Source: Candidatus Poribacteria bacterium
GTDB taxonomy: Bacteria; Poribacteria; WGA-4E; WGA-3G
Length of the DNA: 45,826 bases
NCBI GenBank assembly: GCA_009841255.1
Contig: VXMD01000009.1
Coordinates: 1 to 45,826 of the forward strand
Direction: 5' to 3'
In this document: positions 1-45,826 of the stretch, piece after piece
How positions within the stretch are numbered: position 1 is the stretch's first letter
Layout: each line of letters opens with the position of its first letter
Notes under the pieces: generated by a model
The model's input: the letters and a program-made list of their open reading frames with translations, nothing else
Told to the model about the DNA's origin: nothing
Database searches by the model: none
Made by a program: the position numbers and the translations under genes

Positions 1-2
1 TC

Positions 3-803
3 ACAGATATAAATCCCCTCACGAGCAAATCAAAAGAACGCCTCGGTTACCCGACACAGAAGCCGCTCGCACTCTATGAACGCCTGATAAGTGCCTCCAG
101 CAACGAGGGGGACATCGTTTTGGATCCGTTCTGTGGGTGTGGCACGACGATCGATGCGGCACATACGCTCAAACGGAATTGGATCGGTATTGACCTAACG
201 ATTTTGGCGTTGGATCCGATGCGCCAGCGGTTGGCGGACCGGCACGGATTGGAGCCTTCAGTGGATTATCAGATCGAAGGGTATCCGACGAACATGCAGG
301 AGGTCCGTCGGTTCTTGAAGGATGGGGATAAACGGAAATATCACGACTTCTCGAACTGGGCGGTGACACGGCTTGGGTTGAAACCGACACGGGATGTCGG
401 GGACGGTGGGCATGATGGTGTCGGCGGTATGACGCTGTGGGATACGCAACAGATGAAAGAATCAAATGCCCGGATTCTAGCGGAGGTCAAGACCGGTAGA
501 CCCACGATCACGCAGGTGCGCGCCTTTTGTCAGGTAATGCGTGAGAACAATGCGGAGATCGGGATTTTTATCACGATCGCGCCTATCAGTGCGGGGATGC
601 GGCAGCAGGCGGAGAATATGGGGAGTTTTGAACATAACAGACGGAGTTACCCGCGTCTCCAATTCTGGCAGATTGATGATGCATATTTCGAGAATCCCGA
701 GATTATCAATACATTCGTTCGGTTGCCGATGGAGTGGCGGATTCGTCCGAGTCAGAAGTCGGAACGGCATTTCGGTGGGGAACAGCGGGAGTTTTTCAGA
801 TAG
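3..803 (+). CDS. DNA methyltransferase with C-terminal nuclease-like domain (5' partial)
   Basis: The reading frame is open from the window edge, so the N-terminus lies outside. The first visible residues carry the sequence GYPTQKPLALYERLI followed by VLDPFCGCGTT, which is motif X/I (the SAM-binding region) of beta-class N6-adenine/N4-cytosine methyltransferases; the catalytic DPPY motif would lie upstream of the window. The part after about residue 110 is not methyltransferase. It holds GDGGHDGVGG followed about 25 residues later by ILAEVKTG, a D...ExK arrangement like that of Mrr-type and other PD-(D/E)xK nucleases. This suggests a single-chain restriction-modification protein. The TTG at 120 lies inside the SAM motif and is not a believable start. 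The gene ends at TAG 801-803. A stand-alone methyltransferase with a non-catalytic tail cannot be excluded. No other defence gene lies beside it within the window. Confidence 0.82.
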   Translation, partial: TDINPLTSKSKERLGYPTQKPLALYERLISASSNEGDIVLDPFCGCGTTIDAAHTLKRNWIGIDLTILALDPMRQRLADRHGLEPSVDYQIEGYPTNMQEVRRFLKDGDKRKYHDFSNWAVTRLGLKPTRDVGDGGHDGVGGMTLWDTQQMKESNARILAEVKTGRPTITQVRAFCQVMRENNAEIGIFITIAPISAGMRQQAENMGSFEHNRRSYPRLQFWQIDDAYFENPEIINTFVRLPMEWRIRPSQKSERHFGGEQREFFR

Positions 804-804
804 T

Positions 805-815
805 TATAGTAAAGT
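805..815 (+). repeat. Solo MITE-terminal sequence TATAGTAAAGT
   Basis: These 11 bases are identical to the outer end of the 124-bp MITE at 6034-6157. They stand just after the stop of the methyltransferase fusion, with no matching second end nearby. This may be a relic of an excised or decayed copy, or chance. Confidence 0.35.
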
Positions 816-829
816 AAACTGTAAGTCGA

Positions 830-875
830 TCCTTATGTCTCCTTTTGTTTGATGACTTATAGGATAACATAAGGA
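830..875. repeat. Inverted repeat TCCTTATGT / ACATAAGGA
   Basis: A 9-bp perfect inverted repeat (830-838 with 867-875) with a 28-base loop lies between the methyltransferase fusion and the small secreted protein at 925. It has no T-tract on the plus side, so it is not an obvious intrinsic terminator. It could be a leader hairpin for the downstream gene or an operator. The role is unknown. Confidence 0.4.
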
Positions 876-924
876 GGGAACAAAAACAATTAGCACAAGC
901 CGTAAACCTAAGGAGGATATACGC

Positions 925-1554
925 ATGAAATATATGCGGTTGTTATTGATTCAATTTGTCCTGCTTGTATTGGGATTGGTCGGTTATTGCATTGCTACTG
1001 AGATCGGCTTTGAAGCCGAAGACGCAGATGAAATTGTAGAAATCATGGAAATTTATGAAGATAAGAAAGCTTCAGGCGGTATGTATATATCGGCGGGAAA
1101 GGGCGGGGGTGGTCGCCACCCCGGTAAAGCCGATTTCGTGATTAACGTTAGAACACCGGGTCAGTACACGATGTGGGGGCGGGTGATCGCCCAAGATACG
1201 GCGAAGGACTCTTTCCATGTCACAGTCGATCAGAAGAAAAGTCCACAACCGGGTGATGCCAACATGATCTGGGATACAGGTCAGCATCAGGAGTGGACGT
1301 GGTCAAAAGTAAAATGGCGCGAAAAGAATCCGTTAACCTTTGATCTGAAACCGGGGAAACATACCGTTACATTTTGGTGCAGGGAAGGCGATACCCGTTT
1401 GGATGCCGTTTACATGGCAATAGACCCCAACGCTGTCCCCAAACTACCGAATGAAATTGAGGGTTTTGCTGTGCATCCCCGGAATCGCTTAACGACAACT
1501 TGGGCGGCGCTAAAAAATCGGATCATTCAAAGAACTGAAGTTCTCCGTCCTTGA
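925..1554 (+). CDS. Secreted carbohydrate-binding-module-like protein with LTTTW tail
   Basis: A 209-residue protein with an excellent ribosome-binding site (AGGAGG at 911-916, nine bases before the ATG). Residues 1-25 form a signal peptide (charged start, long Leu/Val stretch, then ATE). The body starts with GFEAEDAD and holds RTPGQYTMWGRV and a late FWCREGDTRLDAVYM segment. This pattern resembles CBM6/35-like beta-sandwich domains, in which an xFEAExA start and an xxLDxVxx end are usual; I infer a sugar-binding role without a named family match. The end GFAVHPRNRLTTTWAALKNR is nearly the same as the ends of the LamG-like proteins at 4513-5214 and 6172-6867, although the rest differs. The 3' end overlaps the convergent binding-protein gene by 32 bases. 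Confidence 0.75.
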   Translation: MKYMRLLLIQFVLLVLGLVGYCIATEIGFEAEDADEIVEIMEIYEDKKASGGMYISAGKGGGGRHPGKADFVINVRTPGQYTMWGRVIAQDTAKDSFHVTVDQKKSPQPGDANMIWDTGQHQEWTWSKVKWREKNPLTFDLKPGKHTVTFWCREGDTRLDAVYMAIDPNAVPKLPNEIEGFAVHPRNRLTTTWAALKNRIIQRTEVLRP

Positions 1555-2686
1555 CGATCATTAAAATCTGGTCATACAGTGCATCTCCGTCGGGATTAAA
1601 AGCGTAACTGCCTAATTTACCCAAAATTGTGGGAAAATCCGTCGTCTGTGCGAGTGCGTCCCGAATGGCGGTCGGATCCGTCGATCGTGCTGTCTTAATT
1701 GCATTGGCGAGAACGTAGAGAGTCGCATACGACTGTGCCGCCCACGGTTCGGGTTCAATACCGTATGTCGCCCGATAATTTCGAACGAAGGCTTGGTTTC
1801 CGGGGGCATCAGATATACTGGACCATCCGATAAAACCTATTGTTCCTTCGGCACCCTCACCCGCCTTTTGGAGTTCATCCCTGGTTAAATCCGGAGCAAT
1901 CACCTGAATCGTGTCGGGAAAATCTACTTCGGGTGTTTGCGCGAGAATCCCCGCGATTTCTTGTGAAAGTGCAGAGATAAAGAGCACTTCCGGCACCATC
2001 GCCATGATATTCGTTAATTGCTGCGAAAAATCGGTATCGCCGGTTTGGAAGGTTTCCTGAGTTAGAATCTCGACCCCGTTTGCCTCAAGCACTGTTCTTA
2101 GCACTTCGTTGCTACTTCTGGAATAGACATCAATCTCATCATAGATCGTTGCCACTTTTTTATAGCCGAGTTTCTCCTGCGTCGCCATCACACCACTGGG
2201 GATACTTATATCCACGGCGAGACTGGTGCGGAAGACAAAACCCCCGATCGTGCTCAAACCCGCCGCGGAGGAGACCGAACTGAAAGCTATGACCTTATTC
2301 TTCTGCGCAATTGGAGCCGCTTCTTTAAGGTGCGTCGAGATCGCGAGCCCAACGATAGCAGGTACGCCTTGACCCACCAAGTGCTGTACAGCCGCCTTTG
2401 CCCCGTCTGGGGAACTCATATCGTCCACAGTGATAAACGTGAGATTTAGATCACCACGGCTGTTAATCTCTTCTCGTGCCAACTCAAAGCCGCGTTGCAT
2501 CGGGAACCCATACGGTTCGGCATGATGCCCTGTCAGTGCTACGACAACACCGATCGGAATCTCTTCACGCACGATCCGAGGCATTTCGTCATCAGATATT
2601 ACCGAGACGACCTTATCACAACTGGAAAGTCCGACAGTAATAATTGTGAATAAAAACGTAGATGTTATAATTCCTCTTATATCCAT
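1523..2686 (-). CDS. ABC-type branched-chain amino acid-like substrate-binding lipoprotein
   Basis: A 387-residue protein of the Peripla_BP_6 (LivJ/LivK-like) family. The N-terminus has a signal sequence ending in the lipobox LSSC (Cys23), so it is probably lipid-anchored. The core is typical of the family: IPIGVVVALTGHHAEPYG, then RGFELAREEIN, then DDMSSPDGAKAAVQHLVGQ and VPAIVGL, with a late GTIGFIGWSS. It would bind amide- or amino-acid-like ligands for an ABC importer, but no permease or ATPase gene is in the window. It could therefore serve a transporter encoded elsewhere, or act as a sensor. It lies downstream of the truncated FGE-like gene on the same strand, separated by a REP-like hairpin. 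A possible ribosome-binding site, AAAGG, stands before the ATG. Confidence 0.85.
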   Translation of the reverse strand: MDIRGIITSTFLFTIITVGLSSCDKVVSVISDDEMPRIVREEIPIGVVVALTGHHAEPYGFPMQRGFELAREEINSRGDLNLTFITVDDMSSPDGAKAAVQHLVGQGVPAIVGLAISTHLKEAAPIAQKNKVIAFSSVSSAAGLSTIGGFVFRTSLAVDISIPSGVMATQEKLGYKKVATIYDEIDVYSRSSNEVLRTVLEANGVEILTQETFQTGDTDFSQQLTNIMAMVPEVLFISALSQEIAGILAQTPEVDFPDTIQVIAPDLTRDELQKAGEGAEGTIGFIGWSSISDAPGNQAFVRNYRATYGIEPEPWAAQSYATLYVLANAIKTARSTDPTAIRDALAQTTDFPTILGKLGSYAFNPDGDALYDQILMIVKDGELQFFE

Positions 2687-2738
2687 ATCAAATTGCCTTT
2701 ATATGGTAGGTTTTAGAATTACTTTGACATGCTGCATC

Positions 2739-2762
2739 GGCGAGGTTAGAAACCTCGCCTAC
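2739..2762 (-). repeat. REP-like hairpin with GTAG foot
   Basis: A perfect 9-bp stem (GGCGAGGTT/AACCTCGCC) with the 3-base loop AGA, followed on the plus strand by TAC. On the minus strand this reads GTAG then the palindrome, the layout of classical REP elements. A second half-hairpin of the same style (GGGTTGGGAGACCT, 2785-2798) lies just beside it, at the point where the FGE-like gene breaks off. Confidence 0.65.
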
Positions 2763-2794
2763 CGTGATAGGGGGTGCGTTTCGGGTTGGGAGAC

Positions 2795-3388
2795 CTAAGA
2801 GATGTTGCCTGCCATATCGTATAAACCGTAGCCGTTGGGTGGGTACTGCCCGACAGCGATGGGAGCGTTGTGATACCGTCCATAGTTTGCGTGGGTTGCA
2901 TCATAAGTATCACCCCAGGGATACACTTTCCCGCTCAGTCCACCGAGCGCGGCTTTCTCCCATTCTGCCTCTGTTGGCAATCTCTTCCCTGCCCATTCTG
3001 CGTAAGCCATCGCTGCGTACCAGCTGACGTAAATAACGGGATGGTCGGCTTTGCCTTCCGGATAGATGTTGCCCTCCCAGAGTCGGAGATATACGCCGTC
3101 GTGATATTCCGTCGCAATGTTATCTTTTTGCCACTGCGGATTTGCATCGACGAATGCTTTGTATTGGGCGTTTGTTATCTCGTGGGTGTCCATATAGAAC
3201 GCATCGACATAGACGGTATGTACGGGACGCGCATTGGCGGCTCCGTCGTCACTCCCCATTTCAAATTCACCCGCTGGAATCAGGACCATACCCTCAGGGA
3301 CATCATCTGCGTAAGGAATGTGTTGTGTATGACAGATCCACAAGACAGTGGAAATAAGAATGAATGCAATTTCTTTTCGAATTATCAT
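2795..3388 (-). CDS. Formylglycine-generating-enzyme (SUMF1/EgtB/PvdO) family protein, C-terminally truncated
   Basis: A 197-residue product with an N-terminal signal segment and the start of a sulfatase-modifying-factor domain: GMVLIPAGEFEMGSDDG, VDAFYMDTHEITNAQYKAFV, HPVIYVSWYAAMAYAEWAGKRLPTEAEWEKAA, VYPWGD and GYGLYDMAGN. Family members continue from this last motif as GNVWEWxxDWY and run about 60-80 residues further, through an RVxRGGSW segment to GFR. Here the frame ends in GNIS and a stop, so the C-terminal third is missing. No remnant of WEW or RGGSW is visible in the roughly 100 bases before the next gene; REP-like hairpin sequence is found instead. It is probably a pseudogene. AAGGGG precedes the ATG, so translation would still start well. 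Whether it was once a sulfatase activator or only a fold homologue cannot be told. Confidence 0.8.
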   Translation of the reverse strand: MIIRKEIAFILISTVLWICHTQHIPYADDVPEGMVLIPAGEFEMGSDDGAANARPVHTVYVDAFYMDTHEITNAQYKAFVDANPQWQKDNIATEYHDGVYLRLWEGNIYPEGKADHPVIYVSWYAAMAYAEWAGKRLPTEAEWEKAALGGLSGKVYPWGDTYDATHANYGRYHNAPIAVGQYPPNGYGLYDMAGNIS

Positions 3389-3412
3389 TGGGTCCCCTTG
3401 TTTGTGGAGGCT

Positions 3413-3922
3413 CTAAGACTGCTTGTTCACCAAATAAATTCCGGTTGCGACTAACCCAGTCCCTACCAACAAACCGAGGCTCAGTTCCTCCCCTAAAATC
3501 AGATAGCTGAACAGAACACCGGATATCGGCATCAGGAAGCCTAAAATTACCAGTTTGCTCGCCTTGTATCTTCTTAGCAGGGATGTCAACACCAAAAAGC
3601 AGAAACCTGTGACAATCCATCCTTGGTAGAGCAAGCCTGCACTGCTTTGTAGCGTCCATTCGATCGGCGTATCGCCCTCAAAAATGAGACTCAGGACGTA
3701 AAAGCAGGGCATGCTTAGACCTAACAGCCAGACGAGGAGTCGGTACGGGTGAATCTCCTGAACGAACACCTTTGTCAATGTGATGCGGAGTCCCAAGAAA
3801 CACGACCCGAGGGTTACGATTATATCGCCGATGAGGTACTCTGTGATGCCGCCACCTTGTAAATTCGGCACGATTGCGAGAAAAACACCACCGAAGGCAA
3901 CGAAAATTCCCAGGCCTTTCAT
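3413..3922 (-). CDS. DMT-family (EamA) transporter, C-terminal part of a frameshifted gene
   Basis: 169 residues with about five or six hydrophobic helices and a typical second EamA repeat (GDIIVTLGSCFLGLRITLTKVF, then ending GTGLVATGIYLVNKQS). The frame is open further upstream of its ATG, through IFFYLYPFFTVLFGHFYLPNDRLST, which is expected EamA sequence lying in the wrong frame for the upstream part. So this is the second half of the gene that starts at 4311 and is not a separate gene, although the ATGA overlap at 3919-3922 would allow reinitiation. Export substrate unknown. Confidence 0.75.
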   Translation of the reverse strand: MKGLGIFVAFGGVFLAIVPNLQGGGITEYLIGDIIVTLGSCFLGLRITLTKVFVQEIHPYRLLVWLLGLSMPCFYVLSLIFEGDTPIEWTLQSSAGLLYQGWIVTGFCFLVLTSLLRRYKASKLVILGFLMPISGVLFSYLILGEELSLGLLVGTGLVATGIYLVNKQS

Positions 3923-4311
3923 GGTGGAGAGTCGATCGTTTGGAAGATAGAAGTGTCCGAACAGGACTGTGAAGAACGGGTAGAGATAGAAAAAAATGGT
4001 TGCCCGAGAGGCTGTTTGAGGTGGGTGCCGATGTTCAACGTAATCGTATGCAGGGCGTAGAGGACGGCGATCAGCAGCAATCGACGGAGTTCCTCAAAGC
4101 GCATCCGCATCGACATCCCATAGTAGAGCCCTATTCCGCCAACAGCAATAATACCTAATATGCAACGGAAGAGTGCCATTTTTAGCGGCGGGAAACCTTG
4201 TAGCCCGATTTTAACGGCAAGGGCACCGCCACCCATAAGGGAAACGATCAGCGATGCGAGGACGATAATTTTACCTGATGGGTCTTCGTTCCGAAATTCT
4301 TTTTCAAGCAT
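3919..4311 (-). CDS. DMT-family (EamA) transporter, N-terminal part of a frameshifted gene
   Basis: The first about 95 residues look like a normal EamA N-terminal repeat (IIVLASLIVSLMGGGALAVKIGL, LKMALFRCILGIIAVGGIGLYYG, then YALHTITLNIGTHL). After THL the frame runs into polar sequence that does not fit a membrane protein (QPLGQPFFSISTRSSQS). In another frame the same DNA reads QTASRATIFFYLYPFF, which does fit. From 3413 to 4311 there are 899 bases, one short of a 300-codon gene. That fits a single-base deletion near 4010-4025, or a sequencing error at that place. Confidence 0.75.
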   Translation of the reverse strand: MLEKEFRNEDPSGKIIVLASLIVSLMGGGALAVKIGLQGFPPLKMALFRCILGIIAVGGIGLYYGMSMRMRFEELRRLLLIAVLYALHTITLNIGTHLKQPLGQPFFSISTRSSQSCSDTSIFQTIDSPP

Positions 4312-4432
4312 AGATATAATAATAGCACAGTCTTGAAAGGCGAGTCAAGATGAAGGTAATTTCTACACAGATAATGTCCTTATGTGACTTAAGAGGGGGT
4401 TGGTAGTCTGTAGGGTTTACGTCTAAGATCCT

Positions 4433-4455
4433 GTGCGGTTGGAAACCACACCTAC
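4433..4455 (-). repeat. REP-like hairpin with GTAG foot
   Basis: Stem GTGCGGTT with AACCACAC (one mismatch), loop GGA, followed by CTAC on the plus strand, so GTAG stands at the 5' foot on the minus strand. It lies in the 200-base gap between the frameshifted transporter and the LamG-like gene. Confidence 0.55.
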
Positions 4456-4512
4456 CGGACTTGGATGCCAAGGCGTTTATTTTTTTAAACCAACGGTTTG
4501 AAGTGGCGCCAG

Positions 4513-5214
4513 TTATCGCTGCTTGAGTTGTCCCCATATTAGGGTTAATCTCACCTCTGGGGAGACGTTCAATCCGGAAATGGTGAAGGAATCCGCCCAT
4601 GCCGCGCCGACCCACTCGTTTGCGATGTTAATGCCTTCCATGACAAAACCGAGGATTTCGATTTTATCGAAGTTTGCATCTTGGAACGCTGCACGGAGTT
4701 TGCCGTCCGCAAACAGCACAAAACGTCCGGCATTAAACTGGAGTTCCATCTTTTTCAGGACATCCGTATCCCAGCGGGTGCGTGGCTCTCTGGAGAGCCG
4801 AGTTCGGAAGGGATGGCTGCTCCCTTTACCGTCGAAACGCCGCGCTCTGATTTCATCTGGGAAAAACACGTAGAAGAACGGATCTTCTTTCGGAGTGTCC
4901 GGAAAACGGCGTCCTACACAAAAACCGAAACGTGTTTTGTCGCCCCCGAAGTCGTTTATTGTGATTGTGAAGTTTCTGTAGGGCGGTGGGAGCGCTGTGA
5001 ATTGGTAGAGCTCGTATTCTACATCCCAGTCGCGGTTGACCTCTGCGTGTAAGAACCCGTCACTGACTTTCCAGATGGAATCGTTTCCGACGACGCGCCA
5101 CGCCTCGGGCTTTTCGGCATCGAAATCGTCGCGCCACGTCTCGGCGGAGGCGGCAAAGATGCAGCTTATGAGCATATAGAGAAATATGAGGCGTGTTGCG
5201 TTTTTATGTAGCAT
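4513..5214 (-). CDS. Secreted LamG/DUF1080-like protein with C-terminal tail (copy 2 of module)
   Basis: 233 residues with a signal peptide (about 1-25, ending ASAE) followed by WRDDFDAEKPEAWRVVGND. The order of motifs (a DDF start, WKVSDGFLHAE, a middle FTIT strand, MELQFNAGRFVLFADGKL, and a late DSFTISG) is that of concanavalin-like jelly-roll domains of the LamG/DUF1080 type. No catalytic residues can be named. It is a paralogue of the product at 6172-6867, with motif-by-motif correspondence (VGNDSxWxVxDGFLxAE; DANFDxI). It ends LNVSPEVRLTLIWGQLKQR, the tail shared with two other secreted proteins here. It starts only three bases after the stop of the W/Y-rich gene at 5218-5961, so the two are surely cotranscribed. 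Confidence 0.75.
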   Translation of the reverse strand: MLHKNATRLIFLYMLISCIFAASAETWRDDFDAEKPEAWRVVGNDSIWKVSDGFLHAEVNRDWDVEYELYQFTALPPPYRNFTITINDFGGDKTRFGFCVGRRFPDTPKEDPFFYVFFPDEIRARRFDGKGSSHPFRTRLSREPRTRWDTDVLKKMELQFNAGRFVLFADGKLRAAFQDANFDKIEILGFVMEGINIANEWVGAAWADSFTISGLNVSPEVRLTLIWGQLKQR

Positions 5215-5217
5215 AGA

Positions 5218-5961
5218 CTAATTGATTTTGATGCAGTCGTACCACTGTTGTGTTTTCTTTCCTTTTCGGCTCAGGACCCCAGGTTCGCGTTCGACTGGGG
5301 GACCGAAGTCTCCATCTTTCTGTTTTAGGACGTTCCAGTCGGGTGGGAACCATGTTCTGAGGGTTTTGCAGTTGACTTCAACGGTTTCGCCCTCCCATCC
5401 ACCGATTTTGTAATACATCGGGCAGACCCACCGTTCTGCGCCGCGGGCATACCGCCGCCAGCCAATGACGGAGGCTTGTGCTCGGATAATGTTGCCGTCC
5501 CGCCAGTGTCGTTCGACGCCGCTCCACGGATAGCCCGTCGTTCCGCCGCCGACACTAATTTCACTCCATCCTAAATCGTCGCGGAGCGTAATATAGGAGA
5601 AGTTTGTGCCCCACGGTGTGTCATCTGTGCCGAAATACCACCGCTGTCCACGATACCAACGGAGCGCGCCCCGGATGCTTGAACGGGAAACCGATGCACT
5701 TTCGATGGTTTCTACGATGTCGAACCGTCCCCTATTGTTATAGGGGTTGTGGACACCGGCGCAGAGGGTCAGCGAGTTGACTTCAGGTCCGAACCACGTG
5801 CCGTTTGATCCCGGAGTTCTATAATAGAACCCTGAATTCACGGGTTGCGCACGTTCCCCTGGGTTTAGCCTTGCTCTGGCGTGGGTCGTCCAAAAGGCGA
5901 TGCCGAGAACCACCACGAGTAGGAATACGTCAAAAATTAGGTCCAAGTTTTTTCGTAACAT
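5218..5961 (-). CDS. Secreted/anchored W- and Y-rich protein of unknown family (copy 2 of module)
   Basis: 247 residues. The N-terminus (LIFDVFLLVVVLGIAFWTT) is a signal peptide or anchor. I do not recognise the family. It is a clear paralogue of the product at 6904-7665. Shared blocks in order are WFGPExxSxxLC, a Gly-Phe-Asp-Ile segment, WYRxQxWxFxTxDTPWGT, LGWxxI, TTGxPWSGxExHWRDG, a YYKxG block, and a final LSRxxKxxxxWYDC. One Cys near residue 66 and one near the C-terminus are kept in both copies and could form a disulfide. Many Trp and Tyr residues suggest a carbohydrate-facing beta protein, but this is inference. It is the first gene of the second module, behind the heptad repeats and MITE. 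Confidence 0.7.
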   Translation of the reverse strand: MLRKNLDLIFDVFLLVVVLGIAFWTTHARARLNPGERAQPVNSGFYYRTPGSNGTWFGPEVNSLTLCAGVHNPYNNRGRFDIVETIESASVSRSSIRGALRWYRGQRWYFGTDDTPWGTNFSYITLRDDLGWSEISVGGGTTGYPWSGVERHWRDGNIIRAQASVIGWRRYARGAERWVCPMYYKIGGWEGETVEVNCKTLRTWFPPDWNVLKQKDGDFGPPVEREPGVLSRKGKKTQQWYDCIKIN

Positions 5962-5967
5962 TTTTTT

Positions 5968-6004
5968 ATAGTTACCAGTGACCAGTTGTCAGTTATCAGT
6001 TAAG
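5968..6004. repeat. Heptad-like CAGTTATCAGTT repeat, left piece
   Basis: The sequence holds degenerate 7-8-base units of the type AGTTGTC/AGTTATC/AGTTAAG. The same family occurs at 14168-14275, 14825-14957 and 16467-16554. A short piece in the same direction (GGTTATCAGCGGTCAG, 6160-6175) lies beyond the MITE. Confidence 0.5.
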
Positions 6005-6033
6005 ATGCTCTTTTGCAAGAAAAGTTATCCTTT

Positions 6034-6157
6034 TATAGTAAAGTCCAAAAACCTGTGAACACTTTTATGGTCGCGTAGCCTGTTCGTCTGCGTGCTAAAG
6101 AGGCACAAACTAACAGTTTATGCTACAGCAGTCAACTTATTTTTCCACTTTACTATA
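6034..6157. mobile_element. MITE, 124 bp, copy 1
   Basis: The ends are inverted repeats (TATAGTAAAGT at 6034-6044 and its complement ACTTTACTATA at 6147-6157). The 124-bp interior is about 90% the same as 42549-42672 by eye, and both copies have equal length. It contains no coding frame. Inside are two small hairpins (around GCACAAACTAACAGTTTATG with a GCTAC tail, and around GTAGCCTGTTCGTCTGC), similar in style to the REP-like hairpins of the window. It sits between the two paralogous secreted modules. Confidence 0.8.
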
Positions 6158-6171
6158 ATGGTTATCAGCGG

Positions 6172-6867
6172 TCAGGGTTGTTTTTGTTTCAAACTTGCCC
6201 ATGCAGTTGTTAATTTCCGTTTTGGTGAGACTGCGAGTCCGTCAATCGTAAATGTGTTTACCCACGCGCTCCCTCTGTTAACGTCCTCTGTAACAAATCC
6301 GGCGAGTACGAAGGCGATGGTGTCAATGTGATCGAAGTTTGCATCCGTGAAGTCGAGGCGGGACTCACCATCCGCATTCAATTGGAATCTTCCGTCTTTG
6401 AAGTGGAGTTCCATCTGTTGGAGGGCATCGGTGTTCCAGCGTCGTTCGGGTCCGACAAACACACCGCTCCCCCGTGCGGCTTGCATATCGTTCGTAAAAA
6501 AGAGATAGTAGCCGAATTCCTCCACCTCGGTCAAGGGATTTTGGAAGTGCTTTGCGAGTGCAATGCCGAATCGAGCACGCGCGGCACCGACAGTCTCAAG
6601 GGTGATTGTAAAGTCATTATAAGGACCCGGATAGGCGATGAGTTGGTAGCGTTCAAATATGACGCTCCATTGGTTTTGTGCCTGAATTTCTGCCCTCAAA
6701 AATCCATCCTCGACCGTCCAGACAGAATCGTTTCCGACGTGCCGCCAGTCCTCTACCGCCTCTTGTTCAAAGTGATCCTCCCAAAAAGCGGCGTTTGTGT
6801 TCGCTTGCAAAAGGAGCACGGAGTAAAAAATGATGAGTGCTTTCAGCGTCCCTGTAATGTTTTTCAT
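6172..6867 (-). CDS. Secreted LamG/DUF1080-like protein with LTTAW tail (copy 1 of module)
   Basis: 231 residues with a signal peptide (about 1-27, ending TNAA) and a jelly-roll-like body: FWEDHFEQEAVEDWRHVGND, VWTVEDGFLRAE, FTITLETVG, MELHFKDGRFQLNADGE, DANFDHIDTIAFVLAG, NTFTIDG. It is a paralogue of the protein at 4513-5214 and probably binds or processes glycans outside the cytoplasm, although no active-site residues can be identified. It ends LAVSPKRKLTTAWASLKQKQ. It follows the W/Y-rich gene after 36 bases on the same strand. The MITE begins 15 bases beyond its stop and may have been inserted just behind the gene. Confidence 0.75.
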   Translation of the reverse strand: MKNITGTLKALIIFYSVLLLQANTNAAFWEDHFEQEAVEDWRHVGNDSVWTVEDGFLRAEIQAQNQWSVIFERYQLIAYPGPYNDFTITLETVGAARARFGIALAKHFQNPLTEVEEFGYYLFFTNDMQAARGSGVFVGPERRWNTDALQQMELHFKDGRFQLNADGESRLDFTDANFDHIDTIAFVLAGFVTEDVNRGSAWVNTFTIDGLAVSPKRKLTTAWASLKQKQP

Positions 6868-6903
6868 TTAAATTCTTAATCTTCATGAAACCGCGCCAGC
6901 GGA

Positions 6904-7665
6904 TTATTTTAGCGGTAAGCAGTCGTACCAATTATCTGCGCCTTTTTCTCGGCGGCTGAGTTGATTGGATTTGGGACGAAACGTAGGGTCCGTAAAGTGT
7001 TCCTCGGTGTGACTGAGTACCTTCAAGTTATGTCGCCCCGTTCCAGTCGCGCAGGTGTAGTCCAAAGTTCCGTTTTTGTAATATTTGGGCGCGAGGTATT
7101 TCTTGCCCGCATGCTCATAAGGGTAGTAGCCGATTATTTCCGACTTGGATTTCACGAAGTCTCCGTCGCGCCAGTGCTCCTCGAATCCGCTCCAAGGGAA
7201 TCCGGTCGTGCTGTTCCCAGAATCGATATCCGTCCAACCGATCTCGGATGCGAGGATGAGGCGGACAGTGTCTGTGCCCCAAGGTGTATCGGCAGTCGCG
7301 AAACGCCATTCCTGTTTCCGATACCACCACACTTTCCCCGGTCGTGAGGAGGGCCAGACTTCGGCTTCTTCTCGGGTATAGATGATGTCAAAGAATCCGG
7401 CGTCGTTAAATGGGTGTGCCATCATCGGACAAAGCACCCGACTGTCGATTTCCGGTCCGAACCATCGACTTTCGCCTTCGGATGCTATGTATTTGCCCGG
7501 GTTTCGGTAATAGTCGCCAGCGGCTTTGGGAATGGCAATCTCCTGAAGGATAATTCTCTCTCCATCATTATACGTGGCATGTACACCAGCATTTGCGGGG
7601 AGAAGGAGAAATAGGAGAGCACCGATTGTTGTTAGTGTGAGTGTAAAGAAGTGCTTCTGTGTCAT
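6904..7665 (-). CDS. Secreted W- and Y-rich protein of unknown family (copy 1 of module)
   Basis: 253 residues with a good signal peptide (FFTLTLTTIGALLFLLLPANA, about 1-26). The family is not recognised. It matches the product at 5218-5961 through all main blocks (WFGPEIDSRVLC, WYRKQEWRFATADTPWGT, IGWTDI, TTGFPWSGFEEHWRDG, YYKNG, LSRREKGADNWYDC). Its ATG overlaps the stop of the upstream carboxypeptidase-regulatory-like gene as ATGA (7662-7665), a sign of translational coupling. It therefore belongs to one operon of exported proteins running from 9203 to 4513. Confidence 0.72.
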   Translation of the reverse strand: MTQKHFFTLTLTTIGALLFLLLPANAGVHATYNDGERIILQEIAIPKAAGDYYRNPGKYIASEGESRWFGPEIDSRVLCPMMAHPFNDAGFFDIIYTREEAEVWPSSRPGKVWWYRKQEWRFATADTPWGTDTVRLILASEIGWTDIDSGNSTTGFPWSGFEEHWRDGDFVKSKSEIIGYYPYEHAGKKYLAPKYYKNGTLDYTCATGTGRHNLKVLSHTEEHFTDPTFRPKSNQLSRREKGADNWYDCLPLK

Positions 7666-9203
7666 TTTACAAAAGGTGTGCCGTCTTGCCTGCCTATGTA
7701 GATGCGATATCCGGTGCCAGAAGTAGGGATTTCAACCCGCTTTTGAATAAGTGTCCGTTGATACCGTTCCGTCGCCACTTCAAACACGGCGTGAACAGCA
7801 CGGATGTGGAGCAGATACTGTGCCTCTGTTAGGTTGCAGAATTTGAACGTACCGTGCGCGTCCGTTTCCACCTCAAACCGATCCAGCGTCATCGACATGT
7901 CAGACGGATGTAATTCCCAGGGATACCATGCGCGCGAAACGACAGCGTTGTGGACAGGGTCACCTGTATCTGCCCAGAAAACTTGTCCCTGTAGTGTTGT
8001 CGTGGGTTGATCCACTATAACAGATACCTGTTCAGGACACATCGCGGCGTCCACGTCAATTCGGGTTGCCGAGATGCCGTCTCCAACAATATAGCAACTA
8101 TATTTCTCCGCAAAAAGCCCCTCAACGACAAAAGCGGATTCCGTCACAGGAAAGTGTCTCGACAAAATCGGCCTGTATAATACCAACGGATTCAGGCTCG
8201 GCTCCATCTGTGTGTCCACGGGGAACACCTTCACAGCATACTGCCCGTCAGCGGGTATATGCTGCGGGAGGATCACACGTCCTTTAACGCGTGCCGCCTT
8301 CTTTAGTGGTAGCATTGACGGCATCCGACGGATATCTACGTTTTCGTATACCCTCGAAAAGTACCCCTTTTTGCCGACCTCAAGTGAAAGGAGTCGTGGT
8401 TCAGTCTCTAAGACCTCTATTTGAAAGTTGCCAGTCCCGTTTGTTTGTGTTGATGAGAGGAGGGCACTATGTCCATGAGATGTTTCTGCGTGCCGCGTTG
8501 CATGAATCTGTGCATCTGCTACGGGTCGTTCCTGTGCATCGACAACCGTGCCGCGTAACGTCTTCAATTTCGGCAGACGGACAGAAATCTGTGCCTGCTG
8601 TTGTGGATGAATGGACGCTATAAACGCTATAATAAGACCGTTCTGAGAAATTGTCAAGGTGTATTCGATCGGATAGAGTTCAGTAAAATGGAAATTGCCC
8701 GCGGGTCCTGTCTTCACAGCGTGCTCAATGGGTGCGGCGGCGCGAAAGAAGTCCGCTGACGTGTTGTGCATCTTCAGGTTCACAATAAGTCCAGCGACAT
8801 TTCCCTCACCCGAAACGTTCCCTTGCAGCGATAGTGTTCGCCGCAACGCAATCATCCCCAAATTATATTTCTTTTTGCTGGGGACCATTTCCTTCTGGAA
8901 GCGTTTCGCCTGATACTGTGGATGGAGTGCCATGAGTGAGAAGGCGTGGTAGGTTTGGTTTCCGTTGGGGATGACCAACGAAAAAGTGCCTTTCGCGTCC
9001 GTTACTGTTGCGTGTGCGAACTCCCGATCTGGATAGACCTGCTCAATTTTTTCAACAGCGATGCGCACGAGGACCTCCGGGATCGGATGTCCATCTTGGG
9101 CATCAAGGAACGTCCCGTGGAAGGTGGTCTCCGGTGTTTGGCAGATGCCGGAGATGGTGCCGAGAAAGAGCAGCAAAATTGAATGAATGATATAATTTTG
9201 CAT
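7662..9203 (-). CDS. Exported protein with repeated carboxypeptidase-regulatory-like domains
   Basis: About 513 residues. The frame is open up to 9254, but the first 17 codons would lie in the tRNA terminator. The ATG at 9203 begins a clean signal peptide (MQNYIIHSILLLFLGTISG), so I place the start there, though no strong ribosome-binding site is visible. The mature part holds about five modules of the CarboxypepD_reg/transthyretin-like type: TFHGTFLDAQDGHPIPEVLV, LSLQGNVSGEGNVAGLIV, LRGTVVDAQERPVADAQI, VKGRVILPQH, and LQGQVFWADTGDPVHNAVV, with TDAxGxFxF turns between strands. Such modules are usually structural or adhesive. No peptidase motif is present. As the first gene of the operon it may be a scaffold for the two downstream modules (inference). 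Confidence 0.78.
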   Translation of the reverse strand: MQNYIIHSILLLFLGTISGICQTPETTFHGTFLDAQDGHPIPEVLVRIAVEKIEQVYPDREFAHATVTDAKGTFSLVIPNGNQTYHAFSLMALHPQYQAKRFQKEMVPSKKKYNLGMIALRRTLSLQGNVSGEGNVAGLIVNLKMHNTSADFFRAAAPIEHAVKTGPAGNFHFTELYPIEYTLTISQNGLIIAFIASIHPQQQAQISVRLPKLKTLRGTVVDAQERPVADAQIHATRHAETSHGHSALLSSTQTNGTGNFQIEVLETEPRLLSLEVGKKGYFSRVYENVDIRRMPSMLPLKKAARVKGRVILPQHIPADGQYAVKVFPVDTQMEPSLNPLVLYRPILSRHFPVTESAFVVEGLFAEKYSCYIVGDGISATRIDVDAAMCPEQVSVIVDQPTTTLQGQVFWADTGDPVHNAVVSRAWYPWELHPSDMSMTLDRFEVETDAHGTFKFCNLTEAQYLLHIRAVHAVFEVATERYQRTLIQKRVEIPTSGTGYRIYIGRQDGTPFVK

Positions 9204-9232
9204 GAAAGCCCTGATCTGGAGGTAGCACCTAC

Positions 9233-9265
9233 AAAAAAACAAGCCCCGTGGCAAGAGAGGCTTGT
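9233..9265 (-). terminator. Intrinsic terminator after the tRNA genes
   Basis: On the minus strand, stem ACAAGCC/GGCTTGT is followed directly by a run of seven T. It ends the purA-tRNA-Lys-tRNA-Glu transcript and lies before the ATG at 9203, which argues against the longer start of the next gene. Confidence 0.85.
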
Positions 9266-9305
9266 CTTTACTAAAGGAACTATTTTTGCGTTACTTTGAG
9301 TGGGA

Positions 9306-9380
9306 TACCCCCGACGAGATTTGAACTCGTGTCGCCGCCGTGAAAGGGCGGTGTCCTTGGCCAGGCTAGACGACGGGGGC
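9306..9380 (-). tRNA. tRNA-Glu (UUC)
   Basis: Full cloverleaf on the minus strand: acceptor GCCCCCG/CGGGGGT, anticodon arm CCGCC-CTTTCAC-GGCGG with anticodon TTC, and T arm CGAG-TTCAAAT-CTCG. CCA is not encoded directly after the discriminator A. It follows tRNA-Lys by 9 bases, so the two are probably processed from one transcript. Confidence 0.95.
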
Positions 9381-9389
9381 ACAAAAATG

Positions 9390-9462
9390 TGAGCCGTACA
9401 GGGATCGAACCTGTGACCACCTGATTAAAAGTCAGATGCTCTACCTGCTGAGCTAACGGCTC
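9390..9462 (-). tRNA. tRNA-Lys (UUU)
   Basis: Cloverleaf on the minus strand: acceptor GAGCCGT/ACGGCTC, D arm AGCTCAGCAGGTAGAGC, anticodon loop CTTTTAA with anticodon TTT, and T arm CACAGG-TTCGATC-CCTGT. It lies about 100 bases downstream of purA on the same strand. Confidence 0.95.
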
Positions 9463-9561
9463 AAACTCACAACATTTAATAATACCATACTTTAAGTCAG
9501 ATGTCAAATTAAAACACAAAAACTGAGAAAAAAATTCACATTTATTTATGACGATTTACGG

Positions 9562-10894
<1,333 letters not shown>

Positions 10895-10995
10895 GTGTTT
10901 GAGAGCCACGCGTTCTTTTGGAATTAGAGTCAATTGGTGATTTAACGGTACGCTGTTGCTGGTGGAGCAGGAATACACGTGTGGCATTCCAGAAA

Positions 10996-11023
10996 GGGTT
11001 TCCAAAGAGGGTTGAAACCCTAC
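10996..11023 (-). repeat. REP-like hairpin with GTAG foot
   Basis: Stem GGGTTTC/GAAACCC with an 11-base loop, followed by TAC on the plus strand. It lies in the 240-base gap between rpsI and purA, which otherwise shows no gene. Confidence 0.45.
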
Positions 11024-11080
11024 CAGCGAGAGATGGAGACTTGCGCTAAACTTGGTAAACGTCCGAAGAATTCGACAATT

Positions 11081-11476
11081 CTAACGCTTGGAGAATTGGA
11101 AGCGTGCCCGTGCGCCTTTCTGTCCGTACTTCTTCCGCTCGACCATTCTCGGATCGCGCGTTAAAAAACCCGCCTTTTTCAATAAAGGCTTCAAGGATTC
11201 ATCCGCTTTGACGAGTGCGCGTGCAAGTCCGTGTGAGATCGCGCCAGACTGTCCGGTCTTTCCACCGCCCTTTACGTTGACGTGGACGGCATATTCGCCG
11301 AGCTTCTCAACATGTTCAATCGGGCGTTGTGCGGCTTGCCAGTGATCGGCGCGTTCGAAGTACTCTTGAATCGGTTTTTTGTTAACCGTAACGCCGGCTT
11401 CACCGCCCGGAATGATTCGGACACGGGCGACTGAAGTTTTGCGTCTGCCGGTTCCCCAGAATTGTTCAATAGCCAT
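11081..11476 (-). CDS. rpsI: 30S ribosomal protein S9
   Basis: Small-subunit protein with the family signature WGTGRRKTSVARVRI near the start, NKKPIQEYF, HVNVKGGGKTGQSGAISHGLARAL, and the C-terminal LTRDPRMVERKKYGQKGARARFQFSKR, whose basic tail reaches the P-site tRNA in known ribosomes. I place the start at the ATG at 11476 (131 residues), because the domain begins there and GGAGAG lies upstream. The frame extends to a GTG at 11524, eleven bases after the rplM stop, which would add an acidic/Ser-Thr-rich 16-residue extension of the kind some S9 proteins have. Cotranscribed with rplM. Confidence 0.95.
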   Translation of the reverse strand: MAIEQFWGTGRRKTSVARVRIIPGGEAGVTVNKKPIQEYFERADHWQAAQRPIEHVEKLGEYAVHVNVKGGGKTGQSGAISHGLARALVKADESLKPLLKKAGFLTRDPRMVERKKYGQKGARARFQFSKR

Positions 11477-11535
11477 ACTGTTCGTACTCTCCGTAGTTGT
11501 AGGAGCCCCTTCTGCCGATGGCACCTCAACTTAAT

Positions 11536-11973
11536 TTAAAGTGTTAAGACTTCCGGTTCCTGTGCTTGGTGCGGGTGTGTCGGTCCGGCGTAAACCCTGA
11601 GCCCCTTCATCAGTTGACGACCGAGGTGATTTTTTGGGAGCATTCCCCTAACGGCGTTGGTGATAATCACCTCTGGTTTGCGAGCCATCTGTTCATCAAA
11701 AGTTCGATATTTATCACCACCGGGGTAGCCGCTATGCCGAAAGTAGGTTTTCTGTTCCCTTTTATTCCCTGTGACGACGACTTTCTCCGCATTCACGACA
11801 GCGACGCGGAACCCTAAATCGGCGTGCGGTGTATACCGCGGGTCATTCTTTCCGCGCAGCACCTGTGCGATACGGGATGCCAAACGCCCGAGTATCTGCC
11901 CCTCGGCGTCCACCACATACCATCTAATGTCTTTTTCCGTTTTCGGGAAATAGGTTTTCGTTTTCAGTACCAT
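11536..11973 (-). CDS. rplM: 50S ribosomal protein L13
   Basis: 145 residues from the ATG at 11973, preceded by AGGAAATC (AAGGGACAGG region). Signature sequences: YVVDAEGQILGRLASRIAQVLRGK, YTPHADLGFRVAVVNAEKVVVTGNK, YFRHSGYPGG, and VRGMLPKNHLGRQLMKGLRVY with the final HPHQAQEPE. A longer frame up to 12015 lacks L13 character in its first 14 residues. It precedes rpsI in the usual rplM-rpsI order, behind a consensus promoter at 12105-12133. Confidence 0.96.
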   Translation of the reverse strand: MVLKTKTYFPKTEKDIRWYVVDAEGQILGRLASRIAQVLRGKNDPRYTPHADLGFRVAVVNAEKVVVTGNKREQKTYFRHSGYPGGDKYRTFDEQMARKPEVIITNAVRGMLPKNHLGRQLMKGLRVYAGPTHPHQAQEPEVLTL

Positions 11974-12104
11974 GATTTCCTGTCCCTTCAACCGAATTAA
12001 GCCTATGCGCCTCAATTTGGCTTTGCCTTACGCTGTTGACTGTAGTTTGTTGTTCGGATGTGTCTTTTCAAGGCATTGCATGATCACAAACACAACCGCA
12101 TAAT

Positions 12105-12133
12105 ATTATACGATAAAAGCGGGCGTTTGTCAA
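12105..12133 (-). promoter_or_regulatory. Consensus sigma-70 promoter of rplM-rpsI
   Basis: On the minus strand TTGACA and TATAAT are separated by exactly 17 bases, a full consensus match. It lies about 130 bases before the rplM start. Strong constitutive transcription of the ribosomal-protein operon is expected. Confidence 0.85.
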
Positions 12134-12153
12134 ATTTTTTACAATTCTCTACT

Positions 12154-12183
12154 TTGCACATTTCCTTTCTTTTGTGTTATACT
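12154..12183 (+). promoter_or_regulatory. Possible promoter of the ArsA-like gene
   Basis: TTGCAC, 18 bases, TATACT. The -10 box is good and the -35 box weak. It lies back to back with the rplM promoter in the same intergenic region and 56 bases before the ATG at 12239. Confidence 0.45.
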
Positions 12184-12238
12184 ATATAGTGTAAGCGATC
12201 TGGACAAACTGAAAATAAGATATAAGGATTTAAAAATA

Positions 12239-13432
12239 ATGCGAATTATTCTCTACACAGGTAAAGGAGGGGTCGGCAAAACAACGATTGCCGCTGCTAC
12301 GGGTATCAAACTCGCAGAACTCGGTTACAAAACTATTGTGATTTCGCTTGACGTTGCGCATTCGCTCCGAGATGCTTTTGATAACCACGAAAAACTCGTT
12401 CGCCGGAGTGAAGAGAAACAGATCCACATCAGAGACAATCTCTGGATACAAGAGATTAACGTTCAGGAAGCCATCGTTGAATACTGGGAGGATGTGTACG
12501 GTTATATCCGTTCGTTGCTTAACCGTTCCGGACTTGATAGCCTCGTCGCAGAGGAGATCGCCGTGTTTCCGGGAATGGAGGAGATTTGCGCCCTCCTGTA
12601 TATCAATCAATACGTTCGCGAAAAAAGTTATGATGTGATTATCCTTGACTGTGCACCGACGGGTGAGTCGCTCCGGTTTGTGAGTATCCCCACGACGCTG
12701 GAATGGTACATGAGCCACATTTTCAAATTGGAACGCAATCTTGCGAGGGTCGCGGGTCCGGTCATTGAGCGCGTGAGTTCCGTCCCGATCCCACGAGATA
12801 ATTACTTTCAGAATATTCAGGAGTTATTCGATAAATTGGAAGGAATTGATGGCGTCCTGACAGATCCGAAGATTACGACTGTTCGCTTAGTGACGAATCC
12901 GGAAAAAATCGTTATCAAAGAGACGCAGCGGGCATTCATGTATTTTTGCCTGTACGGGTTGTGTATTGACGCTGTAATTATCAATCGTATCTTCCCTGAT
13001 GACGTTGATGCGGCATACTTTGAGGCTTGGAAACGGTCACAACAGCACTACATTCAGGAAGCAATGGATTATTTCTCGGATGTCCCGATCTGGAAGGTAA
13101 ACCTCTTCACAGAGGAAATTGTGGGAGAACAGGGACTGCGTCGGTTGGCGGACACGCTCTATTCAGGGATTGACCCGGCAGATCGGTTCTCTAAAGAACG
13201 CCCGTATCAATTTCAAAAAATAGGAGATGCGTATCAGTTGTCGATGCGTCTCCCGTTTCTCAGCAAAGAGGAAATCGGATTGACGAAACACGGCGATGAG
13301 TTAATTATTACAGTGGAGGGTTTCAAGCAACACGTCGCACTGCCGCGGACGCTCGCAAACAAAAAAACGACTGGAGCGAAACTCACAGACGACCAACTCG
13401 TGATTCAATTTGAAGGAGAGAGCCGGACCTGA
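12239..13432 (+). CDS. ArsA/Get3-family ATPase with C-terminal HSP20-like domain
   Basis: 397 residues, cytosolic. The deviant Walker A GKGGVGKTT (about residues 8-16), VISLDVAHSLRDAF (the usual form has a DPAHSL core) and LDCAPTGESLRF (about 138-150) place it in the ArsA/TRC40 anion-transporting ATPase family. The last about 75 residues (AYQLSMRLPFLSKEEIGLTKHGDELIITVEG to the end) match the HSP20-like domain found at the end of many bacterial ArsA-like proteins. It has one ATPase domain, not the duplicated form of plasmid ArsA. No arsenic gene is nearby, so I would not call it an arsenite pump; a role in handling membrane proteins or another cargo is equally possible. It is followed after 5 bases by a membrane protein gene. 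Confidence 0.85.
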   Translation: MRIILYTGKGGVGKTTIAAATGIKLAELGYKTIVISLDVAHSLRDAFDNHEKLVRRSEEKQIHIRDNLWIQEINVQEAIVEYWEDVYGYIRSLLNRSGLDSLVAEEIAVFPGMEEICALLYINQYVREKSYDVIILDCAPTGESLRFVSIPTTLEWYMSHIFKLERNLARVAGPVIERVSSVPIPRDNYFQNIQELFDKLEGIDGVLTDPKITTVRLVTNPEKIVIKETQRAFMYFCLYGLCIDAVIINRIFPDDVDAAYFEAWKRSQQHYIQEAMDYFSDVPIWKVNLFTEEIVGEQGLRRLADTLYSGIDPADRFSKERPYQFQKIGDAYQLSMRLPFLSKEEIGLTKHGDELIITVEGFKQHVALPRTLANKKTTGAKLTDDQLVIQFEGESRT

Positions 13433-13437
13433 AATGT

Positions 13438-14169
13438 ATGTGCACCAAAACCGACAAAGCTGCCTTTGCTGTAACAGGGATAACGGTTTTAACGTTCTTA
13501 ATAGCAAGCCGCACCGAGACGATTTGGATGCTTTATCCGAACGTCCTAATTGCGGCGATTTTGTATATTTATTGTATCCGGCGGACTGACGAAGATACTT
13601 CACCGCTTGAAAGCAGCTTAGTTTTTGGATTCGCGGCGACGCTGACATACGCCCCGATGGACTGGTTATTCTCACGAAAAGTGGGTTTAATCTTCTATCT
13701 GCGTCCAGATTTTTTGGCGCATTTGACGACCCCGATCGGAATCATCCTGAATTGGATAGTATTTGTGACCCTGGCAGCATACTGCTATCTGCGGCTTACC
13801 ATGATTTTCCGAACCCGTTTTGCGTCTGAGAGTGACACGCCGAAAATTGGTGCCATGGGAACTGCGATGTTGGCGGCGGGTGTCACCGGCATCGGTGCGA
13901 CGGTGGGCAGTCATATAATTTACGCCTTGGGGGAATCGCACCTCTGGCTGTGGAATGCCGCACAGGTGGATCGGATACCACAGATTGCGTCCGTACCGAT
14001 TTTTGTGCCGCTCTCTTTTCTGGTTACTTTTCTGCTGTGTCCCTACCTTTTCGGGGTAGCCGGTGGTTTTCTGAGAGAACAACACGTCGGTGTCGCTGGC
14101 ATAAGATGTGGTATCTTTATGGGAGCACTGCAATTTTTTAGCTTTCTTCTGTTTTATGTTTGGAAATAG
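13438..14169 (+). CDS. Polytopic membrane protein of unknown function
   Basis: 243 residues with about six hydrophobic helices: VTGITVLTFLIA, LYPNVLIAAILYIYCI, SLVFGFAATLTYAPMDWLFS, IILNWIVFVTLAAYCYL, AMLAAGVTGIGATVGSHIIYAL, PIFVPLSFLVTFLLCPYLFGVAGG, with a last FMGALQFFSFLLFYVWK. I do not recognise the family. It starts 5 bases after the ArsA-like gene, with GGAGAG inside that gene's 3' end as likely ribosome-binding site, so the two form an operon. It could be the membrane partner or a client of the ATPase (inference). Confidence 0.7.
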   Translation: MCTKTDKAAFAVTGITVLTFLIASRTETIWMLYPNVLIAAILYIYCIRRTDEDTSPLESSLVFGFAATLTYAPMDWLFSRKVGLIFYLRPDFLAHLTTPIGIILNWIVFVTLAAYCYLRLTMIFRTRFASESDTPKIGAMGTAMLAAGVTGIGATVGSHIIYALGESHLWLWNAAQVDRIPQIASVPIFVPLSFLVTFLLCPYLFGVAGGFLREQHVGVAGIRCGIFMGALQFFSFLLFYVWK

Positions 14170-14275
14170 TTGTCAGTTAACAGTTGTTAGTTGTCAGTTA
14201 AGAGGGATCTGGAGTCCGCGAACGCCTCTGATTACTGTCAACTCACTGATAACCGAAAACTGATGACTCTTAGGA
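14168..14275. repeat. Inverted heptad-repeat element
   Basis: The left arm has units AGTTGTC AGTTAAC AGTTGTT AGTTGTC AGTTAAG AGG. The right arm has the complement style (CCTCTGATTACTGTCAACTCACTGATAACCG). Together they make a long imperfect hairpin filling the gap before hslV. The same type of element stands between hslV and hslU and after hslU. Confidence 0.6.
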
Positions 14276-14289
14276 AGGAAAATATAGGC

Positions 14290-14826
14290 ATGCGTATTCG
14301 TTCAACAACGATCTTAGCGGTTCGCCGTGATGGTGAGGTAGCTATCGGTGGCGATGGTCAAGTTACTTTAGGAGATACGGCGATTAAACACGGTGCCCGC
14401 AAAGTACGCAAAATTCATAACGACCAGGTTCTGATCGGTTTCGCAGGGTCCGCCTCGGATGCGATCACCCTCTATGAAAATTTGGAGAAGAAACTGGAAC
14501 AGTATCGCGGGAACCTTCAGAAATCAGCGGTGGAACTCGCACGGGAATGGCGCAGCGATAGAGTACTGAGACAGGTAGACGCACTCTTGATTGCCGCGGA
14601 TACCAGCGACAGTTATCTTATTTCTGGGAGCGGCGACGTAATTTCGCCCGATGACGATGTTCTGGCAATCGGTTCCGGCGGATCGATTGCCTTGGCAGCC
14701 GCAAAGGCACTGCTAAAATACTCAAACCTGACTGCAAAAGAGATTATTTCAGAAGCACTCCAACTGACGAGTGAAATCTGTATTTACACGAATGGTAGAA
14801 TTGAAGTTGAGACGATAGAGAGTTAG
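14290..14826 (+). CDS. hslV: ATP-dependent protease subunit HslV
   Basis: 178 residues. Peptidase of the HslUV (ClpQY) complex, a threonine protease of the proteasome beta-subunit fold. The N-terminus MRIRSTTILAVRRDGEVAIGGDGQVTLG includes the STT site where the mature N-terminal Thr nucleophile is expected. Further family blocks are ARKVRKIHNDQVLIGFAGSASDAITL and AIGSGGSIALAAAKALL (the middle residue is usually Tyr). The start at 14290 has AGGAAGG upstream; a longer frame from 14191 would be made of intergenic repeat sequence and is rejected. It is paired with hslU, but separated from it by 150 bases of repeat, unlike the tight spacing usual for these genes. Confidence 0.95.
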   Translation: MRIRSTTILAVRRDGEVAIGGDGQVTLGDTAIKHGARKVRKIHNDQVLIGFAGSASDAITLYENLEKKLEQYRGNLQKSAVELAREWRSDRVLRQVDALLIAADTSDSYLISGSGDVISPDDDVLAIGSGGSIALAAAKALLKYSNLTAKEIISEALQLTSEICIYTNGRIEVETIES

Positions 14827-14957
14827 TTTTCAGTTAACAGTGAAGAAGCACCTTGTGGCGGCAATCGCAAACATTCCTACCACATTGTACCTTACTGACG
14901 ACGCTTACGAGGATGCAAATCGGAGCCCGATAATCACTAAAACTGTTAACTGTTAAC
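14825..14957. repeat. Inverted heptad-repeat element between hslV and hslU
   Basis: The left arm TTTTCAGTTAACAGTGA (from 14828) and right arm TCACTAAAACTGTTAACTG (from 14935) enclose about 90 bases with no gene. It separates hslV from hslU. Confidence 0.55.
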
Positions 14958-14976
14958 CACGACATGGAGGTTACTT

Positions 14977-16467
14977 TTGCACAGATCAAAAGCAAAGAGC
15001 GCGGGAAACGCTTTAGCATCTGCTCTCACACCGAGGCAGATCGTTGAGGAATTGGATAAGTATATCGTTGGACAGTTTGAAGCGAAACGGTGTGTTGCGA
15101 TTGCGCTTCGCAACCGCGCCCGACGGCAGATGTTGGCAGAAGATATGCAGGATGAGGTGTCGCCGAAAAACATTATTATGATCGGTTCAACGGGTGTGGG
15201 AAAAACTGAAATTGCACGTAGACTCGCGCGGCTCGTTGATGCGCCCTTCATCAAAGTAGAGGCGTCAAAGTATACCGAAATCGGTTACGTGGGTCGAGAC
15301 GTTGAATCCATGATCCGCGATCTGACTGAAACGGCTATTAGCCGTGTTAAAGCCGAGCAAACCGAGGCAGTTGAAGAAAAAGCGAGGGAATCCACTGAAG
15401 AACGGTTGCTTGATTGCATTTTTCCGGTGCCACGTTCGCTCCAGCGACGGCCGCGTTTACAAGAAGACGATGTGCTCGATGAGCCGGAGGAAGAGGATGA
15501 TGACGGGGTTCTGCAACTCCCGTTCGATATGGGTCCTGACATGGGAGATGAAACCGAAGAAGCCAGAGAGAAGGAGCGCGAACGTTATCTCAAGACCCGA
15601 GAGAAATTTAGAGAGTGGCTCAGAGAAGGTCGACTTGAGGATAAACCCGTCGAAATCAATGTCAAGCATCAGAGTATGCCGTTTGTGGAAATTTTCTCAC
15701 CCGGTGGTATAGAGGAGATGGACATCAATTTCAAGGATATGTTCAATAACATCTTACCGAATCAGACGAAGAAACGCAGAGTTCCCGTCTCCGAAGCGCG
15801 AACGATCTTGATGCAGGAGGAAGCCGAAAAACTTATTGATATGGATGCCGTCATCAGCGAAGCGATCGAACGGGTTGAGGACTCCGGCATTGTTTTTTTG
15901 GATGAAATTGACAAGATTGCGGGCAGAGAATCTCGACATGGACCTGATATTTCGCGTGAAGGCGTGCAACGGGATATCCTTCCCATTATCGAAGGGAGTA
16001 CGGTGACCTCGAAATATGGCGCAATCCGTACGCACCACATTCTATTCATCGCCGCTGGCGCGTTCCACGTCTCAAGTCCGTCTGACCTCATTCCAGAACT
16101 ACAGGGTAGGTTTCCGATCCGCGTAGAACTCAAAAGTCTGAATAAGGAGGACTTTAAATCTATTCTGACGGAACCGAAGAACGCGTTGGTCAAGCAATAT
16201 GCTGCGTTATTGCGTACCGAAGGGATTGAAGCGACTATTACCGATGACGCGATTGATGAGATCGCCGCGCTTGCCTTCCAAGTCAATGAATCGGTTGAAG
16301 ACATCGGCGCCCGCCGCCTGCACACCATCATGGAGAAACTTTTCGAGAATCTCTTCTTTGACGCACCGAATCTTGAAAAAAAGCAGATGGCCATTGATGC
16401 GGCGTACGTCAGGGCGGAATTGTCAGAAATTGTCAAGGATCAGGATCTGAGTAGATACATTCTCTAA
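14977..16467 (+). CDS. hslU: ATP-dependent protease ATPase subunit HslU
   Basis: 496 residues, a AAA+ unfoldase that feeds substrates to HslV. The start is TTG at 14977 with GGAGG six bases upstream; the ATG at 14964 is out of frame. Motifs: [17 protein letters not shown], Walker A GSTGVGKT, pore loop GYVGRD, Walker [47 protein letters not shown] with arginine finger, sensor 2 [12 protein letters not shown], and the C-terminal DQDLSRYIL that docks into HslV. It is longer than the roughly 440 residues of the Escherichia coli protein because of an enlarged, acidic and basic intermediate (I) domain (about residues 130-265). The pair should be functional. Confidence 0.96.
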
Positions 16468-16554
16468 ATAGTTGTCAGTTTTCGGTCATCGGTTCTCGGT
16501 GATAAGAGGAAACCTTTTTAAACGAGAACCCCTTAACTGACGACTGATAACCAT
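16467..16554. repeat. Inverted heptad-repeat element after hslU
   Basis: The left arm is AGTTGTCAGTTTTCGGTCATCGG and the right arm AACTGACGACTGATAACC; together they form a long imperfect hairpin with a second inner one (CGGTTCTCG...CGAGAACC). It fills the whole gap up to the first WD40 gene, so that gene has no visible ribosome-binding site. Confidence 0.6.
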
Positions 16555-16560
16555 TATGCC

Positions 16561-17745
16561 GTGAAACATCACCGAATCTTTATCTACCTGTTCGTTTATG
16601 CCTTGTTTCTACCGAGCAGCCTCGCCCAGAATGCAACGCAATGGCGCGTGTCTAAAGGCGATGAGGCACCCCTGGGTCCATCCGCGTTAAACGCCATCGT
16701 TTTCTCCCCTGACGGCACACAACTCGCCGTCGCAGATATAGAAGGTATTACCCTATATGATACCTATACCGGTGAAGTCCTTGTACTGCTCCCCTCATCA
16801 ATGCGTCATGTGACGGCGTTGGCATTCTCACCCGACAACCGTATCGTTGCGAGTGCGGATGAGGATTCTACCATCCATCTCTGGAACGCACACACCGGTG
16901 AAAACATAACAGACTTTACAAGCCACACGGATCCGGTCGTAGCGTTGGCCTTCTCACCCGATAGCATGACGCTCGCTAGTGGAAGTTTCAAAGAGATTCG
17001 CTTGTGGGATTTGACCTTCGGGCAGATGAGCCGTGCTACAATCCTTCGCGGACATCGGGATATGGTTACCACGTTAGCCTTCTCACCCGATAGCCGGACG
17101 TTAGCAAGTGCGAGCTTTTACGGCACAATTTCCTTATGGGATTTGGAAACCGCTCAACTCCGATATAGTCTCTCCGCGCATGTCGATTCAATTCAGGCAC
17201 TCGCATTCGCGTCGGATGGCCAAACCTTAGCGAGCGGTGGATACTGGAACTCAGACGCGGAAAGCACAATTCGTGTGTGGAATATACATACCGGTCAACT
17301 CATGACGACTTTTGAGAACCATACCACCCCGGTTTTCGCTTTAGCGTTTGCACCGGAGGTCTACGACATTGATGGAATAACGCTTGCGAGTGCCGGGTGG
17401 GATCACACAATTCGTCTGTGGGATCCACACACAGGGCAGTTACAGGCAATTTTTGAAGAGTATACCGCCCCTGTCCTCGCCTTAGCGTTCCTACGGGATA
17501 CCGATGGTGCTGATGGAAAAACGCTCGCAAGCGCGAGTCTGAACGGCACAATCCAACTGAAACCTCTGATTGCTTCTTTCGCGCGGATCCCAGCGGATAT
17601 CAATAACGATGGGGTCGTGAATATCCTGGATCTGACGTTTATTGTCTCACGTTTTGGGCAGGATTCACCCGATCTCAACGGCGACGGTATCGTCGACATT
17701 TTGGATTTGACCCTCGTTGCAAAATATATCGGAAAATGGAGGTGA
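16561..17745 (+). CDS. Secreted seven-blade WD40 protein with type I dockerin
   Basis: 394 residues. A GTG start leads into a clear signal peptide (IFIYLFVYALFLPSSLAQ). Seven WD40 repeats follow (about residues 40-335; typical unit VTALAFSPDxxxLASAxxDxTIxLWDxxTGQ), enough for one closed propeller. The end is a type I dockerin with two calcium-loop segments, DINNDGVVNILDLTFIVSRF and DLNGDGIVDILDLTLVAKYI. Dockerins dock into cohesins of scaffold or surface proteins; no cohesin is visible in the window. The protein is probably an extracellular or periplasmic interaction platform. The next gene begins 4 bases after its stop. The start is uncertain, because upstream sequence is repeat without a ribosome-binding site. 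Confidence 0.82.
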   Translation: MKHHRIFIYLFVYALFLPSSLAQNATQWRVSKGDEAPLGPSALNAIVFSPDGTQLAVADIEGITLYDTYTGEVLVLLPSSMRHVTALAFSPDNRIVASADEDSTIHLWNAHTGENITDFTSHTDPVVALAFSPDSMTLASGSFKEIRLWDLTFGQMSRATILRGHRDMVTTLAFSPDSRTLASASFYGTISLWDLETAQLRYSLSAHVDSIQALAFASDGQTLASGGYWNSDAESTIRVWNIHTGQLMTTFENHTTPVFALAFAPEVYDIDGITLASAGWDHTIRLWDPHTGQLQAIFEEYTAPVLALAFLRDTDGADGKTLASASLNGTIQLKPLIASFARIPADINNDGVVNILDLTFIVSRFGQDSPDLNGDGIVDILDLTLVAKYIGKWR

Positions 17746-17749
17746 ACGC

Positions 17750-18958
17750 ATGCAGACTCAGCAACTGCAAGAGATTATTCAGACCTGTTTTCTCAGTTCG
17801 GTTTTCCTGTTAACTGCCATCCTCTTTCTGCCCACCGTCCATGCCCAAGATTATACCCAATTGCAGTTACCTGAAGGTGCGAAAGCGCGTATCGGAAAAG
17901 GGGATATAAACGATATAAAGTTTTCACCCGATGGAAACTTGGTTGCAGTCGCTGGTTCTATCGGCGTTTGGCTCTATCATGCGCAGACCGGTGCAGAGAT
18001 TGCCTTGCTCACGGGGCATACGCAGTCCGTCTTGAGCGTGGCGTTCTCGCCGGATAGCAAGACCCTCGCTAGCGGCAGTTGGGACACCACGATCCGTTTG
18101 TGGGATGTGGAAACCGGGCAGCATAAATTATCTCTTACACAGCATACGCATGGTATCTGGTCAATGGCGTTCTCGCCGGATGGAAAAACCCTTGCCAGTA
18201 GTAGTTATGGGTCCGTTCGCTTGTGGGATGTAGAAACCGGGCAGCACACAGCACTCCTGAATGCAGAGACGGGGCGGGCAAAGTCTATAGCGTTCTCGCC
18301 CGATGGTAGAATCCTTGCCAATGGCGGACAGGAGTTGCCATTGACAAGCAATAATTACATAGTTCAATTGTGGGATGTCACCACGAACCAACACCTTGCG
18401 ACGCTTGAAGGACATACATCTGAGATTGAAGCGGTTGCGTTTTCCGCAGATGGCGAAACGCTCGTGAGTGCAAGCTGGGACCGCACAATTCGATTGTGGG
18501 ATGTCCGCACTAAAAGTCAGCTCTCAACTTTCATAGGGAGTTCGGATTGGCTTACAGCGGTTGCGCTTTCCGCAGATGGTGGAACCCTTGTCAGTGGCAG
18601 TCGGCGCGGTGAGATTCGCTTGTGGGATGCAATCACCGGGCAACTTATCAGGACACTCAGCGCGCATACACAAGAAGTCGCTGATGTCGCGTTTTCGGCG
18701 GATGGCACGACGTTTACCAGTGCGAGTCGTGACGGGGCAATTCAGTTGTGGGACGCGAGTGGCGAGCAGCTCCAAGAAGCGACACTAAAAGGGCATACAG
18801 ACGGGATTACTGCGATGGCACTCTCCCCGAACGGTCGGATTCTTGCAAGTGGAACTTACGGGCGCAGACTTACCAATGGCAGTTGGGAAGCCCCGATTTT
18901 GTTGTGGAATGTAGATACACAAAGATTCGGAAACAGTGTTGCATACAAAGCAGGTTAA
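17750..18958 (+). CDS. Secreted WD40 protein, N-terminal part of a frameshifted 14-blade gene
   Basis: The start at 17750 has GGAGG directly upstream (a longer frame from 17717 overlaps the previous gene). A signal peptide of about 36 residues ends HAQ. The first repeat (INDIKFSPDGNLVAVAGSIGVWLYHAQTG) is a variant that also begins the third protein of the set. Eight repeats lie in this frame, which then ends a few codons after LLWNVDTQRFGNSV. The next repeat (VLHTKQVNALAFSPNG) lies directly on in another frame, so this is the first half of a longer gene ending at 19967. 17750-19967 is 2218 bases, one more than a multiple of three, consistent with one inserted base near 18920-18935. Confidence 0.75.
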   Translation: MQTQQLQEIIQTCFLSSVFLLTAILFLPTVHAQDYTQLQLPEGAKARIGKGDINDIKFSPDGNLVAVAGSIGVWLYHAQTGAEIALLTGHTQSVLSVAFSPDSKTLASGSWDTTIRLWDVETGQHKLSLTQHTHGIWSMAFSPDGKTLASSSYGSVRLWDVETGQHTALLNAETGRAKSIAFSPDGRILANGGQELPLTSNNYIVQLWDVTTNQHLATLEGHTSEIEAVAFSADGETLVSASWDRTIRLWDVRTKSQLSTFIGSSDWLTAVALSADGGTLVSGSRRGEIRLWDAITGQLIRTLSAHTQEVADVAFSADGTTFTSASRDGAIQLWDASGEQLQEATLKGHTDGITAMALSPNGRILASGTYGRRLTNGSWEAPILLWNVDTQRFGNSVAYKAG

Positions 18959-19967
18959 TGCCTTGGCGTTCTCCCCAAATGGAAAAACCCTTGCCAGCGC
19001 GAGTGACGCCAAAACAATTCGGTTGTGGGACGTAAATACTGAGCAATCCGCATTCGTTATTGATTTCCAACCCCGGGCGATTCTTACAGAACATACTGAC
19101 GAAGTCCTTGCATTGGCATTTTCTCCAGATGGCGGAATCCTCGCTAGCGGCGGTGGAACAGATCCAATTCGGTTATGGGATGCCCACACCGGTCAACAAC
19201 AGGTAATCTTTGAAGAATCCCCAGAAAACATTTATTCCTTGGCGTTTTCACCAGATGGCAGCACCCTTGCCAGTGGTGAGTGGAACGGCGTGATTCGGTT
19301 ATGGAACGCAAAGACTCGGAAATTGAAGACGTTGCTTAGAGAGATTTCTCGTTCAGGATATCGGGTGAGAACTCTCACTTTCTCACCGAATGGGGAAATC
19401 CTCGCCAGTTGTTCAGACTATTATGGACTTCAATTGTGGGATACAAACACCGGTAGCCTTCTCTTCACGTTCAGGGGTGGACATACGGATGATGTCTATT
19501 CCGTCGCGTTCTCACCGGACGGTAAAACGCTTGCCAGCGGCGGCAAGGACAGGACAGTTATTCTGTGGGATGTCCCTACGGGTAACTACCGGCGTGCCTT
19601 TGAGGGACATACGCAAGACATCGTTGCCTTAACGTTTACACTGGATGGTAGGACACTCATAAGCGGGAGTTGGGATGGGACGGTGCTTCTGTGGGATATC
19701 ACGCCTGCCTCGTTAGTGCCGGTTTCACAAACGCCGTGGGATGTCAATGGTGATGGGGTCATCAATATCCAAGACTTGACATTGGTTGCCAGTGGTTTCG
19801 GGCAGGATTCACCCGATGTCAACGGCGATGGTGCCGTTAATATTTTGGATTTGACGCTGGTTGCCTCACGTTTGGATCAAGCACCGGCGGATGTCAACGG
19901 TGACGGTATCGTCAATATTTTGGATTTGACATCCGTGGCGAGTCATCTTTCTAAGGAGGTGGAGTAG
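18936..19967 (+). CDS. WD40 protein with triple dockerin-like end, C-terminal part of the frameshifted gene
   Basis: 343 residues without signal peptide or ribosome-binding site; its GTG is just the first start codon in the frame. It holds WD40 repeats 9-14 of the gene that begins at 17750, so the restored protein has fourteen repeats, enough for two seven-blade propellers. After the last blade come three calcium-loop segments (DVNGDGVINIQDLTLVASGF, DVNGDGAVNILDLTLVASRL, DVNGDGIVNILDLTSVASHL), one more than the two of a normal dockerin. If the frameshift is real the C-terminal part is not exported; a sequencing error is an alternative. Confidence 0.72.
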   Translation: MLHTKQVNALAFSPNGKTLASASDAKTIRLWDVNTEQSAFVIDFQPRAILTEHTDEVLALAFSPDGGILASGGGTDPIRLWDAHTGQQQVIFEESPENIYSLAFSPDGSTLASGEWNGVIRLWNAKTRKLKTLLREISRSGYRVRTLTFSPNGEILASCSDYYGLQLWDTNTGSLLFTFRGGHTDDVYSVAFSPDGKTLASGGKDRTVILWDVPTGNYRRAFEGHTQDIVALTFTLDGRTLISGSWDGTVLLWDITPASLVPVSQTPWDVNGDGVINIQDLTLVASGFGQDSPDVNGDGAVNILDLTLVASRLDQAPADVNGDGIVNILDLTSVASHLSKEVE

Positions 19968-19970
19968 AAA

Positions 19971-22151
19971 ATGCGAAAGACAAAGATTCTCTTTTTTCTC
20001 ACCTCTCTACTGTTCACTTTTGTTCCGTTTTTGCCCGAAGGTTTCACTGCAGATTCGGCGCGGTGGCATTTACCCGAAGGTGCGAGGGCGCGGCTGAGTA
20101 AAGGCAGCCCTACTGATGTTCAGTTCTCACCAGATGGAACCCAAATCGCTGTAGCAAGTTCCATAGGTATCTGGCTTTATGATGCGCAAACGAACCAAGA
20201 GATTGATCTGCTCACGGATCGGACGCGTGGCACTCAGTCATGTGCGTATTCGCCCGATGGGACGGTCCTTGCCGGCGGTGGGACTGATGGAACGCTTCTC
20301 CTGTGGGATGTCCGTACCCGGCAGCTGCGCGCTACACGCAAAGGACATGAGCGACCGATCGTAGCGCTGGCGTTTTCACCCGATGGTAGCCTGCTCGCGA
20401 GTGGTGCGGATTACGAAGATATCGTTCAGTTGTGGGATGCCACGACTGCCGAACATCAGGCGACCTTTACGGGACACACGGAAGGCCTCAGAACTGTGAA
20501 GTTTTCACCGGATGGTAGAACACTTGCCAGTGGTAGTCGGGATGGCACGGTCCGGTTATGGGATGTCAATACCGGTGAACACGATATTATTTTTAGGAGA
20601 GCTCGCGTATGGGCTTTGGCATTCTCACCAGATGGTGCAACCCTCGTCAGTGGAGACAGTACCAATACAATTCGCTTGTGGAATATGAATACGAACCAAC
20701 ATCGCCAGGATCTGACTGGGCATACACATCTCGTTTCTGCCCTTGCGTTTTCACGCGACGGGACACTCCTTGCCAGTGGGGGTGGAAACGGTTCAATTCA
20801 CTTGTGGGACGCAGGCACTGGGCAACAGCGCGGGACGCTTGCGGCACATAGATGGGACGTCTATTCCCTTGCGTTCTCGCCGGATGGTAGAACGCTTGCC
20901 AGTGTAGGTGATGATAATACGGTTCGTTTGTGGAATATTGATCCCCAAGGGATCCCAACTGCTATTGATTCAGAACCGAAGGTTACCCTCCATGTCCACC
21001 CAAAGTTTGTTTCTGCTCTTACGTATTCACCAGATGGAAACACGCTCGTGAGTGGAGGTGAGGAGGGCGTACTCCGCCTATGGAATGTAGAAACTGCGCA
21101 ACAGCAGGAACCCCTCTTCATAGGAGATAAGGGTTGGATTCGGGCAGCGGCGTTTTTATCGGAGGGTGTAGCTTCTGTCAATAGGGCAAGTTCCGATGGA
21201 ACGGTTCATTTTTGGCGTGCAACTGGTGAAAGAGAGGTACTCCTCACGTTGCCAAATTTCTTTGGCACAGCGACGTTCTCTCCAAACGGTAGAATCCTTG
21301 CGAGTGTGCATGAACGCGATATAATTCTTCTGTGGGATTTAGTAACTGGAGAACGCCGCGCCACCCTTGAAGGGCATATACACTGGCTTTTTGAGTTGGC
21401 GTTTTCGCCGGACGGCAAGACGTTGGCAAGTGGGGGTGGGGACAGCGCGGTTCTCTTGTGGGATGTGGATTCCGGGCAACATCGCGCGACGCTCGGTAAA
21501 CAGGACTCAACTCACGGGCGCAGGGATGATGTCTTTGGGTTGGCGTTTTCCCCGGATAGTAAGACCTTGGCACGTAGCGGGACTTACGGACCGATTCAGC
21601 TATGGGATGCCGACACTGCCGAGCGGCTTTCGACGCTCAGAGGACATACAGGTGAGGTCGGTGCGTTAGCATTTTCACCGGATAGTGGAATGCTTGCGAG
21701 TGGCAGTTATCGAGATATTCTCCTATGGGACGTTGGCACGAGTCGCCTTCATGCAACCCTCCTTAAGCAGGAGGAGTGGAGGTACCCGAATGCAGTAGCC
21801 TTGGCGTTTTCATCAGACGGCAGAATCCTTGCTACTGCCTGGAATGGTCGATTGCTTCTATGGGACGTTCAGACCCGCCGCGTGCTGTCTGAATTCACAG
21901 GACATAAAGATAGAATTAAAGTGTTGGTGTTCTCTCCAGATAGCGCGGTTCTCGTCGGTGGGGGTTCCGACGGGATAATATATGTGTGGGACATGCGCAG
22001 CGAAGTTCTTCTATCTACTGTCAAGGCACACCCATACGGAATCCCCGCCCTGAAATTCTCGGCAGATGGTAGAACCCTCGCGAGTGGTGGCACGGATAGT
22101 ACAATTCTCCTATGGGATTGGGAGAAAATTGCCCGGCAAACAAACAGATAG
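19971..22151 (+). CDS. Secreted WD40 protein with about sixteen repeats, no dockerin
   Basis: 726 residues. The start lies 4 bases after the stop of the preceding gene, whose last codons hold AAGGAGG. A signal peptide (about 1-27) is followed by about sixteen WD40 repeats that run to the very end (SADGRTLASGGTDSTILLWDWEK). Repeats 8 and 9 are the least regular (AAFLSEG instead of AFSPDG). The opening LPEGARARLSKGSPTDVQFSPDG is the same as in the second WD40 gene, so the genes arose by tandem duplication. Unlike its two neighbours it has lost or never gained a dockerin. It is likely an extracytoplasmic interaction protein with no catalytic role visible. Confidence 0.82.
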   Translation: MRKTKILFFLTSLLFTFVPFLPEGFTADSARWHLPEGARARLSKGSPTDVQFSPDGTQIAVASSIGIWLYDAQTNQEIDLLTDRTRGTQSCAYSPDGTVLAGGGTDGTLLLWDVRTRQLRATRKGHERPIVALAFSPDGSLLASGADYEDIVQLWDATTAEHQATFTGHTEGLRTVKFSPDGRTLASGSRDGTVRLWDVNTGEHDIIFRRARVWALAFSPDGATLVSGDSTNTIRLWNMNTNQHRQDLTGHTHLVSALAFSRDGTLLASGGGNGSIHLWDAGTGQQRGTLAAHRWDVYSLAFSPDGRTLASVGDDNTVRLWNIDPQGIPTAIDSEPKVTLHVHPKFVSALTYSPDGNTLVSGGEEGVLRLWNVETAQQQEPLFIGDKGWIRAAAFLSEGVASVNRASSDGTVHFWRATGEREVLLTLPNFFGTATFSPNGRILASVHERDIILLWDLVTGERRATLEGHIHWLFELAFSPDGKTLASGGGDSAVLLWDVDSGQHRATLGKQDSTHGRRDDVFGLAFSPDSKTLARSGTYGPIQLWDADTAERLSTLRGHTGEVGALAFSPDSGMLASGSYRDILLWDVGTSRLHATLLKQEEWRYPNAVALAFSSDGRILATAWNGRLLLWDVQTRRVLSEFTGHKDRIKVLVFSPDSAVLVGGGSDGIIYVWDMRSEVLLSTVKAHPYGIPALKFSADGRTLASGGTDSTILLWDWEKIARQTNR

Positions 22152-22312
22152 GATATAAAGTTATAGTCCAGAAGACGTAGAAGATTCCGGCGATAGGCTT
22201 CTGTCCTGCCCTCTCACAATATCCCTTTCGGTCAAACTCACCTGATAATAAACCCTTATGATCGATGACGCTGTGCAAAAGCAACATCATTTAGTTCCCG
22301 ATAAACAGAGTC

Positions 22313-22334
22313 GGGATTCGGAGATCCCTCCTAC
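22313..22334 (-). repeat. REP-like hairpin with GTAG foot
   Basis: Stem GGGAT/ATCCC, six-base loop, then TC and CTAC on the plus strand. It lies in the 290-base gap between the WD40 set and sppA; I see no gene in that gap besides this hairpin and the sppA promoter. Confidence 0.4.
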
Positions 22335-22372
22335 AGAAAAACTGAATGTCTCTGGGCAAAAGGATTTGCGAC

Positions 22373-22401
22373 TTGACACACTTCCCGTTTCATGGTAAAA
22401 T
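22373..22401 (+). promoter_or_regulatory. Sigma-70 promoter of sppA
   Basis: TTGACA, 17 bases, TAAAAT. It lies about 40 bases before the sppA ATG. Confidence 0.8.
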
Positions 22402-22441
22402 AGCAAAGTCAAATTGGATACTAAAAGAGAAGGAGAAATTG

Positions 22442-24259
22442 ATGAGATTCTTACAAAGATGTGTGTTTCTACTGGCGTTGCTTGTCCTCGTCTCGCCGGT
22501 ATTTGCTGAGGAACACGCAGCAGAAGAAACAGTTCTACCGATAAAAAAATATGTCGAGTTTACACTGGGCGGCACCTATACCGATACCAAAACGGTTAGC
22601 ACCTTTGGGACCTCCTCAACGAAGACGCTACGCGGGCTTTTCAAAAAATTAGATACACTTAAAGATGATGATGGAATTGCCGGGATTCTCTTCAAAATAG
22701 AGAATGTCAGCGTGGGGTGGGCAACACTCCAAGAGATTCGCAATAAACTTCACGAATTCCGGGAAACCGAAAAGGAGACAATCGGGTATCTGGAAAGCGG
22801 TGGTAATGCCGAATATCTCCTCGCCGCTGCGATGGATCGCGTTGTGCTGATGCCTACTGGAAGCCTCAACTTAACGGGCTTACGCGCCGAAATTTTTTTC
22901 TATAAGGGGCTGCTGGACAAGCTGGACATCGAAGCCGATATGTTGGCGATGGGAAAATACAAGTCCGGGGTTGAACCCTATATGCGGGACGGCATGTCTG
23001 ATGCTTTTCGTGAGTCGATGACTACACTATTGGACGATTTATACGCCCAATTGCTGGTACACATCGCTGAGAGCCGGGAGGGTATCCCCGCGGAAGGCGT
23101 AGCGGATTTGATAAACAGTGGACCGTTCACTGCGGAAGAGGCGCAGCACAAGCAATTGGTTGATGCGTTGCAATACTATGACGAACTCCTCAATGCCCTA
23201 AAGACAGCATCTCCAGAGGAAGATGTTCAGGTCGTTAAGCCGGACTATGAACGTAAGCGAAAGATGCCGGATATGAATAGTTTCGCCGGACTCATGCAAC
23301 TGCTCAGTATGTTAAATCCACCGCAACGGGCAGGAAGCACCGCGGAAAATCAGATTGCGCTTATCTATGCCAATGGACCCATTTTACCGGATATTGATCA
23401 GTTATTCCCTTCAACGTCAGTAATTATGCCGAGCGAGTTGAAGGAAGCCTTCAAAAAAGCGCGCACCGATGATACCGTTCGGGCAGTTGTACTACGCGTA
23501 AATAGTCCGGGGGGTTCTGCGCTCGCCTCGGATCTGATTTGGCGAGAAGTCATGCTCACACAACGCGAAAAGCCGGTTGTCGTTTCTATGGGAGATGTCG
23601 CGGCATCGGGGGGCTACTATATCGCGATGGCGGCAGAGACGATCGTCGCACACCCCAGTACGCTGACGGGTTCAATCGGTGTGTTCGGTGGTAAACTGAA
23701 CATGAAGGGATTTTACAACAAAGTTGGATTGACGAAGGAGATCATCGCACACGGGCAGAACGCCACGCTTTATTCGGACTACGGCGGCTTTACGCCGACC
23801 GAGCGGGAACGCGTCGAAAAGATAATGAAAACGGTCTATAAAGATTTTGTCAGTAAGGCGGCAGAAGGTAGAGACAAATCCTTTGACGAAATTGATGAGA
23901 TCGCACAAGGACGCGTCTGGACAGGTAAACAAGCGAAAGCACTTGGACTCGTTGATGAATTCGGTGGGCTTGACACTGCGCTGTCGATTGCCAAAGAACA
24001 GGCAGGGCTTACGGATGATGACGACGTTAATCTTATCGTATTACCAAAGCAGACACCCTTTTTTGAGCAACTCATGGAACGGATGATCGAGGATATGGAG
24101 GGCTCGATCCGGATGCCGCTCGAATTGACAGCGAGCCATCCTGTACTATCCTTGTTCGGCGCGCAGTGGCAGCATGTCGTCACGTGGCTGAGTCTGTTCG
24201 GTTTTGAAGATGGGACACAAGTGGTAACAATTCTACCTTACGACCTTTTAATTCGGTGA
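22442..24259 (+). CDS. sppA: Signal peptide peptidase SppA, 67K type
   Basis: 605 residues, similar to the long (67K) form of bacterial SppA, a membrane-bound serine/lysine protease that digests signal peptides after their release. The ATG at 22442 has AAGGAG upstream and starts a signal/anchor (FLQRCVFLLALLVLVSPVFA). The general-base Lys is at about 174 in GKYKSGVEPY, the nucleophile Ser at about 389 in GDVAASGGYYIAMAAETI, followed by HPSTLTGSIGVFGG. N- and C-terminal S49 halves are both present. The longer frame from 22346 would begin before the promoter and is rejected. It is followed after 4 bases by the phytanoyl-CoA dioxygenase-like gene. Confidence 0.93.
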   Translation: MRFLQRCVFLLALLVLVSPVFAEEHAAEETVLPIKKYVEFTLGGTYTDTKTVSTFGTSSTKTLRGLFKKLDTLKDDDGIAGILFKIENVSVGWATLQEIRNKLHEFRETEKETIGYLESGGNAEYLLAAAMDRVVLMPTGSLNLTGLRAEIFFYKGLLDKLDIEADMLAMGKYKSGVEPYMRDGMSDAFRESMTTLLDDLYAQLLVHIAESREGIPAEGVADLINSGPFTAEEAQHKQLVDALQYYDELLNALKTASPEEDVQVVKPDYERKRKMPDMNSFAGLMQLLSMLNPPQRAGSTAENQIALIYANGPILPDIDQLFPSTSVIMPSELKEAFKKARTDDTVRAVVLRVNSPGGSALASDLIWREVMLTQREKPVVVSMGDVAASGGYYIAMAAETIVAHPSTLTGSIGVFGGKLNMKGFYNKVGLTKEIIAHGQNATLYSDYGGFTPTERERVEKIMKTVYKDFVSKAAEGRDKSFDEIDEIAQGRVWTGKQAKALGLVDEFGGLDTALSIAKEQAGLTDDDDVNLIVLPKQTPFFEQLMERMIEDMEGSIRMPLELTASHPVLSLFGAQWQHVVTWLSLFGFEDGTQVVTILPYDLLIR

Positions 24260-24263
24260 ATCT

Positions 24264-25049
24264 ATGGAATCCAAGAACGATTTTCACGTTAATGTAACTG
24301 ACGAACAGATCGCTTTTTTTCAGGCGAACGGATACCTGAGCATTCCGCGCATCACGACAGATGAAGAGGTCGAATGGCTCAAGGGGATTTACGATGAACT
24401 CTTCACGAAACGGACTGGGGAGGCTGAGGGGCGGTACTTCGATCTTGCCGGTCCGCGTGCGCACAAGGGACGAGAGACGTTGCCGCAAGTGTTAGGTCCA
24501 GAGGCACAATTTCCGGAACTTCGTGAGACTGTCTATTTCCGAAACGCGCAGCGACTCGCGGCGAAGTTGCTCGGTGTAGCGACTGAAAAAGTGAGCGGTG
24601 GTGGCCACATGATTTTGAAGCCTGCGCACTACGGCAATGAAACACCGTGGCATCAAGACGAGGCGTACTGGAATCCAGAGGTGCTTCCGCACAGTCTGAG
24701 TGTTTGGCTTCCGCTCGACACGGCGACAATTGAGAGTGGCTGTCTCCAATTTATCCCGCAGTCCCATAAAGGAGCGGTGCGTTGGCATCGCCACATTGAC
24801 GATGATCCGCTGGTACACGGGTTGGTGACGGATGATGTTGACGTATCCGAGGCAGTGGCATGCCCGATACCGGCAGGCGGTGCGACTTTCCATCACTGTC
24901 GGACTTTGCACTATTCTGCGCCGAACCGGACACCGGAAGCACGTAGAGCGTATATTCTCGTCTTTGGTGGACCCCCTAAGAAACTGGATACACCGGCGCA
25001 TCGTCCATGGCAAAAGGAAGAACAGGAGGCACTTTTGGATCGATGCTGA
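24264..25049 (+). CDS. Phytanoyl-CoA dioxygenase (PhyH)-family protein
   Basis: 261 residues. An Fe(II)/2-oxoglutarate-dependent oxygenase by fold: the HxD pair is His130/Asp132 in WHQDEAYW, the distal His is His215 in CRTLHYSAPNRT, and Arg221 is placed to bind 2-oxoglutarate. The N-terminus VTDEQIAFFQANGYLSIPRI and middle LPLDTATIESGCLQFIPQSHK are typical of the family. Substrates of such bacterial proteins are mostly unknown, and the name does not imply phytanic acid. It lies directly downstream of sppA on the same strand; a functional link is not evident. Confidence 0.88.
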   Translation: MESKNDFHVNVTDEQIAFFQANGYLSIPRITTDEEVEWLKGIYDELFTKRTGEAEGRYFDLAGPRAHKGRETLPQVLGPEAQFPELRETVYFRNAQRLAAKLLGVATEKVSGGGHMILKPAHYGNETPWHQDEAYWNPEVLPHSLSVWLPLDTATIESGCLQFIPQSHKGAVRWHRHIDDDPLVHGLVTDDVDVSEAVACPIPAGGATFHHCRTLHYSAPNRTPEARRAYILVFGGPPKKLDTPAHRPWQKEEQEALLDRC

Positions 25050-25086
25050 CAACGGAGGCATCGCCCAAGAGTACATAGTTAAAAAA

Positions 25087-26109
25087 ATGAAAATTATTTG
25101 TACGGGTATCAGTTGTTCAGGACGTAAGGAGCTGATGGCGAATTTTAAGATACTGTGCATGAAACGGAAGTTGAACATCGGTTTTTTCAATGTCGGCGAT
25201 GTGATGCACCGTGTTGCTGCGGAGGCGCGTGTCCATTTTACGGACAAAGTGCTTGATTCGGATCCTGCGGTTTTATCATTGGCACGGCGCACGGCTTTCT
25301 ATGAAATCGCTCGGCGCGCCGAGGATTATGAGCATGCTGTCATTGGATTACACGCCTGTTTCCGGTGGCGCGGGAGCCTCATTGAGGGATTTTCTTTTAA
25401 AGATATTGATATTCTTCTACCGGATCTGCTGATTAACGTTGTTGACAACATCACCGATATATCGGAACGGATGGAAAACACGTCCCAATGGGAAGGGATG
25501 GGTAAAGCGGCACTCAACGTCTGGTTGGATGAAGAAGAGTTCTTGACGCGGCAACTCGCACATTTCACGGAGAAACCCCATTATACCGTTGCGAGACAAC
25601 ACACTCTCGAAAATTTTTATGAACTCCTCTTTTCACCGAAGCCGAAATTTTACCTCAGCTACCCTATCACGCTCCTGAGAGATACGCCGAAGGAAATTGA
25701 GAAGATCCGCGAGATTGGAGAAAAACTGAGCCGTTCCTTCATTGTCTTCGATCCGCTCACGATCAAGGATATGGAACTCGTTACCCTCACGAAAGATGAA
25801 AGTGCTGATGCCCCACGCGTGAGTGAAATGGGTGAGGAAGTGATTGAACAGATTCAAACCCGAACGATCTCACGGGATTATCAGTTCGTTCACCAGAGCG
25901 ATTTCGTGGTTGTGATTTATCCGACGGATAAATTATCGCCGGGCGTTCTGAGCGAGATGAATTACGCTTCCCGCCATAACAAGCCTGTATATGCGGTTTA
26001 TCCTGGAACCCGGAGTATCTTTTTCGAGAACTTGTGTGATCGGATCTTTGATACCTTCGAGGAGTTGTCGGATTTCCTGATCGCAACGTATAAAAGGGAT
26101 GAAGACTAA
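25087..26109 (+). CDS. P-loop kinase-like protein fused to a nucleoside deoxyribosyltransferase-like domain
   Basis: 340 residues from the ATG at 25087; an open frame before it overlaps the previous gene and lacks domain sequence. The start MKIICTGISCSGRKELM is like the beta-1/P-loop of adenylate-kinase-like enzymes, but reads GISCSGRKE, where the usual loop ends GKS/T. VGDVMHRVA and VIGLHACFRW resemble the later strands of that fold. The last about 130 residues begin FYLSYPITLL and contain SDFVVVIYPTDKLSPGVLSEMNYASRHNKPVYAVYPG, the pattern of nucleoside 2-deoxyribosyltransferases (Asp, then SPGxxxEMxYA with the acidic catalytic residue). I infer a nucleotide-linked function, perhaps sensing. 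No family name can be given with certainty. Confidence 0.65.
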   Translation: MKIICTGISCSGRKELMANFKILCMKRKLNIGFFNVGDVMHRVAAEARVHFTDKVLDSDPAVLSLARRTAFYEIARRAEDYEHAVIGLHACFRWRGSLIEGFSFKDIDILLPDLLINVVDNITDISERMENTSQWEGMGKAALNVWLDEEEFLTRQLAHFTEKPHYTVARQHTLENFYELLFSPKPKFYLSYPITLLRDTPKEIEKIREIGEKLSRSFIVFDPLTIKDMELVTLTKDESADAPRVSEMGEEVIEQIQTRTISRDYQFVHQSDFVVVIYPTDKLSPGVLSEMNYASRHNKPVYAVYPGTRSIFFENLCDRIFDTFEELSDFLIATYKRDED

Positions 26110-26231
26110 CTTGATCTGCACCTACTGAGGTTCCTTTTATTCACGATTCCCAGTCTATAAGGCGTAATTATTCTGTTATTCACAATCTAATTTGGCAATC
26201 AAGTTTAAGCTTTGATATGAAGAGGTAATAT

Positions 26232-27914
26232 ATGAAAGCAAATGAAATAAATTTTCTGAAATTCTTAGAGCCTCGAAATCAATTTTTTGTTCCAATTTTT
26301 CAGCGTCGATACAGTTGGGAGAAAAAGCATTGCAATCAACTATGGAACGATGTACTACGTATCGGACAAAACGATGAGATTCTGTCCTATTTTCTCGGAT
26401 CAATCGTCTATATGAAAGATGGAGAGGCACCTATTGGAACAGTATCTCGCTTTCTTGTTATTGATGGTCAACAGCGGTTAGTAACCTTATCGCTTTTGAT
26501 CCGAGCACTCGGCGAAACTATCCATGAACATTGCAGTAAAATCGGGATAACCCAAGATCAACTTTCAAATTTTTATCTTTTCAATAATATGGCGGATGGT
26601 GAGTCACGCCACAAGTTACTGCTAACCCGTTCTGATAAGAGCACCCTGATTCAGTTGTTGAATGGCAGAATTGACTGCAACGAACCTCCCGCTGATGCCT
26701 CTGTCCGTCTACTGGAAAACTATCAGTTTTTTAAAGCTCAACTTAATCCCAATAATTTAGGAGCAGTGTATACTGGAATTCAAAAGTTAATGATCGTGGG
26801 GATTATTCTTGAGAGCCCTGGCGATAATCCACAACTGATTTTTGATAGTCTTAATTCCACAGGGCTTGAACTTTCCGAAGCAGATCGTATACGCAATTAC
26901 GTGCTTATGGGCCAAGGCACTGAGTTCCAGAACAAACTCTATGAGAATTACTGGTCTCCTATTGAAGACCGTTTTGGTAATGAGTATGCTAACTGGTTTG
27001 ACTTGTTTATCCGGGATTACCTCACATTGAAGACACGGCAGATCCCGAATATTAATAGTGTTTACGACAAATTCAAGGCATATATCCCTAATACAACTAA
27101 CTCAGAAAAATTAGAGAAAATTATTGCAAAGATTGCTCACTATTCAAAGCACTATGTCAAATTCGCTCTACTCCGTGAGAATGATTCGGATTTTCGGGAG
27201 TGTTTTGAGGACATTGATGAATTAGAGGCTGGCGTTGCACGTCCGTTTTTACTTGAGGTATACGAAGACCATACGCAAGGAAAAATCGAAAAAACAGAAG
27301 TGATCGAAATTTTTCGGCTAGTAGAAAGTTATGTTTTTCGTCGTGCTATAAGCGGTGTTCCAACCAATAGTCTGAACAAAATCTTTGCCTCGCTGATGAG
27401 GGAGGTTGATAAAGACAAGTATCTCGAAAGTCTGAAGGCTGTCTTCTTGAGACTGATAGATAATAGGCGTTATCCCTTAGATGCTGAGTTCAAGGAAAAG
27501 TTCATTTTAAAAGATGTCTATAACTTTAAAAGGCGAAATTATCTTCTGCGCAAATTGGAGGAATACGAACACAAAGAGTCAATCAATCCCAATGAATACA
27601 CGGTTGAACATGTGATGCCGCAAAATCCTAACCTGTCTGATGAATGGAAAAAAGAGTTAGGTCAAAATTGGCAAGAAGTACAGGAGAAATATCTCCATAC
27701 GATTGGTAATATCACCCTCACCAGATATAATTCGGAGTTAAAAGATCTTCCCTTTATGGAAAAAAAAGAACGCAAGCCCGGTGGATTTCGCGATAGTCGG
27801 CTGCGTTTGAATGACAGTCTGGTTCAAGCAAGGAAATGGGACGAAGCCAATATCCGATCAAGAGCGGAAGAACTTGCGGAAAAAGCACTCAAAATCTGGA
27901 TTAGCCCAGAATGA
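26232..27914 (+). CDS. GmrSD-like DUF262/DUF1524 protein (type IV restriction-type nuclease)
   Basis: 560 residues. The N-terminal DUF262 (ParB/sulfiredoxin-like NTPase) shows FVPIFQRRYSWEKKHCNQLWND (about 18-40) and VIDGQQRLVTLSLLIRAL (about 76-93). The C-terminal DUF1524 HNH-type nuclease shows YTVEHVMPQNPN (about 455) and LHTIGNITLTRYNSELKDLPF. In known GmrSD systems the two halves restrict modified DNA, such as glucosylated hydroxymethylcytosine of phages; here both are on one chain, as in many bacteria. The DNA is visibly richer in A/T than the flanking genes, which suggests acquisition. Its stop overlaps the PIN gene as ATGA, so they are cotranscribed. Confidence 0.88.
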   Translation: MKANEINFLKFLEPRNQFFVPIFQRRYSWEKKHCNQLWNDVLRIGQNDEILSYFLGSIVYMKDGEAPIGTVSRFLVIDGQQRLVTLSLLIRALGETIHEHCSKIGITQDQLSNFYLFNNMADGESRHKLLLTRSDKSTLIQLLNGRIDCNEPPADASVRLLENYQFFKAQLNPNNLGAVYTGIQKLMIVGIILESPGDNPQLIFDSLNSTGLELSEADRIRNYVLMGQGTEFQNKLYENYWSPIEDRFGNEYANWFDLFIRDYLTLKTRQIPNINSVYDKFKAYIPNTTNSEKLEKIIAKIAHYSKHYVKFALLRENDSDFRECFEDIDELEAGVARPFLLEVYEDHTQGKIEKTEVIEIFRLVESYVFRRAISGVPTNSLNKIFASLMREVDKDKYLESLKAVFLRLIDNRRYPLDAEFKEKFILKDVYNFKRRNYLLRKLEEYEHKESINPNEYTVEHVMPQNPNLSDEWKKELGQNWQEVQEKYLHTIGNITLTRYNSELKDLPFMEKKERKPGGFRDSRLRLNDSLVQARKWDEANIRSRAEELAEKALKIWISPE

Positions 27915-28384
27915 AAACTTACAAAATTTATCTTGACAGTTGTTGTGTAAGTCGCCCTTATGATAATCAGACGCAAAATAGAATTAAGTCTGAAACTGCA
28001 GCCATCATGCAGATTATCTCCCGCTTTTGGAACGGGGAATGGCAGTCAATCACCAGTAAGGTTTTACAGTTTGAGATTAACCAAATTTCTGATTTAACAA
28101 AACGTTCTTTCGTAAAGTCCCTTTTTACTTCCATACCTCAAACTATTTTTGTTTCTGTTGGTGCGGCGGAGACCTCCAGAGGTAAACAACTTGAAGCATT
28201 GGGATTTAAAGAGTACGATGCTTTGCATATCGCTTGTGCCGAAACCGGTAAAGCAGATGTCTTTCTCACTACAGATGATGCAGTGATTAGGAGAGCGAAA
28301 CGTTTAAGATCTCAACTCCGTGTCCGAGTTGAAAATCCAGATACATGGTTGCAAGAACAGATGAGTGGTAAAGGAGGCAATTGA
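27911..28384 (+). CDS. PIN-domain protein (putative toxin-type RNase)
   Basis: 157 residues. The start overlaps the nuclease stop by four bases. PIN features: IYLDSCCVSRPYD at the N-terminus with the first Asp, FEINQI in the middle with an acidic residue, KEYDALHIACAETGKADVFLTTDDAVIRRAK with the later acidic cluster. PIN proteins cut RNA, often as toxin of a toxin-antitoxin pair, with Mg/Mn bound by the acidic residues. The next small gene could be the antitoxin. Alternatively it is part of the defence function of the upstream nuclease. Confidence 0.82.
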   Translation: MKTYKIYLDSCCVSRPYDNQTQNRIKSETAAIMQIISRFWNGEWQSITSKVLQFEINQISDLTKRSFVKSLFTSIPQTIFVSVGAAETSRGKQLEALGFKEYDALHIACAETGKADVFLTTDDAVIRRAKRLRSQLRVRVENPDTWLQEQMSGKGGN

Positions 28385-28386
28385 AA

Positions 28387-28632
28387 ATGGAGGTCCTTCT
28401 CATGACAGATGAGCAAATTTTGGAACTTGGTTTTAAGGCATTAGTTGACAAACTTGGTCCTGTTGGAATGGTGCGTTTTATCCACCAGTTTCAAGCTGGC
28501 ACTGGCGATTACACCGAAGAACGGCAGCAATGGGTAGGCATGTCCGATGTTGAAACGCTCGCTAAACAGATCCAACAGGCTGAAGACGACCCTGAGTGTA
28601 TTGCCAAAACCCTTAAAACTCTAATACAATAA
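28387..28632 (+). CDS. Small antitoxin-like protein
   Basis: About 81 residues (TDEQILELGFKALVDKLGPVGMVRFIHQFQAG and GDYTEERQQWVG are the clear parts). AAGGAGG at 28372-28378 lies eight bases before the ATG at 28387; TTG at 28381 and ATG at 28405 are other possible starts. The position directly after a PIN gene (2 bases) and the small size suggest an antitoxin, but it shows no recognisable DNA-binding fold and the assignment is by context only. Confidence 0.6.
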   Translation: MEVLLMTDEQILELGFKALVDKLGPVGMVRFIHQFQAGTGDYTEERQQWVGMSDVETLAKQIQQAEDDPECIAKTLKTLIQ

Positions 28633-28738
28633 TGTGAGTTTTCTATAGACATATCGAAGAAACCCGTAGAAATACCCAAGCAAAAACACCAAAATTTGTT
28701 AGTAGCAACTTGGGTTACAGTATAGAAAGGTTTATCTT

Positions 28739-29272
28739 ATGGCTGATGCGTATTACACAACTGACGAATCTCATTACAATGAGTGCCTTGAGAAGGGCAC
28801 TATTGTCCCGAGGAAAGATTGGTATGGTAAAAAGTTTTGCATCGAGGATTTTTTAGCAGGTGATCACCAGTATATTTTTATGTTTGTCAACGATCGCTAT
28901 AGTATTTTTGACGAGAACGGAAAGGATAACACTTTCGGTTTTGTCTTGGATGCTGAGTCATTGGTTACAGAGAGCAATGCGCTTGTAGGACCCGATTTGC
29001 TAAACGAGTATCGCTCTCTCATCAACGAGTGTGCCACACATTCTGTTCAACAAAACCCGGCGCTAAAAAATGTCCAATTGATTATTCGAGGCGTGCTTGC
29101 GGGTGCTGTTACCGAACCGGGGGTTGCTGAGACGATGTTGCTTTTCAGAACACGTGTATCCGAACTTCAAAACGAGCGTCGTTGTCAGGGAGAGGCGGCA
29201 CTAAAACTTTTGCGCGAATCAACGGAACCGTTGGAGCTGCTCGTAGGCGGGAATTCACCAGCATCCAGATAG
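28739..29272 (+). CDS. Protein of unknown function next to the defence genes
   Basis: 177 residues, no signal peptide or membrane segment. The first half (YYTTDESHYNECLEKGTIVPRKDWYGKKFCIEDFLAGDHQYIFM, read in pieces) is rich in aromatic and charged residues, and the second half (from EYRSLINECA) looks helical. I do not recognise a family. AAAGG lies before the ATG. It follows the small antitoxin-like gene after 106 bases in DNA that is still A/T-richer than the rest, so it may belong to the same island. Confidence 0.55.
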   Translation: MADAYYTTDESHYNECLEKGTIVPRKDWYGKKFCIEDFLAGDHQYIFMFVNDRYSIFDENGKDNTFGFVLDAESLVTESNALVGPDLLNEYRSLINECATHSVQQNPALKNVQLIIRGVLAGAVTEPGVAETMLLFRTRVSELQNERRCQGEAALKLLRESTEPLELLVGGNSPASR

Positions 29273-29320
29273 CATTATATCTCTCTCCATCGGCAGAGGA
29301 TTTGATTCTGTCATAACACT

Positions 29321-30202
29321 ATGAAAATCGGTATCCTCTCACGGGGACCTCAAAACCACTCCACACGTAGGCTTAGCGAAACAGCCCTCATAGCAGGACA
29401 CGCCGCAGAAATTTTAGATCCCTTCGGTTTCTATCTCCATATCGGTGGCACCGGTAACCGTATTACCTATCACGGGAAACCGGCAGAAGACTTTAATGTG
29501 ATTGTGCCACGGCTCAGTCGGACGACAGCACAGTACGGCGAAGAGATCTTGGCGCATTTTGAATGGGTCGGAACGCCTGTGGTGAATCGGGCAAAATCGA
29601 TTGTGGCGGCACGACACAAATTCCATTCTTTGCGCATCCTCGCGCAACACGGCTTACCTATCCCTCCGAGTCTGACTGTCGGTTCCGCCGCGTTTTTAGA
29701 GGACGCTGCGGCGGAGGTCGGGGAGTATCCATTTATTTTAAAACCGTTCCACGGCACACACGGCACGGGCGTTATGTTGTTGGATACGCCAACATCGCTT
29801 ACGTCGGCTGTAGATGCCCTATGCGATCTTCACCAAGACTATGTCATCCAATCCTTTATTGCGGAGGCAGGTGGCGTTGATATCCGTGTTTTCGTCGTAG
29901 GAGATGAAGTCGTTGGGGCGATGAAAAGGAGCGCGCCGCCTGGTGAATTCCGGGCGAATATTCACAAAGGGGCATCTGGGGAAACGATCACACTGTCAGA
30001 CGAGTACATCCGTTTGGCTATAGAAGCGGCAGCAGCACTGGAATTGGAGATAGCCGGAGTCGATCTGCTTCCAACAAACGAGGGAGCCGTTGTTCTGGAA
30101 GTCAATCCCTCGCCGGGGTTTGAAGAGTTGGAGTCAGTCACAGGCATCGATATTGCGGATGCGATTATTGAATTTGTAACGGCGTTCGCACAAGAAAGTT
30201 AA
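29321..30202 (+). CDS. RimK-like ATP-grasp ligase
   Basis: 293 residues of the ATP-grasp fold. Visible are the RimK-type N-terminal domain (MKIGILSRGPQNHSTRRLSE, then DFNVIVPRLSRTTAQYGEEIL), the glycine-rich ATP loop PFILKPFHGTHGTGVML, the strand VIQSFIAEAGGVDIRVFVVGD, and the metal-binding end LEIAGVDLLPTNEGAVVLEVNPSPGF (conserved E-x-N). Relatives add glutamate to ribosomal protein S6 or join amino acids to coenzymes or carrier proteins. The substrate cannot be told here, and no S6 or LysW-like gene is close. Confidence 0.85.
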   Translation: MKIGILSRGPQNHSTRRLSETALIAGHAAEILDPFGFYLHIGGTGNRITYHGKPAEDFNVIVPRLSRTTAQYGEEILAHFEWVGTPVVNRAKSIVAARHKFHSLRILAQHGLPIPPSLTVGSAAFLEDAAAEVGEYPFILKPFHGTHGTGVMLLDTPTSLTSAVDALCDLHQDYVIQSFIAEAGGVDIRVFVVGDEVVGAMKRSAPPGEFRANIHKGASGETITLSDEYIRLAIEAAAALELEIAGVDLLPTNEGAVVLEVNPSPGFEELESVTGIDIADAIIEFVTAFAQES

Positions 30203-30245
30203 AAAGTGTGTCGCCTGAAACGAAGTGGAAGACGGATCTACGGAA

Positions 30246-31439
30246 ATGGGCATCAAACCTTCAATTCACCTCACCGAACCGCAAGGAAAGTTAAAAATAT
30301 TGATGTTCAATCACGAATTTCCACCGATTGGTGGGGGTGGTGGTTGGGTCAGTTATTTCTTAGGCAAACACTTCGCGGCGGCGGGGCATGAAGTGCATCT
30401 GATTACCGCTCAGTTTCGTGAGTGTCCGATAGATGAGAAAGTGGAGGGCTTTCACGTGCATCGCGTGCGTGCGCTTCGGAAGAACCGTGATGTGTGTGCA
30501 GTCCACGAAATGCTAACTTACGCTGTAAGTTCAAGCCTTTACGGATTGCGGTTTGTGAAACAGTTTCAACCGGACATCGTTCAGGTCTTTTTCGGTATCC
30601 CTGCGGGTGGCGGTGCGTACCTTCTACAGAAATTCCGCAAGGTGCCATACGTCGTGTTTTTAGGGGGGCGTGATGTGCCGAGCCGGAATCCAGATCCGCC
30701 CTATTACCGGTGGTTATACCTGCTGCTGAAGCCGATCATCCGAGCGATTTGGGGCAACGCCTCAGCGGTTGTGGCGTGTAGCGACGGTTTACGCGAACTC
30801 GCGCGAGAGACGGATGCGGATGTAAAGATGAATGTGATCCCTGACGGCTTGGATTTAGGACGTTTTGAGCCGGTTCAACGCGATACTTGTCCCGAAAAAG
30901 TCCGAGTGCTCACAATTGGGAGACTCATACCGCGCAAAGGGTTTCAATTTCTGATCCGGGCACTTCCACAGATTATTGAAAACGTCGCACACGATTTTGA
31001 AATCGAAATTGTCGGCGATGGACCGTATCAAGGAGAACTCCTAAGATTGTCAGAAGATCTCGGCGTAGCCTCCCATATCCGTTTTGCGGGTTCAGTGCCG
31101 TATGCCGAGTTGCCACAAAAGTATCACGACGCTGACGTTTTCATCTTGCCCTCGCTTGCGGAAGGGATGCCGCTTGTCGTCTTGGAGGCGATGGGGACAG
31201 GCTTGCCAATCGTTGCCAGTCGGGTTCAAGGCATTGACGAACTCGTGGTGGAAGATGTTAATGGTGCACTGTTCGACGCCGGTGATGTTGACGGACTTGC
31301 ACACTCGCTGGTCAAACTGATTAACGCCGGTGAAAATCGTGTTGAGATGGGTAAATCGAGTGTTGAACGTGTTAAGCCCTACGACTGGAAACACATCGCT
31401 GACGCTTATTTAGCCCTTTATGATGATATCTTAGAATAG
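30246..31439 (+). CDS. Glycosyltransferase family 4 (GT-B) protein
   Basis: 397 residues from the ATG at 30246; a GTG at 30225 is an alternative. N-terminal domain: KILMFNHEFPPIGGGGGWVSYFLGKHFAAAGHEVHL. C-terminal domain: VLTIGRLIPRKGFQFLIRALP, EIVGDGPYQGELLRLSEDLGV and the EX7E motif in SLAEGMPLVVLEAMGTGLPIVAS. These are the hallmarks of retaining GT4 enzymes using nucleotide sugars. It probably acts at the cytosolic face in envelope-glycan or glycoconjugate synthesis. It starts 43 bases after the ATP-grasp gene and may be cotranscribed. Confidence 0.9.
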   Translation: MGIKPSIHLTEPQGKLKILMFNHEFPPIGGGGGWVSYFLGKHFAAAGHEVHLITAQFRECPIDEKVEGFHVHRVRALRKNRDVCAVHEMLTYAVSSSLYGLRFVKQFQPDIVQVFFGIPAGGGAYLLQKFRKVPYVVFLGGRDVPSRNPDPPYYRWLYLLLKPIIRAIWGNASAVVACSDGLRELARETDADVKMNVIPDGLDLGRFEPVQRDTCPEKVRVLTIGRLIPRKGFQFLIRALPQIIENVAHDFEIEIVGDGPYQGELLRLSEDLGVASHIRFAGSVPYAELPQKYHDADVFILPSLAEGMPLVVLEAMGTGLPIVASRVQGIDELVVEDVNGALFDAGDVDGLAHSLVKLINAGENRVEMGKSSVERVKPYDWKHIADAYLALYDDILE

Positions 31440-31487
31440 CCGCCAGTCGTCAGCAATTAGCAATCAGCAGTCGATTGTCGGTTAAGA
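31440..31487. repeat. Heptad-like repeat fragment
   Basis: Degenerate AGTCGTC/AGCAATT/AGCAATC/AGCAGTC/GATTGTC/GGTTAAG units, the same family as the elements around hslVU. Only one arm is present. Confidence 0.4.
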
Positions 31488-31507
31488 GGTTTGTGTTAAA
31501 TCCAAAA

Positions 31508-31641
31508 CCGTAGCCTGCAACAATACGCAGAAATACTTTCTTCGCATTGGATTTCAGCGTTCGCAAAAACACGCAGGCGGATTTGAGGAACACACTTAAA
31601 AGTCCAAACGCATGTCGTTCCTCCGCAAGGTATAATTAAAA
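31508..31641 (+). repeat. Leader-carrying composite repeat L1
   Basis: Begins CCGTAGCCTGC, contains GCAGGCGGATTTGAGG and GTCGTTCCTCCGCAAGG, and ends ATTAAAAATG at the start codon of the downstream gene. The same order of blocks is seen on the minus strand at 34214-34307 and 42283-42398. The AAGG of CCGCAAGG serves as ribosome-binding site. Confidence 0.6.
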
Positions 31642-33117
31642 ATGTTGCCAACCAAAATACTTGCTATCGGTGCGGGCGGTTTACAACGCGCCTTAACCCA
31701 TGAATTTGTCCATATCCTCAACCAACGGAACCGCTATGACGGTGGTATCTTTATCGGTCAGCCGCGCGGTACTGAGAAAGCCGATGCCTTCAACCAACAA
31801 GGCGGCGTATACCATGTTGTCACGTTCGATATGAATGGTGTTCATGACATTCAACAGGTCTCAAGCGTCGTTGGTGCGACGACGCTCGCTACAGAGGCAG
31901 GACGTGAGCAGTTTTATGCACAGACCGAGAATCCGTTGGACCTCCTCCTCATCGGCGTAACTGAAGCGGGGATCGCCAAGGGTGAACTGGCGATAGACGT
32001 ATTGGAGGAGACCCTCTACCGCTATTTCTATCATCACGGTGCGGATGCGACACTGTGTGTCATCAACACCGATAACCTCCGAAACAACGGCGATGTTATT
32101 CGCGATATTCTCTGCAACGAGTATCCGAGACGGAGCGATGCTTACGCGGTGTGGTTGGAAACAAATGTCGGATTCCTCAACGAAATGGGAGATCGGCTCG
32201 TGCCGCAAGTCTACGCTGTGCCTGACGAGATTAAAGAGGAGGCAAGGACACAGATCGACGTTCAAGACGAACTCATAACATACGCAGAAGCAATGCCAGC
32301 AACACCACTTATCTTGGAGGATTTGGACGCTCTATTACGCGTGCCGTTCGGCGAACTTCAAGACTACGGCGTTATTGTCAGTCAAGAGAGTATTGAACCG
32401 TATCACGATTGGAAATTGCTCTTGGTGAATTCCGTGCACGTGCCTGGAATTACGCATAAAGGAACACTCGCTGGTATCGAATATGTCAATGAAGCGGCGG
32501 CACACCCAACGTTTGCACCACACCTCGAACGTTTGATGAATGGATATGCGGAGATTGTAGAGGCAGACATCCCGATAACGGGGAAAAGTGCTCGTGCATA
32601 CTCGCTGGAATTCGTTGACCGTATCCGCCGAGTCAAAGATGACAATGCCCGGATTAACATCATCGAAACAGTGAAACTTCGTGAACGCGCCGCCGACATT
32701 GTCCGTTCACCGAACTATGATGCGAGCACAGAACTCTTTAAATCTGACTTCGCGTATTCCTTCGCAACGGTGCTCCGGTTTCTGACACCGGGGTCCCCAC
32801 CCGTTACTGGGAAGGGGCACACAGGGTCGGGTGCCAACGACTATACGGGTATCACCGATACCGGCGAGACATACGAAATCCGTGACCCCGACCGAACGAT
32901 ACAGGATGTTCTGAAGGGAGGGTTTGGCGCAAGCCGAGCAGATGTAGATAAACGACTTGCTACCATTTTCTCAAATACGGCGTTGTGGTCGCCTGCAGGG
33001 GCTGCGTCGCCGAGGGGTTTGGACGGGAATCCGGACTTTATGGAACGTGTCGGTGGATATTATCATCGCTTGGTTAACGGGGAGACGTGTCTTGGGGTTT
33101 TGGAAAGTATTTTTTAA
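31642..33117 (+). CDS. Mannitol dehydrogenase-family (polyol/uronate) oxidoreductase
   Basis: 491 residues. The N-terminal nucleotide-binding segment (KILAIGAGGLQRALTHEFVHIL) and the middle motif DWKLLLVNSVHVPGITHKGTLAG correspond to the polyol-specific long-chain dehydrogenase family that includes mannitol, fructuronate and tagaturonate reductases; the Lys, Asn and His of KxxxxNxxH are the expected catalytic residues. A role in hexuronate or polyol use fits the many sugar-catabolic neighbours. The start ATG follows directly on leader repeat L1. The stop codon lies inside the first bases of repeat L2, so the natural 3' end may have been changed. Confidence 0.75.
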   Translation: MLPTKILAIGAGGLQRALTHEFVHILNQRNRYDGGIFIGQPRGTEKADAFNQQGGVYHVVTFDMNGVHDIQQVSSVVGATTLATEAGREQFYAQTENPLDLLLIGVTEAGIAKGELAIDVLEETLYRYFYHHGADATLCVINTDNLRNNGDVIRDILCNEYPRRSDAYAVWLETNVGFLNEMGDRLVPQVYAVPDEIKEEARTQIDVQDELITYAEAMPATPLILEDLDALLRVPFGELQDYGVIVSQESIEPYHDWKLLLVNSVHVPGITHKGTLAGIEYVNEAAAHPTFAPHLERLMNGYAEIVEADIPITGKSARAYSLEFVDRIRRVKDDNARINIIETVKLRERAADIVRSPNYDASTELFKSDFAYSFATVLRFLTPGSPPVTGKGHTGSGANDYTGITDTGETYEIRDPDRTIQDVLKGGFGASRADVDKRLATIFSNTALWSPAGAASPRGLDGNPDFMERVGGYYHRLVNGETCLGVLESIF

Positions 33118-33202
33118 TCTTTCCTTGCGGGAGAACGACGTAGGTTGGAACTTTGACGCACTCTTTTCTGGAGCCGCTTGCGCCGGTGTTGCAGGCTACG
33201 GG
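33108..33202 (-). repeat. Leader-carrying composite repeat L2
   Basis: About 95 bases, about 90% the same as 34214-34307 and in the same direction. On the minus strand it reads CCCGTAGCCTGC ... CGTCGTTCTCCCGCAAGG ... ATTAAAAAATA. It points at the 3' end of the dehydrogenase gene, so no gene follows this leader. Confidence 0.75.
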
Positions 33203-33212
33203 TTAGTTGTAA

Positions 33213-33235
33213 GGGTTGGGGAACCCAACCCCTAC
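33213..33235 (-). repeat. REP-like hairpin with GTAG foot
   Basis: Perfect 8-bp stem GGGTTGGG/CCCAACCC, loop GAA, followed by CTAC on the plus strand. A short heptad-like piece (ACTGATAACTGACAACT, 33250-33266) lies next to it and covers the end of the Gfo/Idh/MocA gene. Confidence 0.65.
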
Positions 33236-33262
33236 GGACATCTCTTTACTGATAACTGACAA

Positions 33263-34213
33263 CTATTGAAGGGAGATAACGCCTTTTTTGCGTTGAAGGA
33301 CAGCATCATAGAACCGCATCGTGCCAACACAGTCGTGTATGCTGGATATCGGCTCTCGCCCTTCACGAATGGCGTTGACGAATTCGGTGAGGCTGATGCC
33401 GTCTCCTGTCAACTCCCCGTTGCGCTGATCAGAGAAATTTGAGGTGAAGGTATTCCCGGATTCGGTAAAGTGTTGCGCACCCCACAATCCGTCTAAAACG
33501 ATGTATTCGTGTTGTCCGGTAATTTCGATGTAGTCATAGTTGCGCTGCCACAAACGTTGACTGGTCAACTGCAAACTTCCGACGGCGCCGTTGGTGTATT
33601 CTACGGCGACAGCGAAGGCACCTTGTCCGTCAACCTCATTGTGAAAAACGCTGAGTTCCTTCACATCGGCACCAGCGATGTGCCGTGCCAAATCGAAGTG
33701 GTGGATGGCAAAGTCGAGCAGATACTGTTTCACTGTCGGGTACTTACCACTACAGAACGAACAGAAGAGCTGCGTGAGTTGCCCGAAGGATTCGGTCTGC
33801 ATGATTTCCCTCGCCTCACGCACACCGAGACTGAACCGGCGCTGGAAGTTTACCATTAGCGTCTTGTTGTGCTGTTCTGCGGTTTCTGCCAGCGTGATCG
33901 TTTCTGCGAGCGATGGCGCGGGAGGTTTAGGGACGAAAACGTGGTATCCTGCCTCAAGCGTTTCCAGCACGAGTGGCTGCCGTGGGTCAGGTCCCATGGA
34001 GATAATGACTGCTTCGAGGTCTTCCTTTTCAAACATCTCGTGCCGATCGGTGTAATATCTTCCTGTGCCGAACTTGCCGGCAGCGTCTTTTGCCCGGTCT
34101 TCGTCGGCATCGCAAACGGCTTGCAATGCGACGGGAGCGAGATGTAACGCGGGATAAATGGTGTGCCTTGCGAAACCGCCGGCACCGAGAAATCCAATCC
34201 GAAGAGGTTCCAT
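33263..34213 (-). CDS. Gfo/Idh/MocA-family oxidoreductase, atypical
   Basis: 316 residues. Rossmann start LRIGFLGAGGFARHTIYPAL, then YYTDRHEMFEKEDLEAVIIS and AGYHVFVPKPPAPSLAET. The usual catalytic EKP is read as PKP here (Lys kept, Glu lost). HHFDLARH (about residues 180-187) gives the His/Asp usually found at the active site. It would use NAD(P) on a sugar or inositol-like substrate. It is on the opposite strand to its neighbours and is framed by the two direct repeats L2 and L3; L3 ends exactly at its start codon. Confidence 0.85.
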   Translation of the reverse strand: MEPLRIGFLGAGGFARHTIYPALHLAPVALQAVCDADEDRAKDAAGKFGTGRYYTDRHEMFEKEDLEAVIISMGPDPRQPLVLETLEAGYHVFVPKPPAPSLAETITLAETAEQHNKTLMVNFQRRFSLGVREAREIMQTESFGQLTQLFCSFCSGKYPTVKQYLLDFAIHHFDLARHIAGADVKELSVFHNEVDGQGAFAVAVEYTNGAVGSLQLTSQRLWQRNYDYIEITGQHEYIVLDGLWGAQHFTESGNTFTSNFSDQRNGELTGDGISLTEFVNAIREGREPISSIHDCVGTMRFYDAVLQRKKGVISLQ

Positions 34214-34307
34214 ATTTTTTAATCTTTCCTTGCGGGAGAACGACGTAGGTTAGAACTTTGACGCACCCTTCTCTGGAGTCGCCTGCGCCGTTGTTGCAGG
34301 CTCGCGG
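34214..34307 (-). repeat. Leader-carrying composite repeat L3
   Basis: Nearly the same as L2. On the minus strand it ends CCGCAAGGAAAGATTAAAAA and the ATG of the Gfo/Idh/MocA gene, with AAGGA as ribosome-binding site. The distal part has the small hairpin CCTGC/GCAGG. The next 230 bases up to the MFS gene hold no gene I can support; a TATAAT at 34503-34508 may be the -10 box of the MFS promoter. Confidence 0.75.
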
Positions 34308-34539
34308 TCCGATTCTAAAAAGGATGTTCAGAATACGCAAAAAACCTGATAGCGAAAAAAGTTTATGTGGAATTTAGCACAACTATGTGGCACTGTAAAG
34401 GAAATTTTGTTTTTGTGCTGAACGAGCGATGGAAATTTCAATTCAACCTAATTGCGAAAACTGTGTCAAAAGATAGAGCGCGGGATTTCTGACCGCTGCG
34501 ATTATAATACAAAAAATTTGGATAGGAACAAAAGAGATA

Positions 34540-35925
34540 ATGCCTAAAGTAGAGGGGGGTTCTAAACCCAATACCAATACACGAAACTTCCGATTTGCAC
34601 TGCTCCAAGGCACCTTTATGCGTATCAATTTAGCGTTTGCGGATTCATCGACGGTGCTTCCTGCTTTTATTCATAGATTAAGTGGTTCCGACATTCTGGT
34701 GGGTTTAACGGGTTCAATGATGACGGCGGGGTGGATGTGGCCCCAACTGCTGATGTCGAACCTGCTTGAACACCGTCCGAGAAAAATGCCATTTTACGCG
34801 CTCGGTATGAGCGTCCGCGTTTTGGCATGGCTTGGGGTTTTTTTCTGCACCATCACAATCGGTGAGCAAAACCCAACATTACTCGCGGCTTCCTTTTTGT
34901 CCCTCTATTTCATATCCTCCTCCGCTATGGGCGTTTCGACACTTCCGTATATGGACATTGTTTCTAAAGCGATAGCACCGCAACAGCGTGCCCGTTTCTT
35001 TAGCCTGCGCCAACTCTATGGCGGTTTTTTCGCGATCTGGGTTGGGTTTCTTGTTCGTGCGGTGCTTGGGAACGAATCTGAATTTACAGGTATATTGGGG
35101 AGTATTACACAGACTTTCAAGACGGTCACGATGTATTTTATCTGTTCCGTTTGCCGTCTGGATACCGATCTTGGGTTTCCGTATAATTACGCCTTTCTCT
35201 TTGTCTGTTCGGTGGCAGCGGCGTTTTTCTCTTTCGTGAGTTTTTTAGGTGTGCGCGAGCCTATCCATCCTGTTCATCCGAGGCGCCAACCGATGTGGCA
35301 ACACTTGAAGCACGGGGCGCATTTCTTGCGGACGGACACAAATTATCGGCGTTTCATTCTCTTCCGCGTTTTTGCACATTTCTCTGGCATGGCATCGCCT
35401 TTTTATATGCCTTATGCGCTGAATGATCTCGGATTTTCAGAAGCGACGATGGGATTTTTCATCGTCTGTTCGGCGCTGAGTGGTGTGATTTCAAACGCAT
35501 TCTGGGGACATATTGGCGAAAAGTATGGTGTACGATGGTTGCTGATTATCACGGCGGCACTGATGGGTATTCCGCCTGCCCTCGCCTGGTCTTCGGGCAT
35601 ATTGCCGACTTCACTATGGATGCCCGCCTTTTTCCTGATTTTTATCGTGGGCGGTATTTTGGCGAACGGCATGATGGTGGGTTTTATGGCGTATATGTTA
35701 AACATCGCGCCGCCTCGGAACCGCCCGAGTTATATTGGCTTCATGAACACGCTGCTCATGCCTGTGAGTTTTGGGCCCCTTCTTGCTGGATTCCTTGCCC
35801 CGCATATCGGTTATCGGTGGTTGTTCGCTATTTCAGTAGGCATCTGCATCGCGGCTTTCCATATTGGAACACAATTAGAAGAAATTATGCACGAAGATGA
35901 GACAGCAGAGGAAACCGACGCGTAA
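34540..35925 (+). CDS. MFS transporter
   Basis: 461 residues with about twelve hydrophobic helices. The loop after helix 2 carries basic residues (EHRPRKMPFYALG), and the second half starts near YRRFILFRVFAHFSGMASPFYMPYAL; GLTGSMMTAGWMWPQLL and GHIGEKYGVRWLL fit the A-like loops of the superfamily. Substrate unknown; the catabolic setting suggests a sugar or breakdown product. The zinc dehydrogenase gene follows 20 bases later, so they may be one operon. Confidence 0.85.
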   Translation: MPKVEGGSKPNTNTRNFRFALLQGTFMRINLAFADSSTVLPAFIHRLSGSDILVGLTGSMMTAGWMWPQLLMSNLLEHRPRKMPFYALGMSVRVLAWLGVFFCTITIGEQNPTLLAASFLSLYFISSSAMGVSTLPYMDIVSKAIAPQQRARFFSLRQLYGGFFAIWVGFLVRAVLGNESEFTGILGSITQTFKTVTMYFICSVCRLDTDLGFPYNYAFLFVCSVAAAFFSFVSFLGVREPIHPVHPRRQPMWQHLKHGAHFLRTDTNYRRFILFRVFAHFSGMASPFYMPYALNDLGFSEATMGFFIVCSALSGVISNAFWGHIGEKYGVRWLLIITAALMGIPPALAWSSGILPTSLWMPAFFLIFIVGGILANGMMVGFMAYMLNIAPPRNRPSYIGFMNTLLMPVSFGPLLAGFLAPHIGYRWLFAISVGICIAAFHIGTQLEEIMHEDETAEETDA

Positions 35926-35945
35926 AATGTAAAAGGGAGGTTTGA

Positions 35946-36959
35946 ATGAAAGTTGTTGCAAAATTTGGTCATGAAAGTGCGGGCTTAATAGATAAACCCG
36001 ACCCGGTTGCCAAGGGTGAGTTCGCCGTCGTCAAAATTCATTCGGTCCCGATGTGTACGGAATACAAAGGCTTCACAAGCGAACATAAAGGCGACAGTTT
36101 CGGACACGAAGCCGCGGGTGAAGTGGTAGAAATCGCGCAGGAGGGCACCGTCAAGGTAGGTGACCGCGTTGTCGTCATGCCTCACTTCCCTTGTGGAAAG
36201 TGTCATCTCTGCTTAACAGGTGAATATGCCCACTGTCCGGACGACAACAAAATCCTACACGCTACCGAACAGACGGGTGTAACGGCGACTTTCGCACAGT
36301 ACGTTCTTAAACAGGACTGGCTGCTCGTGCCGATTCCGGACGGGATCTCCTATCATCACGCTGGAATGGCATGTTGTGGACTTGGATCGACATCTAATGC
36401 CATGCGGTTGATGAATGTCAACGCGTTCGATACTGTTCTGATTACGGGGATGGGACCCATCGGGCTTGGTGGCGTGATTAACGCAGTGTATAGAGGTGCG
36501 CGCGTCATTGCGGTTGAGAGCCATCCGTATCGAGCGGACCTGGCGAAGAAACTCGGTGCAGCAGAAGTTGTTAACCCACAAGACGAGGATGTCGCTGATC
36601 AGATTCAGGATTTGACGGATGGTAAAGGTGTAGATAAAGGTGTGGAGTGCTCAGCGGCTTCTGCAGCAGTCCGCCTATTGATTGAGGTAACACGCCCGAA
36701 AGGACACATTGCCTTGATTGGTGGTATTGGCGAAGTGGAAATTCAGGGGAGTGGTATTATTAATAAAGGCTTGGTATTACACGGCACGCGGCATTATAAC
36801 CTCGCAGACACACCTGCTATGATGCGGATGATCACACAAGTGAAGGATCAGCTGGACACATTCATCACGCACAGTTTTCCGATGCGCGAGATTCAGGAAG
36901 CGTGGGCGTTGCAGTGTACGCACGATTGCGGGAAAGTCGTCCTTGACCCGTGGAAATAA
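35946..36959 (+). CDS. Zinc-binding MDR alcohol/polyol dehydrogenase
   Basis: 337 residues, GGGAGG upstream of the ATG. Catalytic-zinc ligands lie in VPMCTEYKGF and GHEAAGEV; the structural zinc loop is CGKCHLCLTGEYAHC (four Cys). The Rossmann part has VLITGMGPIGLGGVINAVYRGARVIAVESHPYRADLAKKLGA. It resembles threonine/sorbitol-type dehydrogenases. In context (between an MFS permease and a Gfo/Idh/MocA gene) it likely oxidises a sugar or polyol with NAD(P). Confidence 0.88.
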   Translation: MKVVAKFGHESAGLIDKPDPVAKGEFAVVKIHSVPMCTEYKGFTSEHKGDSFGHEAAGEVVEIAQEGTVKVGDRVVVMPHFPCGKCHLCLTGEYAHCPDDNKILHATEQTGVTATFAQYVLKQDWLLVPIPDGISYHHAGMACCGLGSTSNAMRLMNVNAFDTVLITGMGPIGLGGVINAVYRGARVIAVESHPYRADLAKKLGAAEVVNPQDEDVADQIQDLTDGKGVDKGVECSAASAAVRLLIEVTRPKGHIALIGGIGEVEIQGSGIINKGLVLHGTRHYNLADTPAMMRMITQVKDQLDTFITHSFPMREIQEAWALQCTHDCGKVVLDPWK

Positions 36960-36995
36960 AATTAACCTGATCTGCCTTGGGAAAGGAAAACTGTT

Positions 36996-38045
36996 ATGAA
37001 CTCTATGACAAACAGCATGCCGCTTTCAACACCATTGGACGTTCGCCGAGGGGTTACAGATACGGCAGATGTCGCATTCCCGTTACGCTGGGGTATCCTC
37101 GGTGCTGGTAACATTTCCGCGCAGTGGGTGTGGGCTTTACACGCCTGTGAAGGCGCAACTGTAACGGCTGTGGCGGCACGGGACATTGACCGAGCGAAAG
37201 AATTCGCGCGGCAGTATGGCGTCGCGACTGCTCATGGCGATTACAGGGAAATGGTCGCATCGGATGATGTAGATATTGTATACATCGGCACAATCAACCG
37301 ACTACACAAAGAACATACCCTTCTCGCCATTGAGGCAGGCAAACATGTACTCTGTGAGAAACCGCTCACCGAGAGCCTCTCCGATGCGCAAGAGATGTAT
37401 GCAGCAGCCGAGGAGAAGGATGTGATGATGCAAGACGGCATGTGGACCCGTTTCTTTCCCGCGGTGGAACATGCGCGCGCCGCCATTGAGGCAGGGATTA
37501 TCGGAGAGGTTGTGCTAACACAGTCCGATTTCTTCGACCCGATCTATACCGTCCAAGCCGCACCGCTTGCCTTCGGTGCCGCTGCTGTGCCGATATCGGT
37601 CACTGTTGTCGTCAACAACGCCGGCGGTGCAATTGTGGACTACGGTGAAGACAAATACGCGATACTGACGTTCCCGCCGCGCAACTCTGAACTTCCAGAG
37701 ATAACAGAGCTCGTCGGGACAGCGGGACGCATCACGCTTGAGCGACCCGGACATTGCCCGACGCGCATCTCTATCCGAATTCCACCGCCGAACGGCGTGC
37801 CTTCGCAGTATAGGACCCGAAACGCACCTGCTCCGTTGCATTATTTTGAGTATCCGTTGCCGGGATCTGTCGCGATGGCGAGATCCTCTCCCAATCAACA
37901 CGGATTTCTCTACCAAGCTGAAGCCGTTCATCGCTGTCTTGCCGCCGGTTTGCGTCAGTGTCCACAATACGATAAAGAGGAGTCCCTGCACGCCATGAAT
38001 GTGTTGACGGAAATCAACAAGGCGAGGCAAGCAGCAGGTCGTTAG
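36996..38045 (+). CDS. Gfo/Idh/MocA-family oxidoreductase (dihydrodiol-dehydrogenase-like)
   Basis: 349 residues. After about 24 variable residues comes LRWGILGAGNISAQWVWAL, later YIGTINRLHKEHTLLAIEAGKHVLCEKPLTESL with the catalytic EKP intact. MMQDGMWTRFFPA and VDYGEDKYAILTF are of the type seen in trans-1,2-dihydrodiol dehydrogenase relatives. Start at 36996 has GGAAAGG upstream; a nearer ATG at 37011 is possible. Same strand as the zinc dehydrogenase, 36 bases after it. Confidence 0.88.
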   Translation: MNSMTNSMPLSTPLDVRRGVTDTADVAFPLRWGILGAGNISAQWVWALHACEGATVTAVAARDIDRAKEFARQYGVATAHGDYREMVASDDVDIVYIGTINRLHKEHTLLAIEAGKHVLCEKPLTESLSDAQEMYAAAEEKDVMMQDGMWTRFFPAVEHARAAIEAGIIGEVVLTQSDFFDPIYTVQAAPLAFGAAAVPISVTVVVNNAGGAIVDYGEDKYAILTFPPRNSELPEITELVGTAGRITLERPGHCPTRISIRIPPPNGVPSQYRTRNAPAPLHYFEYPLPGSVAMARSSPNQHGFLYQAEAVHRCLAAGLRQCPQYDKEESLHAMNVLTEINKARQAAGR

Positions 38046-38082
38046 TTCAGCAGCCTGTAGGAGCGAGCTTTGCGGGCGATGT

Positions 38083-39021
38083 TTACCGTTCTACCCACCC
38101 AGAAATTTTGCCGTCATCGTGGGTTTCAGGGACTTCAGCCTGGAACCTCGCTTTCCTTGCCTCCGGATCAGTGTCTTCATCGAACAGGGCCAGTAAGCGC
38201 ACTTCAATCGTCTCGCGAAGTGGTGCGTTTTCCGGTGTCGTCGGATCATCTATCGCACCGTGGAAGGCTGTGCGCATATTGGATTGCTCTTGACGCGTGT
38301 CGTACTGCTTGAAAATCAGCGTTTCCTGCGGTGTCATCCGTGGAAAGTAATACCACCGCTGGTTCGGGCTATGCACGAGCCGTAGACTCACGAGTCGTCT
38401 CGGCACTTCCGTCTGAGACCAAGCATCGGCGGCAATTATATCCTCTGTCGCAACCGTTGCCATGTCGCAAATCGCGAGTGGCATGACGTAAATGTCTCTC
38501 TCCAGATCGGTGCTTCGCCACACATTGTACATCTGAAAGTGCTTTCCGTTGGCAATCTTTTCAAACCCGTCTTCGGAATATGGACTGACATCAGAATGGA
38601 TGCCACCGTAGGTGCCTTCACTTCCATTCGCTGTGGGTTTATTGCCACGCGGGTCCCCCTCAGGAAGTCCGCCGAACCCATTCCGATATTGGTGCTGCAT
38701 CACCCGTGTTTCGCTGCAACCTGTAATTGCTGTGATGAGGTCAGAGCACTCCTGATAGAAGTGCGTCGTCACGGTATCCTGATCGTGCAGATTTCTCACC
38801 TGTGTATCTGCGTCTACTAACTGGAAGCCGTTCGCCTCAAGGTTTGGCGGTGGCTGCAACAGACGTCCGTTGTAAACCTTGATCGATTCCCGCACATACA
38901 TACTTTTCCGTTCATCGGGATTTTCAACCCACTCCGGTGGTGGCATACGAGTGCCCCGATATCTTGCGTTCGCAAAACTGCCGGTCGATTCCACGAAGGA
39001 TAGCATTTCTCGTTGTGCCAT
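38083..39021 (-). CDS. CmcJ/AsaB-like Fe(II)/2-oxoglutarate oxygenase-family protein
   Basis: 312 residues with AAAGGAGG eight bases before the ATG. The run HFQMYNVWRS, MPLAICDMATV, HSPNQRWYYFPRMTPQETLIFKQYDT and PLRETIEVRLLALFD is the pattern of the CmcJ/NvfI/AsaB family known from cephamycin 7-alpha-methoxylation and fungal hydroxylases. The iron ligands are likely His142/Asp144 (GGIHSDVS) and His254 (FHGAIDDP), with Arg269 for 2-oxoglutarate. The substrate is unknown; no biosynthetic cluster is near, so it may act in catabolism or tailoring of a small molecule. It is convergent with the Gfo/Idh/MocA gene; a decayed REP-like stretch (GTAGGAGCGAGCTTTGCGGG) lies between them. Confidence 0.82.
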   Translation of the reverse strand: MAQREMLSFVESTGSFANARYRGTRMPPPEWVENPDERKSMYVRESIKVYNGRLLQPPPNLEANGFQLVDADTQVRNLHDQDTVTTHFYQECSDLITAITGCSETRVMQHQYRNGFGGLPEGDPRGNKPTANGSEGTYGGIHSDVSPYSEDGFEKIANGKHFQMYNVWRSTDLERDIYVMPLAICDMATVATEDIIAADAWSQTEVPRRLVSLRLVHSPNQRWYYFPRMTPQETLIFKQYDTRQEQSNMRTAFHGAIDDPTTPENAPLRETIEVRLLALFDEDTDPEARKARFQAEVPETHDDGKISGWVER

Positions 39022-39176
39022 AGGTGTCCTCCTTTGTCAATAATGTGCTGGGCAACTGGAAGTGGTCTTCCTCAATGTCCACATCAGACGCTTTTTTGTT
39101 TTCATGCCAATAAGATACCAAAGACCCACAAAAATCGCAATTTAAATGTAGTTGCTGATTTTTCAGAAAAAAATCC

Positions 39177-39205
39177 TTGACATTTTTGCGAATTTAAAGC
39201 ATAAT
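39177..39205 (+). promoter_or_regulatory. Sigma-70 promoter of the small protein gene
   Basis: TTGACA, 17 bases, CATAAT. It lies about 90 bases before the ATG at 39293. The rest of the 270-base gap before it shows no other feature. Confidence 0.75.
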
Positions 39206-39292
39206 CGAATTATACAACATTAACCAGATATGAATTGTTTTTCCGATTCGCTCTCAGTTTTGGTGGAGCGACCCGTTCATAGGAGGTGTACC

Positions 39293-39505
39293 ATGTCAAA
39301 AATTGTTGAAACGACAATCGATGCGCAAAGTCCTGCGAAATTAACTCGACCCAATCGGTTGCCGAGACTCAGACGAGTATTTGCGACAATTTTCAGTGAG
39401 GAACTCCGAGTTCCTGAAATCGCCTTGCTAAGTGAATCCATGCTTACGCGAGACTGGCACCTTTTGGAGGAAGATGCTGCCCGGGCACACCTCCAGCCGG
39501 AGTAA
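39293..39505 (+). CDS. Small antitoxin-like protein of 70 residues
   Basis: The ATG at 39293 has AGGAGG seven bases upstream; a longer frame from 39230 has no ribosome-binding site. The product is basic at first (LTRPNRLPRLRRV) and ends ALLSESMLTRDWHLLEEDAARAHLQPE. The acidic SEDW/EED-type C-terminus resembles short antitoxins that wrap a toxin, but no toxin gene is beside it, and the family is not recognised with certainty. It has its own strong promoter, so it is probably expressed. Confidence 0.6.
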   Translation: MSKIVETTIDAQSPAKLTRPNRLPRLRRVFATIFSEELRVPEIALLSESMLTRDWHLLEEDAARAHLQPE

Positions 39506-39559
39506 CTCCCGGCTTACGCACAAGAGTTTTCGGTAAATAAAGAAGCATTTTTCAGAATC

Positions 39560-39583
39560 GGCGCGCTTTGTAAGCGCGCCTAC
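39560..39583 (-). repeat. REP-like hairpin with GTAG foot
   Basis: Perfect 9-bp stem GGCGCGCTT/AAGCGCGCC, loop TGT, followed by TAC. It lies between the small protein and the sulfatase gene. Confidence 0.65.
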
Positions 39584-39603
39584 TTTATATTAAGGGTTAC
39601 TGT

Positions 39604-40932
39604 ATGAGCAAACCAAACATAATCTATATTCATTCACACGACACAGGTCGATACGTTCAACCTTACGGGCATGCGATCCCGACGCCGAATATCCAGAAAC
39701 TTGCGGAGGAAGGGGTGGTGTTCCGAAACGCCTTCTGTGCGAATCCGACCTGTTCTCCCTCGCGCGCCGCACTACTCACCGGACAGTGGGCACATAGTTG
39801 CGGTATGGGAGGTTTGGCAAACCGCGGGTGGAGTCTTCCGGTCCCAGAGCATCTCATCACCTATACCTTGAATGCGGCTGGATATACCACCGCCTTGGCA
39901 GGATTCCAGCATGTCGTCCGAGATCTTAAGGAAACAGGATACCAGCGGCTCTTATCCGAAGGGACCGTGCGAGCGGGGGCAGAGGAACGCGCACGCGATT
40001 TCATTTCGGAGAAGCATGACGCGCCATTTTTCTTAGATGTCGGATTTGGTGAGACGCATCGCCGCGCAAAAGGATTCGATCCACCCCCCGATGGTGAACC
40101 GAAAACCGACCCGCGCTATGTAAAGCCCCCCGCACCGTTCCCCGATACACCTGTGACTCGACAGGATATGGCGGAGTACATAGACGCGGCGCGCACGCTG
40201 GATAGGAAAATGGGTGTGGTTTTTGACGCGTTGGAGGAGAACGGGCTTGCTGAGAACACGCTCGTGATATGCACGACCGACCATGGGCTCGCCTTTCCCC
40301 GCATGAAGTGTCATCTCAGCGACCACGGTATCGGTATCATGCTTATTGTTCGCGGGCCCGGTGGTTTTAGTGGCGGACAAGTTGTGGACGGGTTAGTGAG
40401 TCAGATCGACCTCTTCCCGACGATTTGCGAATTGGCAGGGATTGAAGCTCCGGCGTGGTTACAGGGAAATTCTGTGCTCCCGTTAGTTCGCGGTGAAGCG
40501 GAAGATGTGCGTGACGCTATTTTCGCTGAAGTCAACTATCATTGTTGCTACGAACCGCAACGTGCGATCCGAACGAAGCGATGGAAATATATCCGCCGTT
40601 ATGACGATGCGGAAAAATGGGCACTGCCAAACTGCGATGACAGCATTAGCAAAACCTTTATGATGGAGCACGGTTGGGGTGACGATCCAGTTGAATCGGA
40701 ACGGTTGTACGATGTGGTGTTTGATTCGTCAGAGGCACATAACCTCGCGGCGGATCCCAATTACGCAGACGTCTTGACGGAGATGCGAGACCGTTTGGAG
40801 CAGTGGCGGACGGCAACCGATGATCCGGTGAACGAAAATCAGATTATGGTGCCACCAGAGACGGCTGTATCGAACGATCCGACGGATATTTCACCGGGGG
40901 ATCCGCATTATCCGGCACGTGAAATGGTGTAA
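39604..40932 (+). CDS. Sulfatase of the formylglycine type
   Basis: 442 residues. The activation site C-S-P-S-R is at residues 50-54 (CSPSRAALLTG), where Cys is changed to formylglycine in this family. The N-terminal metal-binding strand is KPNIIYIHSHDTGRY, and ICTTDHGLAFPRMKCHLSDHG supplies the later Asp/His and Lys. No signal peptide is visible, so it appears cytosolic unless exported otherwise. Likely substrates are sulfated sugars or related esters from algae or sponge matrix (inference). It needs a maturation enzyme; the only related gene in the window (2795-3388) is truncated, so the activator must be elsewhere. Confidence 0.9.
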   Translation: MSKPNIIYIHSHDTGRYVQPYGHAIPTPNIQKLAEEGVVFRNAFCANPTCSPSRAALLTGQWAHSCGMGGLANRGWSLPVPEHLITYTLNAAGYTTALAGFQHVVRDLKETGYQRLLSEGTVRAGAEERARDFISEKHDAPFFLDVGFGETHRRAKGFDPPPDGEPKTDPRYVKPPAPFPDTPVTRQDMAEYIDAARTLDRKMGVVFDALEENGLAENTLVICTTDHGLAFPRMKCHLSDHGIGIMLIVRGPGGFSGGQVVDGLVSQIDLFPTICELAGIEAPAWLQGNSVLPLVRGEAEDVRDAIFAEVNYHCCYEPQRAIRTKRWKYIRRYDDAEKWALPNCDDSISKTFMMEHGWGDDPVESERLYDVVFDSSEAHNLAADPNYADVLTEMRDRLEQWRTATDDPVNENQIMVPPETAVSNDPTDISPGDPHYPAREMV

Positions 40933-40970
40933 TGATGTAGTAATGTCAAAAACGATCAAATATCTGTTTC

Positions 40971-40990
40971 GCAGGGTCTCCGTGCCCTGC
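40971..40990. repeat. Hairpin beside the RAYT gene (3' side)
   Basis: Stem GCAGGG/CCCTGC with an 8-base loop, 49 bases beyond the stop of the transposase gene. GTAG is not at the foot, so assignment as REP rests on position and shape. Confidence 0.5.
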
Positions 40991-41038
40991 GTCCTTTCTG
41001 CCTTGAGACAGGTTCCTACCAAACAACCTTGGTTACAA

Positions 41039-41593
41039 TCACTTATTCAAACGATCAAACTCCCATTTTCGAGGGTTGTTCTGAATATACGTTCGAATTG
41101 ATTGTAAGGCAGATTCAGTGCGAATAACATGATCATGAAATCTTGTTCCCCACAACTTTTTGTCAAATCTTTTCCAGTTATTTTCCTTGACCCCGCGAAT
41201 GTATTGAGTAGTTGTTAAAGATTTAAAACGAGCGACTAAGTCAAGCAGCGATAGAGGCACTCCAGTTTCATGCTGCTGTTGCGGAGGGACCTTGTGCTTT
41301 GCACTCACCGAGGTGATTGGAACCTCCTCGAAATCCGCTTTGATAATCAAAATACCGTGGAAATGATTTGGCATCACTTGAAAGATATCCAAACCAATCC
41401 GAGGAGAGTAACTTGGCAGTTCCTGCCACACACGTTCAACCATGCGACCAGCATCCGTCAAATTAATGATTCCATTGCGTACATCGCCAAACAAGCAAGA
41501 CATATTTCGAGTAGAAAGTTTGACAAAATACCAACCAGGTTGTGAATAATCATATTCTGGTAAATGATGCGATTTAGAATCTGCATAAGGCAT
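41039..41593 (-). CDS. REP-associated tyrosine transposase (RAYT, IS200-like Y1 family)
   Basis: 184 residues. The HUH motif lies in FQVMPNHFHGILII (His77 and His79), and the catalytic Tyr169 in SIRTYIQNNPRKW, the usual Y1 arrangement. The N-terminus YDYSQPGWYFVKLSTRN is typical of RAYT proteins (GxYFVT-like). RAYTs are single-copy relatives of IS200 transposases that cut and join REP hairpin DNA; they lack the terminal ends of a normal insertion sequence. Here the gene is bracketed by two hairpins (40971-40990 and 41609-41632). The key residues appear intact. Confidence 0.9.
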   Translation of the reverse strand: MPYADSKSHHLPEYDYSQPGWYFVKLSTRNMSCLFGDVRNGIINLTDAGRMVERVWQELPSYSPRIGLDIFQVMPNHFHGILIIKADFEEVPITSVSAKHKVPPQQQHETGVPLSLLDLVARFKSLTTTQYIRGVKENNWKRFDKKLWGTRFHDHVIRTESALQSIRTYIQNNPRKWEFDRLNK

Positions 41594-41608
41594 AATACTT
41601 GTTTAGGG

Positions 41609-41632
41609 CGGACGGGCACGGGGCCCCGTCCG
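41609..41632. repeat. Hairpin beside the RAYT gene (5' side)
   Basis: Stem CGGACGGG/CCCGTCCG with an 8-base loop, 15 bases before the RAYT start codon and 14 bases beyond the stop of the ThuA-like gene, so it may also act as a transcription or processing signal. Confidence 0.55.
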
Positions 41633-41646
41633 AACAGGGGAAGTGC

Positions 41647-42282
41647 CTAAATTCGGTTTCCAGCCCACAGCGCGCCGCGGCGGATAACCGTCTGAAAACT
41701 CGGATTCTCAAGCACTGCCATATCGTGTCCGAGCGCGAAGTAGAATACCCGACCCGCGCCATACGTATGGTGAAACGCCATGACATGCGTCTCATCTTTG
41801 GTCTCGTCATAGGCGTGCATCAGATGGCGTGATGCCTCGGGATTGTGCTTTAGATAATAGAGTTCATCCGTTACCTTAAAATCGGTTAATCCTTCAGTAA
41901 TCGGATGCTCGGTATCGCTCACATTAACAGTGAAGTCCATGTAGGGACTGTGTCCATCGAAGAACCCGTTGAGCATACCGTGGTAGCCTTCAGCCTCCCT
42001 GAACGAAGCAGCTGCGGTGTGCAGTCCAAAAAACCCACCGCCTGTTCGGATATGGGTGAGTAGACCGGTTTCTTGTGCTGCGGTGAGTTCCCCGACATCG
42101 GTATAGAAGAGCACAGTGTCGTATTTGTCAAGACCATTGCCAAGTACACCGTAGTCTTGCGAGAAATCGGCTTCAATATCGTCGGTGTCGTTGAGCATCG
42201 TCGTCAAGAATTGTCCGTTCCCGGCATGATCGTGGTAAATCCCTTCCGTCCCGACAAATATTAGCAGTTTAAGCGTTTCCAT
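41647..42282 (-). CDS. ThuA-like (trehalose-utilisation family) protein
   Basis: 211 residues of the class I glutamine-amidotransferase-like fold: LKLLIFVGTEGIYHDHAG, DKYDTVLFYTDVGELTAAQETGLLTHIRTGGGFFGLHTAAASF, TEHPITEGLTDF, then ETHVMAFHHTYGAGRVFYFALGHD. ThuA is linked with trehalose and related disaccharide use; related proteins are frequent beside Gfo/Idh/MocA genes, as here. Biochemical activity is not settled for this family. Its start follows directly on repeat L4, whose AAGGAAA serves as ribosome-binding site. The RAYT gene lies downstream on the same strand. Confidence 0.85.
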   Translation of the reverse strand: METLKLLIFVGTEGIYHDHAGNGQFLTTMLNDTDDIEADFSQDYGVLGNGLDKYDTVLFYTDVGELTAAQETGLLTHIRTGGGFFGLHTAAASFREAEGYHGMLNGFFDGHSPYMDFTVNVSDTEHPITEGLTDFKVTDELYYLKHNPEASRHLMHAYDETKDETHVMAFHHTYGAGRVFYFALGHDMAVLENPSFQTVIRRGALWAGNRI

Positions 42283-42398
42283 TTTTTAATGTTTCCTTGC
42301 GGTTCGATTTTTTAATGTTTCCTTGCGGAATAACAACGGGGTTCGTGCTAGCAAGGTTTCTTCTCAAATCCGCGCTCCACTTCGTTACGCGCTACGGG
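42283..42398 (-). repeat. Leader-carrying composite repeat L4 with duplicated leader end
   Basis: On the minus strand it begins CCCGTAGCGCG and has GCGGATTTGAG, as in L1. The gene-proximal end CCGCAAGGAAACATTAAAAA is present twice in tandem (24-base period, 42285-42332), the second directly before the ThuA ATG. Confidence 0.65.
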
Positions 42399-42517
42399 CT
42401 TTTGTTATTTTTTCAACCCGGTAGGGGTGACATGTCTGTAGAGCCTTTCCGTAGACCCGCTCTCCATGCGCAAGCCGCGTGTGGGCTTGCGGGACAATAC
42501 GAGCTTCGTTTTCGATA

Positions 42518-42543
42518 CTACAGATTCTAATCTTTCCTTGCGG
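42518..42543 (-). repeat. Leader repeat fragment L5
   Basis: On the minus strand CCGCAAGGAAAGATTAGAAT is followed by CTGTAG. It has the same core as L2-L4, without a gene after it; the MITE copy 2 starts six bases away. Between L4 and L5 (42399-42517) I see small palindromes (CGCAAGCCGCGTGTGGGCTTGCG) but no gene. Confidence 0.5.
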
Positions 42544-42548
42544 ATTTT

Positions 42549-42672
42549 TATAGTAAAGCCCATAATTACATGAACACTTTTATGGTAGCGTAGACTGTCA
42601 GTCTGCGTGCTAAAGAGGCACAAACTAACAGTTTATGCTACATCAGTCAACTTATTTTTCGACTTTACTATA
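42549..42672. mobile_element. MITE, 124 bp, copy 2
   Basis: Ends TATAGTAAAG and its complement CTTTACTATA. Same length as the copy at 6034-6157, with few differences, most of them near the left end. Inner hairpins GACTGTCAGTC (after GTAG) and AAACTAACAGTTT (before ATGCTAC) are kept. Confidence 0.82.
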
Positions 42673-42684
42673 ATTTTACCGCCG

Positions 42685-43716
42685 CTAATGATTAGGCAAC
42701 ACGAGTACTTTGACAGATCCGTGTTCATCACGTTCGGCTGCGACTGCGAACGCTTGTGCAACGTCGTCTAAGTCGAACCGATGCGTAATCAGTGGATTCG
42801 GGTCGAGTTTGCCAGCGGCGAGTAAGTCGATAGCGACCTGGAACTCCGTCTTCCCACCTCGTCTGCCGTAGCAGAACGACCAGATGACTGTAAGTTCTCG
42901 ACTGCGTGCGAACCGCTCCGAAAAGGTGAGCGGTGTCCGATGTCCGCCTACCATACAGACGCGTCCCCGCTTCGCGGCGATCTCTGTCGCTTGTTCCAGC
43001 GTATTCGCGCTCCCCCCAACCGCCTCAAAGACAACATCCGCCCCTCTGCCGTCGCTCCACTCCATGATAGCCTCGACAGGATCCGTCTTATCTACGTTGA
43101 TAGGCAGGGCTCCGACAGCCTCGTGTGCAATCTGTATGGGACCATCCGGCTTGCCCAGCATGGCGATAGAGGTTGCCCCTGCGATATCGGCTACCTGCGC
43201 GATCGTCAAGCCAACAGGACCGCTCCCGATAATGGCGACACGGTCTCCCGGGGATACCATTGCCCTGTTGACGGCATGGACGGCGACTGCGTAAACTTCT
43301 GCCAACGCACCGCCCTCTGCAGAGACACTATCCGGCAATGTGTATACGTTTGGCGTACGGGCAACCATGAACTCCGCAAAACCACCGCCCCCGTGCCGCA
43401 GGTTCCCACAGATATTGTAGTAGCCATTGAAACATTCGGGACAATTGTTACACGGCGTGATCGGTTCAACTGCTACGCGCGTGCCCTTTTCATATCCCCG
43501 AACATCTCTACCTATGTCGATAATCTCTCCCGTCAATTCATGTCCACCAATGCGTGGCGATTGGGGTTTCTCTGGTTGATGATGATAGCCGTGCAGATCG
43601 CTTCCACAGATCCCTGCCGCTTCTACTTGGACCAACACTTGTCCTTCTTCCGGTGTTGGATCGGGTACTATTTCGACCCTTATGTCTTTTCCACCGTAAA
43701 ATTGCGCCGCTTTCAC
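42685..43716 (-). CDS. Zinc-binding MDR dehydrogenase (threonine/sorbitol-type)
   Basis: 343 residues from the GTG at 43716, which has GGGGAG six bases upstream; the frame runs to a TTG at 43731 but this lies in front of that site. Catalytic zinc: CGSDLHGY and GGHELTGEI; structural zinc: PCNNCPECFNGYYNIC; NAD-binding: VAIIGSGPVGLTIAQVADIAGA. It belongs to the sorbitol/threonine/butanediol dehydrogenase group. Together with the other dehydrogenases in the region it likely oxidises a sugar alcohol or deoxy-sugar intermediate. It is transcribed towards the ThuA-like gene, but 400 bases of repeats lie between them. Confidence 0.9.
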   Translation of the reverse strand: MKAAQFYGGKDIRVEIVPDPTPEEGQVLVQVEAAGICGSDLHGYHHQPEKPQSPRIGGHELTGEIIDIGRDVRGYEKGTRVAVEPITPCNNCPECFNGYYNICGNLRHGGGGFAEFMVARTPNVYTLPDSVSAEGGALAEVYAVAVHAVNRAMVSPGDRVAIIGSGPVGLTIAQVADIAGATSIAMLGKPDGPIQIAHEAVGALPINVDKTDPVEAIMEWSDGRGADVVFEAVGGSANTLEQATEIAAKRGRVCMVGGHRTPLTFSERFARSRELTVIWSFCYGRRGGKTEFQVAIDLLAAGKLDPNPLITHRFDLDDVAQAFAVAAERDEHGSVKVLVLPNH

Positions 43717-43792
43717 AATAGTCTCCCCCAATATTAATAATGTGTCTGGAATATAGCATGAAATCGGAATTGTGTCAATACGAGTTTGAAGA

Positions 43793-43880
43793 ATCAGCCA
43801 TCAGTGATCAACGGTCAGCGGGCTGGGTATGTTGTCTGAATCGCGGATGACATGGATTACACAGATTACGCGGATTTTGG
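43793..43880. repeat. Intergenic repeats: heptad fragment and GGATTACRC-type run
   Basis: Heptad-like units (CAGCCATCAGTGATCAACGGTCAG) are followed by a degenerate tandem run around GGATTACACAGATTACGCGG. The whole 388-base gap (43717-44104) between the divergent dehydrogenase and Gfo/Idh/MocA genes holds only these repeats, one REP-like hairpin and a promoter. Confidence 0.4.
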
Positions 43881-43950
43881 AGTTTTTGTGTGCTCTGTCA
43901 ACTTTGAAGGTCAGGGAAGGTTCAGAAGCGTGCGATTTATCACACAAAAT

Positions 43951-43969
43951 GCGCAATGAATTGCGCTAC
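43951..43969 (-). repeat. REP-like hairpin with GTAG foot
   Basis: Stem GCGCAAT/ATTGCGC, loop GA, followed by TACTAC. On the minus strand GTAG directly precedes CGCAAT. Confidence 0.5.
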
Positions 43970-44042
43970 TACAAACCAAAAACTGAACAAAAGGATAAAC
44001 ATGGATTTCGCCTTTTCTGTAAAAACAGGAATAGAATTTCGC

Positions 44043-44072
44043 TTGACTTCTGAATCATAGATGGGTTAAAAT
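44043..44072 (+). promoter_or_regulatory. Sigma-70 promoter of the third Gfo/Idh/MocA gene
   Basis: TTGACT, 18 bases, TAAAAT, about 30 bases before the start codon. Confidence 0.65.
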
Positions 44073-44104
44073 CAAGAAGACATAATACAGATGAGGAGAT
44101 GGAA

Positions 44105-45163
44105 ATGAGAACAATTAAATTAGGTTTGATTGGGGCAGGTGGTATCTCGGGAGCACACTGTCGAACGCTTGCTGAGATTGAAGGTGCTGAGATTATCGCT
44201 GCTGCCGACCTTGTCCCGGCAAACCTGGAACGCGCGCAAGAACAGTGGGGCATTAAGCGTACGTTCACTGATTACAACGAAATGCTCAAAATGGATGAGA
44301 TTGAGGCGGTTTACGTCTGTACTCCAACCGGTGTGCATGCGGCACCTACCGTCGCGGCGCTGAACGCTGGTAAACATGTTTTCTGCGAAAAGCCGATGGA
44401 AGCGACGTTGGACGCTGCTGCTTCAATGTGGCGTGCGGCAAAAGAAAACGATAAAATCCTCATGGTCGGTTTGAAACTCCGATATTCACCAGAGGTCGTC
44501 AAAGCGAAAGAGATTGCTGACGCTGGTACCCTTGGCGATATCTATTACGTCGAAACGGTTGCAGATCGCCGACGTGGGAATCCAGGTGGCAGTTTTATTC
44601 GCAAGGCGACCGCCGGTTTAGGCGCGTCTGCGGACATCGGTGTTTACGCGCTGGATACGGCTCTCTATCTGATGGGACATCCCAAGCCTGTAGCGGTCTC
44701 TGGTATTACCTCTAACTACCTGAGCTTACATAACACATGGAATCCTGCGCTCCGTGAAACCGAAGTTGAAGATTTCGGTGTCGGCTGGGTGGTTTTCGAG
44801 AACGGTGCGCGCATGGTCTTCAAAACGTGTTGGTGCATGAACATGGATTCACTCGGTGGGACGATTTTTCTCGGAAAAAAAGCGGGGCTACGTCTCGGTA
44901 TTGGCGAAGTCCGCGGACCGCAGGACGGTGTCCGCGTTTACGGGGACAAAGATGGTGAAATTTTCGACCAAGAGTTCACCGAATTTGAATCGGTGAGTGT
45001 ATTCCACGAAGAAGATACGGCATTTATCGACGCCGTCCGCGAAGGTAAACCGTCACCGATTGACCCGTACGGTGTGATGCTCACGAATGTTATCATTCAA
45101 GGTGTTATTGATTCCTCGAACGCCGGTGGACGTGAAGTCGCAGTGACAGTGCCGACTTTGTAA
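44105..45163 (+). CDS. Gfo/Idh/MocA-family oxidoreductase
   Basis: 352 residues from the ATG at 44105 (GAGGAG six bases upstream; the in-frame ATG at 44099 touches that site). KLGLIGAGGISGAHCRTLAEI is the NAD(P)-binding start, VCTPTGVHAAPTVAALNAGKHVFCEKPMEATL carries the intact EKP, and GASADIGVYALDTALYLMG gives the conserved D-x-G-x-x-x-x-D motif of the second domain. Substrates of the family are sugars, inositols and amino-sugars. It has its own promoter and ends at a REP-like hairpin, so it is likely monocistronic. Confidence 0.92.
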   Translation: MRTIKLGLIGAGGISGAHCRTLAEIEGAEIIAAADLVPANLERAQEQWGIKRTFTDYNEMLKMDEIEAVYVCTPTGVHAAPTVAALNAGKHVFCEKPMEATLDAAASMWRAAKENDKILMVGLKLRYSPEVVKAKEIADAGTLGDIYYVETVADRRRGNPGGSFIRKATAGLGASADIGVYALDTALYLMGHPKPVAVSGITSNYLSLHNTWNPALRETEVEDFGVGWVVFENGARMVFKTCWCMNMDSLGGTIFLGKKAGLRLGIGEVRGPQDGVRVYGDKDGEIFDQEFTEFESVSVFHEEDTAFIDAVREGKPSPIDPYGVMLTNVIIQGVIDSSNAGGREVAVTVPTL

Positions 45164-45171
45164 TGTTGTAA

Positions 45172-45193
45172 GGCGAGGTCTCCATACCTCGCC
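45172..45193. repeat. REP-like hairpin after the Gfo/Idh/MocA gene
   Basis: Perfect 8-bp stem GGCGAGGT/ACCTCGCC with loop CTCCAT. It shares the stem sequence of the hairpin at 2739. It could help end transcription. Confidence 0.55.
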
Positions 45194-45377
45194 CTTGGTT
45201 TCTGGTGTTTGTTTTACTATCTTTCTTACCCTCGTAGACTCTATATAATATGTACAGAACGCGGTGAAATTGACAAAACCGGTATTCAACCAAGATCCTA
45301 CTTCGGCGCGGATCCGTGTGAGTTTGTCTCTTTCAATATAACACGCGTTGCCGTAGAAAGCGCAGAGGACCTTCAGG

Positions 45378-45826
45378 ATGAAGTTTGTTGAAATTACGGG
45401 TAAAAAATTCAGATTAGGGTCCCGATTCGCGCGTTTATTTGCGTTTTTCATCGATGGAACGCTCTTAGCAAGTATCTTAGCGGTTTTATTCTTTTTTCTC
45501 GAAACAATGAGTTTTCCTTTTCAGATTGGATTGCTCAGCGCATTATTGTGGATATTAGGACCGAAAACGAAATTGCCAAGAAGCGTGTTGGTTGTCGCGC
45601 AAGTGCTTTTAGTCTTTCTTTTTGGACCGTTGGGAAATAATCATTCGGATACTTTAGCCTTGAGCGGTATCGCTTTGTGGGCAGTCGGTATGTCTCTCAT
45701 GGACGGTTTCAAAAACGGACAGGGACTCGGCAAGAAACTGCTGTCCTTACAAGTGCTAAGATTGAAAGATGGTGATACCACCCAACGCCTAAAGGCGTGG
45801 GCTTCGGTTTCTTCGCAACTGCGTTC
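45378..45826 (+). CDS. RDD-family membrane protein (3' partial, apparently interrupted)
   Basis: 149 codons are visible. KFRLGSRFARLFAFFIDGTLLASILAVLFFFL is the first helix with the Arg/Asp pair typical of RDD proteins. Three further hydrophobic stretches follow, then LMDGFKNGQGLGKKLLSLQVLRLKDGD, the family's GxSxGKxxxxLxVVxxxG signature. After GDTT the frame enters sequence of the IS200/IS605-type end (45779 on) and reads QRLKAWASVS, which is not RDD-like. The gene is therefore probably interrupted there, though the visible helices are complete. Function of RDD proteins is mostly unknown; some affect ion transport. Confidence 0.75.
   Translation, partial: MKFVEITGKKFRLGSRFARLFAFFIDGTLLASILAVLFFFLETMSFPFQIGLLSALLWILGPKTKLPRSVLVVAQVLLVFLFGPLGNNHSDTLALSGIALWAVGMSLMDGFKNGQGLGKKLLSLQVLRLKDGDTTQRLKAWASVSSQLR
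45779..45826 (-). mobile_element. Possible right end of an IS200/IS605-type (TnpB) element
   Basis: On the minus strand the sequence has the hairpin CCCACGCCTTTAGGCGTTGGG preceded by GAAG, a shape typical of the right end of tnpB-carrying IS200/IS605 elements, where it is also the 3' end of the reRNA/omegaRNA. The frame on that strand reads TQLRRNRSPRL and a stop (TAG, complement of 45789-45791), a plausible TnpB C-terminus. The rest lies outside the window, so this is tentative. Confidence 0.45.

Follow-up and report, generated by a model that had tools for sequence, protein, structure and literature searches.

The two jelly-roll proteins encoded by an operon of Candidatus Poribacteria end in the same short, previously unnamed sequence of about 17 residues, and this C-terminal tag recurs at the very end of otherwise unrelated exported proteins in every Poribacteria genome searched. 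The tag is conserved at the protein level and is restricted to this uncultured, ecologically major sponge-associated phylum. We infer that, once a protein has been exported by Sec, its tag is probably read as a C-terminal signal for sorting or docking that is specific to the phylum. Both the tag and the proteome-wide class of proteins carrying it were overlooked in a preliminary description of the operon. The window referred to below is the whole stretch of DNA that was analysed (contig VXMD01000009.1, 45,826 nucleotides), and its relevant features are as follows.

925-1554, plus strand: exported protein not belonging to the operon, the third in the window with a tag (1462-1518; tag profile E 1.8e-10)
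4513-5214, minus strand: jelly-roll exported protein copy B, 233 aa
4519-4575, minus strand: tag GLNVSPEVRLTLIWGQLKQ of jelly-roll copy B (tag profile E 1.5e-9)
5218-5961, minus strand: W/Y-rich exported protein copy B (W_B), 247 aa, the more widely kept copy
6030-6160, plus strand: MITE of 131 bp with 19-nt inverted ends, between the two W/jelly-roll pairs (repeat search of the genome)
6172-6867, minus strand: copy A of the exported jelly-roll protein, 231 aa, pairing with W_A; ConA-like by predicted structure
6184-6240, minus strand: tag GLAVSPKRKLTTAWASLKQ of jelly-roll copy A (tag profile E 1.1e-10)
6904-7665, minus strand: W/Y-rich exported protein copy A (W_A), 253 aa
7662-9203, minus strand: CarboxypepD_reg-like protein of 513 aa (Pfam), exported, from the gene that opens the operon; no C-terminal tag

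Operon structure and predicted folds

The gene order proposed earlier, with a CarboxypepD_reg gene followed by a W/Y-rich (W) plus jelly-roll pair, a MITE and a second such pair, agrees with the open reading frames, as do the overlap and the gaps: W_A overlaps the CarboxypepD_reg gene by 4 bases, 36 bases lie between W_A and jelly-roll A, and 3 bases between W_B and jelly-roll B. A signal-peptide-like N-terminal stretch is found in all five proteins, in line with the export claimed for them, and neither PADLOC nor PHROGs returned anything relevant for any of the five. In the first protein, Pfam detected PF13620 in four stretches (E 6.1e-26, 91 bits versus a cut-off of 32.3) and also CarbopepD_reg_2 (E 1.1e-12). 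The element between the two pairs is rightly called a MITE, since this short sequence has 19-nt terminal inverted repeats and is found 11 times in the genome at near full length (at least 84% identity); a second copy in the window, at 42546-42674, is 90% identical, and some relatives have only 15-20 bp at the position of the MITE. Upstream of the operon are genes for tRNA-Glu and tRNA-Lys. A DMT/EamA-type transporter at 3413-4311 on the minus strand is present as two overlapping ORFs (130 and 169 aa); in relatives it is encoded by one undivided ORF of about 297-299 aa, and the split in the window is a frameshift, either real or made by the assembly.

The two W proteins share 37% identity across 243 residues (E 8e-54) and contain all the motifs listed for them before (WYRxQxW, DTPWGT and PWSGxExHWRDG); three cysteines are well conserved in the family. 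The statement that this family is not recognisable also held, as there was no significant Pfam or NCBIfam match, and a W profile found nothing among the sequences of solved structures (best E 0.77). Structure prediction, proposed earlier as a check, gave a confident AlphaFold model (mean pLDDT 86) that is rich in beta structure with long strands. Foldseek retrieved no PDB match at E <= 0.001 and a second structural comparison reached a best Z of 3.3, so that the model matched no solved fold; the lack of a PDB match is, however, no proof of a new fold. Barrels of the GFP-like, BamA and VtrC types were considered for W and rejected, the matches being weak only (Z 3.3 or less).

The jelly-roll proteins are 42% identical to each other (E 2e-60). 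Here the sequence models were silent, with no significant Pfam or NCBIfam match for either protein, and it was the predicted structure of jelly-roll A (mean pLDDT 80) that revealed a two-sheet jelly roll of the ConA-like/LamG type, with a best PDB match at E 4.1e-6 and 254 PDB chains at E <= 0.001. These matches comprise ConA-like enzymes, lectins and carbohydrate-binding modules, and bear out the LamG-like partner of the preliminary description. The fold is the same as that of Laminin_G_3 and other ConA-like jelly rolls, to which most tagged proteins belong (see below), but the two operon proteins have diverged too far to be matched by Pfam. In the model of jelly-roll A the sandwich ends at residue 209, and residues 215-228 form a detached helix of low confidence (pLDDT about 40-55) which, as modelled, corresponds to the tag and would lie outside the fold. 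Within the jelly-roll family of the operon, the W and the K of the tag are among the most conserved columns.

W and its jelly-roll partner may together form a two-component glycan-binding surface system, a reading compatible with the tag as a sorting signal. Their obligate pairing, their export and a jelly-roll fold close to those of lectins and polysaccharide-active proteins speak for it, whereas W has no fold match and likeness to a jelly roll is by itself no proof of sugar binding; we therefore hold it as a tentative, if quite conceivable, reading.

Sequence and position of the tag

When jelly-roll A was used to search its own genome, the matches were copy B and, on other exported proteins, short matches to its last 20 or so residues. 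A profile built from six tails found by this search recovered more than 100 places in the same genome at E <= 0.01 among the 150 matches listed. The consensus is [LFT]-[APS]-V-[ESD]-P-x-[GDA]-K-L-[AT]-T-T-W-[GA]-x-[LI]-K, followed by 1 to about 6 residues and the stop. The conservation of P, W, [GA] and the final K is partly preset, as these were demanded by the collecting pattern, while K9 and L10 were demanded only as broad classes. Among the freely scored residues of 78 aligned tags, V was kept in 76, T12 in 65 and T13 in 57, and no conserved cysteine was seen in these tags.

All 244 relaxed matches among 2,184 distinct fetched ORFs lay at most 15 residues from the stop, and neither internal matches nor the reversed motif occurred in this set; the loci had largely been fetched for the tag, which biases the count and does not explain the absence of internal matches. 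Because synonymous codons vary freely at the fixed residues of the tag, selection acts on its protein sequence. No transmembrane helix was apparent in the last 45 residues of the 244 tagged ORFs, where the best 15-residue hydropathy had a median of 0.71 and exceeded 1.6 in four of them. The tag profile found nothing among the sequences of solved structures (best E 0.09), and the motif strings were absent from the literature searched, in a search that misses most subscription-journal papers.

Part of the matches in the window's own genome were read out individually, giving 84 tagged ORFs. As judged by a simple hydropathy rule, 76 of these have a signal-peptide-like start versus 14 of 36 control ORFs from the window, and several of the remaining 8 look truncated or mis-started. 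A tag on about 100 exported proteins per genome provides a direct list of likely surface proteins.

Distribution of the tag

The genomes compared are mostly MAGs. The tag profile matched in 20 of 20 Poribacteria genomes from ten families, at 21-147 places each, and had no match in any of 39 genomes from outside Poribacteria. A separate DNA pattern, which left the position free, was run against 84,980 species genomes; among the matches listed, 77 of 80 records were Poribacteria, and 90 of 90 ORF matches lay 1-12 residues before the stop. The three records with other names are MAGs with one or two tagged places each, on contigs of 3.8-21.5 kb. They are most simply regarded as stray Poribacteria contigs rather than as a tag outside the phylum, and this is probably what they are; transfer of the tag to these lineages is possible. 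The three MAGs are named Pseudomonadota, Planctomycetota and Deltaproteobacteria (L159, L180 and L204), and two of the tagged contigs are under 5 kb. A viral tag was also considered and rejected, the single match in 2.9 million viral contigs being in a frame that is not tag-like. The tag can serve as a marker for assigning contigs to Poribacteria.

The W family is distributed differently. Of the 59 genomes from the family to which the window belongs, 57 matched the W profile, as against a single genome from the other nine families of the phylum. Since W is almost confined to one family whereas the tag occurs across the phylum, W can be ruled out as a general receptor of the tag.

Relation to known C-terminal sorting signals

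In earlier cases, sorting machines were discovered by way of C-terminal tags that recur across a genome, as myxosortase was through MYXO-CTERM (PMC11980579), and the Poribacteria tag allows a concrete search for its reader protein. MYXO-CTERM is also the nearest precedent for a phylum-wide tag, being found throughout the Myxococcota at the C-terminus of dozens of exported surface proteins per genome whose bodies are otherwise unrelated (PMC11980579). Its signature, however, combines an invariant cysteine with a transmembrane helix and an end rich in arginine (PMC11980579), whereas the Poribacteria tag has neither the helix nor a conserved cysteine. PEP-CTERM is likewise a genome-wide C-terminal tag on many exported proteins, but it depends on an exosortase and on a transmembrane segment. 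No such segment was found in the Poribacteria tag, and the exosortase model PF09721 had no match in the window's genome, which is about 96% complete. With no transmembrane segment, conserved cysteine or genomic exosortase, the tag does not belong with the PEP-CTERM, MYXO-CTERM or LPXTG-type tails. There was no sorting-tail model among the best 25 of 34 families for the 84 tagged proteins.

The type A tail of type IX secretion (T9SS; TIGR04183, Por_Secre_tail) is, like the tag, a C-terminal signal on Sec-exported proteins, and it is present in this genome, where 42 tails scored over cut-off, mostly on larger proteins. It covers about 72 positions, has an Ig-like fold and sits on large proteins, whereas the tag has about 17 residues and no sequence likeness to it; TIGR04183 had no match in the jelly-roll proteins of the operon. 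A single-cell study from 2014 described WD40 proteins of Poribacteria with T9SS-type tails but reported no structural genes of the system (PMC3909097). In the genome of the window, PorV scored over cut-off (G000:C19:39201-39779), and an SprA-like protein of 1412 aa (L245 2558-6793, minus strand, G000:C82) matched TIGR04189 at E 1.2e-27 with 95.7 bits versus a cut-off of 200. These divergent SprA and PorV candidates suggest, by sequence likeness, that Poribacteria have type IX secretion genes, and they bear on the point left open in 2014 (PMC3909097). Furthermore, seven proteins combine one and the same unnamed domain with a T9SS tail and another combines it with the short tag; both endings are also seen on propellers. 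Such a 'choice of anchor' pattern suggests that both endings serve related ends, and a sorting or docking role is favoured for the tag because the same domains can take one or the other.

If the tag acts as such a signal, a tagged protein would cross the inner membrane by Sec and then fold, and a Poribacteria-specific receptor or outer-membrane machine would recognise the free tag and move the protein to, or attach it at, the cell surface; the divergent type IX secretion genes are candidate readers. Poribacteria may even have a C-terminal sorting system of their own, with a tag of about 17 residues that lacks a membrane anchor or folded domain, a dedicated putative receptor or sortase, and about 100 surface proteins per genome throughout the phylum, although we would stop somewhat short of calling this probable. 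Alternatively, the tag might be a second, short T9SS substrate signal that PorV and SprA-like proteins recognise in the same way as the longer type A tail. The 42 type A tails, PorV and the SprA-like protein (under cut-off) in this genome fit such a view, as do the domains found with either ending, but the tag is absent from the 39 genomes outside the phylum (some of which may lack T9SS) and comes without an Ig-like domain, and we regard this alternative as possible but rather doubtful.

Proteins that carry the tag

Among the 84 tagged proteins of the genome, Laminin_G_3 was assigned to 48, 3keto-disac_hyd to 12 and the C-terminal lectin domain of GH59 to 7, and the further bodies include PD40 propellers, CBM4_9, F5/8C and domains without assignment. 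Once tags and N-termini had been cut off, phmmer at E 1e-3 left the 244 tagged proteins in 18 groups that were not connected to one another. Part of the set may nevertheless share a remote common descent below the reach of phmmer, since most tagged proteins have beta-rich, lectin-like folds. Laminin_G_3 and 3keto-disac_hyd are both jelly rolls, and on this ground the tail could be no signal at all but a C-terminus that one LamG-like family kept as it expanded. We consider this unlikely, as the 18 unconnected groups of tagged bodies also take in beta-propellers, CBM4_9, F5/8C and domains without assignment, and as the tag lies outside the fold of the jelly-roll model, yet has two of the best conserved columns. 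A role in marking proteins for turnover or quality control by periplasmic proteases would suit a short C-terminal tag that is probably not part of the fold. It is very improbable for one that carries charge, has variable residues after its closing K and persists across the phylum; the 15-residue conserved motif also exceeds what C-terminal degrons usually need.

On G000:C62 (L061 and L035), neighbouring genes encode proteins with unrelated folds, TolB-like propellers and members of a jelly-roll family, all of which end in the tag.

Pairing, age and conservation of the module

A same-strand jelly-roll gene was found within 700 bp of each of the 78 distinct W genes fetched. The constant pairing described earlier is thereby upheld, and the opposite case, in which the two families would be found mostly apart, does not apply because all 78 W genes adjoin such a partner. 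The common layout is CarboxypepD_reg - (W_A) - jelly-roll A - W_B - jelly-roll B, and of the 20 longer loci retrieved, 18 contain a CarboxypepD_reg homologue; in several genomes the module lies in the same neighbourhood (purA and a DMT transporter). About half of the genomes lack W_A but retain jelly-roll A.

In the trees, jelly-roll A and jelly-roll B form separate clades, each with all four genera of the family, and W_A and W_B are also separate, the W_A members coming from two genera. Since the copy-specific clades hold members of several genera, the duplication is old and predates the genera of the family. The dN/dS values of orthologues ranged from 0.06 to 0.14, indicating purifying selection on every copy and, by this crude measure, no sign of adaptive diversification; only orthologues were used because the copies within a genome are saturated at synonymous sites. 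Of the preliminary interpretation, the pairing of W with the jelly-roll protein, the export and the jelly-roll fold thus stand, whereas diversification by duplication, as a recent process, is not supported in view of copies that predate the genera, the low dN/dS and the absence of W_A from about half of the genomes. The operon would rather represent one ancient exported set of the CarboxypepD_reg protein, W and their obligate neighbours, the jelly-roll proteins, and these are probably parts of one extracytoplasmic complex.

A further expanded array is present in a genome of genus g3 (L049, G056:C92, 2091-6241 and 13914-15784), where two additional W genes are accompanied by series of divergent jelly-roll genes with tags and by one more CarboxypepD_reg gene.
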